NCBI GenBank assembly: GCA_913061095.1
Contig: CAJXVM010000001.1
Span: forward strand, 310,001-374,000
Source of the DNA: an uncultured Ignavibacteria bacterium
GTDB lineage: Bacteria > Bacteroidota > Ignavibacteria > SZUA-365
Length of the DNA: 64,000 bases
Direction of reading: 5' to 3'
In this document: piece by piece, positions 1 through 64,000 of the stretch
Layout: every line of letters starts with the position of its first letter
How positions within the stretch are numbered: the stretch's first letter is position 1
The notes under the pieces: model-generated
What the model was told of the DNA's origin: nothing
Seen by the model: only the letters and a program-made list of their open reading frames with translations
Database searches by the model: none
Translations under genes and position numbers: made by a program

Positions 1-817
1 AGAGCGGACCGCCGGCGGTAATGATGTATGTGCTGGAACCGCTCTTGTACGTTCCAAGCGTGCGCTCGCCGTAGTCGGCCCACGGATAGTTGTCCGTAAA
101 GGCTTCGAATTCCACGCGAAGCTTCCGGCCGCCGGTGCGGGTCGTCGTGCTGATCAGTCCCGCATTCGCACCACCGAATTCGGCAGAGTAACCGCCTGCT
201 TGAAGACTCTGCTCAGCGATGGCGTTGTTGATCACCGAAATCGAACGGCCGCCGAACATCGGGTCGTTGACCATCATGCCATTGATGACATACCCGGTCG
301 CATCGGCGCGGCTGCCGCGCACGTGAAGACCGGCACCCGATGACACGACACCGGCCTGGATCGCGGTGATGCTTTCAACGCCGCGCACAGGCAGGTTTTC
401 GATATCTTCCTGCGTGACGGTCGACTTGCTGTTGGTGACATTCTTGTCCACCAGCGGCTTCTCCGCCACGATGATGACCTCTTCCATCTTGTAGGAATCG
501 GAGGGCAGCTTGATGTCTTTTGTAGTCGTTTCGTTCGACCGGACGAGAACGTTTTCCACTGTGATGGCCTGGTAGCCGATATAGCTGACCTTGATGCTGA
601 CCTTGCCGATGGGCACGTTCAGAACTACGTAACCGCCGTTGGCATCGGTCGCCGCGCCGCGGGTGGTCCCTCCTGAGTTGACAATCACGTTCGCTCCGAT
701 CAGCGGTTCTCCCGTTTCGAGATCCGTGACCTTACCGGATACCTTTCCTGTCTGGGCCATCAGGCCAGCCGGGAAAAGCCCGAGCAAAAGCAGAACGAGC
801 AGTAGCTTTTTGTGCAT
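1..817 (-). CDS. TonB-dependent receptor, N-terminal part (runs off the left edge)
   Basis: This is an outer-membrane active transporter, cut by the window edge so only the first ~272 residues are visible. A signal peptide (hydrophobic run ending ...GLMAQ) is followed by a carboxypeptidase-regulatory-like beta-sandwich (around residues 25-105, with the typical LIGANVIV and KVSYIGYQ strands). The plug domain start follows (VEEVIIVAEKP-like TonB box region, then LPVRGVESITAIQAGV and GLHVRGSRAD). Such proteins import siderophores, vitamins or glycans using ExbBD-TonB energy. The substrate cannot be told because no SusD or other partner is visible. The start ATG at 817 has a GGAGG ribosome site about 8 bases upstream. 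The call is secure at family level. Confidence 0.93.
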   Translation of the reverse strand, partial: MHKKLLLVLLLLGLFPAGLMAQTGKVSGKVTDLETGEPLIGANVIVNSGGTTRGAATDANGGYVVLNVPIGKVSIKVSYIGYQAITVENVLVRSNETTTKDIKLPSDSYKMEEVIIVAEKPLVDKNVTNSKSTVTQEDIENLPVRGVESITAIQAGVVSSGAGLHVRGSRADATGYVINGMMVNDPMFGGRSISVINNAIAEQSLQAGGYSAEFGGANAGLISTTTRTGGRKLRVEFEAFTDNYPWADYGERTLGTYKSGSSTYIITAGGPL

Positions 818-1405
818 ACGAGCCTCCATTGGGTTAAAAGCTAATACCTATCGTAAAAAACTGGCTGTAATTCTATGCGAGCGAAGGGATGTGTCCATCC
901 CGTGCGTATCGTGGTCAATCAGTCCGATGGACATGCTGCGGACAGAACTCGGGCTGTTCGTCCTGCCGCTTTCTAGACACAGTTTCCCGCAAAGCGTTAC
1001 GCGGGGAACGGTGGTGAGATGCTGTCTGCAGGAATGGGAAGGCAGGAATTGCCTCAACGCATGAACCGCGAGATGGGGGACTGGTACAAATTGCGTCGCC
1101 AATGCTTCCGTCAAACCTTCTGATGGTGGTAACAATCGTCTCCAGTGTTCTGCTGGGGTGGGACACCGCGCCGGGCGGTACCTGGGCTCTGTGACTTCGG
1201 GTACAAACCCGGCAAGCCATGTCATCGCAATATCAGATTTTACAATCTGTTTTCCAAGCGCGGCATCGCTTTCAAATAACGAAACCTCGTGCCGTGCCGC
1301 ATACGGGAAGGTTCGCAGGGTAGTCGAAAGTTAAGATCAAGGTAATAAAGAATTTGGATTCATCATAGCATGTCCGACAGTTGGAACGCTTCCGGAGGAA
1401 TTCGT
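818..1405. other. Intergenic region of ~590 bases with no convincing gene
   Basis: This region separates the divergent TonB receptor and cstA. Open frames on both strands give arginine/serine/proline-rich translations without domain signals, so I do not call a gene. A perfect 6-bp hairpin (stems 886-891 and 896-901, 4-base loop) lies about 70 bases upstream of the receptor start and could be part of its leader. A short ncRNA cannot be excluded. The region probably contains the promoters of both flanking transcription units, but I could not pick a clear one. Confidence 0.5.
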
Positions 1406-1420
1406 ATGTTTCCCGCATGA
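1406..1420 (+). other. Candidate tetrapeptide leader ORF (MFPA) coupled to cstA
   Basis: A GGAGG at 1394-1398 sits 7 bases before ATG 1406, the ideal ribosome-binding distance. That ATG opens a four-codon frame (Met-Phe-Pro-Ala) whose TGA at 1418-1420 overlaps the ATG of cstA (1417) as ATGA. The same GGAGG is 18 bases from the cstA ATG, too far to serve it directly. What is seen is the geometry. Translational coupling through this minimal ORF is inference. Confidence 0.45.
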
Positions 1421-3162
1421 ATGCGCTGCTGATCATGCTGATCTCCTTCGTGGGATACATCCTGATGTACCGTTTCTACGGGCGGTTCATCGGGCGCAGG
1501 ATTTTCCTGATCAGCAACCGCAACCGCGTCCCTTCCGTTGAATTCGAGGACGGCATCGATTACGTGCCGACCCGGAAAGAAATCATCTTCGGACATCATT
1601 TCACGTCGATCGCCGGCACGGGACCCATCGTCGGTCCGGCAATCGCGATCATCTGGGGCTGGCTCCCCGCCCTTCTGTGGGTGTTCGTGGGAAGCATCGT
1701 CATGGGCGCCGTGCACGATTTCGGCGCGCTCGTCATCTCGATGCGCAACCAGGGAAAATCCATCTCCGACTACACCTCGCGGTACATCAACCCGCGCACC
1801 CGTTTCTTTTTCTTTCTCATCGTCTTCCTCGAGCTGTGGATCGTCATGTCCATTTTCGGACTGGTCATCGCGGTCATCTTCAGCATCTTCCCCAGCTCGG
1901 TGCTGCCGGTCTGGCTGCAGATCCCCATCGCGATGGGACTCGGCGTGATGATTTACCGGCGCGGCGGCAGTCTGACGGGCTGGTCGTTCACGGCTGTCGC
2001 GCTGATGTACGCGACCATCGTGGCGGGTTCCTTCCTCCCGCTCGAAATGCCTACGCTGTTCGGCATGCCGGCACCCGGCGTCTGGACCATCATCCTGCTG
2101 CTCTACGCCTACTTCGCCTCCGTGTTGCCGGTGACCACCCTCCTGCAGCCGCGCGATTTCATCAATGCCTACCAGCTCATCATCGCAATGCTGCTGCTTG
2201 TCGGGGGCGTACTTTTCTCGGCGTTCGCGGGCAGCCTGTCCATCGTCGCACCGGCATTCCAGTCCGCACCCGAAGCTGCGCCGCCGCTGTGGCCCTTCCT
2301 CTTCATCACCATCGCCTGCGGCGCCATTTCGGGATTTCATGCTCTCGTGTCATCCGGAACATCGGCGAAGCAGGTGCGGCAGGAGGACGACGCACTGTTC
2401 GTGGGCTACGGCTCCATGCTCGTCGAAGGCGCGCTCGCGACACTCGTCATCATTGCCGTGGCGGCAGGCATCGGCATGGGATACACCGCGCGGTCGGGTG
2501 AATACCTGACCGGCGTTTCCGCGTGGACAAACCATTACGCCTCCTGGGCGGCCGCGGCCGGACTGGGCTCGAAAATCAAAGCCTTTGTTGACGGAGCGGC
2601 CAACATGATCAGTGTCATCGGCATCCCGCGACATATCGCGGTCGTCGTCATGGGCGTCTTCGTCGCATCCTTTGCGGGCACAACGCTCGACACCGCGACA
2701 CGCATTCAGCGCTACATCATCACCGAGCTGTTCACCACACTGCGGGTGAAAGCGTTCCGCAACCGCTACCTCGCGACGGGACTCGCGGTGCTCAGCGCCG
2801 CCGTTCTTGCATTCGCATCCGGAGCCGACGGCAAGGGCGCGCTGAGTCTCTGGCCGCTGTTCGGTGCCGTAAACCAGACGCTCGCTGCTCTGGCGCTGAT
2901 CGTCGTCACACTCTACCTTCGCGCGCAGGGTGGCTGGAAATGGATATACGCCGGTCTCCCCGCGGCGTTCATGAGTATCATCACGCTGTGGGCAGCCGTG
3001 CTCAACCAGCTGCAGTTCGGCACCGAACACAACCTGCTGCTGCAGATCATCAACGTCGTCATCATTCTTGTCATCCTGTGGGTAACCATCGAGGGCGTCA
3101 TCCGCTTCTTCCGCACCGTACCCGATTCCACCCGTGTCACCGGCGCCGTGCGGGAATCATGA
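1417..3162 (+). CDS. cstA: CstA-family carbon starvation / pyruvate-peptide transporter
   Basis: This is a polytopic inner-membrane transporter of the CstA family, whose E. coli members (CstA, BtsT) take up peptides and pyruvate. The 581-residue product is hydrophobic throughout. It carries the family signature near the N-terminus (HHFTSIAGTGPIVGPAIA, roughly residues 55-72) and a conserved block after mid-protein (SGTSAKQ, later GTTLDTATRIQRY). The ATG at 1417 gives an N-terminus that starts directly with the first helix. An in-frame TTG at 1381 would add 12 residues without homology logic. Its stop overlaps the next gene as ATGA, and three more genes follow with no gap, so it heads an operon. 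Substrate not determinable here. Confidence 0.9.
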   Translation: MNALLIMLISFVGYILMYRFYGRFIGRRIFLISNRNRVPSVEFEDGIDYVPTRKEIIFGHHFTSIAGTGPIVGPAIAIIWGWLPALLWVFVGSIVMGAVHDFGALVISMRNQGKSISDYTSRYINPRTRFFFFLIVFLELWIVMSIFGLVIAVIFSIFPSSVLPVWLQIPIAMGLGVMIYRRGGSLTGWSFTAVALMYATIVAGSFLPLEMPTLFGMPAPGVWTIILLLYAYFASVLPVTTLLQPRDFINAYQLIIAMLLLVGGVLFSAFAGSLSIVAPAFQSAPEAAPPLWPFLFITIACGAISGFHALVSSGTSAKQVRQEDDALFVGYGSMLVEGALATLVIIAVAAGIGMGYTARSGEYLTGVSAWTNHYASWAAAAGLGSKIKAFVDGAANMISVIGIPRHIAVVVMGVFVASFAGTTLDTATRIQRYIITELFTTLRVKAFRNRYLATGLAVLSAAVLAFASGADGKGALSLWPLFGAVNQTLAALALIVVTLYLRAQGGWKWIYAGLPAAFMSIITLWAAVLNQLQFGTEHNLLLQIINVVIILVILWVTIEGVIRFFRTVPDSTRVTGAVRES

Positions 3163-3611
3163 CCAACGAAGAACTCCTGCGGAGACGCCTCCGAACGTCG
3201 TATTTCGCGCTCGCCACACCGGCCGCCGCCGCCGTGCTCGCGATCGAACTCCTGCGCGAATTCCGTGGTTTCGAAGGCGTCAACCTTCCTGGGAAACTCG
3301 CCCTGGAAGTGCCGGTCTTTGTTCTGGCCGCCGCGACCGGACTCGCGCTGCCCATTCTCTACCGCGCGCTGTTCGTCTCCGTGCACCGAAAGCACATGCA
3401 TGTGTCGATCGACCTGCTGTACCGCTACGAATACAACACGATCATCCTTGCCATGCTGACGCCGTACAGCGCGTTTGTCGCATCACTCTTCGCCTTTGAG
3501 GCCTTCTACGCGGCAGGCATTTACCTCTTCACGCTCTATGCCGCCTATTTCTATTATCCCTCGCGGCGGCGCATCGAGTCCGAAATGCGCATCTTCCGGG
3601 TGCAGTCATGA
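3159..3611 (+). CDS. Four-helix membrane protein in the cstA operon
   Basis: I do not recognise a named family. The 150-residue product has a short charged N-terminus (MTNEELLRRR) and about four predicted membrane helices, around residues 13-32, 42-66 and two closely spaced helices in 88-130. It ends in a basic tail (YPSRRRIESEMRIFRVQS). It overlaps cstA by ATGA upstream and the next gene by ATGA downstream, which indicates tight translational coupling. The size, coupling and position suggest an accessory membrane subunit or assembly partner of the transporter, but that is inference only. Confidence 0.75.
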   Translation: MTNEELLRRRLRTSYFALATPAAAAVLAIELLREFRGFEGVNLPGKLALEVPVFVLAAATGLALPILYRALFVSVHRKHMHVSIDLLYRYEYNTIILAMLTPYSAFVASLFAFEAFYAAGIYLFTLYAAYFYYPSRRRIESEMRIFRVQS

Positions 3612-3895
3612 GCCGGGGCGAACGGCTGCGCGAGGCGCTCCGGCGCATCCTCGACACGCTCGACGCCATGCAGCGCGGAAAAGCGACCGAAGCGGTCGAG
3701 TGGGAAATGCAGGAGCTGCGGCAGGTCTTCGCCCTGCTCGTGATGGGCGAGGCGGTGGGACTGCCCGCCCCGCCGGGTGAGCTGACTCTCGAACTCCTGC
3801 CCGAGATGGAGGATGAACTGCGCCTGCTGCTGCAGCGCATCGATACGGCGCAGACACCGTTCTCCCAGCTGTTTTCCTCACTGCCGATGGAGTGA
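3608..3895 (+). CDS. Small helical protein in the cstA operon (95 aa)
   Basis: No named family recognised. The product is 95 residues with no membrane segment or signal peptide. It is predicted to be mostly alpha-helical, with alternating charged and leucine residues (GERLREALRRILDTLDAMQ, then a second acidic helix ELLPEMEDELRLLLQRIDTA). It starts on an ATGA overlap with the preceding membrane-protein gene and stops 2 bases before the ATG of the ATPase. In E. coli, CstA-type transporters are also followed by a small soluble protein (YbdD, YjiX), but I see no sequence similarity to those. Confidence 0.7.
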   Translation: MSRGERLREALRRILDTLDAMQRGKATEAVEWEMQELRQVFALLVMGEAVGLPAPPGELTLELLPEMEDELRLLLQRIDTAQTPFSQLFSSLPME

Positions 3896-3897
3896 GC

Positions 3898-4827
3898 ATG
3901 TCCGCACGAAGCGTGTTTTTCGTGGGAAAAGGCGGTGTCGGGAAATCGACGCTCGCCGCCCTTGCCGCCCTCGCCCATGCCGACAGCGGGAAACGCGTGC
4001 TGCTGCTCTCCCTCGATCCTGCGCACAATCAGTCCGACATATTCGAACGGCAGTTCGGCGAGGATGCGCGTTCCGTCCATCCCCTGCTCGATGTCATCGA
4101 ACCCGACCTGGACCGCTGGATCCGGCGCTACCTTGCCGAGGTCGAGGAACGGGTGCGGGCATCCTACACCTACCTGACGGCGCTGAACCTGGAACACCAT
4201 TTCCGGGTGCTGCGGCACTCGCCCGGGCTCGAAGAATTCGCCCTCCGGCGCATCTACGAACACGCGCTCGCAGAAGCACGGAAGACGGACATCCTCATCG
4301 TCGACATGCCCCCCACCGCTCTGAGCGTTCGCTTCTTCTCTTCTCCATCCCTCTCGCTCGCTTGGACGCAGCAGCTGCTCGCCCTGCGCCGGGAGATCAC
4401 ACGCCGGCGCGAAATGATCACCCGCATTCGTGTTGGAACGAAGGACATCGAGCAGGATCGCATCCTGCGCACGCTCGAACGCGAAACGCAGCGCAACGAA
4501 GAACTCACGGCTCTGTTCGGTGATCCGGACCGCTGCGCCGTGCATCTCGTCATCAATCCTGATCCGTTGTCATGGAAGGAAGGAATGCGCATCCGCGAGG
4601 AGCTCGACGGCCTCGGCATTGCCATCGCGCAGGTGGATGTCAATAAAAGCGAGGACGGCGATCTCCACGCGGATTCACTGCCCGATTCACTCACCGACCT
4701 CCCGCAACTCGGGATCCCGCTACAGAAGCAGTCACCGATCGGCATTGCCATGTTGGAAGATGTGCTCGGACTGATCGATACCGCCGCACTGCGGCGTCCA
4801 TTCGGTACAGGCAGGGACGACACCTGA
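3898..4827 (+). CDS. ArsA/Get3-like P-loop ATPase
   Basis: This is a cytoplasmic SIMIBI-class ATPase of 309 residues. It has the deviant Walker A GKGGVGKST (residues 10-18) with the signature first lysine, and the switch I motif DPAHNQSD (40-47) typical of ArsA/Get3. A MPPTALSVRFF segment resembles the switch/helix motif of bacterial ArsA. Bacterial ArsA works with the arsenite pump ArsB and eukaryotic Get3 targets tail-anchored membrane proteins. No ArsB, ArsC or ArsR is present here and no arsenite-binding cysteine cluster is evident, so an arsenic role is unlikely. As last gene of the cstA operon it could act on the transporter or on insertion of its partners. ATG 3898 has GGAG 5 bases upstream; GTG 3892 is an alternative. 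Confidence 0.85.
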   Translation: MSARSVFFVGKGGVGKSTLAALAALAHADSGKRVLLLSLDPAHNQSDIFERQFGEDARSVHPLLDVIEPDLDRWIRRYLAEVEERVRASYTYLTALNLEHHFRVLRHSPGLEEFALRRIYEHALAEARKTDILIVDMPPTALSVRFFSSPSLSLAWTQQLLALRREITRRREMITRIRVGTKDIEQDRILRTLERETQRNEELTALFGDPDRCAVHLVINPDPLSWKEGMRIREELDGLGIAIAQVDVNKSEDGDLHADSLPDSLTDLPQLGIPLQKQSPIGIAMLEDVLGLIDTAALRRPFGTGRDDT

Positions 4828-4908
4828 AGCACAGGCGCAAAGACAGACTTGCTGAAACAGCAGTTCGGAGACAGCTGATGCAATGATCGGGATCCACGGC
4901 AGAAATGA

Positions 4909-5766
4909 TTATTTCTGGTAGGAATATATCGTCAGCGTGCCGGACTTCTTTCCCTCGTCGCTGATCAGCATATCGCCGTTGGGCAGAAACGTAATTCCTT
5001 CCGCCTGGGGATGTCTGTCCTTCGGCAGTTTGTGCTGCGCGATGATGCTGCCATCCGGTGAAATTTCGGCGAGGCTCTCCCCTTCGGCGGCCAGAAGGAA
5101 AAAGGTGCCCGTGAAAGGATGGCGTTCGATGCCCGAGGGACGGAAATGCTTGCCGCGGGCCTCATCATTGAGGCGCCCCTCGTCGAGGACGAATCGCGGT
5201 TTCGCACGAAGTTTCCGATCTTTGAGCGAGAACGAGTACACGGCACGACTGTCCTTGAATCCCTTGCCAGCATCTCCCTTGCAGGCGAGCAACAGCGAAT
5301 TCGACCTTGCATCGTAGCATAGCCCTTCCACGTCATTATCCCTGTCGAGCGGCGTGCGATGGATGCGGTATTCCACGCGCTGTCCCTCGCCTGCCCGCCG
5401 GAATTCATAGATCTCCCCGCCGCTCGTGACCATGTACATGCGCGATTTCGTGGCGGCGATGCCTTCGAAATCCTCGGTAACGACCGTGCGTCCGAGATGG
5501 AACCACGACAGGATGCTGCCGGTCATCGGATCGATACGGTACACGACGCCGCGTTCATCGTTGTGCGCGAACACGCGTCCGTCAGGTGCCGTTGTGAGTC
5601 CCGAAATCTCACGGAGGGGTTTCGGCAGCCTGACACTGTGCCCGCCGCGATCGAGGTCGTAGCGCTTCATGGCGGATTCCGGCTGGGCGTGACAGCCGTT
5701 GACCATCAGCAGCAGCGTTGCGGTCAGTGCCAGGGAAACAGCGGCGAGAGAAAATCCATGCGTCAT
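4909..5766 (-). CDS. SdiA-regulated-like beta-propeller lipoprotein
   Basis: This is a predicted lipoprotein. A signal peptide from ATG 5766 ends in the lipobox-like LMVNGC. The remaining ~255 residues match the SdiA-regulated/phytase-like propeller pattern: PLREISGLTTAPDGR, VTEDFEGIA, DNDVEGLCYDARSNSLLLACKG, FRPSGIERHPFTGTFFLLAAEG and HPQAEGITFLPNGDMLISDEG. Members are extracytoplasmic and of unknown catalytic function, possibly phosphoesterase-like calcium-binding propellers. An in-frame TTG at 5802 would lengthen the N-terminus by 12 residues and break the lipoprotein signal. It is convergent with the ATPase gene and appears monocistronic. Confidence 0.78.
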   Translation of the reverse strand: MTHGFSLAAVSLALTATLLLMVNGCHAQPESAMKRYDLDRGGHSVRLPKPLREISGLTTAPDGRVFAHNDERGVVYRIDPMTGSILSWFHLGRTVVTEDFEGIAATKSRMYMVTSGGEIYEFRRAGEGQRVEYRIHRTPLDRDNDVEGLCYDARSNSLLLACKGDAGKGFKDSRAVYSFSLKDRKLRAKPRFVLDEGRLNDEARGKHFRPSGIERHPFTGTFFLLAAEGESLAEISPDGSIIAQHKLPKDRHPQAEGITFLPNGDMLISDEGKKSGTLTIYSYQK

Positions 5767-5880
5767 TGCGATCACAGACTGAGTGAGACGATTTCCCTCC
5801 AATCTACGAGTTTCCTGCGTGTGACTGAACCGCCGCTGTTCGTTTTTGCATCACATGAGTAACTTTCCGGTCGGGGAATC

Positions 5881-5909
5881 TTGAATTTATCAGATTTTCT
5901 CGCTAGCAT
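5881..5909 (+). promoter_or_regulatory. Candidate sigma70-type promoter of mdh
   Basis: TTGAAT (5881-5886) and TAGCAT (5904-5909) are separated by exactly 17 bases and lie about 70 bases before the malate dehydrogenase start. Found by eye; no transcript data. Confidence 0.45.
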
Positions 5910-5977
5910 GAGATTCGATCCGTTACCAGACACCACTTCACCATTATCCACCAACACGCTATTGTGAGGATTGCTCT

Positions 5978-6958
5978 ATGGCACAGACAATTCATGTCGC
6001 AGTAACCGGCGCCGCCGGATCCATCGGCTATGCCATTCTCCCCCGCATCGCTTCCGGTCAGATGTTCGGTCCGGACACCAATGTCGCACTGCACCTTCTT
6101 GAACTCCCCCAGGCCATGTCCGCCCTCGAAGGTGTGGTCATGGAACTCAACGACTGCGCGTTTCCGCTTCTCGAGAGCATTTCGATCAGCGATCAGCCCG
6201 ACGACGCCTTCGACGGAGTGAACTGGGCGCTGATGATCGGCTCCAAGCCCCGCACGAAGGGCATGGAGCGCGCTGACCTGATCCGTGACAACGGACCGAT
6301 TTTCGTCGGACAGGGCAAGGCCCTGCTCAAGGCCGCCAGTGACGTGCGCGCCGTGGTTGTGGGCAATCCCTGCAACACCAACGCGCTCATTGCGATGAAC
6401 AACGCGAAGGATATCCCGAAGGAGCGTTTTTCCGCGATGACACGTCTCGACCAGAACCGCACGATGGCACAGCTCGCCACCAAGGCCGGTGTCGGCGTCA
6501 GTGCCGTCTCGAACGTGACCATCTGGGGAAATCACTCCACGACACAGTATCCCGACGCAAAGAACGCGAAGATCAACGGTCAGCCGGTGTTCGACGTCAT
6601 CTCCGATCACGACTGGCTGCGCGGTGACATGATCACGAAGGTGCAGAAGCGCGGTGCGGAAATTATCGCCGCCCGCGGCAGCTCCTCCGCGTTCTCGGCG
6701 GCCAACGCCGCGATCGACCATGTCGTCAGCCTGCGTGGGAAGACCCCCGAGGGACACTGGTTTTCCGCCGCCATCGCGAGTGACGGCAGCTACGGTATCG
6801 AGGAAGGACTGCTGTACTCCTATCCCCTCACTGCCGACGGCCAGGGCAACTGGAGCATCGTAAAGGACATCCCGCTGGATGACTTCGCAAAAGAGAAGGT
6901 CAAGATCTCGATGGAAGAACTTCAGAAAGAGCGAGAAATCGTCAAGGATCTGCTCTAG
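5978..6958 (+). CDS. mdh: Malate dehydrogenase (NAD-dependent)
   Basis: This cytoplasmic enzyme interconverts malate and oxaloacetate in the TCA cycle. The 326-residue protein belongs to the cytosolic/type-2 MDH branch. The Rossmann motif TGAAGSIGY lies at residues 10-18 and a LLELPQA-type segment follows the second strand. Substrate arginines sit in KPRTKGMER (Arg92, Arg98). Asp158 (RLDQNR) and catalytic His186 ([12 protein letters not shown]) form the proton relay. The start ATG has an AGGA ribosome site. The gene stands alone between its own promoter candidate and a strong terminator. Confidence 0.96.
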
Positions 6959-6982
6959 GATTCAGGCAGAATGCACAAGCGA

Positions 6983-7018
6983 AAACGGGACGGCCTCAAA
7001 GCCGTCCCGTTTCGTTTT
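6983..7018 (+). terminator. Rho-independent terminator of mdh
   Basis: A perfect 12-bp stem (6983-6994 with 7001-7012, loop CTCAAA) is followed by CGTTTTT, 24 bases after the mdh stop. Confidence 0.92.
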
Positions 7019-7074
7019 TGGATGGGCGGGATGAGTCCCGCACCTGCATCAAATTTTCTGGAATTCATCCTGTC

Positions 7075-8178
7075 CTACATCAGAATTTCCTCGATGATAC
7101 CCCCGCCAACGACGTCGCCGTCCTCGTACCAGACCGTTGACTGCCCGCGTGTGATGGCCTGCTTGGGATCGTCGAATTCGACGATCATGCGGCCATCCGG
7201 CTGCGGCTGCAGCGTCGCCGCGGCGGCACTGTCCTTGTAGCGGATTTTCGCCTCCACGCGCATCGACTCCGCCGGGAACGGATGCTTCTGCATGACAACA
7301 TCCCGCACGCGGAAGCGCCGGTGCCGCAATTCCTCTTTGCGTCCCACTTCAATGACGTTGTCACCCGCGTGGATTTCCGTCACGAACACCGGTTCGCCGA
7401 CCGCGACATTCAGCCCGCGCCGCTGCCCGATGGTGTAAAACGGGTAACCGTCGTGCTCCCCGATTTTCTTTCCATCAAACATCACATCGCCACCGCGCAC
7501 GCGCGTCTCCAGCCCGTCGACGTTCTCGCGCAGAAAGCGCGTGTAATCATTATCGGGGATGAAGCAGATTTCGTAACTCTCCTGCTTGCGGGCCGTGTGC
7601 ACGCCGAGCCGCTCGGCCACCCCGCGCGCCTCTTCCTTGGTGATATCGGAGAGTGGGAACAGCGTGTGCGCGAGACTATCCTGTGACAGCGCCCACAGCG
7701 CATATGACTGGTCCTTGGCGCGGTCCTCCCCGCGCGCGATCCAATAGCGGCCGGTGGAGGAATCATGACGCAGCTGCGCGTAATGTCCCATGGCGACATA
7801 GTCCGCACCAAGACTTCGTCCCTTGCGAATCAGCTCTTCCCACTTGATTTTCCGATTGCAGATCACGCAGGGATTCGGCGTGTTGCCTGCGAGGTATTCC
7901 TCGACGAACATGTCGATGACATGGTGCTTGAATGGTTGCGAAAAATCCAGCACGTAGTGCGGGATGCCGAGGTCGGCGCAGACCGCACGGGCGTCGTTGA
8001 TGCCGTCGAGCGAGCAGCAGCTGCTGTCGTTGGCTGCGTTCCCGCCGACGTCCTCGTAATTGTATGTCTTGATCGTGATGCCGATGACGTCGAAACCGCG
8101 CTCGACCAGCAGGGCCGCGGCCACGCTGCTGTCCACGCCGCCCGACATTCCGACGACCACACGCGTCTTCGAGTTCAC
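7075..8178 (-). CDS. mnmA: tRNA-specific 2-thiouridylase MnmA
   Basis: MnmA installs the 2-thio group on wobble U34 of tRNA-Lys, -Glu and -Gln using sulfur relayed from a desulfurase. The 367-residue protein shows the PP-loop SGGVDSSV (residues 12-19) for ATP adenylation, the catalytic NPCVICN motif (Cys104) and the persulfide-receiving cysteine in SYEICFIPDND (Cys205). The C-terminal beta-barrel contains GQRRGLNVA. The start is a GTG at 8178, with AAAGGA 5 bases upstream; there is no in-frame ATG nearby that would keep the strand before the PP-loop. Confidence 0.96.
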   Translation of the reverse strand: MNSKTRVVVGMSGGVDSSVAAALLVERGFDVIGITIKTYNYEDVGGNAANDSSCCSLDGINDARAVCADLGIPHYVLDFSQPFKHHVIDMFVEEYLAGNTPNPCVICNRKIKWEELIRKGRSLGADYVAMGHYAQLRHDSSTGRYWIARGEDRAKDQSYALWALSQDSLAHTLFPLSDITKEEARGVAERLGVHTARKQESYEICFIPDNDYTRFLRENVDGLETRVRGGDVMFDGKKIGEHDGYPFYTIGQRRGLNVAVGEPVFVTEIHAGDNVIEVGRKEELRHRRFRVRDVVMQKHPFPAESMRVEAKIRYKDSAAAATLQPQPDGRMIVEFDDPKQAITRGQSTVWYEDGDVVGGGIIEEILM

Positions 8179-8196
8179 ACAATTCCTTTCAGCTGT

Positions 8197-8224
8197 TTGT
8201 CGACTCAGCGGCGCCTGCTATATT
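8197..8224 (+). promoter_or_regulatory. Candidate promoter of the acyltransferase gene
   Basis: TTGTCG (8197-8202), a 16-base spacer, then TATATT (8219-8224), about 75 bases before the acyltransferase ATG. The same bases also fit the Bacteroidota TTTG-N19-TATATTGC pattern. Confidence 0.4.
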
Positions 8225-8298
8225 GCCATATGATTGCACTGCCGCAGGGACGCGCGCTGCTGATGTTCACTCACGTATAAAGAAACACATTTTCCAGC

Positions 8299-9024
8299 AT
8301 GATCACACCCCAAAAATCCGCCTTCATGACTCGGCTGATCGGTGTGTATTTCAGGAAAAAGATCCGCCGCGCCTTCGCCGCCGTGCATCTCAAGGGAACG
8401 GAGCATGTCAGGCAGGCGCGTGAGAATGTTCCCCTCGTGCTGTATGCGAATCACTCCGCCTGGTGGGACGCGGTCCTGCCGGTCATTCTTTCCAACCAGG
8501 TATTTCATCACGACGCCTACGCCATGATGGAGGAAAAGCAGATGCGCCAGTACGGCTTCTTCCGGCGCATCGGCTGCTTTTCCGTGGTGCGTGAGAATCC
8601 GCGGCTAGCCGTGCAGAGCCTGCAATACGCGGCGGATCTGCTCCGGCAGCGCTCCAGGGTGCTTTGGATTTTCCCGCAGGGAACCCTGACATCGGCGGAG
8701 AAACGTCCGCTGCATTTCTATAACGGAACAGCGCATCTCCTGCGTGAGCTGGGGGACGTCACCGCGGTACCCGTCGCCTTCCGCTATGAATTCGTTGAGA
8801 AGGAGCGTCCGGAGGTGTTCATCACGTTCGGCAAACCGTGGCAGATCCGCAGCGATGAACGCGTCGAGATCGAGATGACGACCGACATTCTCCAGCAGCT
8901 TCTGGAGTACGAGATGGATGTTCAGCGGGAAGATGTGATGGAACGCGAATTCGATGCCTACGAAACAATCCTCACGGGGAAACTCTCGGTTAACGAGCGC
9001 TGGGACGCGGTTCGGCGCCGCTGA
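8299..9024 (+). CDS. PlsC-type lysophospholipid/1-acylglycerol-3-phosphate acyltransferase
   Basis: This is a membrane-associated glycerolipid acyltransferase of 241 residues. It carries the catalytic H-X4-D motif as NHSAWWD (His52, Asp57) and a motif III variant FPQGTLT in place of the common FPEGTRS. Family members acylate lysophosphatidate, but distant members acylate other lipids, so the exact substrate is uncertain. The last 35 bases overlap the 3' end of the convergent hpnE gene. Its proximity to squalene genes may mean nothing more than packing. Confidence 0.85.
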   Translation: MITPQKSAFMTRLIGVYFRKKIRRAFAAVHLKGTEHVRQARENVPLVLYANHSAWWDAVLPVILSNQVFHHDAYAMMEEKQMRQYGFFRRIGCFSVVRENPRLAVQSLQYAADLLRQRSRVLWIFPQGTLTSAEKRPLHFYNGTAHLLRELGDVTAVPVAFRYEFVEKERPEVFITFGKPWQIRSDERVEIEMTTDILQQLLEYEMDVQREDVMEREFDAYETILTGKLSVNERWDAVRRR

Positions 9025-10354
9025 CAAGATCAACGACAGCCACATCCGCGGCGGTGTATCCGCTGCGCACGGCCCCCTCGATCGTCGCAGGCAGACCGGT
9101 TCCCGTCCAGTCGCCGGCCAGATAGAATCCGGGCGTCCCGCTGCGTGCCTCCGGCCGTAGTCGTTCCATCCCGGGCAGCGGCAGAAACGTCGCCCGTTTT
9201 TCCCGCACCGCCAGCACACGAAGAATATCGTCTTCCATCAGATCCGGTCTGAGCAGACGCAGTTCGCGAAGAAGCAGCGCGCGCAGCTCCTCTTCGTCCA
9301 TGCTCACGACACTCTCTGCCGCCGCGGATATCGTGCAGGAGTAATGTCTGCTGCCATCACTGTCCTCCTCCCTGTCGAACACCCATTGCAGAGTGGTATC
9401 AAGCAGACCCGTCATTGGTCCCGCATCAAGCTCCCGGCGCAGCCATGCGTGCACTGACACGATGGGAGACGGATGAAAGCGATCGAAATCGATCGCCGGG
9501 AGAACGGATGCTTCAGAGTTCTCCAAAACACGCTGAAGCGCCCACGGCGGCATCGCACTGATCACCGCATCGGCGCCCAGTTCGGTTCCGTCCGCAAGGC
9601 GCACGCCACGAACGGCACCGCCATCGGTCAAGAACGTCTGCACGGTGCATCGCAGACGGATATCACATCCGCGCTGTTGCAGCAGTTCACGCGCGCCTTC
9701 GACAAAGATGGAGGAAAGTCCGTCCTGGGGAAGAAGCATGTCGGCTGCTTCCGCATCGCGCAGAAAAATCTCGCGGAGGACGACGGCGAGCAGTTTCGCC
9801 GAGGCCTGCTCGGCTTCAGTGTTCATCGTCGCGAGCACGAGCGGCTGCCAGAAATAACGCATCGCGTCATCGCGCTGACCGAGACCACGCAGCCACGACG
9901 CGGCATCCTTCGCATCCAGCGCGGCAAGGTCCTGATCGCGAAGCGCCCGCAGGCGCAGAGCGGCGCGCAGAATACGCAGGCGTGATGCCGGAGGGAGAAG
10001 TCGGTAGCGGAGGAAAGCCTGCGCCAGTCCGATGGGATGCGGCAGCCGGCCCGCCTGCAGGACGCCCCGGCGTCCGTCGGCGTGCACGAAATCCAGTGCG
10101 AGGCCGCGCCGACGATCGAGCAGGTGCCGGCGGCCGCTGCGCGTGAGATAGTCGAGCGTGTCGCGGTAGCATCCCATCATCACATGCTGACCGTTATCGA
10201 CATCACTGCCGCTGTGGCTGTGTGGGAACGACCACGCACGCCCGCCGAGCCGTGGCGCGGATTCAAGAATCAGAATGTCGAGGGGATGGTCGCTCAGACG
10301 CACGGCAGCCGCGAGTCCCGCAAGACCGCCGCCGGCGATGATCACACGGGTCAT
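8990..10354 (-). CDS. hpnE: Hydroxysqualene dehydroxylase HpnE (FAD-dependent)
   Basis: This flavoenzyme reduces hydroxysqualene to squalene, the last step of the HpnCDE route. The 454-residue protein opens with the dinucleotide-binding GGGLAGLAAAVRLSD (residues 7-21) and continues as a typical squalene-associated FAD desaturase/amine-oxidase fold. The C-terminal FAD signature is GFYLAGDWTGTGLPATIEGAVRSGYTAA. Its ATG overlaps the stop of hpnD (ATGA), so it is the third cistron of the hpnC-hpnD-hpnE operon. Its 3' end overlaps the convergent acyltransferase by 35 bases. Confidence 0.9.
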   Translation of the reverse strand: MTRVIIAGGGLAGLAAAVRLSDHPLDILILESAPRLGGRAWSFPHSHSGSDVDNGQHVMMGCYRDTLDYLTRSGRRHLLDRRRGLALDFVHADGRRGVLQAGRLPHPIGLAQAFLRYRLLPPASRLRILRAALRLRALRDQDLAALDAKDAASWLRGLGQRDDAMRYFWQPLVLATMNTEAEQASAKLLAVVLREIFLRDAEAADMLLPQDGLSSIFVEGARELLQQRGCDIRLRCTVQTFLTDGGAVRGVRLADGTELGADAVISAMPPWALQRVLENSEASVLPAIDFDRFHPSPIVSVHAWLRRELDAGPMTGLLDTTLQWVFDREEDSDGSRHYSCTISAAAESVVSMDEEELRALLLRELRLLRPDLMEDDILRVLAVREKRATFLPLPGMERLRPEARSGTPGFYLAGDWTGTGLPATIEGAVRSGYTAADVAVVDLVSGAEPRPSAR

Positions 10355-11211
10355 GGCAGCGTGGCGTACTGCACGGGGGTGCGGCTGAAGTACTCGGCGA
10401 CCGCGATGCGGAACTTCGCCAGGTTGGAGATGGAAATGCGCTCGTCAAACAGCGCGTAGCGTTTATGCTCGATCTTCTCGAGAATGCGGTAGTAGATGCG
10501 GTCCATGATGCGCGCGGCAAAAAACGCCGCGTGATCTTCGTGCGCCAGCGACCGCCGGGCGCGGCCGTAATAGTCGCGTGCACGCTGGGTCTGAAAACGC
10601 ATCATGCGAACAAAATTCTCATTGTACCTGCTGTCGAGCAGTTCCTCGTATGAGTACCCGTAACGGTCGAAATCTTCCCGGGGGATGTAAATCCTCCCGA
10701 TCTGCGCGTCGGACTTCACGTCGCGGACGATATTCGTCAGCTGCAGGGCAATACCGAGATCAACGGCGTACTGACGCGTCTTTTCATTCGTGTACCCGAA
10801 GATCTCACTGCACATCAGTCCGACGGTGGACGCGACGCGATAGCAGTATTCATAGAGTTCGTCAAACGTCTCGTAGCGGCTCTTCTCCAGATCCATCTGC
10901 ATCCCGCGAATGAGATCAAAGAAATGCACCGCTGGGATGTGGAACCGGTCGGCAATGCTGTGCAGCTGATTCAGCAGCGGATGAATGCTCTCCCCGCGAA
11001 GCCCGCGTTCGAGTTCCTCGGTCCATCGCTGCAGCCGAGTGGATTTGCTTTCCCGGTCGCCGTCCTCGTCAACGATGTCGTCGGTACAGCGGCAGAACGC
11101 ATAGACAGTGTGTATCGCATCACGCTTGTGCTCGGGCAGCATGGCGAAGGACATCATGAAGTTGGTCTTGCTTTTCCGCGTGATCTCAGCGGCGGAGTCA
11201 TTCTCATGCAT
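10351..11211 (-). CDS. hpnD: Presqualene diphosphate synthase HpnD
   Basis: HpnD condenses two farnesyl diphosphates to presqualene diphosphate. The 286-residue all-helical protein has the first aspartate-rich motif in AFCRCTDDIVDED (around residues 34-46) and the second as NIVRDVKSD. A conserved CYRVASTVGLMCSEIFGY segment lies between them. It overlaps hpnC by 8 bases upstream and hpnE by 4 bases downstream. A phytoene synthase assignment was considered. The hpnC and hpnE neighbours make the squalene route much more likely. Confidence 0.9.
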   Translation of the reverse strand: MHENDSAAEITRKSKTNFMMSFAMLPEHKRDAIHTVYAFCRCTDDIVDEDGDRESKSTRLQRWTEELERGLRGESIHPLLNQLHSIADRFHIPAVHFFDLIRGMQMDLEKSRYETFDELYEYCYRVASTVGLMCSEIFGYTNEKTRQYAVDLGIALQLTNIVRDVKSDAQIGRIYIPREDFDRYGYSYEELLDSRYNENFVRMMRFQTQRARDYYGRARRSLAHEDHAAFFAARIMDRIYYRILEKIEHKRYALFDERISISNLAKFRIAVAEYFSRTPVQYATLP

Positions 11212-12061
11212 GAGGACGGCCTTTCAGCAACGCAGAAGAAAAAACGGCAAACTTGTCATTCCATGTCAAAGATGGACGAATACAAACTGTATTATAGCCC
11301 TGTTTTTCAATTATCGCAAGAATGCGTTTGCCGCCCCGCCAGATGGCGGACAGCTCGAGACGCAGTCGAAGGGGCACGAGTGGAAACAGTGGAAGACTGC
11401 GTACAAAGAATTCCTGTGTGCGCTGCACCTGAAACGCAAGGACCGTACGAAGGCGGTGGGAGTTCTCCCCGCCGAGCACTTCCTCGACGGTGCAGCCGTG
11501 GCGCGCGAGATCCTCTTCCGGGATATAGACGCGTGGCTTCAGGCGATCCACCGAGACATCCTGCCAGAAATTCACAAGCTGCAGCCCTGTGCACAGCGCG
11601 TCGGAGGGCGGCGCGGTACGATCGTCGAGGAATCCGTGCAGAGCCAGCACGATACGACCAACCGGATTCGCCGAACGCCGGCAGTAATCGAGCAGCTGAT
11701 CGAAGGTTTCATAGGAATGCACCCGCGTATCCTGGACGAATGCATCGAGCAGGTCATCGAACAGCTGCATGGGGATGTCGAAGCGCCGGATGGTGTCACC
11801 GAGCGCGAGGAACACTGGATGATCACTCTCCCCCGCTGCGCAGGCGTGCAGGCGTTGGCGCCATGCCTCGAGACCCGCACGGCGCTCCTCCCCAGACAGC
11901 TCTCCCTCGTCGGCCATATCATCGGCGTGACGGGCAAATGCGTATACCGCCGCGACGTGCGGACGCAGCCTTGCCGGCATCAGGCGAGACGCAACCGGGA
12001 AATTCTCATAATGCTCCCGTGCCAGAGCCATGCAGTCAGCGTATGCCTCGGATACAGTCAT
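11204..12061 (-). CDS. hpnC: Hydroxysqualene synthase HpnC
   Basis: HpnC converts presqualene diphosphate to hydroxysqualene. It is a 285-residue trans-prenyltransferase-fold protein with motifs AFARHADDMADEG (about residues 42-54) and NFWQDVSVD (near 170). The opening AREHYENFPVASRLMP is characteristic of HpnC rather than HpnD. It heads the squalene operon. A GGAGG is present but 18 bases before the ATG, so the ribosome site is unclear. No squalene-hopene cyclase lies in the window, so the fate of squalene (hopanoid, sterol or carotenoid) is not shown here. Confidence 0.9.
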   Translation of the reverse strand: MTVSEAYADCMALAREHYENFPVASRLMPARLRPHVAAVYAFARHADDMADEGELSGEERRAGLEAWRQRLHACAAGESDHPVFLALGDTIRRFDIPMQLFDDLLDAFVQDTRVHSYETFDQLLDYCRRSANPVGRIVLALHGFLDDRTAPPSDALCTGLQLVNFWQDVSVDRLKPRVYIPEEDLARHGCTVEEVLGGENSHRLRTVLAFQVQRTQEFFVRSLPLFPLVPLRLRLELSAIWRGGKRILAIIEKQGYNTVCIRPSLTWNDKFAVFSSALLKGRPHA

Positions 12062-12212
12062 ACGCTAAAATGGGAATCCTCCCGGAGATATGGAAAATTG
12101 ATACTATGGAAAAATGGATAGATAGCACGATGCAAAGATCCTGCTCTCCCTGGAATCTTGCCATCCTGTCATCATTCCATCGTTATCAGATGAGTCAACA
12201 TCCCAGATAAAA

Positions 12213-13148
12213 TCACTGCGTGTCGGGATTCTCAAACAAGACCGTCGAGAGATACCGCTCACCCGTATCCGGCAGCACGGTGACGACGTTCCGGCCGGGA
12301 TCGAGGCGCTTCGCGTATTCGACGGCACAGTGCGCAGCCGCACCGCAGGAGATGCCGACAAACATGCCTTCCCGGCTGGCGAGCAAGCGCCCCATCGCGA
12401 CAGCCTGCTCATTGGTGACGGTCATGACTTCATCGATGACACCGCGGTCGAGGATATCGGGGACGAATCCCGCACCGATGCCCTGAATTTTGTGCGGACC
12501 CGGTTCGCCACCGCTGAGAACGGACGAATCCGCGGGTTCCACCGCGATGATGTCTACCGCGTCGCCGAAACGCTCGCGCAGCAGGCGTCCCACGCCAGTG
12601 ATGGTACCGCCGGTTCCGACGCCGGCCACGAATGCGTCGATGCTGAGTCCCTCCATGTCGGCAAGGATCTCGGGACCGGTAGTCTCGTAGTGCGACTGTA
12701 CGTTGGCCGCGTTGCGAAACTGCTGGGGAATGAACGCGGTCTTTTCCGCGCCGGCGAGTTCTTCCGCGCGCGCGATGGCACCCTTCATTCCTTCCGCACC
12801 GTCGGTCAGCACGAGTTCCGCTCCAAGATGCGTGAGAATCTTCCGCCGCTCGATGCTCATGGTCTCCGGCATGGTGAGCACGAGACGATATCCCTTGACG
12901 GCACAGACCATGGCGAGTCCGATACCGGTGTTCCCGGAGGTTGGCTCTATGATGGTGGTGTCTGGACCGACGAGCCCGGCCTTCTCCGCCGCTTCGATCA
13001 TGTACAGCGCGGGACGTTCCTTGACACAGCCAAGGGGATTGAAAGCCTCCATTTTCGCCCAGACCGTCGCCCCGCCCTCGGGGGAAAGTTTCGAAAGCCG
13101 CAGCAGGGGCGTGCGGCCGATACTGTCATTGATAGTGTTGAATCGCAT
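12213..13148 (-). CDS. cysK: Cysteine synthase (O-acetylserine sulfhydrylase)
   Basis: This PLP enzyme makes cysteine from O-acetylserine and sulfide. The 311-residue protein has the PLP lysine in NPLGCVKERPALYM (Lys43), the substrate loop EPTSGNTGIGLA and the phosphate-binding GVGTGGTITGVGR. The context supports OAS sulfhydrylase over cystathionine beta-synthase because cysE lies directly upstream with a 25-base gap. An AAAGGA ribosome site precedes the ATG. Confidence 0.95.
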   Translation of the reverse strand: MRFNTINDSIGRTPLLRLSKLSPEGGATVWAKMEAFNPLGCVKERPALYMIEAAEKAGLVGPDTTIIEPTSGNTGIGLAMVCAVKGYRLVLTMPETMSIERRKILTHLGAELVLTDGAEGMKGAIARAEELAGAEKTAFIPQQFRNAANVQSHYETTGPEILADMEGLSIDAFVAGVGTGGTITGVGRLLRERFGDAVDIIAVEPADSSVLSGGEPGPHKIQGIGAGFVPDILDRGVIDEVMTVTNEQAVAMGRLLASREGMFVGISCGAAAHCAVEYAKRLDPGRNVVTVLPDTGERYLSTVLFENPDTQ

Positions 13149-13173
13149 GACTGTTCCTTTCTTCCTCTTCTCT

Positions 13174-14106
13174 TCAGATAACGTATGACCACATGTTGCC
13201 CTGTTCCTCAGGCGGGATGACTTTTATTCGCGGCTCGCTGGTGACGAGCGCATGCGGCTGCACGGACTTGACAAGCCAGACGTTGCCGCCGATGACCGCG
13301 TCATGGCCGATGACGGTGTCACCACCGAGAATCGTCGCTCCGGCGTAAATGGTCACGCGGTCCTCGATGGTGGGATGCCGTTTTTTCTCCGCGAGTTCCT
13401 TGCGCACGCTCAGCGCTCCAAGCGAGACGCCCTGATAGATTTTCACATGCTCACCGATGACCGTCGTTTCCCCAATCACGACGCCAGTGCCGTGATCGAT
13501 ATGAAAGTACCGGCCGATCTGCGCGCCGGGATGGATATCGATGCCCGTCCGGCTGTGAATGTACTCGCTCATCATGCGCGCGATCAGGCGCACCCCGTGC
13601 GTCCAGAGAAAATGCGCCACACGATGCACGGCAATCGCACGGAGTCCGGGATAGCTGAGAATGATCTCCTCCTGCGAACGCGCGGCGGGATCGCCTTCAA
13701 GCAATGCGTCGACATCCGTCGAGAGGATGTCCCGCAGTGACGGAAGTGATCGGAAGAAGTGGTCCACGATGGCGCAGGCTTCCTCGCGCACCACCGAATC
13801 GGCGCGTCCGTTCGCTTCCTCACGGCGGTCGAAGCGGAGGTTGCGCTGCACTTCGACGACGAGGTTTTCGTACACCTGCACGAGACGCGACCCGGTGAGA
13901 TATCGGAGATTCGAGGCGCTCAGCAACTCATCACGGAAAAACCCCGGGAACAGCAGCGCCTCGATGTCGCGCACGATGTCGATGATGGCGTCGCGGGACG
14001 GAAGCGTGTGACCGCGCAGATGATTGATGCCCCCCTCCGTCTCGTACGAGCGGAGCAGAGACTCAGTCAGTTCCTGCATATCGGCGATGCTGTGATCATC
14101 CTTCAT
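13174..14106 (-). CDS. cysE: Serine O-acetyltransferase
   Basis: This enzyme acetylates serine with acetyl-CoA, supplying the O-acetylserine used by the adjacent cysteine synthase. The 310-residue protein has a long helical N-terminal domain and a C-terminal left-handed beta-helix of hexapeptide repeats ([49 protein letters not shown]). The catalytic histidine is in HIDHGTG. The length and N-terminal domain resemble the longer serine acetyltransferases of the SAT/EpsC type rather than E. coli CysE (273 residues). A GGAGG ribosome site stands 7 bases before the ATG. Confidence 0.93.
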
Positions 14107-14320
14107 TGTCAGACCTCCTTTCCCAGCACAACGCGCAGCCGGGATTCAGAATTCCACGGGAAGCGGGGAAAAGAATTTCCCCACCAATAATGGCTGCGCA
14201 GCAAAAGCAGCGCTCCCCGTTCCGACCGCTGCCACGACGCTTCCGGCCCGCCGCTTCCGCCGCGCGGATAATACCAGTATATTCACGTTTCCATGCCGTA
14301 TCACCATTGATATCCCGTTC

Positions 14321-15112
14321 ATGCATACCCGTCTTACGCGGAACCTCCTGATAGCAATGTTCATGACCGTCACCGTCATGCATGCCGCCCTTGCCCAGGT
14401 CAATACCGAGAAACTCCGGCGTGCCGACAGCACGACCGGCGTCTTATTCAACACGTCACTGAGTTTCGGCATCGTGCGCGGCAACTCGGAATACGTCAGC
14501 GCGCGCGGCGCAGCCCGGCTCGACTACGCCCGCGGCGGCAACGACAACTTTGCGGTCGTCGATTATGAGTTCAAGGAATCGCAGAGGGGAAAAATCGCCA
14601 ACAGGGGATTCCTGCATCTGCGCAGCATCTGGCAGCTGTCATCGTCGCTGTTCGTGGAAGGATTCACGCAGGCGGAATTCAATGAATTCATTTCACTGAA
14701 AAACCGCGACCTGCTCGGCGGAGGGATGCGTCTGCACCTCTTCGACACCGAGGATGACAGGGGACGCGGTATCCTCGATCTCTTCCTGGGTGTCGGAGTG
14801 ATGTTCGAACATGAGCTCTACGCCACTTCTCCCTCGGAAACGCAGTTCAACCGCATTCGTTCGACGAATTACCTCACGATGAACTGGATGCCGGATGATG
14901 ACGTGACGTTCTCCCTCGTCGGATATGTTCAGCCCCTGATCGACAATCCGGAAGATGTACGCCTGACCAGTGAATCATCCCTGGAATTCGCTCTCTCGGA
15001 GGCATTTCATTTTCACGTCAGCGCATCACTGCGCTATCACAGCCGTCCCGTTCTGAGCGTCAAACGCTACGACTTCGAGCTGCGCAACGGCATCCGGCTC
15101 GCCCTGCCCTGA
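14321..15112 (+). CDS. DUF481 outer-membrane beta-barrel protein
   Basis: This is a 263-residue secreted barrel with a signal peptide ending ...HAALAQ. It has repeated amphipathic strands typical of the DUF481/YdiY family (SLSFGIVRGNSEYVSARGAARLDY, FLHLRSIWQLSSSLFVEGFTQAEFNEF, LLGGGMRLHLF). The C-terminus is strand-like (YDFELRNGIRLALP). Family members are described as salt- or acid-induced in some proteobacteria, but no regulation is visible here. It is divergent from cysE across a 214-base region. Confidence 0.8.
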   Translation: MHTRLTRNLLIAMFMTVTVMHAALAQVNTEKLRRADSTTGVLFNTSLSFGIVRGNSEYVSARGAARLDYARGGNDNFAVVDYEFKESQRGKIANRGFLHLRSIWQLSSSLFVEGFTQAEFNEFISLKNRDLLGGGMRLHLFDTEDDRGRGILDLFLGVGVMFEHELYATSPSETQFNRIRSTNYLTMNWMPDDDVTFSLVGYVQPLIDNPEDVRLTSESSLEFALSEAFHFHVSASLRYHSRPVLSVKRYDFELRNGIRLALP

Positions 15113-15188
15113 TTTCCCGACGAACGATCACGCGCGGCGGCGTATCCGTGGTTCTCCGCGTGCGGTACCTGACAGAAACGCGCCGGCG

Positions 15189-16370
15189 TCAGATTTCCAC
15201 CCACGGAATCCTGCGCACGGCACCCTCCGCCGGAATGCGCATGTCATGTGCACGCTGCTCCTCCCCGGTGACCTCCACAATGTCGTAGCGCTCGATGCGG
15301 TCGAATGCCGCATTACCCTCCCGGCGGTCACGGCGGTTCCGCATCACCATCCGTCGTCCCTCCGTTCCGCAGACGAAGCAGCGCGCCCTCCCCTTCTCGA
15401 CCAGCAGTTCGCTCACCACGCGCTGCGGATTCCGCAGGGCGATATGATCCCTGAGCGTGCGGCCGTCACGGTTCAGCAGAAGAAAACTGAACTTGAGCGA
15501 TTTCTTGATGTTGCCGACCTCCTCATCGAGTGCCGCCATGAATGCCGGGCGTTCCCAGGCGACATCGTGATGACACCAGTCACCCGCATCCCGCAGAGCG
15601 GGACATCCCCCCTGCCTGAAGCACGGCGCGAATACCGTCCAGTCTTCCTTCACCGCCGCGTCGCGGTATTCCAGCAGCATGCGCGAGGTCTCGCGGAGGG
15701 CCGGCTCGATCAGCAGCAGATCACCCTGCGGGGCCAGATGCCGCGTGAGCCACGCGCGCAGGCGCGACGCGGGACCCGTGGCCAGCTCGTTGAGCACGTT
15801 CATGCCGAGGATGAGATCAAACTGCGCGTCAAGCTCCGGGGGATGCGCGAGATCCGCCGTCTCTGTGCGCAGCGTGACCTTCCGTCCGGTCACATCACGC
15901 AGATGCGCGGCGAGCGCGGTGGCGGTATCGGTGTTCGCGGCCACGGCGTCGAGTGCGAGCATTTCCACCGCGGGCGCTTCGGGCAAGGTTTCGAGAAAGG
16001 CATGGAGTGCCGCGACGCCCGTGCCCGGACCGCAGCCCAGGTCGAGCACGCGCAGCGGAGCGCCGTCGGAACTGCCGTCGCCCGTGTCCATAGCACCCGG
16101 TCCTCCCCCGCGCCGCAGTTCCAGGAGCGGCGGAAGTACCTTGAGCATGTTGGCTGTCGCGTAGTACAGCAGGTATGTCTCACGCAGCACGCGGTCACGC
16201 AGGTAGGGACGCGTCGCATGCCTGCGCGAGGGAGTGTCGTTCAGGTATTCCGAGAGCCGTCGCAGCGCGGCGGCATATCGCGGCGTCACCGCCGCATCAT
16301 CGGGATGCACACCGAGCATGCGCTCGAGTACGACAGGCCACCAGTTCGGCAGAAGCAGGGCAGAGGTCAT
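15189..16370 (-). CDS. Rsm22/METTL17-like SAM-dependent methyltransferase
   Basis: This class I methyltransferase (393 residues) has the SAM motif LDLGCGPGTGVAALHAF and the motif IV-like LGMNVLNELA. Its C-terminal half carries the Rsm22 signature: EPALRETSRMLLEYRD, then a cysteine series (FAPCFRQGGCP, DWCHHD) and KKSLKFSFLLLNR. A later RCFVCGTEGRR supplies more cysteines. Rsm22/METTL17 act on the mitochondrial small ribosomal subunit and METTL17 holds an Fe-S cluster through equivalent cysteines, so a ribosome-linked role and an Fe-S site are plausible here. The start ATG 16370 follows GAGGA. The frame stays open upstream to 16430, but without a ribosome site. Confidence 0.82.
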   Translation of the reverse strand: MTSALLLPNWWPVVLERMLGVHPDDAAVTPRYAAALRRLSEYLNDTPSRRHATRPYLRDRVLRETYLLYYATANMLKVLPPLLELRRGGGPGAMDTGDGSSDGAPLRVLDLGCGPGTGVAALHAFLETLPEAPAVEMLALDAVAANTDTATALAAHLRDVTGRKVTLRTETADLAHPPELDAQFDLILGMNVLNELATGPASRLRAWLTRHLAPQGDLLLIEPALRETSRMLLEYRDAAVKEDWTVFAPCFRQGGCPALRDAGDWCHHDVAWERPAFMAALDEEVGNIKKSLKFSFLLLNRDGRTLRDHIALRNPQRVVSELLVEKGRARCFVCGTEGRRMVMRNRRDRREGNAAFDRIERYDIVEVTGEEQRAHDMRIPAEGAVRRIPWVEI

Positions 16371-16510
16371 CGCATTTCCTCGACGGTCGCAATCGCGTTC
16401 ATGAATACGGCAGATACCGGTGAAATGCAACTTCGCATGGCCGAACCGCCGCGAGTGGACGCAGCATCATGCCGTGCGCGGAGAATCTTTCTCTCGCCGC
16501 CGGTGTTGGG

Positions 16511-17761
16511 ATGGCAGACCGTATCGACGCAAACCGGCACGACATGGATTTCACATCACTGCTGCGCATATACGCATTTCTGCTTCTCGCCGGATGGCTC
16601 GCGACCATTGTCCGCGCCTTACGCGCTCTGCGCAGCATCCATCGGTTTCCGCGTGACACGGATGCAGTCGACGACGGTGGCGGCACCGACATCGGCAGCG
16701 CACCCCTGCTCTCTGTCATCATTCCCTTCCGCAACGAGGCGGCATCCCTCGCCGCCACGGCGGAGCCTTTTCTTGATGCGTCCCTTCCGATCGAGCTCAT
16801 CCTCATTGACGACAACTCCGATGATGGCAGCGGATCAATCGCCGACCGGCTCGCGGAACACCCGCAGGTGATCGTCCTGCGTCCGGGTGAACCACCGCCG
16901 GACTGGCTGGGCAAGCCCTGGGCCTGCCACCATGGCGCCGCTGCCGCACGCGGGCGCTTCCTGCTGTTCATGGATGCGGACGTGGAGGTCTCGCGCAACA
17001 TCCTGCCGCGACTGCTGACATACCTCAGCCGACAGAGTCCCCCGCATCTGGTGCTCTTCCCGTATGTCCGCACCCGAGGCATCCTGGAATCCAGCTACAT
17101 GACACTGTTCGTTTTTCTTTTCCTGTTCCGCTTCGATCCGCATGCGGCGGCACGGAGGGGGAGGCGGGGACACGTCGGTGTCGGTGCGTTCAATCTTGTC
17201 AGGGGGGATGTCTACGCGCGCTTCGGCGGATATGCATCGCTGCGCCTCGCGGTTGCCGACGACGTCATGCTCGGACAGCGTGTCAAAGAGATCGGCGAAC
17301 ACACGGTCACGTTCCGCGCACCGGATGCAGTGCGTGTGCGCTGGCGGGAAGGATTCCGTGACACGCTGCGCGGCACGCGCCGCAGTCTCTTCGCGGGCAC
17401 CGGCTTCTCGCGTTTCTGGCTGCTGATCGCCTTCGGCGGCACGTTCGGAGGTATCATTGCTCCCTTTCTCCTGCTCACGATGGATGACCCGTTTGTCAGA
17501 CTTCCCGCCGCGGTCTCGGCTCTCCTCTGTGTGACAATCCCGGCTCTGCTCCGCGGCAGAAGCCGTCATCGCATGATGGGCGGCCTGCTGTTTCCCCTGC
17601 AGGCGATTGTGTTCCTCGGCGTGTACATCGCCTCCGCGGCGGATACCCTCCTCGGAAAGACGCTGCGCTGGCGTGGCCGATCCTATGACCTGCGCATGCT
17701 CAGGAAATGGCACGCGGCACGTTCCCCCGCCGGTCCCTCCGGCGGGACTCCTGCCGACTGA
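16511..17761 (+). CDS. Membrane glycosyltransferase, family 2
   Basis: This is a GT-A glycosyltransferase with an N-terminal helix (LLRIYAFLLLAGWLATIV), a catalytic domain (LLSVIIPFRNEAASLAAT, IDDNSDDGS, FMDADVEVS) and two to three C-terminal membrane helices after about residue 300. This topology resembles hopene- or carotenoid-linked and CrtQ-type transferases, which suits a genome that makes squalene, but the acceptor cannot be read from sequence. The start is uncertain: ATGs at 16469, 16511 and 16544 are all in frame and none has a strong ribosome site. ATG 16544 would start right before the first helix. Confidence 0.82.
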   Translation: MADRIDANRHDMDFTSLLRIYAFLLLAGWLATIVRALRALRSIHRFPRDTDAVDDGGGTDIGSAPLLSVIIPFRNEAASLAATAEPFLDASLPIELILIDDNSDDGSGSIADRLAEHPQVIVLRPGEPPPDWLGKPWACHHGAAAARGRFLLFMDADVEVSRNILPRLLTYLSRQSPPHLVLFPYVRTRGILESSYMTLFVFLFLFRFDPHAAARRGRRGHVGVGAFNLVRGDVYARFGGYASLRLAVADDVMLGQRVKEIGEHTVTFRAPDAVRVRWREGFRDTLRGTRRSLFAGTGFSRFWLLIAFGGTFGGIIAPFLLLTMDDPFVRLPAAVSALLCVTIPALLRGRSRHRMMGGLLFPLQAIVFLGVYIASAADTLLGKTLRWRGRSYDLRMLRKWHAARSPAGPSGGTPAD

Positions 17762-17792
17762 AATCCCGTCCTCCGAATGTTCATCCCCGGTC

Positions 17793-18044
17793 TCACTCCT
17801 CCTCGGCATCCTCCCCGTCGTCGCTGCCGTAGAGTTCGAGTTCCTCATGCGCATCCAGGATCACGGCGGCGAGATCGAGCACCTGCACCGCTTTCTCCTG
17901 CGGAACGAAGGTTCCGAGCAGGGCGAGTCCGGCATCCATGCGTGCGCCGGCGTCATCGTTGTCGAACAGTTCACCAAGCAGCGCTTCCGCCTCGGTTTCT
18001 CCGAGATTCAGATAGCCCTTCTCCATCGCTTCTTCGAAAGTCAT
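17793..18044 (-). CDS. Small acidic helical protein (83 aa)
   Basis: No named family recognised. The 83-residue protein is strongly acidic, especially at its C-terminus (ELELYGSDDGEDAEEE), and predicted all-helical with no membrane segment. The ATG at 18044 has a GGAGG just upstream, which supports a real gene although the open frame extends further upstream. It is convergent with the glycosyltransferase and divergent from the GNAT gene. Confidence 0.6.
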   Translation of the reverse strand: MTFEEAMEKGYLNLGETEAEALLGELFDNDDAGARMDAGLALLGTFVPQEKAVQVLDLAAVILDAHEELELYGSDDGEDAEEE

Positions 18045-18247
18045 GCATCCTCCGTATTGAAGTTCACGGACAATATACGGAATCACGCTGCGCCGCGCTC
18101 CCGCCAGGCATTGCTCCCCCCCCGGACGGACAATCCCCGGCACGTATTCCTTTGAAGGCCGCTTTTCCCTATTTTCTGCTTTGGGACGGCACACTGCTTC
18201 GCAGGCCGATCCACACATTCCTCGAGCGCTCACCAGGCAGGAGAAGT

Positions 18248-18766
18248 ATGCAGCAATCTTCCCCCGACTGTTCACACATCACCATCCGGCGTGTCCGCCG
18301 CGAAGACGCCGGGGCCTTTCTCACGCTTATCGACGCCCTGGCGGATTACGAACATCTCGATCGTCCCGATGCAGCAGCGCGCGAGCGGCTGATCCGTGAC
18401 GGCACCGGTGAACAGCCGCGCTACGAGGCCTTTCTCGCTGCAATCGACGGGAAGGACGTCGGTTACGCCATCATCTATGAAACCTATTCCAGCTTTCTCG
18501 CACGTCCCACACTGTATCTCGAGGATATTTTCGTTCTCCCCGAGGACCGCGGACGCCGGGCCGGCGCGGCGCTGTTTCTGCACGTCGCGGCGCTCGCGCG
18601 AGAACGCGACTGCGGTCGCATGGACTGGACGGTGCTCGACTGGAATGCGCTCGCACAGGATTTCTATGACCGTCTCGGTGCTTCCTGGCTGAAGGAATGG
18701 CAGCTGTACCGTCTCACACAGAACGAACTCGCCGATCTCCCGGCACCGAACGTGCATCACGCATAG
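18248..18766 (+). CDS. GNAT-family N-acetyltransferase (SAT-like)
   Basis: This is a 172-residue acetyl-CoA-dependent acetyltransferase. The acetyl-CoA motif A is LYLEDIFVLPEDRGRRAGAALFLHVAALARERDC, quoted here only to locate it at about residues 86-120. It is followed by the DWNALAQDFYDRLGA motif B. This pattern is closest to diamine/spermidine acetyltransferases and thialysine acetyltransferases. The substrate is a guess. The ATG at 18248 has GGAG six bases upstream. The frame is open further 5', without initiation signals. Confidence 0.82.
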   Translation: MQQSSPDCSHITIRRVRREDAGAFLTLIDALADYEHLDRPDAAARERLIRDGTGEQPRYEAFLAAIDGKDVGYAIIYETYSSFLARPTLYLEDIFVLPEDRGRRAGAALFLHVAALARERDCGRMDWTVLDWNALAQDFYDRLGASWLKEWQLYRLTQNELADLPAPNVHHA

Positions 18767-18853
18767 GACGCGCGGGCGTTCCGGGTGACGCATTGCTCCC
18801 GGAAGCGTGCTCCGCGCACAGGACAGTCATTTCTCCCTATTATACAGAGGTTC

Positions 18854-21076
18854 ATGCTGATGAAATTCAAAGGCACTCAGTTGATCTTCGCGGCCGCCGT
18901 CGCCGCGCTTCTCCTGACCGGATTCGGTGCCGTCCAGGCGCAGAAAAAACCCGTGACACTGCGGGACGTGTTCGGCAACCGCGATTTCTTCGCACCCCGC
19001 ATTTCAGGCTTTGCCTGGATGCCCGACGGTGAACATTACACCTACCTCAAGCGCGACGATGAATCGGGCGCGCGCAGCATCTGGAAAGTCGACGCGGAAA
19101 GCGGGGATGAAGAACTCCTTGTCAATGCCGCGACACTTCAGCTTCCCGGCAGCGATGAGGCACTGGCATTTCAGGATTATACCTGGGAGGAAAACGGGGA
19201 CTTCATCCTGTTCACGCTCTCGGAGCGCCGCATCTGGCGCCGTTCGCGCATCGGCACCTACGCGGTATATGACATGAACGCACAGAAAATCATCCCCCTC
19301 CCGGAACACGAGGGCGGAGTGATGAACGTGAAGGTATCGCCAGACGGCGCATGGGTCGGGTACGTCTTCAACGACAACATCTACATCATGAATTTGGAAA
19401 GCCGTGAGGAAATCCAGCTGACCGACGACGCGCAGGAGCATGTGTACAACGGACGCTTCGGCTGGGTATACGAAGAGGAATTCAGCATCGTGGACGGATG
19501 GCGCTGGTCGCCCGACAGCAGACGGATCGCCTTCTGGCAGGAAGACGAACGAAAGGTTCCCGAGTTCGTTCTCACGAACTGGATGCCGCTGTATCAGGAG
19601 CTGGTCCATATTCGCTATCCTAAACCCGGAGAGAAAAATCCGATCGAGAAAATCGCCGTCATCGATATTGACACGAAAGAACGCGTCTGGATGGATCTCG
19701 GCGACGAGACGGACATATACATCCCCCGTATCCGCTGGACGCGGGATCCGGAGCGACTCTGCATCTACCGCATGAACCGACTGCAGAATCAACTCGAACT
19801 GCTGTTCGCGGATGTCAGCACCGGCGAAACACGGGTGGTGCTCAATGAGCAGTCCGCAACCGGCTGGATCAGCGTGGATGACCAGTCCTGGCTGCATTTT
19901 CTCGAAGACAGCGACCGCTTCATCTGGCTGTCGGAACGCGACGGCTGGAATCACGCCTACCTGTTTGACTACGACGGCACGCAGATCCGCCAGATCACTT
20001 CGGGAGAGTGGGAAGTGCTCGAAGTCAAAGGCATAACGCCGGACGGTGAAACACTTTATTACACTTCGACAGAAGTCGCTCCGACACAGGAGCATCTTTA
20101 TCGCGTTGATGTCGAAAGCGGCGACCGTGAACGCCTGACGGAGGAAGACGGATGGCACAGCGTTGATGTCTCCCCCACCTGCGCGTTTTACCTCGACAGC
20201 TGGTCCAGTCTCAGCCGTCCCGCCCAGCGTCGGTTCTGTGATGCTGACGGCGATGAGCTGCGCGTCGTCGGCGAGGTGGACATGAGCGCGTTCGATGACT
20301 ACTACTGGAGCGAGAAGGAACTGTTCACCGTGACTACCGAGGACGGCTGGGAACTCGACTGCAGCATGATGAAGCCGGCCAACTTTGATCCCTCGAAGAA
20401 ATATCCGGTGTTTTTCAGTGTGTATGGCGGGCCGGGCACCTCGGCGGTTACCAGCAGCTGGCCTTCCACGATGAATCAGTGGTACGCGAGTGAAGGCTTC
20501 GTGGTCATCCAGGTCGACAACCGCGGCAGCAGCCGGCGGGGCACCGCCTTTAAGCACGCTGTCTACAAACAGCTCGGCAAGTGGGAAGTGCATGACTACG
20601 TGCAGGTCGCGAAGTATCTCTCAACCCTGCCCTGGGTGGATGCCGATCGCATCGGCATCTGGGGATGGAGTTACGGCGGGTATATGGCCGCCCTTTCCCT
20701 GCTGCTCGGTGACGGCACATTCAACACAGGGGTCGCCATCGCGCCGCTGCTCGACTGGCGCCTCTACGACACGATTTACGCCGAACGCTACATGCAGCGG
20801 CCCGAAGACAACCCCGACGGCTACGATGTCGGATCCTGCATCGTGCATGCAGACAAACTGCAGGGCAATCTGCTCCTTATTCACGGCGGCATGGACGACA
20901 ACGTCCATGTACAGAACACCATGCAGTTCATCCATCAGCTCGAAGAGGCAGGAAAGCAGTTCGACATGCGCATTTACCCGAACGGTGACCACGGTGTCGC
21001 CGGCGGCATGCGTTCACGTCTCGGCCTCTTCGAATACTACATGTCATACATGAAGGAGCACCTTCAGGACAGCTGA
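18854..21076 (+). CDS. Dipeptidyl peptidase IV-like S9 serine peptidase
   Basis: This exported S9B peptidase (740 residues) cleaves N-terminal dipeptides, usually after proline. A signal peptide (ending ...GAVQAQ) leads into an eight-bladed propeller bearing the double-glutamate motif GWVYEEEF that anchors the substrate N-terminus. The alpha/beta-hydrolase domain has the catalytic triad Ser606 (GWSYGG), Asp681 (GGMDDNVH) and His713 (NGDHGV). The spacing fits human DPP-IV (Ser630, Asp708, His740). The next gene starts 1 base after its stop, so the two are probably co-transcribed. ATG 18854 fits the GAGG ribosome site better than ATG 18860. Confidence 0.94.
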   Translation: MLMKFKGTQLIFAAAVAALLLTGFGAVQAQKKPVTLRDVFGNRDFFAPRISGFAWMPDGEHYTYLKRDDESGARSIWKVDAESGDEELLVNAATLQLPGSDEALAFQDYTWEENGDFILFTLSERRIWRRSRIGTYAVYDMNAQKIIPLPEHEGGVMNVKVSPDGAWVGYVFNDNIYIMNLESREEIQLTDDAQEHVYNGRFGWVYEEEFSIVDGWRWSPDSRRIAFWQEDERKVPEFVLTNWMPLYQELVHIRYPKPGEKNPIEKIAVIDIDTKERVWMDLGDETDIYIPRIRWTRDPERLCIYRMNRLQNQLELLFADVSTGETRVVLNEQSATGWISVDDQSWLHFLEDSDRFIWLSERDGWNHAYLFDYDGTQIRQITSGEWEVLEVKGITPDGETLYYTSTEVAPTQEHLYRVDVESGDRERLTEEDGWHSVDVSPTCAFYLDSWSSLSRPAQRRFCDADGDELRVVGEVDMSAFDDYYWSEKELFTVTTEDGWELDCSMMKPANFDPSKKYPVFFSVYGGPGTSAVTSSWPSTMNQWYASEGFVVIQVDNRGSSRRGTAFKHAVYKQLGKWEVHDYVQVAKYLSTLPWVDADRIGIWGWSYGGYMAALSLLLGDGTFNTGVAIAPLLDWRLYDTIYAERYMQRPEDNPDGYDVGSCIVHADKLQGNLLLIHGGMDDNVHVQNTMQFIHQLEEAGKQFDMRIYPNGDHGVAGGMRSRLGLFEYYMSYMKEHLQDS

Positions 21077-21077
21077 G

Positions 21078-21932
21078 TTGCAGTACGGAAAATCCCGCCC
21101 AGCCGCGTTCGCCCTCCTGCTCCTGCTGCTGCAGGAGTCCGCGGTTCTGTGCGCTCCCGTTGCGGATCCGCCGGAGCCCGCAGCGGAAGTCCGTACCTTC
21201 CCCATCTTTGGTCCCGAATATGAACGCGTGGAAATACGGGACCGCCGTCTCCGCGGGGCGGTGTACTACATCGTCGCCGGACACGGCGGTCCCGACAGCG
21301 GTGCGCGCGGCAAGCGTGAGGGACACACGCTCTGTGAGGATGAATACGCCTATGACGTCGCCCTGCGCCTCGCACGCAACCTCCTCAGCCACGACGCGAA
21401 AGTATATCTGATCACCCGTGACAGCAACGACGGCATCCGCGACGGCAAATACCTGTCCTGCGACCGTGACGAGCACGTCTGGGGCGGTGCGGCCATGCCG
21501 CGCGACCAGCTCGCGCGTCTCAGGCAGCGGGCGGACATCGTCAACCGGCTCGCACACAGAAACCGCTTTGCAAAGTACCAGCGACTGATCGTTCTGCATG
21601 TGGACAGTCGGCAGCGCGGGAACCGCGTCGATATCTTCTTCTATCACCACTCCGCAAGTGCCGCCGGACGCCGAACGGCCTCCATTCTGCAGCGGACCAT
21701 TGAGCAAAACTACCGGATTCATCAGCCGTGGCGGGGATATCACGGCACAGTCGAACCGCGCGACCGCCTGTACATGCTGCGCAGGACAACCCCCGGCACG
21801 GTCTATATTGAACTGGGCAACATCCGCAATCCGCTCGATCAGCGGAGATTCATCTCCGCCGACAACCGCCAGGCGCTCGGCAACTGGCTCGGTGAGGGAC
21901 TGCTCGAGGACTTTCAGCACTCACACCACTGA
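21078..21932 (+). CDS. N-acetylmuramoyl-L-alanine amidase (Amidase_3)
   Basis: This is an exported zinc amidase that cuts the amide bond between muramic acid and the stem peptide during cell-wall remodelling. After a signal peptide the 284-residue protein shows zinc ligands in IVAGHGGPDSGARG (His) and the following CEDEYAYDV (Glu), a third in VLHVDS (His), and the catalytic glutamate in VYIELGNIRN. The start codon is a TTG at 21078, with AGGAC about 7 bases upstream. No other start codon precedes the signal peptide. It overlaps functionally, not physically, with the peptidase gene just upstream. Confidence 0.85.
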   Translation: MQYGKSRPAAFALLLLLLQESAVLCAPVADPPEPAAEVRTFPIFGPEYERVEIRDRRLRGAVYYIVAGHGGPDSGARGKREGHTLCEDEYAYDVALRLARNLLSHDAKVYLITRDSNDGIRDGKYLSCDRDEHVWGGAAMPRDQLARLRQRADIVNRLAHRNRFAKYQRLIVLHVDSRQRGNRVDIFFYHHSASAAGRRTASILQRTIEQNYRIHQPWRGYHGTVEPRDRLYMLRRTTPGTVYIELGNIRNPLDQRRFISADNRQALGNWLGEGLLEDFQHSHH

Positions 21933-22042
21933 CATTTCCCTTCTATTTTATGTATGTTTCGCGTACGCGTCCGTGAAACAAACACACGCCTGATGTGTCT
22001 GTATCACTGTGCGGCATCATACGCACGGAGAACCGCACCAGA

Positions 22043-22633
22043 ATGCTCCTACGAAGCCAGCATACCGGCTCGGAGCGATTCGCCGACCGCAGCGACGTCG
22101 AATTGTTCCGTACGATCCGGGAATCTCCCGCACGGGCGGAAACCGCCTTCAGGGAGCTGTATTCCCGGCTCGCGGGCAATATCTATGCGTACTGCCGCTG
22201 TCTCGCCTGGCGCAGGGACGAAAGCGATGACCTGTTCCAGGAAACCTTCGCGCGGCTGTATGAAAGCGCGCTGCAGGGACGAGCGGTAACGAATGTATCC
22301 GGTTATGCGATCAAGATCGCGCGCAATCTCTACTTGAACATGCAGCGCGACAAAAAACCGACGGTCATCATCGAAGACGATACTCTGTCCATGCAGGACG
22401 TGCCGCATGAGCGCACGGAAATGCTGGAACTGATTCACATGGCCATGGAACTGCTCTCCGACGACTACCGGGAGGCGTTTTTCCTCCGGGAATTCGCGGA
22501 TCTCCCGTACAACGAGATCGCGGAGATCATGAACCTCACCAATGTCAACGTGCGCATCCGCGTGACGCGGGCGCGAGAGAAGATTCGCGGCATCCTTCAG
22601 CCCTATATCGCAGAATACGAACAGGAACAATAA
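22043..22633 (+). CDS. ECF-type RNA polymerase sigma factor
   Basis: This is a 196-residue sigma-70 family factor with region 2 (AFRELYSRLAGNIYAYCRCLAWRRDESDDLFQETFARLY, about residues 30-70) and region 4 (MELLSDDYREAFFLREFADLPYNEIAEIMNLTNVNVRIRVTRAREKIR, about 130-180). Both are given here only to locate the domains. The spacing and lack of region 3 identify an extracytoplasmic-function factor. The anti-sigma-like gene begins 11 bases downstream, so the pair forms a classical sigma/anti-sigma unit. An upstream GTG at 21995 is possible; ATG 22043 has GGAG within range. Confidence 0.9.
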   Translation: MLLRSQHTGSERFADRSDVELFRTIRESPARAETAFRELYSRLAGNIYAYCRCLAWRRDESDDLFQETFARLYESALQGRAVTNVSGYAIKIARNLYLNMQRDKKPTVIIEDDTLSMQDVPHERTEMLELIHMAMELLSDDYREAFFLREFADLPYNEIAEIMNLTNVNVRIRVTRAREKIRGILQPYIAEYEQEQ

Positions 22634-22644
22634 CGCATTTCGTC

Positions 22645-24117
22645 ATGAACACCTCAATGCCTCAGCCGAATGACATGCTGCACGCCTGGATTGACGGCGA
22701 ACTCGATCCGGCGCTCGAAACGCAGTTTTTCTCGTTGCTTGCCTCCGACAGCGATCTGCGCGAAAAACTTCGCCATATGCGGAACATCCGCATCGAAGCA
22801 CACAAATTCGGCGCCACTGTGCAGCCGCCCGCAGAGATCTCCGATCGCGTGTTCGCCCGCCTCGGATTCGCGGCTCCGGCCAGCACAGCCGCTGCGTCGC
22901 ACAGACCCGCCCTGCTCGCCACGTTTGAGCGCGCGTGGGCACCGGTGGCATCCGCTGCCGCTGCCGCGGTGATTACCGCCATTCTTATTCTCGGCCTCCG
23001 CAATCCGATGAATGAGGCGGCCACGCAGTCTCTTGCCGACAGTCGCACAGCGTCCCCGGCGGAACGAACCGAGACGCCGTCCAGCGACGGCCGTGCCACG
23101 AACGACGAACATGTGTTCACGGACAATACCGCGCGAATACCCTCCGCGGTTTCCGACAACGCGCGACTGAGCGAAGCGCAATCCGGTCCGGCCTCGCACA
23201 GAAACATGCGCACGGACGGCACCGTCCGCACCTCAGCGCCTGACGGAACGCGGGATGAAAATCCGCTGACGACGGAACGGAATGCAGAGACGGAGTCGCA
23301 GGATCGACCTATGCATACCGGCGCCATAGAGGAACAGAGTTTCTCCGATATCGCTGTTCAGGGTGACGATGCCGGAAACGCCTCCGCATCGAATGCCACG
23401 AGCACGCCCTCGCGCTCCGGCAGCGACAACCTCGCCGCATCCTACACGGATTCCGGTTCCGACGGTGAGCCCACCGGTGTGTCTTCGGCTCCTCCGTCAT
23501 GGCGAAATCCCACTGCGGAGACCACCGCTACGGCTCCCGCTGCGCACGCCATGCGTGAATCCCCCGCGTCCGCGGGATCGGCGCCTGTCGACACGCGGCA
23601 GTACTTCCCCGCCCTTCGACCTTCCGACATCCTTCCCGCGCTCTCGGTCGAGCTGCGCGGTATGAACACCGCCTCCTTCCCCTCGCCGACCATTTCCACA
23701 TCCTCGGATCCGTGGATGCAGAACATGGCCGTCGCGGTGTTTTATACGAGCGGACAACAGGATCTCGGGATCGAATTCGGTCAGGAGCCATTCGCCATGC
23801 ATTACCATGGTGTTGAAAACGGCAAGGCCGTGCGCTACGAACAGAACCTGCTCACGCCGTGGCTTCTGGCATCCTGGCGCCATCGCTTCCGTCCCATCTC
23901 CGTCGCCGGCATCGAACCGTATCTGACCGCCAGCCTCGGATCCTCGCTGTATTTCTGGCCCATGGCGCGGACCGGCGCGGGACTCATGTACATGCCCGAC
24001 CGCCGGGTGCGCTTCCACATCGGCGTGGAAGGAAGCATGCTCGCGTATCCGTACCAGCAGCAGTGGTTCACCTCGCGGCGCGTGGGACTGACCTACGGAC
24101 TTTCCGTCCTTTTCTGA
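22645..24117 (+). CDS. Anti-sigma-like protein fused to an outer-membrane-barrel-like C-terminus
   Basis: This unusual 490-residue protein has three parts. Residues 1-95 are soluble and helical (NDMLHAWIDGELDPALE...), the pattern seen at the start of many anti-sigma factors, but lacking the zinc HxxxCxxC. Residues 99-118 form one membrane helix. Residues 119-331 are a Ser/Thr/Ala/Pro-rich low-complexity linker. Residues 332-490 look like amphipathic beta-strands (AVAVFYTSG, LGIEFGQEP, GIEPYLTASLGSSLYFW, RFHIGVEGSMLAYPY) and end in ...GLSVLF, with the terminal phenylalanine typical of BAM substrates. It sits 11 bases after the ECF sigma gene. Such a protein could span the envelope; that is inference. 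Confidence 0.7.
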   Translation: MNTSMPQPNDMLHAWIDGELDPALETQFFSLLASDSDLREKLRHMRNIRIEAHKFGATVQPPAEISDRVFARLGFAAPASTAAASHRPALLATFERAWAPVASAAAAAVITAILILGLRNPMNEAATQSLADSRTASPAERTETPSSDGRATNDEHVFTDNTARIPSAVSDNARLSEAQSGPASHRNMRTDGTVRTSAPDGTRDENPLTTERNAETESQDRPMHTGAIEEQSFSDIAVQGDDAGNASASNATSTPSRSGSDNLAASYTDSGSDGEPTGVSSAPPSWRNPTAETTATAPAAHAMRESPASAGSAPVDTRQYFPALRPSDILPALSVELRGMNTASFPSPTISTSSDPWMQNMAVAVFYTSGQQDLGIEFGQEPFAMHYHGVENGKAVRYEQNLLTPWLLASWRHRFRPISVAGIEPYLTASLGSSLYFWPMARTGAGLMYMPDRRVRFHIGVEGSMLAYPYQQQWFTSRRVGLTYGLSVLF

Positions 24118-24207
24118 GAACATTGAATTCCCTGCATGCGATTATCGCATGCATCGAACATGGATGCGCATCGCCGACATGACGACATCGAAACACGGAG
24201 CACAGAG

Positions 24208-25461
24208 ATGACGAGGCAGCACACAATCACCGCAATTCTGACAGCGATCGGCACGATATTGCTGCTCACCGCGTGCGCTTCCCCCACGGATCCCGACACG
24301 CCGCGGAAACGCATCACCGAACCGTCCCGGTATTTCCTGCGTAGCGTGGATTTCAACGGAAGCGAGTACGATGCGGGATATGACGTGGTGCAGCTCGAGG
24401 ACGGCGATTTCATCATTACCGGCCGCACGTATATGCGGCACACCGGATCGAAAGACATCCTCCTGATGCGCACCGACTCCGAAGGCAATCAGCGCTGGGT
24501 GAAGACCTACGGTGGTGTCTTTGAAGACGAAGGCTATTCCGTCGCGCCGACGCAGGACGGCGGTTTCATCATTACCGGATACACCGAGTCCTACTCCGAC
24601 GAAGGGTTCTATGACATCTATCTCATCAAAACGGATGCACAGGGAAACCAGCAGTGGAGCAAATCCTTCGGTGGCGAAGGATACGACTACGGTCAGCAGG
24701 TGATCGAATGCGCAAACGGTGACTTCGTCGTGGTGGGCTACTCCCAGTATTCCCTCGGCGGCAACTGGTTCGCCAGCGTCCACCGCACGGAACCTTCCGG
24801 AAACCTGATCTGGAGCAAGGAATTCATGAACCGCAGCGAGCGGAACTTCGGTACATCGATCCGCGAACTCGACGACGGCGGCTTCGTCGTGACCGGTTCC
24901 ATTGACGTCGCCACGGAAGGAAGAAGCGCTCTCTGGATGTTCAAGCTTCCCGCTAACGGAGCGGACGTGGAATGGGAGCATGTTATCAACGGTGGAAGCG
25001 GAAGCAGCGGAAAACTCATCGTCCTTCGCCCGGGCGGCGGATACGCGGTCGCCGGCGAAAGCGATTATTCCGGAGAAATCATCAGCAGCGGAACCGCCAG
25101 AAGTTCACGCATCCTCTTTGTGGTCACCGATGCCGCGGGTGACAAAATCTCCGAGACCATTCTGCAGGACAACGCCAGCGTTACCGGAATGAAGGTGACA
25201 CCCGATGGAGGATATATCCTTTCAGGGTACACCGATCCCTTCAACGCAGACGGATCGGACATGCTGCTGCTCCGCCTGGATCAGGAGGGCCGGCTGCTCT
25301 GGAAGAAAATCATCGGCGGCCTCCGGATGGATCGTGCCCTTTCTGTGGACAACACGCTGGACGGCGGCTTCATCATTACGGGCAAGTCGGAGTCATACGG
25401 ACATGGCAACGAGGATCTTATCCTTTTGAAAACGGACGCCAGCGGCAATTTCGAGGAATGA
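24208..25461 (+). CDS. Lipoprotein with propeller-type repeats
   Basis: This is a predicted lipoprotein of 417 residues with signal peptide and lipobox LLTAC. The body is built of about seven repeats of roughly 50 residues with the pattern DxGYDVVQLEDGDFIITGRT ... DILLMRTDSEGNQRWVKTYGG. They are recognisable by the recurrent DGGFIITG, KTDAxGN and W-K/S-K-x-G-G elements. Such repeats are common in secreted Bacteroidota proteins and fold as beta-propellers. No catalytic motif is evident. It follows the sigma/anti-sigma pair by 90 bases and might belong to the same regulon. ATG 24208 has CGGAG upstream. Confidence 0.72.
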   Translation: MTRQHTITAILTAIGTILLLTACASPTDPDTPRKRITEPSRYFLRSVDFNGSEYDAGYDVVQLEDGDFIITGRTYMRHTGSKDILLMRTDSEGNQRWVKTYGGVFEDEGYSVAPTQDGGFIITGYTESYSDEGFYDIYLIKTDAQGNQQWSKSFGGEGYDYGQQVIECANGDFVVVGYSQYSLGGNWFASVHRTEPSGNLIWSKEFMNRSERNFGTSIRELDDGGFVVTGSIDVATEGRSALWMFKLPANGADVEWEHVINGGSGSSGKLIVLRPGGGYAVAGESDYSGEIISSGTARSSRILFVVTDAAGDKISETILQDNASVTGMKVTPDGGYILSGYTDPFNADGSDMLLLRLDQEGRLLWKKIIGGLRMDRALSVDNTLDGGFIITGKSESYGHGNEDLILLKTDASGNFEE

Positions 25462-25524
25462 CCGTTCTCGGAATCGATCGTTCGAGGAATAGCCGTGACG
25501 GGGCTTTTTTCGTAGATTAGGGAG

Positions 25525-26313
25525 ATGAATGCGCAGAACACGGACGTTGCAGATCTTTCGGTGATCGTGATCGCCGGCTTCGAAGAACACAACATCGGAG
25601 CCTGCCTCGATACCGTGCATTGGGCAAAGGAAATCATCGTTGTCTGTTCGCAGCAGCAGGATGAAACGATGACCGTCGCCCGCCGGTATACGCCGCATGT
25701 GACGTATCGCACCTTCGACGGCTACGCCGCACAGAAACAATTCGCACTGGAACAGGCCTCGTGTCCCTGGGTGCTCAGCCTTGACGCCGACGAGCGCGTC
25801 ACCCCGGAGCTGCGCGAGGAAATCTCCGCGGTGCTGGCAGCAGACGGACCGGCGGATGGCTACAGCATGCCGCGGCGGAATCATTTCCGTGGGAAATGGC
25901 TGCGCCACGGCGGCTGGTATCCTGATCGCCAGATGCGCCTGTTCCGCAGGTCGCGCACGCGCCTGACCGACCGCCTTGTCCATGAGGGATTCGAGGTAGA
26001 GGGACGTCGCGGCGAATTCGAGGCAGCACTGCTGCATTATACGCTGCCGAACGTGCGGCATATGCTCGAGAAAAACGTGTGGTACGCACAGTACGAAGCA
26101 CAGGAAAAACGCCATCGCCGTCGCGTCACCGTGCTGGATTTCCTGCTGCGTCCCCCGCTGGAATTTCTGAAAAAATACCTTCTGCAGCGCGGTTTTCTCG
26201 ATGGCTGGGAGGGATTCATCGTCGCGGTGATCCACGCATCGAACAAACTTCACGTGCAGCTGCATCTCTGGGACATTCAGCGCCACGGCGAACCGGGAGA
26301 CACGGCATCGTGA
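25525..26313 (+). CDS. Glycosyltransferase family 2 (WaaE/KdtX-like)
   Basis: This is a 262-residue GT-A glycosyltransferase. The N-terminus LSVIVIAGFEEHNIGACLDTV replaces the usual VxxxxNE motif with GFEE. DAVxWAKEIIVV-like spacing, SLDADERVTPEL (the DXD region) and PRRNHFRGKWLRHGGWYPDRQMRLFRR follow. This last block is diagnostic of the WaaE/KdtX type lipopolysaccharide core transferases. The C-terminus has basic and hydrophobic residues suited to membrane association. Its stop overlaps the GTG start of a family 9 heptosyltransferase-like gene, supporting a role in lipopolysaccharide core assembly. Confidence 0.87.
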   Translation: MNAQNTDVADLSVIVIAGFEEHNIGACLDTVHWAKEIIVVCSQQQDETMTVARRYTPHVTYRTFDGYAAQKQFALEQASCPWVLSLDADERVTPELREEISAVLAADGPADGYSMPRRNHFRGKWLRHGGWYPDRQMRLFRRSRTRLTDRLVHEGFEVEGRRGEFEAALLHYTLPNVRHMLEKNVWYAQYEAQEKRHRRRVTVLDFLLRPPLEFLKKYLLQRGFLDGWEGFIVAVIHASNKLHVQLHLWDIQRHGEPGDTAS

Positions 26314-27359
26314 ACGCTCCCCGTCGCATGCTCGTTATCCGTCCCGACCGCATCGGCGACGTCGTCCTCGCCACACCCACCATCCGCGCGCTGCGACGGA
26401 GTTTTCCCGATGCATACATCGCCGCACTCGTGCGTCCCGCGACCGAGCCCGTACTGCACGGCAATCCGCATCTCGATGCCATTCTCATTGACGACCGGGA
26501 ACATACGCATGCCGGGAAACGGGGCTTTTTCGACCGGCTGCGCATGCTGCGCAGGCACCGATTCGATACCGCGCTCATGCTGCTTCCGACAGAACGCCAT
26601 GCGTGGATGACGTTTTTCGCGGGGATCCCGCGGCGTGTCGGCGTCGGAACGAAGCTGTACCAGGTGCTGACGTTCGCTCGCAGTGTCAGCCGACGGAAGT
26701 ACACTCCCCTCCGCCACGAAGCCGATTACTGTCTCGACCTCGCGCGCGCGATCGGTGCCGAAGACGACGGCCTGGACGTGGAAGTCTTTCTCTCCGACGT
26801 GGAACGGCGCGAAGCGCGTGACCGCCTGCACGCCATCGGACGCGACACCGCACGGCCCCTGCTTTCGGTGCATCCGGAGAGCGGACGATCCGCGCCGAAC
26901 TGGGAAGCGCACAAATACCGCGACTTCGTGGCCGCCGCGCTCGAGCAATTCCCGGAACTGCAGATCATGGTTCAGGTCACACCTTCGAATCGCGCGCTAC
27001 ACGATCTGTTCGCACCGCTTCGATCCGAACGGGGGGTACTCATTCCAGACAACGGCGGGAATCTTCGTCTTGTGATGGGATTCATTTCCGAAGCGCAGAC
27101 CGTGATATCCGCAAGCACGGGGCCCATGCATCTCGCCGCCGGACTGCGCATCCCGACCGTGAGCCTGTTCTGCCCGATGACCGCCTGTCACCCCGATCTC
27201 TGGGGTCCTCTGGGCAACCGCTCCCTCACGCTGCTTCCCCCCGATGAATACTGCCGGACGCAATGTCCGGGAGATCCGCATATCTGCACGCTCGAGGGAG
27301 GCATTGAAATTCCGGACGTTCTCGACGCGGTCGGCCGGCAGCTCACACAGTCAGCCTGA
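26310..27359 (+). CDS. Glycosyltransferase family 9 (heptosyltransferase-like)
   Basis: This is a 349-residue GT-B glycosyltransferase of the ADP-heptose:LPS heptosyltransferase family. The N-terminus MLVIRPDRIGDVVLATPTIRALR is typical, as are LLPTERHAWMTFFAGIPRRVGVG and the C-terminal nucleotide-sugar segment SASTGPMHLAAGLRIPTVSLFCP. It begins with GTG at 26310, overlapping the previous gene as GTGA. It probably adds a heptose or other sugar to the lipopolysaccharide core together with its upstream partner. Confidence 0.88.
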   Translation: MNAPRRMLVIRPDRIGDVVLATPTIRALRRSFPDAYIAALVRPATEPVLHGNPHLDAILIDDREHTHAGKRGFFDRLRMLRRHRFDTALMLLPTERHAWMTFFAGIPRRVGVGTKLYQVLTFARSVSRRKYTPLRHEADYCLDLARAIGAEDDGLDVEVFLSDVERREARDRLHAIGRDTARPLLSVHPESGRSAPNWEAHKYRDFVAAALEQFPELQIMVQVTPSNRALHDLFAPLRSERGVLIPDNGGNLRLVMGFISEAQTVISASTGPMHLAAGLRIPTVSLFCPMTACHPDLWGPLGNRSLTLLPPDEYCRTQCPGDPHICTLEGGIEIPDVLDAVGRQLTQSA

Positions 27360-27392
27360 ACAACGGCCCGCTGCTGCCTGCACTGATTTCAT

Positions 27393-29810
27393 TCAGCTCT
27401 CGTTCCCTTTCTCTTTCTTCGAAGCCTCGTACAGCAGTTCGAGGCGGCGTTCGACCTTGCCGAATACCGTGTCTTCGGGGAAGCGTCCGTCCGAACCGCG
27501 CGCGCCGGCTGCGGTGCCCATCAGCAGTTCCACACCTTCGGAAATCGTATCGATCGCCCAGACGCGGAAACGTCCCTCGCGCACGGCATTGACGACCGGC
27601 GTGCGCAGCATCAAATCGTCGACATTCTGTTTCGGAATGATAACACCCTGCGAACCGGTGAGTCCGCGGCGCTCACAGACCTCGAAGAAGCCCTCGATTT
27701 TCTCATTCACGCCTCCGATCGGCTGAATATCGCCCTTCTGATTGACCGAGCCGGTGACGGCGATATTCTGCCGGATGGGGATGTCAGACAGCGACGACAG
27801 CAGCGCATAGATCTCCGTCGACGAGGCGCTGTCGCCGTCCACGCCGCTGTAGGACTGTTCGAACGAGATGCTCGCAGTCAGGGAGAGCGGCCGCTGCTGT
27901 GCGAACATTTCCCGGAAATAGCCTGAGAGAATGAGCATGCCCTTGTCGTGCGTGCGGCCGCTGAGTTTCGCCTCGCGTTCGATATTGATGATGCCCGCCT
28001 TGCCCGCGCTGACCGCGGCCGTGATGCGCGTCGGCTTCCCGAAGGAGAATCGTTCACCGCCGTAAACCGCCAGTCCGTTGATCTGTCCGATGCGCTCGCC
28101 GTCGACGTCGATGAGAATGACCTCCTCGTCGATCAGCTCCTGCAGCTTCTCCTCGCCGAGCGAATGGCGGTTGTACGTCTCCGCGATCGCCTTGTCCACG
28201 TGCTCGGTGGTCACATACTTGTTGCTGTTTTGCCGGCACCAGTAATCGGCTTCACGCACGATATCGGCGATTTCACTGAACTGCGTCGTGACCTTGCGCC
28301 GGCTGTCGACCAGCCGTGCGCCGTACTCGACCACGCCCGCGATGGCGTGCTTGTCGAAATGTTTCAGATCTTCGTCGGAAATGAGCTTACGGATCAGCGC
28401 AGTGTACTGCTGCACCGCGAGCGGTGTGTTGGGCATTTCATAGTCGAAATCCGCCTTGACCTTGAAGATCTTTTTGAAGTCGCGTTCGTACGCACTGAGC
28501 AGGTTGTAAATCTCGTTGTTGCCGATGAGGATGACTTTGACATTGACGTTGATCGCCTCGGGTTTCAGCGCGGTGCTCGACTGCTGCATGAGCATTTCGA
28601 GACTCTGGATTTCCAGCTTACGGTACAGCAGCACGCGCTGCAGGTTTTTCCACACGCCCGGTTCGGTGAGTGCATCCGCGGCGTTGATGACGAGAAAGCC
28701 GCCGTCAGCGCGCAGCAGCGCCCCGGGCTTGATCATGGTGAAATCGGTGTACCAGAAACCATTGCTCGCCTGACGCCGTTCGATGGTTCCGAACAGGTTA
28801 CGGAACGTCGGCGCTGTTTCGATGACAACCGGGAACGACGCCGCCGAGCTGTTGTCGAGCACGAGATTGACCGTGTATTCGGTCGGCAATTCCTCTTCGC
28901 CGTCTTCCTGTGCCTTGAACTGTTCGAGATTGTCGAGAATGCTCTCGATCAGCAGCTGCAGGTAAGACTGCACTTTTTCGTCGTCATATTCCGATAGCAG
29001 CTCCGCGAAGATGGCGTTGACCATGAACTCGCCCGCCTGACGCTCATGCTGATCGATCTTCTCCTGGTATTCGCGGGAGAGACGCACTCCCCGGCGGAAC
29101 ACCTCCTGCAGCGTCGTCTTGTGTTCACGGTATTTGTCAGCGATGCGCTCGGCCTCTTCCTTGCTGAGGAGATTCTGCATCACCGCCGATCCGAGGTCCG
29201 AGATCAGCACGGCCTTGTCTTCGAGCTTGAAGAGAATTTCCGGGTGCATGGACTGTCCCTCCTGCACACGGCCGAGCACGAAGCCGTCAGGTTCGATCTG
29301 ATGTTCGAACTCCGAAAACAGCGCCGCTTCTTTCTTGTTGTACTCGTCGATATAGGCCTGCTTGATCTTGAGGTATTCCTCCTCCTCGAACACGCCCGGG
29401 GCCCGCTCGCGCACCATGCGCATGGCATCCGCCATGTCTTTTTTGAATCGGCAGCCACGGCCGCGCTCGAAGCTCAACAGCATCGGACGATCGCTGTCTT
29501 CGAAATTATGAACGTAGCAATAGTCGCGGCAGAGTGTTTTCTGCGGTTGGATTTTCTCGAGAATGGTCTTGATGGTCGTCGCCTTGCCCGTGCCGGACAG
29601 ACCGCAGACAAAAATGTTGTAGCCGGGACTGTACAGCTCCACACCAAGCTTCAATGCCTTGAGGGCGCGGTCCTGCCCGATGATACCCTCGATCGGCTCG
29701 ACGCTCTCGGTCGTTTCGGCCGGGATCAGATCAGGGGGACAGTACCAGCGGAGGTTTTCGATTGGAAGCTGGGGATGATCGGCGGCGGGATGGAGAGGGT
29801 GTTCGGACAT
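27393..29810 (-). CDS. Lon-like ATP-dependent protease (AAA_32/LonB-like)
   Basis: This 805-residue AAA+ protease has a divergent N-terminal region. It then has a Walker A VCGLSGTGKATTI (about residues 60-70), a predicted coiled-coil insertion rich in Glu/Lys, a second ATPase segment (GGFLVINAADALTEPGVW) and a C-terminal Lon peptidase domain. The Ser-Lys dyad is Ser661 (VDGDSASS) and Lys704 (GGVNEKIEGF). Their 43-residue spacing equals that of E. coli Lon (Ser679/Lys722). This is the 'Lon-related putative ATP-dependent protease' group, soluble rather than membrane-anchored. It is transcribed alone, and an intergenic palindrome lies just upstream. Confidence 0.9.
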   Translation of the reverse strand: MSEHPLHPAADHPQLPIENLRWYCPPDLIPAETTESVEPIEGIIGQDRALKALKLGVELYSPGYNIFVCGLSGTGKATTIKTILEKIQPQKTLCRDYCYVHNFEDSDRPMLLSFERGRGCRFKKDMADAMRMVRERAPGVFEEEEYLKIKQAYIDEYNKKEAALFSEFEHQIEPDGFVLGRVQEGQSMHPEILFKLEDKAVLISDLGSAVMQNLLSKEEAERIADKYREHKTTLQEVFRRGVRLSREYQEKIDQHERQAGEFMVNAIFAELLSEYDDEKVQSYLQLLIESILDNLEQFKAQEDGEEELPTEYTVNLVLDNSSAASFPVVIETAPTFRNLFGTIERRQASNGFWYTDFTMIKPGALLRADGGFLVINAADALTEPGVWKNLQRVLLYRKLEIQSLEMLMQQSSTALKPEAINVNVKVILIGNNEIYNLLSAYERDFKKIFKVKADFDYEMPNTPLAVQQYTALIRKLISDEDLKHFDKHAIAGVVEYGARLVDSRRKVTTQFSEIADIVREADYWCRQNSNKYVTTEHVDKAIAETYNRHSLGEEKLQELIDEEVILIDVDGERIGQINGLAVYGGERFSFGKPTRITAAVSAGKAGIINIEREAKLSGRTHDKGMLILSGYFREMFAQQRPLSLTASISFEQSYSGVDGDSASSTEIYALLSSLSDIPIRQNIAVTGSVNQKGDIQPIGGVNEKIEGFFEVCERRGLTGSQGVIIPKQNVDDLMLRTPVVNAVREGRFRVWAIDTISEGVELLMGTAAGARGSDGRFPEDTVFGKVERRLELLYEASKKEKGNES

Positions 29811-29917
29811 GGCAATAAGGTGCTTGTGAATACTGTCCGGTCAAATTAGAGGATATAGGCACGTCGCGCAAATACGGCTCTGGGCCGTCGACTCCATGCA
29901 CGTGCGCATGGCTGATA

Positions 29918-29951
29918 CGGGTAACCCCACCTGTGAGGGTGGGGTTACCCG
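29918..29951. repeat. Perfect 14-bp inverted repeat between the RND and Lon-like genes
   Basis: The arms 29918-29931 and 29938-29951 are exactly complementary (CGGGTAACCCCACC and its complement), with a 6-base loop. No run of T follows on either strand, so it is not a standard intrinsic terminator. It lies 23 bases beyond the stop of the RND gene and 108 bases before the start of the Lon-like gene, both on the minus strand. It could protect the 3' end of the efflux mRNA, or be a protein-binding or REP-like element. Confidence 0.75.
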
Positions 29952-29974
29952 TGAAAAGAACCACTCCCCAGCGA

Positions 29975-32900
29975 TCAGTCCGGCACGGCCTCGGCCTGTT
30001 TGTCGCGCCCGAACAACCGGCGGAAGACTCCCGCCACCCACTGTCCGAAAACCTCGAAGGATGAGTAGAACGTCGGCACGACGACCAGCGTCAGGAAGGT
30101 TGATACCGACAGGCCCGAGATGATGGCGATGCCAAGCGGCCGCCAGAAGTCCGAACTTTCTGCACCGATGACAAGGGAGAACTGACGCCAGTCGATATCC
30201 ACGCCGGTGGCCAGCGGAACGACACCCAGAATCGTCGAAACGGCGGTAAGCACCACGGGACGCAGACGCGTGCGCCCGGCCTCGAGCAGCGCCTCCTCCA
30301 GCGGCATGCCTTCCTGGATTTTCTGTTTCGCGAAATCCAGCAGTACGATCGCGTTTTTCACCACAATGCCCGCGAGGGCGATAACACCGACCCCCGTCAT
30401 GATGACCCCAAACGGCGTCTGCGTGATCAGCAATCCCCACAGCACTCCGATCAGTGAAAGGATCACGGAAATCATGATGACCACCGGGACCTTGATACTG
30501 TTGAATTCGCTGACCATGAGCAGAAAGATCAGGAAAATCGTGACGAGGAGGGCCTGGCTGAGAAAGTCGGCAGCTTCACCCTGCTCTTCCTGCTCGCCGG
30601 TAAAGTCGATTGTATACCCTTCGGGCATCTCGAATCCGGCAAGACGTGTCTGAACATCCTCGAGCACATCATTGGCGAGCCGCCCCTGCGCGTCGGCGGT
30701 AATCGTGATGACACGCTTGTAGTCCTTGCGCCGGATATCGGAGACACCCGTTGTGCGGACGACATTTGCCACCGATGTCAGCGGTACCGTCAGCAGCTTG
30801 CCCCGACGATTCATGAAGGTGATATCGAGATTCTCGAGATCCTCCGGATTCTGCCGCTGCTGTTCCCGGAGCCGCACGGTGATTTTGTACTCGTCCTCGC
30901 CGACGCGGTACTTTGCCGCTTCGGTGCCGTTGATCGCAGTGCGCACGGTGCTGCCAATCTGTGCGGTGCTCATTTCCAGCAGAGCCGCCTTTTCCCGGTC
31001 AACGATGACCTGGATCTCGGGCTTCCCGGAGTTGAAATCGTCATCGAGATCCACCAGTCCCGGCACGTCGCGGATTTCCTCCTGGATCTGCCTGGAGAGC
31101 GCGCGCAGCTGATCATAGTCTTCTCCTGCGACTTCAATGCTCACGGCTTCACCGACCGGCGGACCCATTTCCTGCACCTCGACGGTAATCTCCGCACCGG
31201 GAATATCGTCGGTCACCCCGCGAATCTCGTCTACGGTTTCGAAGGAATTCTGCTTCCGCTCCTTTTTGTCGTAGAAACTCAGCGCATAATTGGACTTGTT
31301 GGAGATCTTTGAGCCTCCGAAGTCGAATGGATTGTTCGAGGAACCGACGTTCGCGACACGGAACTCGATATCCTCGAATCCCTCGATACCATGAACTTTC
31401 TTCTCGACGAGCTTGGTGACCTGATTGGTCACCGACAGCGGCGTGCCCGGCGGCGTGGTGATGACCACGGTCGCCTGTGACGGCTGCGTCTCCGGGAAAA
31501 ACTCCACGCCCGTGTTGAACATGCCGAATATCACGAAGGTGAATATCAGCAGTCCCAGTGTGAGCGCAACCGTCATTCCCTTGTGTTTGAGCGTCCACCC
31601 CAGGACGCCGACGTACTGCTTCTGCGCGGCCGGGAAGAATTTCTCATCCACCCAGTGATAGGCAATGGTGAAGGGATTGTACTTCCTCCATACCGACGGA
31701 TGCTCCAGGTCGCGCTTCGCTTTCGCAATTTCCTTGCGATAATTGATGAAGACGGAGCCCTGCACAGGACTGATGACAAAACCGACGAACAGCGACGACA
31801 TCATCGTCGCAATCAGCGTGATGGGCAGATAGCTCATGAATTCGCCGACGATGCCGGGCCAGAACAGCAGCGGCAGGAAGGCGGCAATGGTCGTGAGTGT
31901 CGCGGTAACGACCGGCACGGCGACCTCGCTCGTCGCTTTCTTCGCCGCGACGATGAGATTTTCCCCGTATTCCTGCTGATGGCGATATATGTTCTCGATG
32001 ACGACAACGGCGTCATCGACCACAATGCCGAGCACAAGTACCAGCGCGAAAAGCACGACGAAGTTCAGCGTGATACCCATGATGGAGAGAATGATGAAGC
32101 CCATGAACATCGACAGCGGAATCGCCGTGCTGATGAGAATCGCATTCTTGACGCCAAAAAACATGAACAGCACCATGATGACGAGAAACATACCCGTCAT
32201 GATGCTGTTCTCGAGTTCATACACGCGGTCCTTGATCATGATGGACTGGTCGTTGGTCACTTCTATGGTGACGCCCTTCGGCAGTGTTTCCTCGAAATCA
32301 CTGACGATGGATTTCACGTCACCCGCGATGCGCACCAGGTTCTCACCGGCGCGCTTCTTGACGGGCATAGAGACGACCTGTTCACCATTGAGACGCGCAT
32401 AGGTGGACCGGTCCTCGAAAGAGAAACGCACGTCCGCGACATCACGTATGTAAATCGGTTTGCCGTTGCGCATCTTGACGATGATGTCCTCGATCGGACC
32501 CGGATCCTTGTACTCTCCCGGAATGCGCACGGTGTAATCGGTTGTTCCATTGTCGAGTGTACCACCGGGTATGGTAATGTGCTCGCCCCGGATGGCGTCT
32601 ACGACGTCGGCGAAACTGATGTCGTACCCTTTCAGGCGATTGACGTCGCAGTTGATCTGCACCTCAGGTTCGAGCGCGCCGGTAATGTCGGCGCTGAGAA
32701 CGCCCTGCACGCCCTCGATGTCGTCTTGCAGATCCTTTGCGATCTCCTTGAGCCTCGGAAGTCCGACATTGCCGCCGATGTTAATGAAGAGAATCGGAAA
32801 TTCACTGAAGTTGATTTCCGAAATGATCGGCTCCATGATGTCATCAGGCAGATTCGGACGCGTGGTGTTGACCTTATCGCGCACGCGCCTCAGTGCCTCG

Positions 32901-33205
32901 TCGATATCCACCCCGGTCTCGAATTCAATCGTGATGGTCGCGAGCCCCTCTTTCGAAGAGGAGGTGATTTCCTTGACATCTTTGAGTGTCTTGAATTCCT
33001 TTTCCAGCGGTTGCGTGATCAGTCCTTCCATGTCTGTCGGACTCACCCCCGGATACGGAACGGATACGATGATGAAAGGAATGGTGATGTCCGGCGCCGC
33101 CTCACGGGGCATGCCCATGTAGGATTGAAAGCCGAAGATCACGATGATCAGGACGATGATGTATACCGCGACGCGGTTGTCGACGGCGAGATTCCAGATT
33201 TTCAT
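29975..33205 (-). CDS. RND-family efflux permease
   Basis: This is an inner-membrane proton-driven efflux pump of 1076 residues with the usual 12-helix, two-porter-domain plan. The N-terminus (MKIWNLAVDNRVAVYIIVLI) and GVSPTDMEGLITQPLEKEF are typical of the AcrB/hydrophobe-amphiphile group. The proton-relay aspartates of helix 4 are present in GIVVDDAVVVIENI. The heavy-metal (CusA) signature is absent. It is the last gene of a tetR-tolC-MFP-RND operon that would form a tripartite pump across both membranes. A strong AGGA ribosome site precedes the ATG. Confidence 0.95.
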   Translation of the reverse strand: MKIWNLAVDNRVAVYIIVLIIVIFGFQSYMGMPREAAPDITIPFIIVSVPYPGVSPTDMEGLITQPLEKEFKTLKDVKEITSSSKEGLATITIEFETGVDIDEALRRVRDKVNTTRPNLPDDIMEPIISEINFSEFPILFINIGGNVGLPRLKEIAKDLQDDIEGVQGVLSADITGALEPEVQINCDVNRLKGYDISFADVVDAIRGEHITIPGGTLDNGTTDYTVRIPGEYKDPGPIEDIIVKMRNGKPIYIRDVADVRFSFEDRSTYARLNGEQVVSMPVKKRAGENLVRIAGDVKSIVSDFEETLPKGVTIEVTNDQSIMIKDRVYELENSIMTGMFLVIMVLFMFFGVKNAILISTAIPLSMFMGFIILSIMGITLNFVVLFALVLVLGIVVDDAVVVIENIYRHQQEYGENLIVAAKKATSEVAVPVVTATLTTIAAFLPLLFWPGIVGEFMSYLPITLIATMMSSLFVGFVISPVQGSVFINYRKEIAKAKRDLEHPSVWRKYNPFTIAYHWVDEKFFPAAQKQYVGVLGWTLKHKGMTVALTLGLLIFTFVIFGMFNTGVEFFPETQPSQATVVITTPPGTPLSVTNQVTKLVEKKVHGIEGFEDIEFRVANVGSSNNPFDFGGSKISNKSNYALSFYDKKERKQNSFETVDEIRGVTDDIPGAEITVEVQEMGPPVGEAVSIEVAGEDYDQLRALSRQIQEEIRDVPGLVDLDDDFNSGKPEIQVIVDREKAALLEMSTAQIGSTVRTAINGTEAAKYRVGEDEYKITVRLREQQRQNPEDLENLDITFMNRRGKLLTVPLTSVANVVRTTGVSDIRRKDYKRVITITADAQGRLANDVLEDVQTRLAGFEMPEGYTIDFTGEQEEQGEAADFLSQALLVTIFLIFLLMVSEFNSIKVPVVIMISVILSLIGVLWGLLITQTPFGVIMTGVGVIALAGIVVKNAIVLLDFAKQKIQEGMPLEEALLEAGRTRLRPVVLTAVSTILGVVPLATGVDIDWRQFSLVIGAESSDFWRPLGIAIISGLSVSTFLTLVVVPTFYSSFEVFGQWVAGVFRRLFGRDKQAEAVPD

Positions 33206-33236
33206 GAGTGTTCCTGTGTTTCCGAATTCGCGATCG

Positions 33237-34298
33237 TCACTGTTTGACTATGACCGGCTGCCCGTCCGACACATTCTGCTGTCCGAACGTGATCAGGCGA
33301 TCACCGGGCTGGAGTCCGTCGAGAATCAGCACGTCTCCGCGGCTCGTGCCGCCGATCGTGACCGCGCGCTCCTTCGCGACACCGTCCTTCTCAACGTAAA
33401 CGACGAACTCGTCGAGGTCGCTCTTGATGATGTAGTCCTCCGGCACCACGATGGAATTTTCGCGTTCGCGGAGCCGGATCGTCATCGCCGCGATCATGTC
33501 GGGCTTGAGCTTTCCGCCGGCGTTTGCCACACGTGCCTCGACGGGAATGGTGCGGTTGTCCTGGTTGACCGCGGAACCGACGAAACTGATGATGCCGGAA
33601 AATTCCTCCCCGGCAATGGCGTCGACGGTGAAGCTGACGGGATCGCCGACCCTGAAGCTCGCGGCATACCGCTCCGGAATGCCGGCCTCCAGCTTGATCT
33701 GCCGTGTGTTGACGACATGTGCGATCGGCGCGCCGGGGAGGCTCATCTCTCCGGCCTCCACGAGCCGGGCGTTGAGTTTTCCGTCAATCGGACTCTTGAC
33801 CCGCGTGCGGTCGAGACGTTCGCGCGCCATTTCCATCTGCGCTTTCGCCGCGTCCCTCTGATACTGCAGCGTTTTCAGCTGCAACTCGGAAATGCCCTGT
33901 TCCTCATAGACTTTCTCCTGCTTTTCGAAATTGGTCTGCGCGATGTTGTACTGTGCCAGTGCCGCGTCGTACTGGGCGCGCAGCAGGACGCTGTCGAGCT
34001 GCACGAGCACCTGACCGCTGCGCACGCTTCCGCCGAGCGGCACCAGCCATGACAGCACACGACCGCCTTCGTCGGCAGGTACCATTACATCGCCCTCGGA
34101 AGCGACGGTGCCGGTGATATCGATGACCTGCTCAAACGGCTGTTCCTCGATTTCCATGACGCGGACGGTTACCTTGGGGACCTCCCCTTCCGCGCCGCTG
34201 TTGTTTGCGGATTCCGCCTTTTCATTTCCGCAGGATGTCATCGCAACGGTGGCGACGAGCAGCAGTGCGGCAAGAGGCAGGATGTTGAATCGTTTCAT
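33237..34298 (-). CDS. RND efflux periplasmic adaptor (membrane fusion lipoprotein)
   Basis: This is the adaptor linking the RND pump to its outer-membrane channel. The 353-residue protein starts with a lipoprotein signal (MTSC lipobox, followed by GNEKAES). It has the biotinyl-lipoyl-like half motifs (TVASEGDVMVPADEGGRVLSW and TRVKSPIDGKLNARLVEAGE) flanking an alpha-hairpin (residues ~110-165), then beta-barrel and membrane-proximal domains. A GTG at 34310 is in frame, but ATG 34298 gives the better signal peptide. It is spaced 31 bases from the RND gene. Confidence 0.92.
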   Translation of the reverse strand: MKRFNILPLAALLLVATVAMTSCGNEKAESANNSGAEGEVPKVTVRVMEIEEQPFEQVIDITGTVASEGDVMVPADEGGRVLSWLVPLGGSVRSGQVLVQLDSVLLRAQYDAALAQYNIAQTNFEKQEKVYEEQGISELQLKTLQYQRDAAKAQMEMARERLDRTRVKSPIDGKLNARLVEAGEMSLPGAPIAHVVNTRQIKLEAGIPERYAASFRVGDPVSFTVDAIAGEEFSGIISFVGSAVNQDNRTIPVEARVANAGGKLKPDMIAAMTIRLRERENSIVVPEDYIIKSDLDEFVVYVEKDGVAKERAVTIGGTSRGDVLILDGLQPGDRLITFGQQNVSDGQPVIVKQ

Positions 34299-34334
34299 GT
34301 CGATACTCACGCTGTATGATATTGCTTTCGTTTT

Positions 34335-35678
34335 TCAGGGATGATGGATGCTCAGCAGCTGCTCGAGATCGGATTTTGCGACGGTGTAGTCGTAAATCGC
34401 CTGTACGCGATTGACACGCGCCTGCAGCAGAGCGAGATCAGCATCGTTGACTTCGAGCTGGGTGCCGGAACCGGATTTATAACGCGTAACCGCGATGCGA
34501 TACCCTTTCTCCGCCTGTTCGACGGTACGCGACTGCGACTCGATGCGGCGACGCGCCTCCTCGAGACGATAGCGGATGTTCTGCGCGTCGGTGACAAGCG
34601 CGTCCTTGGTGGCACTGTACTGTTCCCGCGATTGCAGAAAATCCACCTGCGCCTGATCGACGCGTGCGGTGGTCTGCAGTCCGTTGAAGAGATTGAAATT
34701 CAGTGAAAGCCCGACCTGGGCGGTGCTGACAAAATCATCGGTGGATATGCGCCCGAGCTGATCGTTCTCCGCCAGCCAGGTGTAACTTCCGAATGCGGAA
34801 AGGGTCGGAAGTGACTCTGACCGGTATATGCTGACGACCTGTTCATTGACACGGGTCTGCTGCTCCAGCGCCTTGAGCGAGGCGTTCTTCTCCACCACCA
34901 GTTCCTCTGCCTGCGCGATCATGACGTCTTCCGCGGGAACAAAATCCAGCGCTCCACGGACAGTGATCTCTTCATCGGGCGGGAGCGTCAGCATGAGCTT
35001 CAGTCCGTTGACCGCCAGCGTCACGTTGCGCTCGGCCTCGATGACACGGGGCCGGATATTGTCGGTCTGTACCTGCGCCCGGATCAGGTCATACTCCGAT
35101 ACGATGCCCTGCCGGTGCATGAGTTCCACATTCTTCAGATTTTCTTCGGCATTGTTCAGGCTCGCTTCCATGAGCTTCAGCACTTCCCGCGCGAGGAGCA
35201 CCCCGTAAAAGGATTTCTTGACGTCGGTGACCGTCTTGTTGTAGGTCTGCCGATACATGTGTCCGGCGGCCTCGCGGTAGATCTGCGCGGTGCCGACGCC
35301 GGTGAAGACGGCAGCATTGAAGAGCACCTGCGAGGCTTCGAAACCGAAGCGGTAGGAGTTGTCACTGCCGACTTCAACCGGAACCACACCGTCGCCGGCA
35401 TTCGGATCCATGAAGCGGGCCGGCAGAAAGAACACCGGTTTTTTCAGCATGCGTGTGTACGTTCCTGCCGCGGACACGGAAGGAAGCGCGGTGCCGATCG
35501 CTTCGTTGACCTGATACCCCGCCTTCTGCATTTCAAGCCGCGACATTTCGAGTTCACGGTTGTTTTCAAGCGCGATGGAAATCGCATCTTCGAGTTCGAG
35601 TACACGCGGCTGCGCACTGGCCGTCGTGACGGCGGTGGCAATCAGCAGCAGCATGGAGACAAGACGATGAATCGTCAT
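34335..35678 (-). CDS. TolC-family outer-membrane efflux protein
   Basis: This is the outer-membrane channel of the tripartite pump, 447 residues. The signal peptide (MTIHRLVSMLLLIATAVTTASAQ, given in part) is followed by two TolC repeats. Each begins with a coiled helix pair (LELEDAISIALENNRELEMSR near the start, the counterpart QVGLSLNFNLFNGLQTTARVDQAQ in the second half). An ATG at 35714 would extend the N-terminus by 12 residues and overlaps the tetR stop as ATGA. The start is therefore either coupled at 35714 or independent at 35678, where GGGAT lies upstream. Confidence 0.9.
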   Translation of the reverse strand: MTIHRLVSMLLLIATAVTTASAQPRVLELEDAISIALENNRELEMSRLEMQKAGYQVNEAIGTALPSVSAAGTYTRMLKKPVFFLPARFMDPNAGDGVVPVEVGSDNSYRFGFEASQVLFNAAVFTGVGTAQIYREAAGHMYRQTYNKTVTDVKKSFYGVLLAREVLKLMEASLNNAEENLKNVELMHRQGIVSEYDLIRAQVQTDNIRPRVIEAERNVTLAVNGLKLMLTLPPDEEITVRGALDFVPAEDVMIAQAEELVVEKNASLKALEQQTRVNEQVVSIYRSESLPTLSAFGSYTWLAENDQLGRISTDDFVSTAQVGLSLNFNLFNGLQTTARVDQAQVDFLQSREQYSATKDALVTDAQNIRYRLEEARRRIESQSRTVEQAEKGYRIAVTRYKSGSGTQLEVNDADLALLQARVNRVQAIYDYTVAKSDLEQLLSIHHP

Positions 35679-35710
35679 GCGAAATCCCGTTTGATGATGA
35701 ATGGTACGTG

Positions 35711-36412
35711 TCATTTCTGGAAACACCAGCCGTTTCGATCGTCCGATGTGCGGGCGAAGATGCCGGCGAAAAACGTGCGGTCGATGATGCACAGGGCATT
35801 CTGTATATCGTCCTCGATCTGCTCGCTTGCGAGGGAAATCTGCCGCTTCTCGCTGTTGAATACATCGGCGTGCCGGATATGCAGAGTTGATTTAAACAGC
35901 GAGAAAATCATGGTGATGAACATCATCGACGTCTGTTCTGCAGGCAGCGGTTCGACGTCTCCGCTCCGAATGGCTCGCTCGAGGGGTTCGGCCATGATCA
36001 TGATGAGATTCGGCATCAGCATGGCCAGATGCGTGTTTGCTTCCATTTTGTGAAACTCCCGCATCACCAGACTGTAGATGCCGACATTCGCGAACAGATG
36101 GCGCAGAAGATCACGGGCAAAACTCAGGTAGCTGTCCCGAAGCCCCCGTTCGGTGTCCGTGCAGTGCTCCGTGGCAATTTCGACGAATTCGTCGACCACG
36201 TCCGCGATCACGGTCTCGAAAAGTTCTTCCTTGCTTTCGAAGTAATTGTACAGCGTGCCCTTGCTGTATTCTGCCTCGTCGGCAATGTCATCGAGCGTGG
36301 CCGCGCTGAATCCCTGCATCGCGAAAACCAGCCGCGCAGCGGCGACGATTTCCTGACGCTTGAAGTGGCGCTCCCGCTCTTTCCTGCTGAATTGCTGCTC
36401 TATCGTTTCCAT
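35711..36412 (-). CDS. TetR-family transcriptional regulator of the efflux operon
   Basis: This is a 233-residue one-component repressor. The N-terminal helix-turn-helix (KRQEIVAAARLVFAMQGF, ATLDDIADEAEYSKGTLYNYFESKEELF; residues ~19-62) is classical TetR. The C-terminal ligand domain is variable. It is the first gene of the efflux operon and its promoter region contains a perfect operator-like inverted repeat plus a second imperfect copy. Autoregulation and control of the downstream pump by a drug or metabolite are therefore likely. Confidence 0.93.
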   Translation of the reverse strand: METIEQQFSRKERERHFKRQEIVAAARLVFAMQGFSAATLDDIADEAEYSKGTLYNYFESKEELFETVIADVVDEFVEIATEHCTDTERGLRDSYLSFARDLLRHLFANVGIYSLVMREFHKMEANTHLAMLMPNLIMIMAEPLERAIRSGDVEPLPAEQTSMMFITMIFSLFKSTLHIRHADVFNSEKRQISLASEQIEDDIQNALCIIDRTFFAGIFARTSDDRNGWCFQK

Positions 36413-36453
36413 TTTCGCTCAACAAAGTAATTGAACTGATGAGTTCCCTAAAC

Positions 36454-36487
36454 TGACTGGTCAGTCACTTTTCTGACTCATCGGTCA
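36454..36487. promoter_or_regulatory. Tandem operator candidate for the TetR regulator
   Basis: Site 1 (36454-36467) is TGACTG-GT-CAGTCA, a perfect 6-bp inverted repeat around 2 bases. Site 2 (36474-36487) is TGACTC-AT-CGGTCA, a degenerate copy sharing the TGAC...GTCA ends. The two start 20 bases apart, two helical turns, and lie 42-75 bases before the tetR ATG. This is the size and symmetry expected of TetR-family operators. Confidence 0.75.
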
Positions 36488-36541
36488 TTTCTACGGATAA
36501 GCTCCGGAAAAGTTGCAACGAAATCAAGGATATTTCCCCGG

Positions 36542-36582
36542 AAAAAAAATCGGGAGCCGACCAAAGCGGTCAGCTCCCGATT
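36542..36582 (-). terminator. Rho-independent terminator of the Spy-like gene
   Basis: Read on the minus strand, a 15-bp stem (36582-36568 with 36562-36548, one mismatch, 5-base loop) is followed by a run of eight T. It insulates the upstream Spy-like gene from the tetR promoter. Confidence 0.9.
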
Positions 36583-36610
36583 GCGCACCGTGCCGGCGTG
36601 GAGGCTCGCG

Positions 36611-37057
36611 TCATGGTGCCGGACGGCGCCCGTTCCTCCGCTCCTCGCGCATCATCATGCGATGATGCTGCATTTCCCTGAAAAGCTCTTTCTGCTCGGC
36701 GTCGAGCAGCTGCATGACTTCCTGCCGTGAATCGAACAGAAGCATTTTCTGCCGCAGCTGCAGATCGGAAATCTCGCGTGAGATGCTCTCGAATGCCGTG
36801 CGGTCGGGGACCTCCTCAGCCAAGATTTCCTGCACCGCGAGGCGCTTCTTCTGCAGATCGGCGCGCACATCGATCATCTGTTTCTTCGTCGCGATGCGGA
36901 TGTCGCGCATGGCGCCTTTCTGCTCTGTGGTCAGGTTCAGCTTTTCCAGCTGCCCGCGGCGGTCCGGATGCTCCCGCTTTCCGCGTCCGTCAGACTGGGC
37001 ATACAGCGGCCCTGCTGAAACAGCAATCAATAGAATGGCGATCAGTATTGCTCTCAT
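36611..37057 (-). CDS. Spy/CpxP-like periplasmic protein
   Basis: This is a 148-residue exported helical protein. After a signal peptide ending ...GPLYAQ comes a positively charged stretch and then LEKLNLTTEQKGAMRDIRIATKKQMIDVRADLQKKRL. That is an LTxxQ motif followed by amphipathic helices, as in Spy, CpxP and the zinc-resistance ZraP group (quoted in part to locate it). A second LxxxQ-like DAEQKELFREMQHHRMMM closes the protein. It probably acts as a periplasmic chaperone or metal-stress sensor. Its own terminator and proximity to an efflux operon fit an envelope-stress role, though co-regulation is not shown. Confidence 0.72.
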   Translation of the reverse strand: MRAILIAILLIAVSAGPLYAQSDGRGKREHPDRRGQLEKLNLTTEQKGAMRDIRIATKKQMIDVRADLQKKRLAVQEILAEEVPDRTAFESISREISDLQLRQKMLLFDSRQEVMQLLDAEQKELFREMQHHRMMMREERRNGRRPAP

Positions 37058-37206
37058 GACGTTTTTCCTTGCGTGAATGGTGACATGCACTGTAGTTTCG
37101 GGTATTGGACATCGGTGCCTGGCGGCCGGTTTAACTCCGGGCTTCAGTCCGGCCGCAGCCACCGCCACGACATATCAGGGGAGAGCACGCAACGACACAG
37201 GATATC

Positions 37207-37659
37207 ATGCAGCACAACGCAGCCACATTCCGTTCCAACAAACGCGACCTGCGATCGACACTGCAGCTGCTGATCGTGCTCGCGGTCATCGCCGGCGGAA
37301 CGTTTCTCCATACATCGGTGCTCACATCCGTCACCTACGAAGTGAACATCGATCCGCCGATTCTGTATGCCGGCAGCGCCGACTCGGCCCTGCTGCGCGT
37401 CCACGGTGTCAACCGTCTCGGAGGCGCCGTCCCCTTCTCACAGCCCCGCATCGCGGTCGACATACACGACGGACACGGTCTCGTCGACATGGAACCGAGC
37501 CCTGACAGTACAGTCTACATCCTGCGACCACACGACCGCGCCGGACTCGTGCAGCTGCGCGTGCGCACGAACGCCTGGCCCTTTCCCATGCTCGCCAGCA
37601 TACGCATCACCGCGCCGCTGGCGGCGCATTGTACCCACGACGACAGGAGGCTGCAATGA
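37207..37659 (+). CDS. Membrane-anchored hypothetical protein (150 aa)
   Basis: No family recognised. The 150-residue product has one N-terminal membrane helix (LQLLIVLAVIAGGTFLH, around residues 19-35). A predicted beta-sandwich-like extracytoplasmic domain follows (EVNIDPPILYAGSADSALLRVHGVN..., resembling an Ig/invasin-like fold by strand pattern only). Its stop codon overlaps the asparaginase ATG (ATGA), so the two are translationally coupled. That argues it is a real gene. Confidence 0.6.
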   Translation: MQHNAATFRSNKRDLRSTLQLLIVLAVIAGGTFLHTSVLTSVTYEVNIDPPILYAGSADSALLRVHGVNRLGGAVPFSQPRIAVDIHDGHGLVDMEPSPDSTVYILRPHDRAGLVQLRVRTNAWPFPMLASIRITAPLAAHCTHDDRRLQ

Positions 37660-38633
37660 ACTGCGTTTCCATGGTCTTCACCGGCGGCACGATCTCGATG
37701 ACGATCGATCCGCAGTCCGGTGGAGCGGTACCCTCGCTCTCAGGCGATCAGATTCTCTCCCGGCTCGATGACATCCGGGACATCGGCGATATTCGCTACC
37801 GCGAGTTCGGCAAGTATCCCGGACCGCACATCACCCCGCTGATGATGCGCGATATCGCCCTGCTCGTTCAGGAGGAAGCGGCGCGTGACGATACCGCCGG
37901 CGTCATCGTGACCCACGGCACCGATACCCTCGAAGAGACGGCGTACTATCTGGATCTCGTCATCGATACCGACAAACCCGTGATCCTCGTCGGGGCGATG
38001 AATCATTCGGAGGATCCGGCCTGGGACGGACCGGCAAATATCCGCGACGCCATGCTCGCCGTGCTCTCGGGACAGTTCCGCGGGCTGGGCGTGCTTACCT
38101 GCCTGAGTGGGGAGATCAACGCCGCAAGCGAGGTGACCAAAACGCATACGCTGCAGCGAGATACATTCATGAGCTTCGACTTCGGTCCGGTGGGAAGGAT
38201 TTTCGAGGGACGTCCGGTATTCCTGCGCAGACCGTTCATCCATGATTCCGTGGGGATGGTGGATCCTGTTGAGCCCGTGCACCTGGTGAAGTGCTACGCG
38301 GGTATGGATGCGTCTCCCTTTCGACACTGCATTGACAGCGGCGTCCGGGGACTCGTCGTGGAGGCCATGGGCACGGGCAACGTGCCGCCACCCGCCTATG
38401 ACGGTATCGTCGAGGTGCTCGGGCGCGGCATCCCCGTCGTGCTCGTTTCGCGCTGTCCGCGCGGCAGCACGGATGACGTCTACGGGTATTACGGCGCCGG
38501 ACGCAATCTGCATCGGGCGGGCGTGATTTTTGCCCGCTACCTGAACGGACAGAAAGCGCGCATCAAGCTCATGCTGTCGCTGGCACGCAGCACCGAACGT
38601 GAAGCCATCCGGCGCATGTTCGAGGGGACGTAG
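37656..38633 (+). CDS. L-asparaginase (type I/II family)
   Basis: This enzyme hydrolyses asparagine (or glutamine) to aspartate and ammonia. The 325-residue protein has both catalytic threonine motifs: FTGGTISM (Thr12) and VTHGTDTLEETAYYL (Thr89-Asp90). It also has the conserved VILVGAMN and DGPANIRDA segments. No signal peptide is present, so it is cytoplasmic. AGGAGG stands five bases before the ATG. The upstream gene overlaps it, and a terminator belonging to the opposite-strand gene lies just after its stop. Confidence 0.93.
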   Translation: MNCVSMVFTGGTISMTIDPQSGGAVPSLSGDQILSRLDDIRDIGDIRYREFGKYPGPHITPLMMRDIALLVQEEAARDDTAGVIVTHGTDTLEETAYYLDLVIDTDKPVILVGAMNHSEDPAWDGPANIRDAMLAVLSGQFRGLGVLTCLSGEINAASEVTKTHTLQRDTFMSFDFGPVGRIFEGRPVFLRRPFIHDSVGMVDPVEPVHLVKCYAGMDASPFRHCIDSGVRGLVVEAMGTGNVPPPAYDGIVEVLGRGIPVVLVSRCPRGSTDDVYGYYGAGRNLHRAGVIFARYLNGQKARIKLMLSLARSTEREAIRRMFEGT

Positions 38634-38640
38634 ATTTCAG

Positions 38641-38669
38641 AAAAAAAAAGACAGGCCCGAAGGCCTGTC
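38641..38669 (-). terminator. Rho-independent terminator of the DUF4835 gene
   Basis: On the minus strand, an 8-bp stem with a UUCG tetraloop (38669-38650) is followed by a run of nine T. It lies 38 bases after the stop of the DUF4835 gene. Confidence 0.93.
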
Positions 38670-38706
38670 CGGATACATATCAAACTTTTAGGGAGAAATC
38701 ACGATG

Positions 38707-39609
38707 TCAGAACGTGCAATTGCGGTACACCTGCTGCCGCGCGGGATCGACCTGCGCCATCACATTCATGATCTTGTCGCGCTTCGCGTATCCCTCCAGC
38801 AGCTTGCAGAATTCGCTGCTCTTCGCTTCGAGCCACATGTTGAGGAGAATGGACCTGCGGCTCGTGCGCGCGAGCACATCCGCCACCTTTTCCAGCGCCT
38901 TGTGAATCGCGCGCTGTGCGAACTCCGGCTCCGTCGGCAGGAAATCAAGTCCCTCGTAGTAGTACCAGTACAGCGCTTCGCGGAATTGTTCGTTCTGCGC
39001 ATTCATCAGCTCGGAAATGAAATTCATCCGGCTGTACTGGTTCGACTGTCCCTGCCACTCGCCTGCCTGCCGCGAGGTCTGCGAGCGCTGCGCGATCGTG
39101 AGCGCGGTCTGGTAGTACTCCGATCCGGCCAGCGGCTCATAGCTGTCAAAATCCATGCCGAGAATCAGGTACATGTAAAAGTCGAGGAAACTCGCAATGT
39201 CGTTGTACTGGTATTCGTCATGGGTAATGGGCTGTCCCTTGATGTAGCTGAAGGACCACTGCGCATCCATCACGCGAAGGATCAGCGATGTCTCGTTCGT
39301 CGGCGTGCCGTCCTTCCAGATGCGGCGCTGTGCATCGACGACGACCTGGGCGCTGAATTCCCCGCCGTCGGTGCCCGACATGAAATTGATGCTCATACGC
39401 ACCGGGATGCGATCGCCGTAGAATTCCACCTCCGTCCAGCGGTGATTGTTCACGTAGTCGAGCACTTTCTGCTCAAACTCCGAGAGATAATCCTTCTGCG
39501 ACGGCGTGAGAATATCCATCGTGACTTCGGTGATCAGTTCGATTTCCTGTGCGCGCGCGGGGAGCAGCGGCAGCAGGAGCAGCAGTGTCAGAACGGCAAG
39601 GTTTCGCAT
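38707..39609 (-). CDS. DUF4835 family protein (PorD-like, T9SS-associated)
   Basis: This is a 300-residue exported protein. The signal peptide (MRNLAVLTLLLLLPLLPARAQ, in part) is followed by the domain typical of Bacteroidota DUF4835: EIELITEVTMDI, FEQKVLDYVNNHRWTE, SIKGQPITHDEYQYNDIASFLDFYMYLILGMDFDSYEP and a C-terminal KLLEGYAKRDKIMNVMAQVDP. I recall this family being annotated as PorD of the type IX secretion system; the link is less certain than the family match. An upstream ATG at 39633 is possible. Its 5' end lies only 15 bases from that of the divergent PorV-like gene. Confidence 0.8.
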   Translation of the reverse strand: MRNLAVLTLLLLLPLLPARAQEIELITEVTMDILTPSQKDYLSEFEQKVLDYVNNHRWTEVEFYGDRIPVRMSINFMSGTDGGEFSAQVVVDAQRRIWKDGTPTNETSLILRVMDAQWSFSYIKGQPITHDEYQYNDIASFLDFYMYLILGMDFDSYEPLAGSEYYQTALTIAQRSQTSRQAGEWQGQSNQYSRMNFISELMNAQNEQFREALYWYYYEGLDFLPTEPEFAQRAIHKALEKVADVLARTSRRSILLNMWLEAKSSEFCKLLEGYAKRDKIMNVMAQVDPARQQVYRNCTF

Positions 39610-39624
39610 GTCAAAGAGTCGACC

Positions 39625-40482
39625 GTGTCTCATGATGATTATCGTTCCAAGATAGAAAAAACACGCTGGGGCGGCAAGGTACTGTGCAGTATACTGTCTT
39701 TGTTCACCATGCTCGCTGCCGCACTGCCGGTGACCGCGGGTGGCGACCTGCGCGAACCGCCCCCGCAGAGCGCCGGGATGGCCGGCAGCGGTTGTGCGCT
39801 GCCCGGAATCGGACTCACGGCTTTGAATCCCGCCCTGATCACCTGGGAAAAAACCGGCGGTGCGGTGTACTGGACGCCGTCGCGTTTTGGCATGACGGAG
39901 CTCGGTGCGATGGCGATTGAATGGAATCAGGGTTTTTCGGGATTCACCGCCGGTGCGGCACTCCAGCGTTTCGGATACGACGTATACAGCGAACACCGCC
40001 TCGATGTTTCCGCTGGCATGCGGGTCGGAGGCGGACTCGCCCTCGGTATACGTGGTGTGCTGCACACCGTGCACATCGAGCGGTACGGCAGCACGGCGGC
40101 CGCGGGGCTCGATGCAGGACTGCTCTTCTCTCCCGCTGAACGCTGGCATGCCGGTGCGTCCGTCCGCCACATCGCCGGCGGCGCCTTTGCCGACGGTGAA
40201 GAGCTGCCGCTGCAGATGCGCCTCGGAGTAGCCTGGTCCGTGAGCAATCTGCGTCTCGCCTGTGATTTGGAAAAGGATGCACGGTATCCGCTCACGGTCC
40301 GGACGGGAGTGGAGTTTCGTCCCGCGAAGGTGCTCGCCCTGCGTATCGGCGCGGTCAACACGCCTGCGACGTTTACCGCCGGGGCGGGATTGCTGCTGTC
40401 TTCCGTGCAGGCACAGTATGCCGTCAGCGTGCATCCCGAGCTGGGCTGGACACACTCCATCGGCATTGGATTTCAACCGTGA
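39625..40482 (+). CDS. PorV/PorQ-like outer-membrane beta-barrel protein
   Basis: This is a secreted barrel of about 285 residues. The mature start resembles the PorV/PorQ and UPF0164 family (SAGMAGSGCALPGIGLTALNPALI, then WEKTGGAVYWTPSRFGMTEL). Strands with alternating hydrophobics run to the C-terminus (GWTHSIGIGFQP). These proteins act in or near T9SS or as FadL-type channels. The start is uncertain. A signal-peptide-like stretch (KTRWGGKVLCSILSLFTMLAAAL) is preceded in frame only by GTG 39625, with no strong ribosome site. ATG 39709 would cut away most of the signal. Confidence 0.65.
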   Translation: MSHDDYRSKIEKTRWGGKVLCSILSLFTMLAAALPVTAGGDLREPPPQSAGMAGSGCALPGIGLTALNPALITWEKTGGAVYWTPSRFGMTELGAMAIEWNQGFSGFTAGAALQRFGYDVYSEHRLDVSAGMRVGGGLALGIRGVLHTVHIERYGSTAAAGLDAGLLFSPAERWHAGASVRHIAGGAFADGEELPLQMRLGVAWSVSNLRLACDLEKDARYPLTVRTGVEFRPAKVLALRIGAVNTPATFTAGAGLLLSSVQAQYAVSVHPELGWTHSIGIGFQP

Positions 40483-40585
40483 CGGCTCGTATCTTTCCTG
40501 TCTCTCCGCGTTTTCCGGGCGTCAGCGCGGGCGGTCATTCGCCATACAGGCTCCCATTCGTTTCACAAGCTCCAGGAGTGCCGGC

Positions 40586-41368
40586 ATGGAATACACGAAC
40601 CTGCTGTACGAAGAAGATCAGCGTATCGCGCAGATCACCATCAATCGTCCCGACAAACTCAATGCGCTCAATCACGACACCCTCGTCGAACTGAAAGATG
40701 CCGTGCTCACGGCGAACGGCAGTGACACGGTCGACGTCATTATCATCACCGGTTCCGGGGAAAAGGCGTTTGTCGCAGGAGCCGATATCGGCGAACTCTC
40801 TGCCCAGGATGCCGTGCGCGGACAGCGCTTCGCCCTCTTCGGACAGGATGTCTTCACGACCGTCGAACAGTCGGCAAAGCCGGTGATCGCCGCCGTCAAC
40901 GGATTCGCTCTCGGCGGCGGATGTGAACTCGCCCTCGCCTGCCATATCCGCATTGCCGCGGAAAACGCCCGCTTCGGCCAGCCCGAGGTGAATCTCGGCG
41001 TCATCCCGGGATATGGCGGCACGCAGCGCCTCGCGCGTATCGTCGGACAGGGACGCGCCGCTGAACTGATCCTCACCGGTGACATGGTCGACGCAAAGGA
41101 AGCACATCGTATCGGCCTCGCCAATCGCCTCGCGGACAAGGGGGAAGCGCTGAACACCGCCCGTGAGATGGCCGGGAAAATCATCTCGAAGGGACAGGTC
41201 GCCGTGAGGCTTTCGCTGGAAGCGCTGCGCTGCGTTCCGCAGATGGGGCTTCGTGAAGGACTCGCCACCGAGGCCGCTCTGTTCGGCATTGCCTGCGGCA
41301 CAGAGGACTTCAAGGAAGGCACGGCTGCATTCCTGGACAAGCGGAAGCCGGACTTCACGGGCAAATGA
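40586..41368 (+). CDS. Enoyl-CoA hydratase/isomerase (crotonase)
   Basis: This is a cytoplasmic crotonase-fold enzyme of 260 residues, hydrating enoyl-CoA in beta-oxidation or a related pathway. It has the oxyanion motif AFVAGADIGEL, GFALGGGCELALACH (first catalytic Glu) and FGQPEVNLGVIPGYGGTQRL (second catalytic Glu), so the hydratase residues are intact. An AGGAG site precedes the ATG. It overlaps the next gene by ATGA, an odd partnership with a deacetylase-like membrane protein. Confidence 0.92.
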   Translation: MEYTNLLYEEDQRIAQITINRPDKLNALNHDTLVELKDAVLTANGSDTVDVIIITGSGEKAFVAGADIGELSAQDAVRGQRFALFGQDVFTTVEQSAKPVIAAVNGFALGGGCELALACHIRIAAENARFGQPEVNLGVIPGYGGTQRLARIVGQGRAAELILTGDMVDAKEAHRIGLANRLADKGEALNTAREMAGKIISKGQVAVRLSLEALRCVPQMGLREGLATEAALFGIACGTEDFKEGTAAFLDKRKPDFTGK

Positions 41369-42471
41369 GCCGTAAAGACTTCGACGAACAATACGAAGAA
41401 CAGTATTTCTCCTACTCCGGCGACAGCCGGACGAAAGACCCCGGTCTGCGCCGCCGCATGTGGATCGCCGGCCTCCTCGTGGTCAGTATCGTCGTGCTGT
41501 TCGTCGCGGACCGGTATGTCACACTCGTTCAGCCGAATATCGAGCGCATCCAGACGCAGCGGGATTTTCAGTCCGTCAAAAGCCTGGAAAACGATGTCCG
41601 CAAAGTGCTCGATGACTTCGGCATTCAGCAGGAATGGGTGCGTGAGCGCAGCATCGATATCGAGGAGATCGGTCACGTGCGGGATCTCTGGCTGATCCGC
41701 GTTCCGCACGATCTCCCGCTTGCCTCGGTCAATCTTGATCTGAAAGCCATCGTTGAGCAATACGGCGGCAAGGCTTTCGCCGTGGAAAACACGCGCAAGG
41801 CGCGCATTGCGCTGCATATCACGTTTCGCGGAAAGGTGCGGTATTCCCTCCTCTTCATGCCGACACCGGAGGTGAGCCGCGAGGCGGGCAGCATCGCCCT
41901 GCTCGTCGACGGCATCGATGATGCGCCGGATGGTGAAATCGAGCGCTACCTCGCATCACGCGAGCCGATCGCCTGCATCATCGAACCGCACAAAGACAAT
42001 ATCCCGCTGCATACGCAGCTTCGGAAACATCAGAAAGACGTGGTGCTGCATCTTCATTTCCGTCCCGTCACCGAGCAGGAATCCCGCTTCGAACTCGCGG
42101 AGGATCTCGGTGAGGAGGAACTTGCGAGTCATCTGCATTTCATCATCAGAAATTTTCCCGGCAGCAGCTACTACTATGTGACTTCGGAACGGGCGCTCGG
42201 GCTGCATTCCCGTAAGGTGGACGACATCATGCATTCGCTCGGACTGCAGAAACTGGAAAGTGCGACGCTCGCCTATATCGACCGCGGATCCCGGGAATCC
42301 GTCATGAGCGCGCGCATGAACGACATCGCGGCCCTTTCAGTGCGCGAAGGCACTTCCATCGGCGTCGTCGAACTGCGCGACGGCATCATGGGCTTTCTCA
42401 ATGATGAAATGACCCGGCTCCGGAAAAAGGGATTCGATTTCGTGCGCCTGCGGCGGGTGCTGAAGGACTGA
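41365..42471 (+). CDS. Membrane-anchored divergent polysaccharide deacetylase-like protein
   Basis: This 368-residue protein has an acidic cytoplasmic N-terminus, one membrane helix (MWIAGLLVVSIVVLFVADRY, about residues 32-52), a helical stretch and then a predicted beta/alpha barrel. The latter shows IALLVDGIDDAPDGEIERYLA, PIACIIEPHKDN and DVVLHLHFRP, similar in pattern to the divergent polysaccharide deacetylase family. The canonical deacetylase metal triad is not clearly intact. Family match is by eye and moderate. It overlaps the crotonase gene as ATGA. Confidence 0.55.
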   Translation: MSRKDFDEQYEEQYFSYSGDSRTKDPGLRRRMWIAGLLVVSIVVLFVADRYVTLVQPNIERIQTQRDFQSVKSLENDVRKVLDDFGIQQEWVRERSIDIEEIGHVRDLWLIRVPHDLPLASVNLDLKAIVEQYGGKAFAVENTRKARIALHITFRGKVRYSLLFMPTPEVSREAGSIALLVDGIDDAPDGEIERYLASREPIACIIEPHKDNIPLHTQLRKHQKDVVLHLHFRPVTEQESRFELAEDLGEEELASHLHFIIRNFPGSSYYYVTSERALGLHSRKVDDIMHSLGLQKLESATLAYIDRGSRESVMSARMNDIAALSVREGTSIGVVELRDGIMGFLNDEMTRLRKKGFDFVRLRRVLKD

Positions 42472-42480
42472 ATATTGCCC

Positions 42481-42509
42481 TTGTCCGCTGTCACGGCCTC
42501 ACGTAGATT
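42481..42509 (+). promoter_or_regulatory. Candidate promoter of the DUF5683-like gene
   Basis: TTGTCC (42481-42486), a 17-base spacer, then TAGATT (42504-42509), about 37 bases before the ATG at 42547. Found by eye. Confidence 0.4.
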
Positions 42510-42546
42510 GGTTGACAACTGAATCAGACGAACACAAGGAAAGACA

Positions 42547-43386
42547 ATGCGTTACGCATTCCGCTTCAAGACGCTTCCCTTCACGCTGCTTGCATTCTGC
42601 CTGTCCGCAGCCACGGCGCTGGCGCAGCTGCCGACACCTCCGTCCACCGCCGTTCCCGGCGTTGGGAATGCAGCCATCGATCATGCTTCGGACCTCAAAT
42701 ACGATCCGCAGGCATCATTTTCGCAGGTGTATGAGCGGACCTACGCGAGGAGCAGTGGCAGCGATCTTTCCATTCCCCTGGTCAACGAGACGACAATGGA
42801 ATCCAAGTCCGGCTTCCTCGCTGTGATGTACTCACTCGTCCTCCCCGGAATGGGGGAGTTATACGCGGGGCGCTTCGACCGGGGCAAGTATCCTCTGATT
42901 ACCGAGGCGGGACTCTGGCTCGGCCTGATCGGCGTCAATTCCTACGGGAACTGGGTGGAAGATGACGCGCGCACGTATGCGATCCAGCACGCAGGCATCG
43001 ATCCCGCAGGCAAGGACGACAAGTTCTTCGTGAATATTGAAAACTATGTGGATCTTGCGGATTACAACAACCAGCGTCTTATCGAGAGACGGCTCGACGA
43101 GGTGTATCCCGACGAGGAAACATGGCGGTGGTCATGGGACAGCGAAGCGCATCGCCTCGACTACAAGGATCAGCGTATTTTCGCCGACGAGCTGCATAAT
43201 GCCGTGACGTTTTTTGTGCTCGGCATGGTCGCAAACCGCATCTGGAGCGCCATTCAGGCCGGTGTCGCCGTCAGACAGCACAACGCCTCCCTCGCGCAGC
43301 GCCTGCTCGGAATGCCCTCCATGCACGCACGGCTGACGGCCGTCAATGGCAGAACAGACGGGATGCAATTTGTTTTTCAGTGGTAG
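42547..43386 (+). CDS. DUF5683-like exported protein
   Basis: This is a 279-residue protein with a signal peptide (ending ...ATALAQ) and a central hydrophobic block SLVLPGMGELYAGRFDRGKYPLITEAGLWLGLIGV. That matches the 'final assembly of outer-membrane/DUF5683' pattern common in Bacteroidota (PGxGxxYxGxxxRG). The block is given to locate it at about residues 98-132. A second hydrophobic helix precedes the C-terminus. Function unknown; probably an envelope protein. AAGGAAAG lies 5 bases before the ATG. Confidence 0.6.
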   Translation: MRYAFRFKTLPFTLLAFCLSAATALAQLPTPPSTAVPGVGNAAIDHASDLKYDPQASFSQVYERTYARSSGSDLSIPLVNETTMESKSGFLAVMYSLVLPGMGELYAGRFDRGKYPLITEAGLWLGLIGVNSYGNWVEDDARTYAIQHAGIDPAGKDDKFFVNIENYVDLADYNNQRLIERRLDEVYPDEETWRWSWDSEAHRLDYKDQRIFADELHNAVTFFVLGMVANRIWSAIQAGVAVRQHNASLAQRLLGMPSMHARLTAVNGRTDGMQFVFQW

Positions 43387-43408
43387 TGGGCTTTGAGCCA
43401 GCCAACGG

Positions 43409-44416
43409 CTATCTGCTCTCTCCCAGTGCTTTGCAGAAGCGTTCGGCGATTCTGTCCTTCAACTCTCCCAGATCTCCATTCCTCACCCGCGCACCGGAGG
43501 CAAGCCGGTGTCCCCCGCCGCCAAACTCCGCGGCAATGTCGTTGACCGCGATTTCCCCGCGTGAACGAAAACTGATTTTCCATCCCTCATCGAGCTGTGT
43601 CAGCAGCGCCGTCACCTCGACGCCGCGAATGGCCAGGCCGTAATTGACGATATTCTCGATATCCTCCACCGTGGTACCGGTCTCCACGAACATTTCCCGC
43701 GTCACGGCAAGAAGGCTCGCGCGGCCGTCACAACGGCGTTCGATGCCGGCGAGAATGCGGCCGAGCAGCATCGTACGCTCGATGGGATAATCGTCATAGA
43801 TGCGGCGGTGAATGGACATCGGTTCGATGCCGGTTTCCAGAAGATCCGCCGTGATGCGGTGCAGCCGCGGCGTCGTGCGCTCGAAGCGGAAAGACCCCGT
43901 GTCTGTCACAATACCGACGTACAGTGCCAGCGCGGTGTGCCGGTCGATGTCAAAACCGGCATGCGCGAGTATATCATACACGATTTCAGCCGTCGAAGAC
44001 GCCTCGGTGACTGTCAGGTATCCGTCTGCGAAGGGACGGGGATGAAGATGGTGGTCGATAACGACGCGCTGCCCTCTGCCCCCGAGCATACTCTCTTCCA
44101 TTTCGCGGACGCGGTCAGACTGGTTGAAATCAAGGCAGAGAATCACATCCGCATCCAGCAGTACGTCGCGGTGCGCCGCGGCATCCCATGTTTCGAACAT
44201 GCTGTCATCGTCGAGCAGCGAGAGATTCTCCGGCACGGGATCGGCATTGATGATGCGAACATCCACACCGCGGGATGAGAGGAATGTGAACATCGCGGCC
44301 TCACTGCCCAGGGCGTCGCCGTCGGGATTGACATGCGTCGTCAGCACAACGCGCGAGGCACCGCTCAGCGTCTCGAGCAGTGCGGGAATGTCAATGTACG
44401 GAAGGGTGTCGCTCAT
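43409..44416 (-). CDS. nrnA: Bifunctional oligoribonuclease/PAP phosphatase NrnA
   Basis: This DHH/DHHA1 phosphoesterase degrades short RNA oligomers (nanoRNA) and 3'-phosphoadenosine 5'-phosphate. The 335-residue protein shows the DHH motif VIDHHLHPRPF, the earlier metal motif TTHVNPDGDALGSEAA, LCLDFNQSDR, and the DHHA1 domain GGGHRLASGARV near the end. It is the last gene of a HAD-ABC-nrnA operon, with 9 bases between it and the ABC gene. Confidence 0.92.
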   Translation of the reverse strand: MSDTLPYIDIPALLETLSGASRVVLTTHVNPDGDALGSEAAMFTFLSSRGVDVRIINADPVPENLSLLDDDSMFETWDAAAHRDVLLDADVILCLDFNQSDRVREMEESMLGGRGQRVVIDHHLHPRPFADGYLTVTEASSTAEIVYDILAHAGFDIDRHTALALYVGIVTDTGSFRFERTTPRLHRITADLLETGIEPMSIHRRIYDDYPIERTMLLGRILAGIERRCDGRASLLAVTREMFVETGTTVEDIENIVNYGLAIRGVEVTALLTQLDEGWKISFRSRGEIAVNDIAAEFGGGGHRLASGARVRNGDLGELKDRIAERFCKALGESR

Positions 44417-44425
44417 ATCCGTCTC

Positions 44426-46174
44426 CTATTCCATCTCCTCGAGTTCCGCGGCCAGCAGCTGCTTCTGGTGCAGGTCCGCATACAGTTTGCCCGCCTCGAC
44501 CAGCGCGTCGTGTGTTCCGGATTCGACGATACGGCCGTCATTGATGACAATGATGTGATCGGCATCCTTGACCGTGGAAATCCGGTGACTGATGAGAATG
44601 CTCGTCCGCTCGTTCATGATGTCTTTCAGCCGCTTCAATATCTCTTCCTCGGTGTGCGTATCCACGGCGGAGAGCGCGTCGTCGAGAATGAGAATGGAGG
44701 GACGCCGCAGCACGGCGCGCGCCAGACTGACACGCTGTTTCTGTCCGCCCGACAGGGTGATGCCCCGCTCGCCGAGCACGGTGTCATAGCCTTCGGGAAA
44801 ATCCCTGATGTCTTTGTCCACCTGCGCGACGCCCGCCGCCCATTCGATCTCCTCCATCCCGGCATCCGCCCTGCCGTAGGCAATGTTGCTGCGCAGTGTA
44901 TCCGAGAACAGGAAGGTTTCCTGTGTGACGTAGGCGATGCTTCCGCGCAGCACGTTGAGCGGGATCTCGCGCACATCGCGTCCGTCGATGCGCAGCGTCC
45001 CCCCGGTAACATCAAAGACGCGCGGAATCAGGTTGACCAGACTGCTTTTTCCCTCCCCGGTGAGACCGATAATGCCGAGCGTGGATCCGGCCGGGATGTG
45101 CAGGTTGATGTCATGCAGCACTTCAGGTCCGTCATCGTCGTAGCGGAACCGCACGTGATCGAAGCGGATCTCGCCTCCGATGGCAGTGATGTCCTGATTC
45201 GTGCGCTCGGTATCACGGACCGCCGGCACGGTGTCGAACACGCGCTCGAGACGCTTCATGGATGCGGAGGCGCGCTGCACGAGATTGACCACCCAGCCGA
45301 TCGCGGCCATCGGCCAGATCAGCATGCCGAGGTAGATGATGAACTGAGTAAGCTCGCCGAGCGAGAGCTTCCCTTCGATCACCTCGAGGCCACCGAGCCA
45401 GATGATGAGGATCACGGAAAGACCGACAAGCAGAACGATCAGCGGCGCAAACAGCGACTGCACACGAATCATCCGCATGTTTTTATGACGGTACGCCTCG
45501 CTCAACTCAAAAAACACCGCCGTTTCGTAGGCTTCACGGAGATAGGCCTTGACGACGCGGATGCCGGAGATGCTCTCCTGTGTGCGCGCGGTCAACGTGC
45601 CGTAGTGATCCTGAATATCCTGGTACCGCCGGTGGATGATGGTGCCGAGGCGGTTCACTCCGTATGAGAGTATCGGTAGCGGAATCAGCGCGTACAGCGT
45701 CAGCATCGGATGGATGCTGAGCATCAGCCCCACGATAATGATGAAATTGAACACGGTGTTCGAGGAATACATGACGGCGGGGCCGACGAACATGCGCACG
45801 GCGGCGATATCGTTGGTCGCATGCGCCATCACTTCGCCCGTACTGAAACGGGAGAAGAATTCCTGCGAAAGCTTTTCGACATGTTGGAAGAAATCGTTGC
45901 GCAGATCGTATTCAATGCGACGCGATACCACGATGATCGTCTGCCGTGTCAGGTAAAGAAACAGACCGCTGAACAGTGCACTGCCGACGATCAGCAGCGC
46001 ATAGCGCAGCAGTGCGTCGGATGTCAGATTCTTCTCGAGCCCGTCGATGGCCTGGCGGATGATCGCGGGGGCAATGACGGCGAAGACCGTCGAGAGGAAG
46101 ATGAACAGAACGCCCCAGACCAGCGTCCTCCGATACTTCCGAAAATACGGCAGCAGCCGCGCGAGCGATTTCAT
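44426..46174 (-). CDS. ABC exporter half-transporter with a degenerate catalytic site
   Basis: This is a 582-residue type IV ABC exporter with six N-terminal membrane helices and a C-terminal nucleotide-binding domain. The NBD has a Walker A variant GLTGEGKSSL, signature LSGGQKQRVSLARA and Walker B SILILDDALSAVD. The residue after Walker B is Asp instead of the catalytic Glu, as in the degenerate subunit of heterodimeric exporters such as TM287/288 and BmrCD. No second half-transporter is adjacent. It starts directly after the HAD gene stop, so the two are coupled. Substrate unknown. Confidence 0.93.
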   Translation of the reverse strand: MKSLARLLPYFRKYRRTLVWGVLFIFLSTVFAVIAPAIIRQAIDGLEKNLTSDALLRYALLIVGSALFSGLFLYLTRQTIIVVSRRIEYDLRNDFFQHVEKLSQEFFSRFSTGEVMAHATNDIAAVRMFVGPAVMYSSNTVFNFIIIVGLMLSIHPMLTLYALIPLPILSYGVNRLGTIIHRRYQDIQDHYGTLTARTQESISGIRVVKAYLREAYETAVFFELSEAYRHKNMRMIRVQSLFAPLIVLLVGLSVILIIWLGGLEVIEGKLSLGELTQFIIYLGMLIWPMAAIGWVVNLVQRASASMKRLERVFDTVPAVRDTERTNQDITAIGGEIRFDHVRFRYDDDGPEVLHDINLHIPAGSTLGIIGLTGEGKSSLVNLIPRVFDVTGGTLRIDGRDVREIPLNVLRGSIAYVTQETFLFSDTLRSNIAYGRADAGMEEIEWAAGVAQVDKDIRDFPEGYDTVLGERGITLSGGQKQRVSLARAVLRRPSILILDDALSAVDTHTEEEILKRLKDIMNERTSILISHRISTVKDADHIIVINDGRIVESGTHDALVEAGKLYADLHQKQLLAAELEEME

Positions 46175-46927
46175 TCAGCGCCCTTCCTTTCCCCAGGTCC
46201 GCAGGATGTGTGTGATTTCCTCCCAGCTGTGCGCCACGGCATTGGCCGCGGTTTGCTCGGGCGCGTTCTCGTGATGGTACCGTCCGGTCTCGTCACCGCG
46301 GAATAAAATCGCGCGCATGCCTTTCCCCCGGGCACCAGCAATATCGGTGCGCTCGAGGTCTCCGATGTGCACCGTGTGCGCGGGATGCGCATGCAGCGCT
46401 GAAAGTGCAGCGTCGAAGATCAGCGGATGCGGTTTCGACACACCGACTTCGTCCGAGAAGATCAGAGCGGTGAAATACTGCAGAACGCCATGCCGTTCGA
46501 GCACTTTTCTGAGCACGCGACCGGGAGAGAACGCCGTATCGGAAATCAGGGCGATCGGAGCGATGCGTGTGATTTCAGCCAGTGCCTCGCGCACACCGGA
46601 AAGCAGGGCGGGAAGACCGTCGAGGATGCTGTCTTCGAACACGGTGACGGTGCGGCGGTGCAGATCGTCGTCAACGGTCATGTCGAGATGCTTCCATGCG
46701 GCGTGCAGGCATTCGGAGGCGCTGAGTGTCCGCTGTTCACCCTGCCAGTGCTTTTCAAACGTCTCATACGAAATCCGGAGGGCGTCATGCACTTCATCCT
46801 CATTCCAGGGACGACCCATGTGGCGATACACATCCCGCACGGCGGCATTCCGCACGCGGCGTCGCTCCGAGCCGTTGCTCGAATCCACAATCGTATTCCA
46901 GAAATCGATGGTGACTGCCTGAATCAT
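46175..46927 (-). CDS. HAD-superfamily hydrolase with atypical motif I
   Basis: This is a 250-residue HAD-fold protein. Motif I is TIDFWNTIVD with nucleophile Asp8, but the usual acid/base Asp two residues later is Trp10 (DxDxT becomes DFWNT). Motif II (ALISDTAFS), the lysine/acidic motif III-IV (GVSKPHP, HIGDLERTDIAGA) are present. Phosphatases normally need the second Asp, so substrate chemistry may differ (dehalogenase-like enzymes also lack it). First gene of the operon with the ABC exporter and nrnA. The ATG has GGAAAG upstream. Confidence 0.8.
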   Translation of the reverse strand: MIQAVTIDFWNTIVDSSNGSERRRVRNAAVRDVYRHMGRPWNEDEVHDALRISYETFEKHWQGEQRTLSASECLHAAWKHLDMTVDDDLHRRTVTVFEDSILDGLPALLSGVREALAEITRIAPIALISDTAFSPGRVLRKVLERHGVLQYFTALIFSDEVGVSKPHPLIFDAALSALHAHPAHTVHIGDLERTDIAGARGKGMRAILFRGDETGRYHHENAPEQTAANAVAHSWEEITHILRTWGKEGR

Positions 46928-46955
46928 AGCTTTCCATACAACACGGGTTCGCAGG

Positions 46956-46991
46956 AAAAAGCTCCTCGGCCGGGAGCGATCGAGGAGCTTT
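46956..46991 (-). terminator. Rho-independent terminator of the mla-pfkB-rmlD-serS unit
   Basis: On the minus strand, an 11-bp stem (46991-46981 with 46968-46958, 12-base loop) ends in a run of T, 23 bases after the serS stop. Confidence 0.9.
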
Positions 46992-47014
46992 CAGAGAATG
47001 ACCGGCTCTCCGAA

Positions 47015-48304
47015 TCAGTCGATGACGGCAAAGCCGGTATAGGGCTGCAGGACCTTCGGAACAACCACGGTGCCCTCGGGCGTCTGGCAGTTCTCCAGCA
47101 GCGCGACCATCAGACGCGAAGTGGCCAGGCCCGAGCCGTTGAGTGTGTGCACGAATTCCGGTTTGCTTTTCGGGCCGTCCGGACGGAAACGGATATTCGC
47201 GCGCCGCGCCTGAAAGTCTTCGAAGTTGCTGCAGGACGAAGCCTCGAGCCAGGCCTCCTCGCCGGGAGCCCAGACCTCGAGGTCGTAGGTCTTCGCGGAG
47301 GAAAATGACGTATCGCCGGTACACAGCAGACGGACGCGATACGGGATATGCAGCAACTGCAGAATCTTCTCCACGTCAGCAACGAGTTTCTCGAGTTCGT
47401 CATAACTGTTCTCGGGACGCGCGAACTTCACGAGCTCCACCTTATTGAACTGATGGACGCGCAGAAAACCCTTGGTCTGCTTTCCGTAGGAACCGGCCTC
47501 CCGGCGGAAGCAGGCGGAGTAGCCGCAGAAATACGACGGCACCTGCTCGGTATCGAGGATTTCATCACGGTACATGTTCGTGATCGGCACTTCCGCGGTT
47601 GGAATCAGATACAGATCGTCGTCAGCGCAGCGATACATGTCCTCGGTCATCTTTGGGAGCTGCCCCGTGCCGTACATCGAAGCCGTGTTGACGACGAACG
47701 GGGGAAACACTTCCCTGTACCCGTGCTCATTGCGATGCACGTCAATCATGAAGTTGATCAATGCGCGTTCGAGCGTGGCACCCGCACCGGTGTAGAGGGG
47801 AAAACCGCTGCCGCTGAGTTTCGCGCCGCGGTCGAAGTCGAGAATACCGAGTTTCTTGCCAAGCTCGATGTGGTCACGCAGCGGTTCATCGCTCTCCTCG
47901 TTGATCCCGACGGTATGCTCAGGGATCCATGAACGCACCTCGACGTTATCGGCGTCGCTCTCCCCGACCGGCACGCTGTCATGACTGATGTTCGGAAGCG
48001 AAAGCAGCATTTCGCGAAGCTGCTCCTCGACCGTGCGAAGCTCCTCGTCCATCGACTTGATGGTATCGGAAACGCCTTTCATTTCCTCAATGCGCGAAGA
48101 TGCATCCTCCCCTGCCTTTTTCATGCGCGCGATTTCCTGTGAAACCACGTTCCGCGTGTTCTTCAGCTGGTCGACGCCGGCGATGATCTCGCGGCGGCGG
48201 CGGTCAATGTCGAGTACGGCATCGACGTCCCCACGTTCATGTTTGTCCTGGATGCCCCTGCGAATGTCGTCGGGAAATTCTCGAATGCGCTTGAGATCAA
48301 GCAT
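47015..48304 (-). CDS. serS: Seryl-tRNA synthetase
   Basis: This class II aminoacyl-tRNA synthetase charges tRNA-Ser. The 429-residue protein has the N-terminal antiparallel coiled-coil arm (residues ~25-105) that grips the long variable arm of tRNA-Ser. Motif 2 is in [16 protein letters not shown], and motif 3 is [18 protein letters not shown]. The ATG lies 21 bases after the preceding stop, so it may be the last gene of the mla transcription unit, followed by a terminator. Confidence 0.97.
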
Positions 48305-48325
48305 GCTGTTCTGTCCTCGGTTGAT

Positions 48326-49267
48326 TCAGAGAAATCTGCCGTCAGAGAGCAGGTCCGTGTGTTCGGACCCCTGCCGGTACTGCTGACGCAGGTGCGTCAG
48401 TCCGGTCTCCACATCGCTGAGACGAACATCGCATTCCGTTTCGAACTTCAGCGTAATGAAGGTGCTGTCGGGCGGGCGGTTCGCGGCCTGCCCGATCTCC
48501 CGCGACGTCGTCGGTCCGATCAGAGACGGATCGAAGTTGAAAATTTCGGCAATTTTCCGCGCAAATGAAAAGCGATCGATGGATTCGGGACCGGTGACAT
48601 GATACACGCCGCTGCATTGTTTCTCAGTCAGCTTGTAGATCCCGTAGGCGAGATCGTCGGCCATGGTCGGATTCCCCCGCTGATCGGTGACGACGCGGAA
48701 CGGCTCACCCTTTTCGAGCTGCGCCAGCACCCAGGCGACGAAATTCATGCGCACCTCGTATCCGGTGCCATACAGCACCTGCGTGCGCACGATGGCGCCA
48801 TCCACCGGCGAGGCCAGCAACGCGTTCTCCGATGCGAGCTTCGATTTGCCGTAATAGCTCACCGGGCGGGGACGCGATTCCTCGGTGTACGGAGGATGAT
48901 GACCGTCGAAGACGTAGTCCGATGACAGCTGGATGATGCGGCATCCCTCGATACGCCGTGCGGGAATGATCAGATTTTTCAGACCATCGACATTCAGCCG
49001 CCAGGTGCTCAGTCGGTCTTCCTCGCAGGCATCGACCGCGGTCTGTGCCGCGGTATTGATGATGATGTCTGGACGATAATGCGACACCATGCTTTTGACG
49101 TCGCTGAGACGCGTGATGTCGAGCTGCTGATAGTCGAAGCGGTCACTGACGAAGAACGTGCGCGATGCGAGATCCGTCAGCAGTAGCTGATGCGTGGTCT
49201 CGCGTCCGAATACGAGCGCGAGCTTCTGACCGAGCAGTCCGTGCGCACCGGTGATGAGGATTCTCAT
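48326..49267 (-). CDS. RmlD-like dTDP-4-dehydrorhamnose reductase / NAD-sugar epimerase
   Basis: This is an extended short-chain dehydrogenase of 313 residues with N-terminal MRILITGAHGLLGQKLA (Rossmann), the RmlD/NAD-dependent epimerase active-site SYYGKSKLASE (Tyr-X3-Lys), and LSSDYVFDGHHPPYTEESRP. It resembles RmlD-substrate-binding proteins that reduce dTDP-4-keto-L-rhamnose, but rmlABC are not nearby, so the real substrate is open. Its ATG overlaps the pfkB stop as ATGA. An earlier in-frame start exists, but GGAGACGG sits right before ATG 49267. Confidence 0.85.
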   Translation of the reverse strand: MRILITGAHGLLGQKLALVFGRETTHQLLLTDLASRTFFVSDRFDYQQLDITRLSDVKSMVSHYRPDIIINTAAQTAVDACEEDRLSTWRLNVDGLKNLIIPARRIEGCRIIQLSSDYVFDGHHPPYTEESRPRPVSYYGKSKLASENALLASPVDGAIVRTQVLYGTGYEVRMNFVAWVLAQLEKGEPFRVVTDQRGNPTMADDLAYGIYKLTEKQCSGVYHVTGPESIDRFSFARKIAEIFNFDPSLIGPTTSREIGQAANRPPDSTFITLKFETECDVRLSDVETGLTHLRQQYRQGSEHTDLLSDGRFL

Positions 49268-50202
49268 GCCGCCGTCTCCCGCAGAAATGTGCGCAGTCCC
49301 CGGATTCCCTCGGATCCCGGCAGGGAAACGACCCAGGATGCCGCGCGGGCGGCGCGCGCGGCCGCGATTTCCATGTCCTCGCCGGCCGCGATGCCACGCG
49401 CCAGCGTGCTGCCGAATGCATCGCCGCAGCCGGTCGGATCGACGAGCCGTGCGGGCGGCACGGCAGGAACATGGAGACAGCTGCCGTCCGGACGATAGAT
49501 ATCCGCGCCCGATTCTCCGCGTGTCAGGACGAATGCGGTGAGTTCGCTTTCTGCGAACAGCTCCTGAATGCATGCATGGGACAGCGTCTGTCCCCGTGCA
49601 TCCCCCGCGGCAGTGTCATGCGCATCGCAGCCCGTCAGTGCATCGAACTCACGTGCATTGCACTGGGCAACGTCGGCGGCACGCACCCATTCTTTCCAGC
49701 GCGGCGAAGCCGTCGGCTCCCGCCGTCCGTCACGGTGCACCCGATACGCGATCATATGCAGATCGATATACACGAGGCGTCCATCGCCGCGCAGCGCCGC
49801 CGCATCCTCGAGCAGGATATCCTGCCCGGTCATCATGTTCAGGTACACCAGCTGCGCCTGGCCAAGCTCCTCCGCGAAGCGCTCAAACGGAATCGGCCCC
49901 AGGCTGCTGACGAGCTGGGTGTTGTACTGTGCGGGTGATTCGTGGAAAAGGCGAACGCGCGTTGTGGGCTGTTCCACCTCCCAGCAGCGGCTGAAATCAA
50001 GCGCATCCTCACTGCGCATGCGCTCCAGCGCATCGACGGCGTCGGGACCGTACGGGAAAACGGGACGCACGCAATCATCCTCCCCACGCAGTGCGGCGAA
50101 TGTTCGCAGCGGGAAGGTGATGCCGCCCGGACTGTGATACACCTTTCCATCATAGCTGTGGATTTCATCGAGCACGAGATGTCCGAGCACGAGTGTGGTC
50201 AT
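49264..50202 (-). CDS. PfkB-family sugar/nucleoside kinase
   Basis: This is a ribokinase-type kinase of 312 residues. The catalytic anion-hole motif near the C-terminus is DPTGCGDAFGSTLARG (the usual GAGD is GCGD, with Asp as the base). The N-terminal substrate motif is weak (HSPGGITFPLRTFAAL). The phosphate acceptor is not identified. It overlaps mlaD upstream (ATGA) and the RmlD-like gene downstream (ATGA), placing a sugar kinase and a sugar reductase inside a lipid-transport operon. Confidence 0.85.
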   Translation of the reverse strand: MTTLVLGHLVLDEIHSYDGKVYHSPGGITFPLRTFAALRGEDDCVRPVFPYGPDAVDALERMRSEDALDFSRCWEVEQPTTRVRLFHESPAQYNTQLVSSLGPIPFERFAEELGQAQLVYLNMMTGQDILLEDAAALRGDGRLVYIDLHMIAYRVHRDGRREPTASPRWKEWVRAADVAQCNAREFDALTGCDAHDTAAGDARGQTLSHACIQELFAESELTAFVLTRGESGADIYRPDGSCLHVPAVPPARLVDPTGCGDAFGSTLARGIAAGEDMEIAAARAARAASWVVSLPGSEGIRGLRTFLRETAA

Positions 50203-51263
50203 TTCTCCGGCGCCAGTCCCAGCTCGCGCTCCCGCCGGCGGATTTCCTCTTCGCGTTCGTTGAGTTCGCGCAGCTTCTGTTCGAGCTGCCGCATTTTCCG
50301 CTGATAGGCCGTCTCGGGTGGCTGCTCCTCTTCGAACTCCTCCCCGGCGAACACGCGGCCGAACAGCCAGTGCTCACGCATGGCATGAATGCTGCGCGAA
50401 AGCTGCATCGCGGCATTGCCCGCGTTGTAACTGACATCGGTCAGGGCCGACATCAGTGTCACCACCGAATCGTAGAGGCTGCGATCCGTCATCAGCGCGC
50501 CCATTGTTCCGCGCCCGGTGTTCATCGCTTCAAGAAACTGCGCCGCTTCGTCAGTCATCCGGTTTGTGTTTTCGAGCGTCGTATCGGCCTTGACGACAAT
50601 GCGATTGAGCGTCTCCGCTGTCTCCACCAGAAGTGTCGACAGGTTATCGAGATTCTCATTGGTCAGCTCCAGCCCCTTTTCCGTCTGTTCGGTAATCGCT
50701 TCGAGACGTTCATAGACGCCATCGTCCGTCAGCAGTTTCCCGATGGTGCCCTCCCCCTGATTCAGCCGGTGCAGCAGCACATTGAGCTCGCCGAATACGC
50801 GGTCGGCCGTGTCGGTGATGGAAGTGACATTGTCGGCGAGGCTGCTCAGCGCAAAAGGCGCCACGCCCTTGATGAATCCATAATCCTCAACGACCGGAGC
50901 CCTGTCAGACCCCACGCTGAGGTTGATGAACTTGTTGCCGACGAGCCCTTCCTGTTTTATTTCCGCCCTGGAATCAATTTTGATGAAGGGATGCACGTCC
51001 TCGTTGATGCGGAGCAACACCCGCACGGAATCCGCATCCTCGGTGAGCCGAATGGTGGAGACGGTTCCGATGTTATATCCCGAAAGCACGACATAGGCGC
51101 CCGGCTTCACACCTTCGGCGTTCGAATAATTGACCTGCACATAAAACACCGAGCTGAAGAGATGGCTCTCCTCACCGACGAAAAAGATGCCCACAGAAAA
51201 TGCAAGCACACCGATGAAGATGAGGAAACCGACGCGGGCGCGGGAGAGAGTGCTTTTTTTCAT
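50199..51263 (-). CDS. mlaD: MlaD/Mce-family lipid transport protein
   Basis: This is the periplasmic-facing substrate-binding component of an Mla-type phospholipid transporter. The 354-residue protein has an N-terminal membrane anchor (VGFLIFIGVLAFSVGIFFV, residues ~11-29) and one MCE domain (FYVQVNYSNAEGVKPGAYVVLSGYNIGTVS). A long helical C-terminus rich in leucine and charged residues follows (coiled-coil, to residue 354), longer than in E. coli MlaD. It overlaps mlaF and pfkB by ATGA. Confidence 0.92.
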   Translation of the reverse strand: MKKSTLSRARVGFLIFIGVLAFSVGIFFVGEESHLFSSVFYVQVNYSNAEGVKPGAYVVLSGYNIGTVSTIRLTEDADSVRVLLRINEDVHPFIKIDSRAEIKQEGLVGNKFINLSVGSDRAPVVEDYGFIKGVAPFALSSLADNVTSITDTADRVFGELNVLLHRLNQGEGTIGKLLTDDGVYERLEAITEQTEKGLELTNENLDNLSTLLVETAETLNRIVVKADTTLENTNRMTDEAAQFLEAMNTGRGTMGALMTDRSLYDSVVTLMSALTDVSYNAGNAAMQLSRSIHAMREHWLFGRVFAGEEFEEEQPPETAYQRKMRQLEQKLRELNEREEEIRRRERELGLAPEK

Positions 51264-52006
51264 GTTGCGACCTGGAAAAATGCTCTGGTGTAGGGATCGC
51301 TGGAGGCCTTGAGTTCATCGTAGGTTCCGGAATGCTGGAACACTCCGTCATCGAGAATGTAGATCTGATTGGCGATAATCCGTGCGCATTCAAGATCATG
51401 GGTCACGGTGATCGATGTGATGCCGAACTGCTCTTCGAGACTGAGGATCAGTTCGCTGATCTCCCGGGCGGTGATGGGGTCCAAACCCGCCGTGGGTTCG
51501 TCGTAGAGGACGATCTTCGGGCGCTTGATGATCGCACGCGCCAGGCCGATACGCTTCTTCATTCCGCCGCTGAGTTCGGAGGGCATCTTGTCGATGGCAT
51601 CCGTCAGTCCGACCAGACGCAGCTGTTCAAGCACCCGGTCAGTGATGTCCGACTCGGACGCGTCCGTATGCTTGCGGAGGGGAAATTCGAGATTCTCGCG
51701 CACGGTCAGTGAATCATACAGCGCCGCATACTGAAAGACATAGCCGATGTTTTTCCGAAGCCTGTTGAGTTCGCGCGTTTTCATGCCGATCACGGAATGT
51801 CCCATGACGTCGATATGCCCGCGCTCGGGGATGAGCAGACCCACGATGCTTTTCAGCAGAACGCTTTTTCCGATACCGCTGCGGCCGAGGATGACGTCGC
51901 TCGAGCCGTCGTGCACACGCAGGCTGATGCCCTTGAGCACATCAAGATCGCCGAATGATTTCCACACCTGCTCGACGTCGATCAACACGGAATTGCTCTG
52001 CGTCAT
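51260..52006 (-). CDS. mlaF: MlaF-like ABC transporter ATP-binding protein
   Basis: This is the cytoplasmic ATPase of the phospholipid transporter, 248 residues. It has Walker A GRSGIGKSVLL, the signature LSGGMKKRIGLARA and Walker B VLYDEPTAGLDPITA with an intact catalytic Glu, plus the H-loop in TVTHD. The signature GGMKKR and the sequence SFGDLDVLKGISLRV are typical of MlaF. It overlaps mlaE and mlaD by ATGA at both ends. Confidence 0.94.
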   Translation of the reverse strand: MTQSNSVLIDVEQVWKSFGDLDVLKGISLRVHDGSSDVILGRSGIGKSVLLKSIVGLLIPERGHIDVMGHSVIGMKTRELNRLRKNIGYVFQYAALYDSLTVRENLEFPLRKHTDASESDITDRVLEQLRLVGLTDAIDKMPSELSGGMKKRIGLARAIIKRPKIVLYDEPTAGLDPITAREISELILSLEEQFGITSITVTHDLECARIIANQIYILDDGVFQHSGTYDELKASSDPYTRAFFQVAT

Positions 52007-52818
52007 ACCCCTGGTCCGAATAAAATCAATGTGAGCTGAATGATGACCATGTCAAGGAAAATGATGTTGAGCGAGGCAAGCACGACGGCCGATGTCGCCG
52101 CCCGGCCCACACCTTCCGTGCCGCGGCTGGTGTGAAATCCCTGGTATGCACCGATCACACCGATGATGTACCCGAACGCGATGGTCTTTCCGACGCCGGG
52201 GAGAATGTCATAAAACGTAAGCGACTGAATCACTTCGGTAAAATAGAGCTGAAAACTGGAATTCGCACTCACCCATTCCGAAACGAAGCCGCCGAAAATC
52301 GCCAGGAAGTCGACATACGCGGTCAGCAGCGGCATGATGATCATGCAGGCAAGCACGCGTGTGACCACGAGGAAGTTGTACGGATCGACCGCCGACACTT
52401 CCAGCGCGTCGATCTGCTCGGTCACTTTCATCGAGCCGACTTCGGCTCCGATCCCCGAGCTCACGCGGCCGGCCACAATCAGGGCCGTGATGACCGGACC
52501 AAGCTCCCGCACGATCGTCAGGGCAATCATTGCGGGCAGAAACGCACCTGCACCGAATCGGTCGAGCGTCGGCCGTGACTGCAGCGCGAGGATCAGGCCC
52601 ATGATCAGTCCCACCACCGTCAGCAGCGGAATGGACTTCGACCCGAGGTTATCGAGATGCTTGCGGACTTCGGCAAATTCATACGGCGGAACGAACACAT
52701 AACGGAAAAAACGCATGCCGAACATGGTGATCCCGTATACTTCGGCCATGGAGGACTTGAATCGGTCCCGCGCAAACCTGAAATACGATATTTCCGGACG
52801 TTTCCTGAGGTTGCTCAT
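52003..52818 (-). CDS. mlaE: MlaE-like ABC permease
   Basis: This is the inner-membrane permease of the Mla phospholipid transporter, 271 residues, with five to six helices. It has the MlaE signatures LILALQSRPTLDRFGAGAFLPAMIALTIVRELGPVITALIVAGRVSSGIGAEVGSMKVTEQIDALEVSAVDPYNFLVV (conserved block, about residues 75-150) and EVIQSLTFYDILPGVGKTIAFGY. First gene of the unit; GGAG precedes the ATG. MlaC- and MlaB-like genes are absent nearby, as usual in Bacteroidota. Confidence 0.94.
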   Translation of the reverse strand: MSNLRKRPEISYFRFARDRFKSSMAEVYGITMFGMRFFRYVFVPPYEFAEVRKHLDNLGSKSIPLLTVVGLIMGLILALQSRPTLDRFGAGAFLPAMIALTIVRELGPVITALIVAGRVSSGIGAEVGSMKVTEQIDALEVSAVDPYNFLVVTRVLACMIIMPLLTAYVDFLAIFGGFVSEWVSANSSFQLYFTEVIQSLTFYDILPGVGKTIAFGYIIGVIGAYQGFHTSRGTEGVGRAATSAVVLASLNIIFLDMVIIQLTLILFGPGV

Positions 52819-52846
52819 TTCAATGCTCCGCGTTGGAGTATCGTTT

Positions 52847-52875
52847 AACCTATCGAATTATGGCAGGTTTTCCAA
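52847..52875 (-). promoter_or_regulatory. Candidate promoter of the mla unit
   Basis: Read on the minus strand, TTGGAA (52875-52870), a 17-base spacer, then TAGGTT (52852-52847), 29 bases before the mlaE ATG. It lies inside the 61-base gap to the YacP-like gene. Confidence 0.35.
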
Positions 52876-52879
52876 CGTA

Positions 52880-53386
52880 TCAGCCATCGTCGTCGGGATC
52901 CGTTTTTTCGGACGATGCGCTTCCCTCCCCGAACTGGCGAAGCCAGAATTCCACTTCATGCTGCGAAACTGCCCGGTTTTTCAGTTTCATTTCAACGAGA
53001 TCTTCCCGGGATTCCTTCCGGTCGGTAATGAATTCCTGCGCGCTGACGATGTCCGCACCGCAGGCCGCGGCATGCGCCCGCACTTCATTGTCGGATGAAA
53101 CGACGAGCACCATGCGGGGATGGCGGTCCTGCTCGAGGCTCATGCGAATCCACGCGTCCGCGGTACGGGTGAGCGAGAAGACGATGGACATCCTGTGTCC
53201 CCCGCCGATCACCTCGCCGTGTCCGTCGAAGACGATCACAACGTGCCCCTTGTCGCGCGACCGCTTGCGCACGAATTCCACGAACGCGCGACGGGCGGCG
53301 TCGGCGTCGGACTGCATCATGCGCTCGAGTCGCGTGATTTTCCGCAGCACATTATATCCATCGATGTAGGTCTTCTTGTACTCCAT
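52880..53386 (-). CDS. YacP-like NYN-domain protein
   Basis: This is a 168-residue predicted nuclease of the NYN/YacP (Rae1) family, PIN-like fold. The first acidic motif is TYIDGYNVLRKI (Asp9, Asn12). Further acidic positions lie in IVFDGHGEV and VVSSDNEVRAHA, and the middle RTADAWIRMSLEQD is characteristic. B. subtilis YacP/Rae1 is a ribosome-associated endoribonuclease. The role here is inferred. The C-terminus is acidic and polar (EKTDPDDDG). It appears separate from the mla unit. Confidence 0.85.
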   Translation of the reverse strand: MEYKKTYIDGYNVLRKITRLERMMQSDADAARRAFVEFVRKRSRDKGHVVIVFDGHGEVIGGGHRMSIVFSLTRTADAWIRMSLEQDRHPRMVLVVSSDNEVRAHAAACGADIVSAQEFITDRKESREDLVEMKLKNRAVSQHEVEFWLRQFGEGSASSEKTDPDDDG

Positions 53387-53400
53387 CCGGCATCCCTGTG

Positions 53401-53431
53401 AAAAAAGAGTCCCGGCACGGGGACCGGGACT
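53401..53431 (-). terminator. Rho-independent terminator of hppD
   Basis: On the minus strand, an 8-bp stem (53431-53424 with 53415-53408, 8-base loop) is followed, after CTC, by a run of T. It ends just before the YacP-like gene start. Confidence 0.88.
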
Positions 53432-53457
53432 TTCAGAGCAAACCTGTCTTCAGCGGA

Positions 53458-54570
53458 TCAGAGATTTCCGCGGCGTTCCTGTTCGCGTTCGATGGATACG
53501 AACAGCGCCTTGAAATTCCCCTTGCCGAAACTCTCCGCGCCCTTGCGCTGAATTACTTCGATGAACAGCGTCGGACGGTCTTCAACCGGCTTGGTGAAGA
53601 TCTGCAGCATGTATCCCTTGTCGTCACGGTCAACCAGGATGTTCAGGCGGCGCAACGGTTCAATATCCTCGTCGATCGGCCCCACACGGTCGAGCAGATC
53701 GTCATAGTACGATTCGGGGATGTCAAGAAACTCGACGCCCTGTTCGCGCATTTTCGAGATCGTCTCGATGATGTTGTCTGTCTCGATCGCGATATGCTGT
53801 ACGCCCGGACCGTTGTGATAGATGATGTATTCTTCGATCTGCGATTTTTTCAGCCCCCTGGCGGGCTCGTTGATCGGGAATTTGATCCACTTGTTGTGGT
53901 TGGAAACCACGGTCGACCGCAGGGCGGAAAATTCCGTGGAAATATCCTTGTCGTCGAAAGACACAAAGCGTGAGAATCCGAAGACATTGATATAGAAATC
54001 GACCCATTCCTGCATCTGGTCCCAGTCGACGTTGCCGACGATGTGATCGATATGCTTGAGTCCGACCGGCCGGGCGATGCTGTCTTCCGGCATCGGCATG
54101 AATCCCGGCAGGAAGGGGCCGTCGTAGTCGATGCGTTCGATGAACGTGTGCACCGTATCGCCGTACGTGGCGACGGTGGCGACCTTGACGCTGCCATGCT
54201 CGTCATTGATGACATGCGGCTCCTGCACCGGACGCGCTCCGCGTTCCACGGTGGTCTTGAAACAGAATTCCGCATCGGATGTTTCGAGCGCGATATCGCG
54301 GACGCTGTCGCCGTGCTTGCTCAGAAACGGAATGATACCGTCTTCCTGCAGCGGCGTGGTAAGAACAAAGCGCACCTTGTCCTGCTGCAGCACATAGGAA
54401 ACTCTGTCACGAACGCCTGTTTCGGGTCCGAGATAGGCAACCAGCGAAAAGCCGAAGGCCTGCCGGTAATAATACGCAGACTGCTTGGCGTTGCCGCTGA
54501 ATATCTCCACGTGGTTGACTGCGCGCAGCGGAAGGAGATCCTCGGCGAGTTCCTTGCTTTCTACCTGCAT
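53458..54570 (-). CDS. hppD: 4-Hydroxyphenylpyruvate dioxygenase
   Basis: This Fe(II) enzyme converts 4-hydroxyphenylpyruvate to homogentisate in tyrosine catabolism, a possible source of tocopherol/plastoquinone-type quinones in other organisms. The 370-residue protein has two vicinal-oxygen-chelate domains. The three iron ligands are His176 (LKHIDHIVGN), His259 (PGVQHIAIETD) and Glu338 (PTLFIEVIQRKG). The ending KALFVSIEREQERRGNL is the family's C-terminal helix. It has GGAG directly before the ATG. Other genes of the homogentisate pathway are not in the window. Confidence 0.96.
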   Translation of the reverse strand: MQVESKELAEDLLPLRAVNHVEIFSGNAKQSAYYYRQAFGFSLVAYLGPETGVRDRVSYVLQQDKVRFVLTTPLQEDGIIPFLSKHGDSVRDIALETSDAEFCFKTTVERGARPVQEPHVINDEHGSVKVATVATYGDTVHTFIERIDYDGPFLPGFMPMPEDSIARPVGLKHIDHIVGNVDWDQMQEWVDFYINVFGFSRFVSFDDKDISTEFSALRSTVVSNHNKWIKFPINEPARGLKKSQIEEYIIYHNGPGVQHIAIETDNIIETISKMREQGVEFLDIPESYYDDLLDRVGPIDEDIEPLRRLNILVDRDDKGYMLQIFTKPVEDRPTLFIEVIQRKGAESFGKGNFKALFVSIEREQERRGNL

Positions 54571-55009
54571 TCTGACTCCAATCTATCTGTTGAATGATGT
54601 ATCAGGGAAATGTGCGACCACGAACCGAGAGGCATTCCGCACCGGACGATGCCATGAAAGCCGCGGTCAGGGACAGATACGAAGATGTATCCGACGTGTT
54701 ATAAAAGATAACAAAACGGAAACAAATTCAACATGCCGGGCGGGGCAGAAACGCATGGGGAGGGATGAAAAGCATCCCGCCCCCGGCCATTTGGTGATTC
54801 GCGCGGTTATATGCGGCCGGGGACGGGATTTATAAAGAAAAGAGGACGACAGCAGTGAATGCTACACGAAACATTGTCCGAGGAGAGCGAGACAGTGCTT
54901 CGCTCGCACCCACCATCCTCTTTTCACACAGAAATGTCAGAGTACTCCATGTTCTTCGATTGTGAGGCACGCACCGGGCGGCGTTTCCGTTTCCGCCTGA
55001 GCGGGATGC
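54571..55009. other. Intergenic region of ~440 bases with no convincing gene
   Basis: This region lies between hppD and a receiver-only gene. A minus-strand AT-rich stretch at 54703-54731 (TTGA, 17 bases, TATCTTTT) is a weak promoter candidate for hppD and would give a leader of about 130 bases. Open frames on the plus strand, such as one at 54859, have an unpatterned translation and no ribosome site, so I do not call them genes. Confidence 0.5.
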
Positions 55010-55408
55010 TCATGCGTGATCATGCGCTCCGGATTTCCTGTATCTGTGCCGATACGCATGATGCTGCACGGTCTGGATCAGGTCTTCAAGCCCGGTGGTC
55101 TTGTCAATAAACTTCCTGACGCCAGTATCTTCGTAGCGCGTGATATCCTGATGGGTCATGAGCGCAGAGAAAAGGATCACCTCTGTCGCCGGAGAATACC
55201 GGAGGACATTCCGTGCAATGTCGTGGCCGGTCCCGTTCGGGAAATGATGATCCAGGATGAGGAGATCCGGCTGCAGTTCGATCAGCGCAAGAATCGCCTC
55301 CTCTTTCTGACTGCGATAGTTCACGACCGTCACATCTGGAAGACAGCGCAGGAGGCGCTTGAGGCGCGTTCCTACAACAGCTTCATCATCAATGATGAGG
55401 ATTTTCAT
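55010..55408 (-). CDS. Receiver-only response regulator
   Basis: This is a single-domain receiver protein of 132 residues with no output domain. It has the acidic pair Asp7-Asp8 (MKILIIDDE), the phosphoacceptor Asp53 (LLILDHHFPNGTG), the switch residue Ser81 and Lys103 (VRKFIDK). The LDHHFPN pattern and short C-terminus resemble stand-alone receivers that act in phosphorelays or by binding partners. It is on the same strand and close to a NarL-type regulator and a histidine kinase, which probably phosphorylates it. An upstream ATG at 55441 is possible. Confidence 0.88.
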   Translation of the reverse strand: MKILIIDDEAVVGTRLKRLLRCLPDVTVVNYRSQKEEAILALIELQPDLLILDHHFPNGTGHDIARNVLRYSPATEVILFSALMTHQDITRYEDTGVRKFIDKTTGLEDLIQTVQHHAYRHRYRKSGAHDHA

Positions 55409-55569
55409 TGGCGTGCGACGGATGACAGCGTACTCATGCATGTAACATACGATTCACGGCATCCGCGGTGTGTCATCCCGGAAGGAAGATTACGAGGTTG
55501 AATGCAGGGAATGCGCGTCAGCTTCGAGGAAGAAAGGTGTATGATTTTCCAGTACAGAAGCCTGGCAGA

Positions 55570-56211
55570 TCAGGAGGGATTATCGAGCAGATCATGATCA
55601 ACTGCGTAGCGAACAATATCCGCAGTCGTTCGCAGCTGAAGCTTTTCCAGGATGCGTGCGCGGTACGTACTGACCGTGCGGGCACTGATCGCGAGCTTCT
55701 CCCCGATGGCCTGGTTTTTCTGTCCGTCGGCAATAAGCATCATCACCTGGAATTCCCTGTCGGAGAGCTGATTGTGCAAATGCTCCGTGGAAGAATGCTC
55801 GACTGCGAACAGAAGATGATCAGCGACGGATGGGGTGATATACCGCCCCCCGCCAAAAATGCGCCGCACTGCATCGACCAGCTCATCCGGAGCAGCGTCC
55901 TTTCTGAGATAGCCGGAAGCGCCGGCACGCAGAGACCGCACCGCGAGGACCTGTTCGGGATGCATTGTCAGCACGAGGATACCTGTATCCGGCGCGCAGG
56001 ATTTCAGATCGTGAATGATGTCCAGACCGCTGCGATCAGGCAGCGAGATATCGAGAAGCAGTACATCGGGAGGATCCTTCCGAACAAGGTCCAGCGCCTC
56101 CGTGGCGGATCCTGCTTCACCGGAAATCGCCATATCAGATTCCAGCGCAAGAATCTTCTTGAGTCCCTCTCGCACAATGGTGTGGTCATCGACCAGCACA
56201 ACCCGGATCAT
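55570..56211 (-). CDS. NarL/LuxR-type response regulator
   Basis: This is a 213-residue response regulator with an N-terminal receiver (Asp8-Asp9, phosphoacceptor Asp54 in LLLDISLPDRSG, Lys104 in YLRKDA). The C-terminal LuxR helix-turn-helix (LSDREFQVMMLIADGQKNQAIGEKLAISARTVSTYRARILEKL, about 147-190) is located here for reference. It is the likely partner of the histidine kinase upstream. GGAGAGAA directly before ATG 56211 fixes the start, and a near-perfect promoter lies about 160 bases upstream. Confidence 0.93.
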   Translation of the reverse strand: MIRVVLVDDHTIVREGLKKILALESDMAISGEAGSATEALDLVRKDPPDVLLLDISLPDRSGLDIIHDLKSCAPDTGILVLTMHPEQVLAVRSLRAGASGYLRKDAAPDELVDAVRRIFGGGRYITPSVADHLLFAVEHSSTEHLHNQLSDREFQVMMLIADGQKNQAIGEKLAISARTVSTYRARILEKLQLRTTADIVRYAVDHDLLDNPS

Positions 56212-56368
56212 TTCTCTCCTCAGGCCGACAGATACCGTCGACGCCGTTGATCTATGATGAAGAATACGGGAAAGCAAGCGTCAGTAACGTCTGCGATGTC
56301 CGAGGGTGATATCAGGCGAATGGACAGTGATCATCACAATGCGGGAGCAGCGACGTTACCTGGGCATC

Positions 56369-56397
56369 ATTATACAAAGACCACAGTGTATAGTCAA
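56369..56397 (-). promoter_or_regulatory. Near-consensus sigma70 promoter of the NarL-type regulator
   Basis: On the minus strand, TTGACT (56397-56392), a spacer of exactly 17 bases, then TATAAT (56374-56369). It matches 11 of 12 consensus bases. It sits in the 237-base gap between the kinase and the regulator, so the regulator is not simply co-transcribed. Confidence 0.8.
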
Positions 56398-56448
56398 CAC
56401 GATTGCGCTCCCGGCCGCATGCTGCCATATCCGTTCATCGTCCGGGAT

Positions 56449-58521
56449 TCAGTTCGGCACATCGACGATGATTCTGGTGCCGCCGCCTTCCACGCTGTGG
56501 ATGGTACACGTTCCGCCGAGCGACTCGGCGCGTTCACGCATGCTGCTGAGCCCGATTCCACCATTCACACCGGGCGCCTGTGCGGGAATGCCCCGCCCGT
56601 CGTCGGCAATTTCAAGGCGCAGCCGGGGGCCTTCGGCCCGCAGTCGCAGCCAGATGGTCCGTGCGCCGGCATGACGGACCGTATTCGTGAGCGCCTCCTG
56701 AACAATGCGGTACAGCGCAAGAGAACTGCGATTGCTGGGCATGGTCTGCAGGTCTTCGATTTCTTCATGAAGTGTCAGTCCGCTTCGCTCAGACATGTCG
56801 CGGACATACTGCCGGAGAGCATCCGGCAGGCCCAGCTGGTCCAGCATTCCGGGCCGCATCTCCCAGGCGATCTGACGCACCTGGTCAATGGTCTGCCGCA
56901 GCAGCGAATTCATTGATTCAATCGCTTCTCCCACCTCTCGCAAATCACACTCCGTCCATTCCCTGTCGTCATTGTCTCGCATGACGCCTGTTCGCAGGAT
57001 GCGCTGCAGCAGGGTCAGATCGATTTTCAGGGCGGTCAGTGACTGCCCGAGCCCGTCATGGATTTCACGCGAGAGATGCAGCCGTTCCTCCTCGCGTACT
57101 TCGTCGAGTCGCTCGGCGAGGGCACGCAGACGCTCGCGGCTGTCGGCGATTTCCCGTTCCGCCTGTTTGCGCTCTGTAATGTCGCGCCAGAAACAGAGCA
57201 GCATGGGCTGTTCACTGATGTCAACCCTGCTGAGACTGACTTCGATGACCGCCTGCTCACCACTGCGGCGCAGGTGAATCCAGTCGAAAACGTTTCGTGT
57301 ACCGACAGCGCTGGCCCGCATGAGACTGCGCGCCTTTGCCTCGGACGGCACGCCGTCCGGCTGCGTCGGCGGAGAAATATCCGCCGGATGCTTCCCGATG
57401 ATGTCCTGCGGTTCGTACCGCAGCATCCGTGCTGCACTCTGATTGCAGGAAACAAAAACGCCGTCTTTAATGAGCAGAATTCCGTCGTTTGCGCGTTCAA
57501 TGAGAATTCGATACCGTTCCTCGCTGGCGCGCAGTGCTTCCTCCGCGCGCACACGTTCGGTCATGTCAAAACCGACGGCCTGGAAGCGCACGATCTTCCC
57601 GTCATCATCGAAAAATGCGCGGTCGGTCCACTGATGAATCACCTCCTTCCCCCTCAGCTGAACGCTGTGCGAATAGGTATAGGAAGGATACGACGGTGTA
57701 AGCGACATGTACGTCTTTCGCACTTCCGCGGCAGCTTCCTCAGAGAGGAAGTCGAGAAAGCGCTTTCCGATGAGTTCCCCCGGCGTCGTGCTGAAGTACT
57801 CCGCATATGCGCGGTTCACATAGGTCAGGGTACTGTCGGTGGTGAACTCGCAAACGAGTGCCGGGAGATCTTCCATCAGTGCGCGGTACCGTTCCTCGCT
57901 CCGCCGCAGTGAATCGACAGCGTGCTCGAGTTCGGTGACATCCTGAACCATGGAGATGAGATGATCGAATGTCCCGTGATCATCGAAGATGGGCGTATTG
58001 AGCCATTCGCAGACGATCGTGCGGCCGCTCTTTGTCAGATTCACGTTCTTCCCGTGCGGCTCCGGATTGCCTTCCATCCAGCTCCTCCGGATATCCTCCA
58101 CGAAGGCGTTCGATGATTCCGGGATGATGCTTCCATACGGACTTTTCCCCTTCAGTTCGTCACTGCTGAAGCCGAACATTTTTTCGGCGGCAGGATTCAG
58201 GTACTGAAAACGGAATTCGCGGTCGGTGACGATGTAGCCGATGGGCATGCGGTCGATGTGCATGCGCAGCTGCGAGAGCACCTCCTCCCGCTCCCTGTGC
58301 CGTCTGCGGTACGCGGAGAACTGTCGCCGCAGGAACAGCAGCAGAAGCAGTGCGGTGAATGACACGAACACCCATCCCTTGATCATGCTCAGTGTCTGCA
58401 GCGACACGTACGGAGCAAGGTAGTCGAACAGCAGCATGTCCGAAAAGAGAATCCAGATCGTGCTGATGGCAAAATACGTGAGCGGAATGGTCCACTCTGG
58501 TTTCCGTTGGAATCGCGACAT
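56449..58521 (-). CDS. Three-PAS NarX-type sensor histidine kinase
   Basis: This is a 690-residue membrane sensor kinase. Two N-terminal helices (PLTYFAISTIWILFSDMLL and GWVFVSFTALLLLLFL) are followed by three PAS domains (roughly residues 90-210, 215-340, 345-460). Then comes a HisKA_3 dimerisation domain with phosphoacceptor His488 (LHLSREIHDGLGQSL) and an HATPase_c domain (VQEALTNTVRHAGA, ADDGRGIPAQA, GIGLSSMRERAESLGG). HisKA_3 kinases phosphorylate NarL-type regulators, which matches the gene downstream. PAS ligand unknown. Confidence 0.93.
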   Translation of the reverse strand: MSRFQRKPEWTIPLTYFAISTIWILFSDMLLFDYLAPYVSLQTLSMIKGWVFVSFTALLLLLFLRRQFSAYRRRHREREEVLSQLRMHIDRMPIGYIVTDREFRFQYLNPAAEKMFGFSSDELKGKSPYGSIIPESSNAFVEDIRRSWMEGNPEPHGKNVNLTKSGRTIVCEWLNTPIFDDHGTFDHLISMVQDVTELEHAVDSLRRSEERYRALMEDLPALVCEFTTDSTLTYVNRAYAEYFSTTPGELIGKRFLDFLSEEAAAEVRKTYMSLTPSYPSYTYSHSVQLRGKEVIHQWTDRAFFDDDGKIVRFQAVGFDMTERVRAEEALRASEERYRILIERANDGILLIKDGVFVSCNQSAARMLRYEPQDIIGKHPADISPPTQPDGVPSEAKARSLMRASAVGTRNVFDWIHLRRSGEQAVIEVSLSRVDISEQPMLLCFWRDITERKQAEREIADSRERLRALAERLDEVREEERLHLSREIHDGLGQSLTALKIDLTLLQRILRTGVMRDNDDREWTECDLREVGEAIESMNSLLRQTIDQVRQIAWEMRPGMLDQLGLPDALRQYVRDMSERSGLTLHEEIEDLQTMPSNRSSLALYRIVQEALTNTVRHAGARTIWLRLRAEGPRLRLEIADDGRGIPAQAPGVNGGIGLSSMRERAESLGGTCTIHSVEGGGTRIIVDVPN

Positions 58522-58637
58522 GCGTCAGGCCTTTGGCGGATTAAAATCGAACGGTGGCCGGATTCGACATTGGTGTGAATACCCGTAAGATACGATGATC
58601 AAGGTATTCCGCAATGGTACGCGCGAACGCACGCGGA

Positions 58638-61238
58638 TCACCGGCGCGCGTGCCTGACGACGAGTTTCCCGAATGCCGTTCGACCGGCGGCCTCGATGCG
58701 TATGATATACACACCGTCGGCAAGATTTCCCGTCTCGAGCACGATACCACGTCTGCCGGCATCCAGCCGTACCTGCCGGATCTCCCGCACCCGGCCGAGT
58801 GCGTCAACCAGCGTCAGGCGGTGCTCCGCCGCCATCGGTGTGCTGACCGGGATGGTCACGACGTTGTCGCAGGGTTGCGGGAAAGCGGTCTCCAGCACCA
58901 GCTCCGAGGGCAGCGCAGCCGGAGCCGCGGCGATGGCCTCGAGCCGCAGCAGTGCCGCCATCCCGGGAGCGAGGTGCGCGCCGAAACTCTCCATTCCTGC
59001 GGCGGCATCAACGACATCCCGTGCCGGTGCCGTGATGCTGTCACCGCTGAGCACGTCGATGACACGCCATCGCTCCGCCCGCGTGGCTCCGCCGCCCAGC
59101 GTCACCGCGATGCGACGGGCCTCGCCATCCCTCACCCGTTTATTGATGAGAAGAACATACATGGCCGTATCGGCGGCGGCGCTGCCGCGGAACACCGCAG
59201 CTTCCGCATAACTGTCTTCGGTGGCATCGTAGCCGTCTTCGCCTGCGGTGCGGATGCGTCGCAGGAGTTCATCCCCCGGCATCCCGAGCTGAAGACGCTC
59301 GATACTCCATGCGCGATCCCAGAAAAGCGGGAACAGCGTATCACCGATGACGCGGAGAAAATCATGATGAAACACCCGCATGCTGTCCCAGAGATTCTCC
59401 CCGTATGCATTGCGCGCGCGCTTGCAGTGATCAAAGGTGAGGAAACCGCGCCCACCGACGTTGAATGGATCGGTGGTGTCGGCCCCCGGAGTACCGCCGA
59501 ATACGTAGTACCAGATGCCCTTCGCACCGTACGCGAGCGCCATGTTCGCCGACAGCCGCAGCTCGTTCGTCGTCGGATCCCGCAGCCACATCAGGTCCGA
59601 AGGAGGATGCCCGGTGGCATCACCGCCGGCGATCCCGTATGCGTAGTTCTGCACACAGGGGATCCAGTCACCCATGGCGCCGTCGGTCCTGCGCTGTTCC
59701 GCGATACGCCGAAAGTGCTCGATGCGGCGGCCCATGCATGCGGTCTGAAACGGAGCACGGTAGTGAAACGCATAGTACCGCTCGTCACCGGGAAGCGGCG
59801 CGCGCCCGTTCCCCTCCGCTCCCATCAGCGTGTACGGATAGGCATACAGCGACTGCAGTGACCGCCGGAACGCATGCATGACCAGTTCGAGTCCGCTGAG
59901 ACCCATCGCCACCGGCAGGTATCGCATCGGGATGCTGCGTCCGTTCGACCGCTCCTCGATGAGATTCGCAACGAACGCCGAAGAGGCGATATTGCCGAGG
60001 CCGCCGATCGACTCCTCGAGCATGACGGCCGCCGGAGCCGGAGCGCGCTCTCCGGCACAGAGCGTATCAACGAAACGCGTGAGAAACTCCCGCGGCGTCG
60101 GATGCCAGTTGGACGGCTGCGCCGGATTGGAGGGATTGAACAACGCATAGGCGATACCGCAGCTCAGACCGATACCATCGACGGCGATGAGGGGACGGCG
60201 GTCATCAAACGGCATGTATTCGAGGAGGAACGGCAATCTGCGCGCGCCCACGTCGGGTACGATGCGCCCACCGCGGTTGATGCCGGAAGCGCGAACCGCG
60301 GTCTCCACACTGTCGCGCAGTCCTTCGCGGAGCCGGACCCGGCCGCTTCCCTCCTCCACTTCCGCGCGGAAAATGTCAAGAAGGAATTCGTGCACCGTGT
60401 CTATGACACCGCCGGCGGAATGAAAATCACTTCCTCGCAACACAAAACGGCCGGCAGTGGAGGCGTCCTCGTCCTCGATGGTGAGGAGAAAAATGGTTGT
60501 GGTATCGTCGGGAATCGCGTCCCCGGCCGGAGTCGCGGCATGCAGGTACTGCAGGCGGAGTGAGAGGTAGTATACGCCATCGCTGCGCATTCCCCCCTCG
60601 AACATCCCGAACTCCGGATGCGACGCGGGAAGCCGGCGCAGCAGCACGCCCCGCGGCATCGCGGTGCATGGATACAGCACGGCATTGTTCCACGGCGTGA
60701 GCGGATATGACGACACGTCGCGGGGCTGCGTGTGGAAGGGCTCGTGGTCGATACAGCGGGCGCCCACCGTGTCGCACATCCGCGGGGATTCGACGTGATA
60801 CATCAGCCGTTCCATCCCGGAGTACGACATGGCGCCGTCGCCGACGCCCCGGTCCGAAAGCACCAGGCTGATTCCGTGCGCGGCCGCCATGCGCCGGATG
60901 CGATGCGTGCCGTCGGAGAACAGCGCGTCGAAGCCGAGCGTCACGCCCGCGAGATCGATGCCGAGATCGCGCAGCTGCTGCCAGCGTTCGAGCGGAATGT
61001 CACCCGGAGCACAGTATCCCGGCGCGGTCTGCGCACCGGAGGACCACTGCAGCCAGCGGCCGCCGTTGGCGGGGATGTTCGGCACCGGGAAGTCCGTGGA
61101 CGGCGCGACGGAACCGGCACCGATGACAAAACGTCCGAGAGAGGATGCGGATGCATCGCGGGTCTGCGCGGACACAGACGCGATACCGAAGACGAGAAAC
61201 GCACAGGAGTATATCAGCGCACCCGGATACCTTTTCAT
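58638..61238 (-). CDS. Secreted protein with T9SS sorting domain, glycosidase-like body
   Basis: This is an exported protein of about 866 residues. After a signal peptide comes a large region without a family I can name. A pattern like LRLSANMALAYGAKGIWYYVFGG suggests a glycoside-hydrolase-type TIM barrel (GH-like), and QWSSGAQTAPGYCAPGD is unusual. The last ~80 residues form a type A T9SS C-terminal sorting domain (FPQPCDNVVTIPVS, LVDALGRVREIRQVRLDAGRRGIVLETGNLADGVYIIRIEA, KLVVRHARR). It is therefore a surface or secreted cargo. Whether the body has enzyme activity is inference. Confidence 0.75.
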   Translation of the reverse strand: MKRYPGALIYSCAFLVFGIASVSAQTRDASASSLGRFVIGAGSVAPSTDFPVPNIPANGGRWLQWSSGAQTAPGYCAPGDIPLERWQQLRDLGIDLAGVTLGFDALFSDGTHRIRRMAAAHGISLVLSDRGVGDGAMSYSGMERLMYHVESPRMCDTVGARCIDHEPFHTQPRDVSSYPLTPWNNAVLYPCTAMPRGVLLRRLPASHPEFGMFEGGMRSDGVYYLSLRLQYLHAATPAGDAIPDDTTTIFLLTIEDEDASTAGRFVLRGSDFHSAGGVIDTVHEFLLDIFRAEVEEGSGRVRLREGLRDSVETAVRASGINRGGRIVPDVGARRLPFLLEYMPFDDRRPLIAVDGIGLSCGIAYALFNPSNPAQPSNWHPTPREFLTRFVDTLCAGERAPAPAAVMLEESIGGLGNIASSAFVANLIEERSNGRSIPMRYLPVAMGLSGLELVMHAFRRSLQSLYAYPYTLMGAEGNGRAPLPGDERYYAFHYRAPFQTACMGRRIEHFRRIAEQRRTDGAMGDWIPCVQNYAYGIAGGDATGHPPSDLMWLRDPTTNELRLSANMALAYGAKGIWYYVFGGTPGADTTDPFNVGGRGFLTFDHCKRARNAYGENLWDSMRVFHHDFLRVIGDTLFPLFWDRAWSIERLQLGMPGDELLRRIRTAGEDGYDATEDSYAEAAVFRGSAAADTAMYVLLINKRVRDGEARRIAVTLGGGATRAERWRVIDVLSGDSITAPARDVVDAAAGMESFGAHLAPGMAALLRLEAIAAAPAALPSELVLETAFPQPCDNVVTIPVSTPMAAEHRLTLVDALGRVREIRQVRLDAGRRGIVLETGNLADGVYIIRIEAAGRTAFGKLVVRHARR

Positions 61239-61335
61239 GCCGATAAAATGCAAGCGATTCGGTCATGGTGCAAGCCATGCAATCCAGAGAATCCACACCC
61301 CGGTGGCCATGGCGGATGAGACAGGAGCAGGCACC

Positions 61336-61364
61336 AAAAAAAAGAGCGCCCCGGCGGAGCGCTC
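61336..61364 (-). terminator. Rho-independent terminator of the cysteine-rich 601-residue gene
   Basis: On the minus strand, the stem GAGCGC/GCGCTC (61364-61359 with 61349-61344, 9-base GC-rich loop) is followed by eight T, 44 bases past the gene's stop. Confidence 0.85.
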
Positions 61365-61407
61365 ATTGTTTTGGATCAGAAGATGTCGCGATCAGCCGTC
61401 GTCCCAA

Positions 61408-63213
61408 TCAGGCGGGCACGGCTGCGCAGGCATGGAGCCGCTGCTCCAGCGCCGTGAGTTCTTCCTTCATCTTCTCACGAACGTGCTCGGCTTCTTCGCG
61501 GATATGCGGGATCATCTCCCGGTAGTAATCGATGCCGTCAAGCAGATTTTCGTAAAACGTTGTGAAGAACGCCTCGGTGTGTGTCGAACCCTCGCGCGCG
61601 TGCTCATCCATGCTCTTCTGAAAATGGTCGATGTACAGGCTGAGCTCCTTGAGAAACATGTTCGGCCGGCGCTTGTCGGTCACAAGGTTGATTCGGCCGT
61701 AAATGTGATCCACCATTTCACGCAGTGAGGCGATGCGCGAGAAATAGGCGAGATTCGGGCCGGGACACACGGCAGAGGTCATGCTCTGCTTGTACAGGGA
61801 AATCGAGTGTTTCGTCAATGCCGAAGCGATGAGTCCTTCACAGAGACATGCCTTGTCGACGATGCGGTCGTAGGCGACACGGAACTCCTCGGGATGCAGA
61901 TATTTTTCCTTGAGTTCGCGGATCTTCTTGTTGATGTAGGTCTTCGATGCCGTGCAGACAGGTTTGTCGGAAAATTCGGTGTTGAAGGATAGGAATTTTT
62001 TCTTGCAGGGACTCCCCGGTTTCCCTTCGGCCGCCTGCTCCAGCTTTTCGCGATCCCGCGCATTGCCGCGCAGATTATTGAACGGCACACCGAGCGGTGA
62101 GATCCCGCTCAAGTAGATATCCTTTTCACCGGCGCGGCTGAGCCGTTCCAGCGTTTCGTCATCGACATTCGTCGCTTCGGGTACGAGCAGGAAGGGACTC
62201 CCCCATCCCACGCTCTGCACGTCATAGTAACGGCGGAGGAATGCGTGTTCCTCGGCTTTCCCAACGCCGCCCTGCACGGTGACATGCATGGGCAGCGCCG
62301 AAGCGCTGATATCGAGTCCGTGCGACAGCAACGCGGGCTGCAGGAGTTCCGCGACGGTCTCGAACAGCTCCGAGCGCCGCGTGCGGAATTCCTCGAGAAT
62401 CGGACCAAGCAGCAGTCCGTCGGTCGCGAAGGCATGGCCGCCGCAGTTGAGTCCCGACTCGATGCGGTACTCCGACACCCAAAGTCCCTTTTTCGCGAGG
62501 AACTTCCCCTGAATCAGTGCCGAGCGGAAATCCGACACTTTGATGACGATACGCTTGCCGAGCGTGCCGTCGGGACGGGGACGCAGGGAATCGAAGCCCG
62601 AGGCATAACTGTACAGGCGGGGATTCATTCCGGCGGAGAAGACCACGGCGCCCTCGGCGCGGCTGTTTGCAAAACCGCGCAGGGCCGCATGGGCGTCGTT
62701 GAACGGCGAAGGCAGGATCGTTCCGTCAGCGGCACGGTTCGCCTTGTCCACCTTTGTCATGATATTCACGTCGATCGAGCCGGGTGTGAGGTCTTCGAGA
62801 AGCTGCGTCTGCAGCCGCGCGACCAGCGCTGCGTCATCCGACGTCGTCATGATGCGGTACAGCGCTTTCTGATCCGAGTCTTCCGGGAGCAGTGCGAAGT
62901 AGCGGTGCAGATCGTCGTTCTTCGCAAAGCCCTCCCGCTTCATGGTCGCGACCTGCTCGCGCACGATGCGGTCCACCATGTCGACATAGGCCGTGACGCG
63001 CCGCGCACGGGCGTCCTCATCGCCGTCCGCGATGGGAGTGTACGTCCAGCCATGCTCAGCAAAGTATCGCTCGCGCAGCTTTTCCAGCAGCGCATCGTCG
63101 ACGATGGATATCACCGAAGAGATGCCGTATTTCGCAACTTTCAGCGGTGTGTCGACCGAGTAGCCGACACCGAGCACGGGGATGTGAAATGTATGATCAG
63201 AGAAAGCGGGCAT
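61408..63213 (-). CDS. Conserved-looking 601-residue cysteine-containing protein, unknown function
   Basis: No family recognised. The N-terminus (PVLGVGYSVDTPLKVAKYGISSVISIVDD) and the segment GLNCGGHAFATDGLLLGPILEEF look like an FMN-binding TIM barrel of the nitronate monooxygenase kind, a weak resemblance. A C-terminal part has cysteines at 403, 420, 456, 458 and 483 (with 257 and 596), of which the CLC pair and the others could hold an Fe-S cluster. The last 120 residues are helical. No signal peptide. It is alone with its own terminator. Treat function as unknown. Confidence 0.7.
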   Translation of the reverse strand: MPAFSDHTFHIPVLGVGYSVDTPLKVAKYGISSVISIVDDALLEKLRERYFAEHGWTYTPIADGDEDARARRVTAYVDMVDRIVREQVATMKREGFAKNDDLHRYFALLPEDSDQKALYRIMTTSDDAALVARLQTQLLEDLTPGSIDVNIMTKVDKANRAADGTILPSPFNDAHAALRGFANSRAEGAVVFSAGMNPRLYSYASGFDSLRPRPDGTLGKRIVIKVSDFRSALIQGKFLAKKGLWVSEYRIESGLNCGGHAFATDGLLLGPILEEFRTRRSELFETVAELLQPALLSHGLDISASALPMHVTVQGGVGKAEEHAFLRRYYDVQSVGWGSPFLLVPEATNVDDETLERLSRAGEKDIYLSGISPLGVPFNNLRGNARDREKLEQAAEGKPGSPCKKKFLSFNTEFSDKPVCTASKTYINKKIRELKEKYLHPEEFRVAYDRIVDKACLCEGLIASALTKHSISLYKQSMTSAVCPGPNLAYFSRIASLREMVDHIYGRINLVTDKRRPNMFLKELSLYIDHFQKSMDEHAREGSTHTEAFFTTFYENLLDGIDYYREMIPHIREEAEHVREKMKEELTALEQRLHACAAVPA

Positions 63214-63421
63214 GCGTATCCTTTCTCGCCTGCGGCAGCGAAACTGCGTCTGACGGTCAAATTCCAGATTTTTCCTATCCCTAAAGTACAGATTGTTTCA
63301 ACGCAAAACACGCCGGGGCGCGAATTTCTGCCCTGCGAATATTTTCATCGCCGGCGATGCGGATGGAAGTTTCCATTCATTCCGAGAGGTCAGATATCCA
63401 GTGATTTCCTGTCAGCGAGAC

Positions 63422-63449
63422 TTGTCAGTGCGGGAAAACCTGTTAATTT
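63422..63449 (+). promoter_or_regulatory. Candidate promoter of the last gene
   Basis: TTGTCA (63422-63427), a 16-base spacer, then TAATTT (63444-63449), 37 bases before ATG 63487. Confidence 0.4.
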
Positions 63450-63486
63450 GAGAGACCTCTCCACTTGTGACACGGGAGCACGTTAC

Positions 63487-64000
63487 ATGCCGACAACCAT
63501 CAGTTTTCTCAGAAACCCGGACTACGGAACGTCCGTTGTGCTTTTTCTTCTTTCGCCCGCGGGGCTGACGTTCGACGCCAAGGAGATCGGCCGGAATCTC
63601 TACGGCAGGCACGATTACGAGATCGAGGCCATCACCATTCCGGGACTCGCGCCGCGCAACGGCTTCCGTTTCTCGGAAATCCCCGTCCACTGGACGGACT
63701 TCCTCGAGCTATCCTTCTCACATGCCGACCATGCCCTGTTCTACATCCCCGGGAAGCAGAGATTTCAGGAAATCTCGAAGGAAAGTCTGCTGCAGCAGAA
63801 TCCCGACCTCTATTCCTTTTCATTTTACCGCTTCACATGTGAGGATTATGTGCCGGAGAAGCGTGAAGAGGAGCGTATCGAGGCCGCAGCGCGCGGCGTG
63901 GCTCCTCCTCCGGCGACGGTCGCGGATGCAAACGCCAAACCTGCGGACACCGCATCGGGCGGAATCATCGCGGAAAAAGTGGACAGATCCGGGAGCAACA
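63487..64000 (+). CDS. Hypothetical protein, N-terminal part (runs off the right edge)
   Basis: No family recognised. About 171 residues are visible. There is no clear signal peptide; residues 1-40 contain a moderately hydrophobic segment (TSVVLFLLSPAGLTF). A mixed alpha/beta region follows to about residue 130, and an Ala/Pro-rich tail starts near the window end (residues ~134-171). A GGGAG lies about 10 bases before the ATG and a promoter candidate just upstream. The truncation prevents a domain call. Confidence 0.6.
   Translation, partial: MPTTISFLRNPDYGTSVVLFLLSPAGLTFDAKEIGRNLYGRHDYEIEAITIPGLAPRNGFRFSEIPVHWTDFLELSFSHADHALFYIPGKQRFQEISKESLLQQNPDLYSFSFYRFTCEDYVPEKREEERIEAAARGVAPPPATVADANAKPADTASGGIIAEKVDRSGSN

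Follow-up and report, generated by a model that had tools for sequence, protein, structure and literature searches.

The window, a 64,000-nucleotide stretch of DNA from an uncultured member of the Ignavibacteria, carries on its forward strand a gene for an ECF sigma factor, a gene for a 490-residue protein, and a gene for a lipoprotein. (NCBI places the Ignavibacteria in a phylum of their own, Ignavibacteriota; the organism belongs to the Bacteroidota in the broad sense.) The features of this three-gene cassette are as follows, in window coordinates.

21974-21999, forward: conserved ECF-type promoter, TGAAACAA-N11-AYGTGTC (-35 and -10 elements)
22043-22633, forward: ECF sigma factor, 196 amino acids (Pfam r2/r4_2), in a clade that goes with the class-I type of anti-sigma factor
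22645-24117, forward: whole gene of the putative trans-envelope anti-sigma protein, 490 amino acids (open reading frame, homologues, AlphaFold2)
22645-22869, forward: class-I anti-sigma domain, spanning residues 1-75, with a DGEL motif and four predicted helices and without zinc ligands
22930-23010, forward: inner-membrane helix, residues ~96-122 (hydropathy; helix 90-118 in the model)
23011-23640, forward: disordered linker, residues 123-332 (pLDDT mostly below 50, variable length, 13% identity)
23641-24117, forward: predicted outer-membrane beta-barrel of 8 strands, residues 333-490 (AlphaFold2, Foldseek)
24208-25461, forward: partner lipoprotein, 417 amino acids from the ATG at 24208 (lipobox LLLTA-C; delta-60/SBBP-like repeats by NCBIfam), adjoining the pair across the family
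24274-24306, forward: tag CASPTDPDTPR at the N-terminus of the mature lipoprotein

The cassette is preceded by genes for a DPP-IV-type peptidase and an N-acetylmuramoyl-L-alanine amidase (18785-21932) and followed by a glycosyltransferase-like gene (25525-26313). This block is kept in the family, with the amidase, the lipoprotein, and the glycosyltransferase-like gene in synteny. The organism's genome contains four clear cassettes and perhaps a fifth, diverged one, so several trans-envelope channels may run in parallel. The possible fifth (C2; 683-2949 of L181) has a sigma factor gene and a gene for a 485-residue protein with the anti-sigma domain; this protein ends in FGILLW, and the barrel profile does not find its C-terminus.

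The sigma factor gene and its promoter

The sigma factor matches Pfam's Sigma70_r2 (E = 2e-8) and r4_2 (E = 2.5e-14). Its length of 196 residues is counted from the ATG at 22043, and the reading frame is already open at a GTG at 21995. The ATG is the likelier start because of the conserved promoter at 21974-21999, from which transcription would start no earlier than the GTG.

The promoter motif lies upstream of the sigma factor gene in all 8 of the testable orthologues, with 0-2 mismatches and constant internal spacing. Across both strands of 562 kb of locus DNA, there was just one further match, which is in another cassette locus (L067), and the window's promoter is the sole exact match within its own genome. 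A conserved ECF-type promoter at this position implies that the sigma factor operon is autoregulated. When we searched for a wider regulon with the motif, we found 11 sites, versus 4 in a reversed control, and no convincing additional targets. Downstream of a paralogous cassette in the same genome (C14), a gene for a secreted repeat-like protein (450-1433 of L174) starts 79 bases past the start of a copy of the motif with 2 mismatches.

The anti-sigma protein, its linker, and its predicted barrel

The anti-sigma gene begins 11 bases past the stop codon of the sigma factor gene. Its product has no Pfam match above threshold. Nevertheless, the 490-codon reading frame is more than a chance opening: the protein is present in 27 of the 61 nearest genomes, often in several copies; every locus with usable upstream DNA (28 of 28) has an ECF sigma factor gene before it in the same orientation; and identity to homologues is 13% in the linker versus 40% in the anti-sigma domain and 43% in the barrel. 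The first-pass annotation was right to pair these two genes: both reading frames are real, and the pair is conserved.

The N-terminus had been described as anti-sigma-like. In the AlphaFold2 model, which was built with 22 homologues, residues 8-72 form four helices. We compared a profile of 46 N-termini to all PDB chains (using hmmsearch), and the top five matches were all anti-sigma factors: RseA (E = 0.003), RsiW (0.007), DdvA (0.017), MucA (0.45), and a second RseA-type chain (0.46). A PDB search with a single N-domain sequence, instead of the 46-sequence profile, found no matches. Foldseek with the N-terminal model returned MucA and RsiW chains as its best five matches, with weak E-values (0.7-0.95), and hhalign gave 98.9% for a match to the phylum's class-I anti-sigma domains from proteins without a barrel. 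By profile, and weakly by predicted fold, the N-terminal region thus belongs to the class-I anti-sigma domains. It does not contain the zinc-binding motif HxxxCxxC, and its matches to zf-HC2 (E = 0.01-0.11) are below the cut-off. Many class-I anti-sigma domains contain this motif, but not all of them do: RseA and MucA also lack it, so its absence does not exclude membership.

Beyond this domain, the protein has one hydrophobic helix, as the first-pass annotation had stated; hydropathy and the structural model both identify it. The helix is followed by a linker of about 205-210 residues, which had been called low complexity. Over 205 residues, 89% of the linker is polar or small, and AlphaFold2 predicts disorder from about residue 119 to 330. 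Among 46 proteins of the family, linker length varies from 95 to 250 residues and is never below 95. When extended, even the shortest linker would reach at least ~33 nm, which exceeds the usual width of the periplasm. The linker therefore fits a tether, in agreement with the proposal that it could cross the periplasm.

At the C-terminus, the annotation had noted a strand-rich, barrel-like region ending in phenylalanine; it had named a soluble beta-sandwich as the prediction that would count against its proposal. AlphaFold2 instead predicts an eight-stranded meander barrel at residues 333-489 with pLDDT of about 90-97. The last strand ends in L-T-Y-G-L-S-V-L-F. Foldseek's best match to the barrel is the 8-stranded NspA (E = 3e-5, TM score of 0.67 on the target), and every one of the top PDB structures is an outer-membrane barrel (NspA, OmpT, OmpA, Ail, OprF, and OmpW). 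In addition, some of the homologues match Pfam's OMP_b-brl. The C-terminal domain is thus predicted to be an 8-stranded barrel that resembles solved outer-membrane barrels.

We considered whether the C-terminal domain might stay in the periplasm, or whether the protein might be cut in two to give an ordinary membrane-bound anti-sigma factor and a separate small barrel. Disordered linkers are prone to proteolysis, which would favor cutting. However, neither version accounts well for the barrel fold, for a tether that never falls below 95 residues, or for a fusion that is retained across many families of the window's class. We consider this explanation very unlikely.

The partner lipoprotein and its tag

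The first-pass annotation described the anatomy of the pair correctly but overlooked both the conserved promoter and the third gene. A strict signal rule assigns 27 of the 49 genes that follow the pair to lipoproteins, as compared to 4 of 162 background genes. Of 47 genes in this position, 44 have an [AGS]C site. After the lipidated cysteine, 34 of 47 cassettes share a tag, C-x-S-P-[LT]-D-x-D-T-P-R. In the six-frame translation of 1.48 Mb of fetched DNA, in which some loci overlap, the strict form of the tag has 33 matches. All 33 are directly after a lipoprotein signal and downstream of a barrel-type anti-sigma gene. None of 40 other putative lipoproteins, from 864 kb of the window's genome, has the tag.

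The tagged lipoproteins have different bodies: SBBP-like repeats (in the window), VWA domains, Ig-like ASH/HYDIN domains, or a small unassigned domain. Across 479 pairs with unrelated bodies, the similarity of the tags was 0.49, versus 0.08 if shuffled. The tag tracks the barrel (r = 0.67) more than it tracks the body (r = 0.51), although these correlations are uncorrected for shared ancestry. The simplest reading is that the tag would serve to dock the lipoprotein, either on the barrel or on the tether. Docking through the tag cannot be universal, because 13 of the 47 cassettes do not have it, and in the window's own genome the full tag is missing from C7 and C5, half of the four clear cassettes. 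In C7 (1504-2721 of L175), the lipoprotein beside the paralogous trans-envelope anti-sigma gene does not carry the common tag and belongs to the serpins (Pfam, 8e-114).

Alternatively, the tag might be an export signal that flips lipoproteins to the cell surface without any direct contact with the anti-sigma protein. The known export signals of Bacteroidota lipoproteins are K-(D/E)2 at position +3, SDDDD, or SDDFE (PMC5080379). Like these, the tag is acidic and is near the +1 cysteine, but its acidic residues are spaced at +6 and +8, with a fixed proline and arginine. Directly past the +1 cysteine, the tag does not match any of the three, and so, as judged from its sequence, it is no known surface-export signal. 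Also, the 40 other putative lipoproteins from 864 kb of this genome all lack it. Overall, the export explanation seems improbable.

Another alternative is that the barrel itself is the sensor. The barrel would be a substrate of barrel assembly, a stalled or unfolded barrel would lead to proteolysis, and the lipoprotein would merely be an output of the operon. The architecture would suffice for this; the last strand of the barrel has the residues expected of a beta-signal (F at -1 and Y at -7); the genome encodes a homologue of RseP; and the lipoprotein gene sits behind an autoregulated pair. However, this would leave a cassette-specific tag on unrelated lipoprotein bodies unexplained, and we think it is unlikely.

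A candidate trans-envelope cassette and its relation to known systems

We favor docking, and we give a probability of roughly two in three to the reading that these genes form an autoregulated trans-envelope signalling cassette, comprising the sigma factor, a barrel-tipped anti-sigma protein, and a lipoprotein that docks by its tag. From the computed gene order, type of anti-sigma domain, membrane helix, barrel fold, conserved promoter, and tag, we infer how it might operate. The class-I domain would hold the sigma factor at the inner membrane. The same polypeptide would cross the inner membrane once, span the periplasm by its disordered tether, and end in an 8-stranded barrel inserted in the outer membrane. 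There, the outer-membrane lipoprotein would dock through its tag on the barrel or on the adjacent part of the tether, and its variable body would be the sensor or effector. The trigger at the outer membrane could be that the lipoprotein binds a ligand or is lost, or that the barrel fails to assemble, and any of these might change the tether. The anti-sigma protein would then be inactivated, probably by proteolysis (the RseP homologue would be a site-2 protease of the relevant type), and the freed sigma factor would raise expression of its own operon.

The first-pass annotation viewed it as unusual for a single polypeptide to connect a sigma factor in the cytoplasm with the outer membrane. It had the anatomy right, but the kind is not new: the single-chain trans-envelope anti-sigma architecture is already described as Dma (PMC13088901, building on a 2024 PNAS paper). 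What is new here is the conserved promoter, the tagged lipoprotein partner, and, probably, a second lineage. Dma likewise has an N-terminal anti-sigma domain, one membrane helix, a long disordered tether, a C-terminal barrel, and an adjacent ECF sigma factor gene, and dma2 is in a three-gene operon, as is the case here (PMC13088901).

Across 395 genomes of the phylum, we found this anti-sigma domain as part of the complete architecture only in the window's class. Outside of the class, nearly all matches were to the N-terminal part and lay in short proteins without barrels. In one family of the class (L023-L026), related sigma factors are paired with barrel-less anti-sigma proteins of ~208-235 amino acids, which possibly predate the fusion or arose by its loss. 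A weak match to a protein at L122 led us to Dma-like proteins of other Bacteroidota. We used 17 of these, from Bacteroidia, as a proxy for Dma; they are equated with the Dma of B. thetaiotaomicron by architecture. They have ECF sigma factor genes upstream, and their N-domains, which are shorter than the window family's and unrelated to it, contain the motif W..M..LLDKEMP. Their barrels differ as well. A search by way of the nearest NCBIfam sigma factor (sigma_PG0214) turned up partner genes that are small and do not resemble Dma.

Is the window's family a direct descendant of Dma from Bacteroidia that has diverged past recognition? Both occur in the same phylum in the wide sense, with the same domain order and an adjacent ECF sigma factor. 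However, hhalign of the two sets gave 0.9% for the N-domains and at most 7.5% for the barrels, while both positive controls worked. In the sigma factor tree, the window's family forms one clade (support of 96/98, counting L027, where a contig end cuts the gene) beside barrel-less class-I systems, and the Dma-like proteins' sigma factors form a separate clade (100/100), although the deep branches are weakly supported. Direct descent is therefore doubtful. Because the sigma factors and the anti-sigma domains are of a different lineage from those of the Dma-like set, the trans-envelope architecture probably arose twice, with the Dma side judged by its Bacteroidia proxies; given the weak deep branches, two origins are likely and not proven. 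We did not find the conserved lipoprotein tag with the Dma-like proteins. More tentatively, and at somewhat less than even odds, the window's family may be an independently evolved second lineage of modular three-part sensors, in which a constant tag lets unrelated sensor bodies (beta-propeller-like repeats, VWA, Ig-like, or small beta domains) plug into their own cassette's barrel.

These results suggest that gut Bacteroides are not alone in joining the outer membrane to a sigma factor through one polypeptide; the arrangement likely arose twice, and multi-copy families throughout a class are built on it. The tagged lipoproteins are concrete, testable candidates for what trans-envelope anti-sigma proteins sense, and a cassette in which the tag stays constant while the sensor domains can be exchanged should help in dissecting how signals cross two membranes.

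Among other known systems, RseA, MucA, and RsiW share the cytoplasmic anti-sigma fold and the single membrane helix, but they end in the periplasm or outside, whereas the window's protein continues with a tether and a predicted outer-membrane barrel. In the FecA/FecR/FecI system, as proposed for the cassette, an event at the outer membrane reaches an ECF sigma factor across two membranes. The first-pass annotation set the two apart, and we concur: the cassette has no TonB-dependent receptor, its barrel is 8-stranded and is covalently part of the anti-sigma protein, and we found neither a FecR match in Pfam nor a receptor gene among the immediate neighbors. Finally, by analogy alone and with other signalling machinery, the cassette resembles the Rcs system of E. 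coli, in which RcsF threads through outer-membrane barrels and a lipoprotein and a barrel together act as an envelope sensor.

Follow-up and report, generated by a model that had tools for sequence, protein, structure and literature searches.

The window analysed here, a stretch of 64,000 nucleotides from the 4.6 Mb genome of an uncultured Ignavibacteria bacterium (G000), raises the question of what is made by a long gene close to its end, whose 601-residue product had been described as a cysteine-rich protein of no known family. The open reading frame at 61408-63213 is uninterrupted, starts with an ATG, comprises 601 codons and lies on the minus strand (the same span on the plus strand holds three stops). 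That it is long, intact and conserved, as the original prediction had it, is borne out by its homologues: with a match at E up to 0.001 taken as presence, these occur in 29 of 61 relatives and in 112 of 296 genomes sampled across the phylum, nearly always as a single copy (the 112 include one genome, G328, with only a partial, 129-residue C-terminal match). Most matches in both sets cover the full length, with identities of 43-78%, and the open frame is therefore no product of chance. Close homologues come from records titled Bacteroidetes, Melioribacter and Ignavibacteria; further records are titled Cloacimonetes, Neomarinimicrobiota and Chlorobiota, besides one MAG of the Thermus/Deinococcus group, and 12 of 40 genomes from the phylum of a locus titled Calditrichia hold a homologue. 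One genome has a second, broken copy (G139:C1:4371179-4372862), in pieces with internal stops, and an intact copy elsewhere.

Existing family models do not recognize this protein. Pfam-A gave nothing at cut-off and two matches below it, both in the C-terminal part; NCBIfam gave no match at E up to 10, and thus neither TIGR03151 (FabK) nor TIGR02814 (PfaD); PADLOC gave 0 matches and a phmmer search of PDB sequences none at E up to 1. The nitronate monooxygenase (NMO) model PF03060 has no match to it either, the gene being absent from the PF03060 matches of G000, a genome in which TIGR02814 finds nothing. A profile of 81 homologues retrieved only apolipoprotein-like helices and similar; such matches of the C-terminal helices (Apolipoprotein, PHM7_cyt and the like) are weak and scattered over unrelated coiled families, and were treated as compositional. 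No link emerged to defence systems (the PADLOC result) or to plasmids (three chance-level tblastn matches to helicases, E 0.2-0.5), and a viral structure library gave a single NMO-type phage protein (E 3e-4), which proved uninformative. We found no name for the family in the open-access literature surveyed. The label ‘no known family’ thus holds in that no Pfam-A, NCBIfam or PADLOC family takes the protein in, but it overlooks that kin exist and that the protein adjoins FabX, the acyl-carrier-protein (ACP) dehydrogenase/isomerase of Helicobacter pylori, which introduces double bonds into fatty acids and carries FMN and a [4Fe-4S] cluster held by four cysteines of its C-terminal subdomain (Zhou et al., 2021; PMC8626469). 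The gene and the parts of its product that bear on this relationship are as follows:

61408..63213, minus strand: gene of 601 amino acids, ATG at 63213, stop included
62059..63213, minus strand: residues 1-385, predicted eight-stranded TIM barrel with an NMO/FabX-type FMN site (AlphaFold2 strands; top fold matches FabX, FabK and NMO)
62794..63093, minus strand: residues 41-140, helices inserted after barrel strand 2 and before strand 3, an insertion that far exceeds its counterpart in the FabX orthologues examined here
62488..62535, minus strand: residues 227-242, helix aligned gap-free to the ACP-docking helix alpha-7 of FabX
62443..62445, minus strand: C257 codon, aligned with the FMN contact S179 of FabX
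62434..62436, minus strand: H260 codon, aligned with the catalytic base H182 of FabX, invariant in 101/101 rows
61684..62058, minus strand: residues 386-510, predicted Fe-S subdomain (from cysteine invariance, the arithmetic of the FabX superposition, and comparison with aligned FabX orthologues and 420-residue proteins)
62005..62007, minus strand: C403 codon, likely cluster ligand at the position of FabX C300
61954..61956, minus strand: C420 codon, likely cluster ligand whose exact FabX equivalent is ambiguous
61846..61848, minus strand: C456 codon, likely cluster ligand, matched manually with FabX C320
61840..61842, minus strand: C458 codon, likely cluster ligand, matched manually with FabX A322, a residue in contact with the cluster
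61765..61767, minus strand: C483 codon, in the invariant CPGPN motif, aligned with F339 of FabX FTGAN, an FMN contact
61411..61683, minus strand: residues 511-601, C-terminal helices (AlphaFold2: 519-541, 547-570, 576-597) absent from the 363-residue FabX
61344..61364, minus strand: intrinsic terminator, a 9-bp stem plus T8, some 44 bases past the stop codon

The terminator that had been predicted is thus present as a pattern, reading 61364-61344. The gene's supposed promoter region, by contrast, lacks support, its sole basis being a 273-bp gap before the divergent frame at 63487: no sigma-70-type site occurs in 61200-63600, and the Bacteroidetes-type promoter consensus TTTG-N15-23-TAnnTTTG has no exact match in the whole window. 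That divergent plus-strand frame (63487-64000) runs off the window after 171 residues and has no Pfam match. On the minus strand, 58638-61253 encodes an 871-residue protein with a weak C-terminal Por_Secre_tail match below cut-off and no other Pfam family, and 55570-58521 an adjacent LuxR-type response regulator and three-PAS histidine kinase, an ordinary two-component pair.

The predicted fold points to FabX. An AlphaFold2 model of the window protein with 80 homologues (pLDDT 89.3, pTM 0.91) has eight barrel strands (9-11, 33-36, 147-152, 189-193, 221-226, 248-252, 310-314 and 334-336), and together with its fold matches it upholds the NMO-like N-terminal barrel of the original prediction as a TIM barrel of the nitronate monooxygenase kind. 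Foldseek against the PDB had H. pylori FabX (HP0773; PDB 7e1q, 9lt5) as its top match (E 1.9e-10), above PfaD, polyketide enoyl reductases, FabK and NMO. In VIA-align, FabX is the clear best solved match (Z 28.4, rmsd 3.0 Å over 331 of 366 residues, spanning chain residues 12-363), ahead of FabK (24.0), NMO (about 20-23) and PfaD (20-22.5); PfaD and the trans-acting enoyl reductases of polyketide synthases share the barrel (Z about 19-22.5) but fall clearly below FabX, and TIGR02814 does not match the gene. Identity to FabX is about 15-19% (18-19% in the superposition). As described by Zhou et al. (2021; PMC8626469), the FabX barrel comprises residues 1-266 and the Fe-S subdomain 267-363; going by that boundary, the Fe-S subdomain accounts for 76 or more of the 331 aligned residues (331 - 255), and the predicted model therefore has the barrel and C-terminal Fe-S subdomain in one chain that characterize the FabX family. 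Folded alone, the 125-residue Fe-S segment gave a weak model (pLDDT 78, pTM 0.57), whose structure matches do not include FabX and whose best VIA-align match (Z 3.0) is unrelated; this model is too weak to serve as evidence for a new fold.

To bridge the sequence gap to FabX, we searched the phylum for FabX-like proteins. Two genomes have clear orthologues (L235 and L236, of 355 and 361 residues; L235 matches FabX at 4e-74), and 62 of the 296 genomes have an NMO-type protein of about 420 residues (L190, L192-L194, L196-L202), one of which, L193, matches FabX at 3e-28. When the FabX orthologues and this 420-residue family were merged into one profile, hhalign matched it to the 601-residue family with an E-value of 2.8e-6 (probability 88%, 209 columns), as against 0.07 and 0.21 for reversed profiles, 0.14 for the best of 20 column shuffles and 0.025 for a 39-sequence FabK/NMO profile. 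Significance was reached only after 20 divergent homologues had been added and the two sets merged: early comparisons of shallow profiles were not significant (0.27, with a poorly extracted NMO set, and 0.078), a first 420-family profile gave 0.04, and the FabX orthologues or the 420-residue family alone gave a weak 0.009 and 0.007. As each half of the merged profile is weak by itself, we regard the profile link as supportive rather than overwhelming. In a tree the stem of the 601-residue family measures 5 changes per column, a warning of long-branch effects, and with so long a stem the family is left unplaced. In a scan of 20-residue windows the individual windows were not decisive, the top pair against FabX orthologues lying off the common diagonal and probably arising by chance; the case rests on a collinear set of motifs.

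In alignments with FabX orthologues, residues 227-260 run gap-free to FabX 149-182, a segment in which ordinary NMO/FabK proteins have 7 residues fewer, and H260 falls on H182; the GGH motif with the catalytic histidine, expected of the FabX family, is present in all 101 rows. The basic ACP-docking residues of alpha-7, another feature of that family, are also found: R230, K237 and K242 align with FabX K152, K159 and R164 and are basic in all 101 rows for the first two (98 R and 3 K; 99 K and 2 R) and in 100 of 101 for the third, and FabX R160 is F238 here. In FabX, K152 and R164 contact ACP, and the R164A mutation abolished ACP binding (PMC8626469). Around the flavin, N150 corresponds to FabX N99, G315-G316 to G220-G221 and C257 to S179, and the invariant CPGPN falls on F339-T-G-A-N, the first three residues of which touch FMN in FabX (PMC8626469). 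In contrast, the FMN-binding Q240 of FabX is G336 in the 601-residue protein, and E175 lines up with S253 unless a shift of one residue is allowed. Across the family, N150, E252, GGH 258-260, G315-G316, G336-W337 and the PGPN after C483 are invariant in 101 of 101 rows.

The cysteines are conserved as strictly. Those listed in the original prediction (403, 420, 456, 458 and 483) are correctly placed and, in the homologue alignment that it had called for, kept in 101 of 101 rows, the outcome that favours it; C257, which it did not list, is equally invariant, all six being cysteine throughout the 100 rows of an initial alignment (in which some rows represent the same species from two collections) as well as in the wider one. 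The other unlisted cysteine, C596, is not conserved (4 of 100 rows). The idea of a metal cluster gains from this conservation and from the fact that the best structural relative, FabX, carries FMN and [4Fe-4S], but the five probably do not form a single cluster, since C483 aligns with F339, an FMN contact. This leaves C403, C420, C456 and C458 as the likely ligands of a predicted cluster, with C257 and C483 likely at the flavin. C403 stands in place of FabX C300, and C456-L-C458 plausibly corresponds to C320-I-A322, an assignment made by hand, for which the 420-residue family offers a matching CLC motif. We prefer C456 over C420 in this role because C456-L-C458 starts the helix leading into CPGPN, just as C320-I-A starts alpha-15 before FTGAN; a joint MAFFT alignment instead puts C307 of the FabX orthologues, the fourth FabX cysteine, on C420 and not on C456. 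The C-x3-C-x3-C-x11-C spacing of the FabX family is replaced here by C403-x16-C420-x35-C456-x-C458.

Compared as a whole, the protein shares with FabX the fold over barrel and C-terminal subdomain, the catalytic histidine, the asparagine and GG of the FMN site, the gap-free basic docking helix, the FTGAN/CPGPN element and cysteines in the C-terminal subdomain. It differs in length (601 versus 363 residues), in cysteine spacing and in having G336 for Q240, and adds the invariant C257 and C483, an insertion at 41-140 and another separating C420 from C456, and the C-terminal helices. Zhou et al. (2021; PMC8626469) require a sequence identity above 50% for membership in the FabX family, far from the value in our superposition (phmmer gave no match at all), and the activity expected of members is dehydrogenation plus isomerization of C8-C10 acyl-ACP. 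In view of the unlike ligand spacing and the large insertions we treat the family as separate from FabX: by those membership rules it is not FabX but an unnamed family beside it, which probably works like it. The 420-residue proteins share with it the long docking helix, an EKDI...S.x.G.P...LR element and a CLC motif (KTCLCTGM versus KACLCEGL), but they match PF03060, lack CPGPN and have two more cysteines after the CLC. With six conserved-looking cysteines, including those of the CLC motif, and no NCBIfam match above cut-off for the two members scanned, they give the impression of a further Fe-S relative of FabX within Bacteroidota. Membership in plain NMO or FabK, which share the TIM barrel and the GGH catalytic motif but lack an Fe-S subdomain and have the shorter docking segment, is ruled out for the 601-residue protein by the missing PF03060 and NCBIfam matches and the poor FabK/NMO profile score.

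What, then, might the protein do? Computation supports the fold, the conservation and the way in which the residues of catalysis, FMN site and docking line up, and the shared fold, catalytic base, FMN-site residues and docking helix lead us to judge a FabX-like flavin/Fe-S ACP dehydrogenase/isomerase the most likely function, with about an even chance of being right. The residues appear compatible with an FMN- and [4Fe-4S]-containing flavoenzyme, which would be an FMN TIM-barrel enzyme with a C-terminal [4Fe-4S] subdomain, on a distant and separate branch beside H. pylori FabX. A carrier protein, such as acyl-ACP, would dock on the basic helix 227-242 and thread its acyl thioester between FMN and H260; H260 would remove the alpha proton and FMN take the hydride, yielding an enoyl thioester that might then be isomerized towards an unsaturated fatty acid. 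C403, C420, C456 and C458 would hold the cluster, which would act as electron acceptor for the reduced FMN, and C257 and C483 would sit at the flavin. In FabX, the cluster does take electrons from FMN (PMC8626469). Counting against this reading are the low identity to FabX, the weakness of either half of the merged profile, the unplaced position in the tree, the changes at Q240 and E175, the different cysteine spacing and the Fe-S segment, which when folded alone had no convincing structural match.

The main rival keeps the ancestry and both cofactors and changes the reaction: the protein could be a cluster-fed enoyl or dienoyl thioester reductase, or could act on another carrier or CoA thioester. 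We hold this to be a quite real possibility: second among the fold matches (Z about 24) stands the enoyl-ACP reductase FabK, which uses the same barrel for the reverse reaction (PMC8626469), and the loss of Q240 and E175, the new cysteines C257 and C483 at the flavin and the large insertions suggest another substrate. However, the residues of the basic docking helix are kept in 98-101 of 101 rows, and the Fe-S subdomain fills the site that serves FabK for NAD(P)H binding (PMC8626469). Alternatively, the cysteines might bind zinc or form disulfides in an NMO-type or structural protein devoid of an Fe-S cluster, and the barrel does resemble NMO (Z about 20-23); this we consider unlikely, given that the best match over the whole length, FabX, holds its [4Fe-4S] by four cysteines in this very subdomain (PMC8626469), and that the profiles favour the FabX branch (2.8e-6) over FabK/NMO (0.025), with no PF03060 match.

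The genomic neighborhoods bring up one further alternative. In 80 loci there is no conserved operon and there are few recurrent neighbours, such as an ABC-type ATPase in 10 loci (named by eye) and, in nine (L056, L059, L063, L071, L075, L077, L085, L093, L100), nadA and nadB, also named by eye, downstream on the same strand. The nine include Flavobacteriaceae and an Ignavibacteria MAG by record title; in the latter (L056) an ORF resembling an Rrf2-type regulator by eye begins 6 bases after the gene and separates it from nadA/nadB. This linkage would suit a redox role in NAD or cofactor metabolism, but it extends to just these 9 of 80 loci, six of which are titled Algibacter, Mariniflexile, Hyunsoonleella or Flavobacteriaceae, and neither fold nor motif ties the protein to NAD synthesis; we regard this reading as highly improbable. 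Against the FabX-like function, a scan of the flanks of the 80 loci with strict motifs, run with no positive control, found none of ACP, KAS, FabZ, FabH or desaturases.

Across the 296 genomes, the 601-residue family (112 genomes) and the FabX orthologues with the 420-residue family (64 genomes) never occur together (hypergeometric p=3.6e-16), the 420-residue family itself being found in 0 of the 112 holders; this exclusivity is largely phylogenetic, as 62 of the 64 genomes belong to two families (f31 and f29), and we give it no weight. A desaturase-type protein (PF00487) over cut-off is present in 173 of the 296 genomes, including 88 of the 112 holders and excluding the other 24 (these counts leave out three sub-cut-off matches, in G076, G101 and G215), so that many holders may have another route to unsaturated acids. 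PF00487 and the 601-residue family are positively associated over all 296 genomes and are not associated once the FabX/420 genomes are left out (p=0.18). Canonical FabA was found in three of the 296 genomes (G153, G203 and G237; E 1e-62 to 1e-73), of which only G237 is over the TIGR01749 cut-off, with two close below; the rest of the TIGR01749 matches, none better than E 4e-11, were taken to be FabZ-like.

In sum, the original prediction of an NMO-like barrel with metal-binding cysteines is sound in its core and partly supported overall. More tentatively, Bacteroidota and several phyla without FabA might use this family as a second FabX-type route, independent of the first, for obtaining unsaturated or otherwise modified acyl chains; its cluster site would be rearranged, and two invariant cysteines would flank the flavin. 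If that is true, such an arrangement could free the re-oxidation of FMN from oxygen or add a thiol chemistry new to the superfamily. Present mostly as a single copy in over a third of the phylum's sampled genomes, this strictly conserved enzyme has neither a name nor a Pfam-A, NCBIfam or PADLOC model. If its activity is that of FabX-type acyl-ACP dehydrogenases/isomerases, it would show by what means many of these bacteria could form unsaturated fatty acids, and the joining of FMN to an Fe-S cluster within this barrel would be known in a second natural version. It may, accordingly, be an overlooked membrane-lipid enzyme of the Bacteroidetes and their neighbours.
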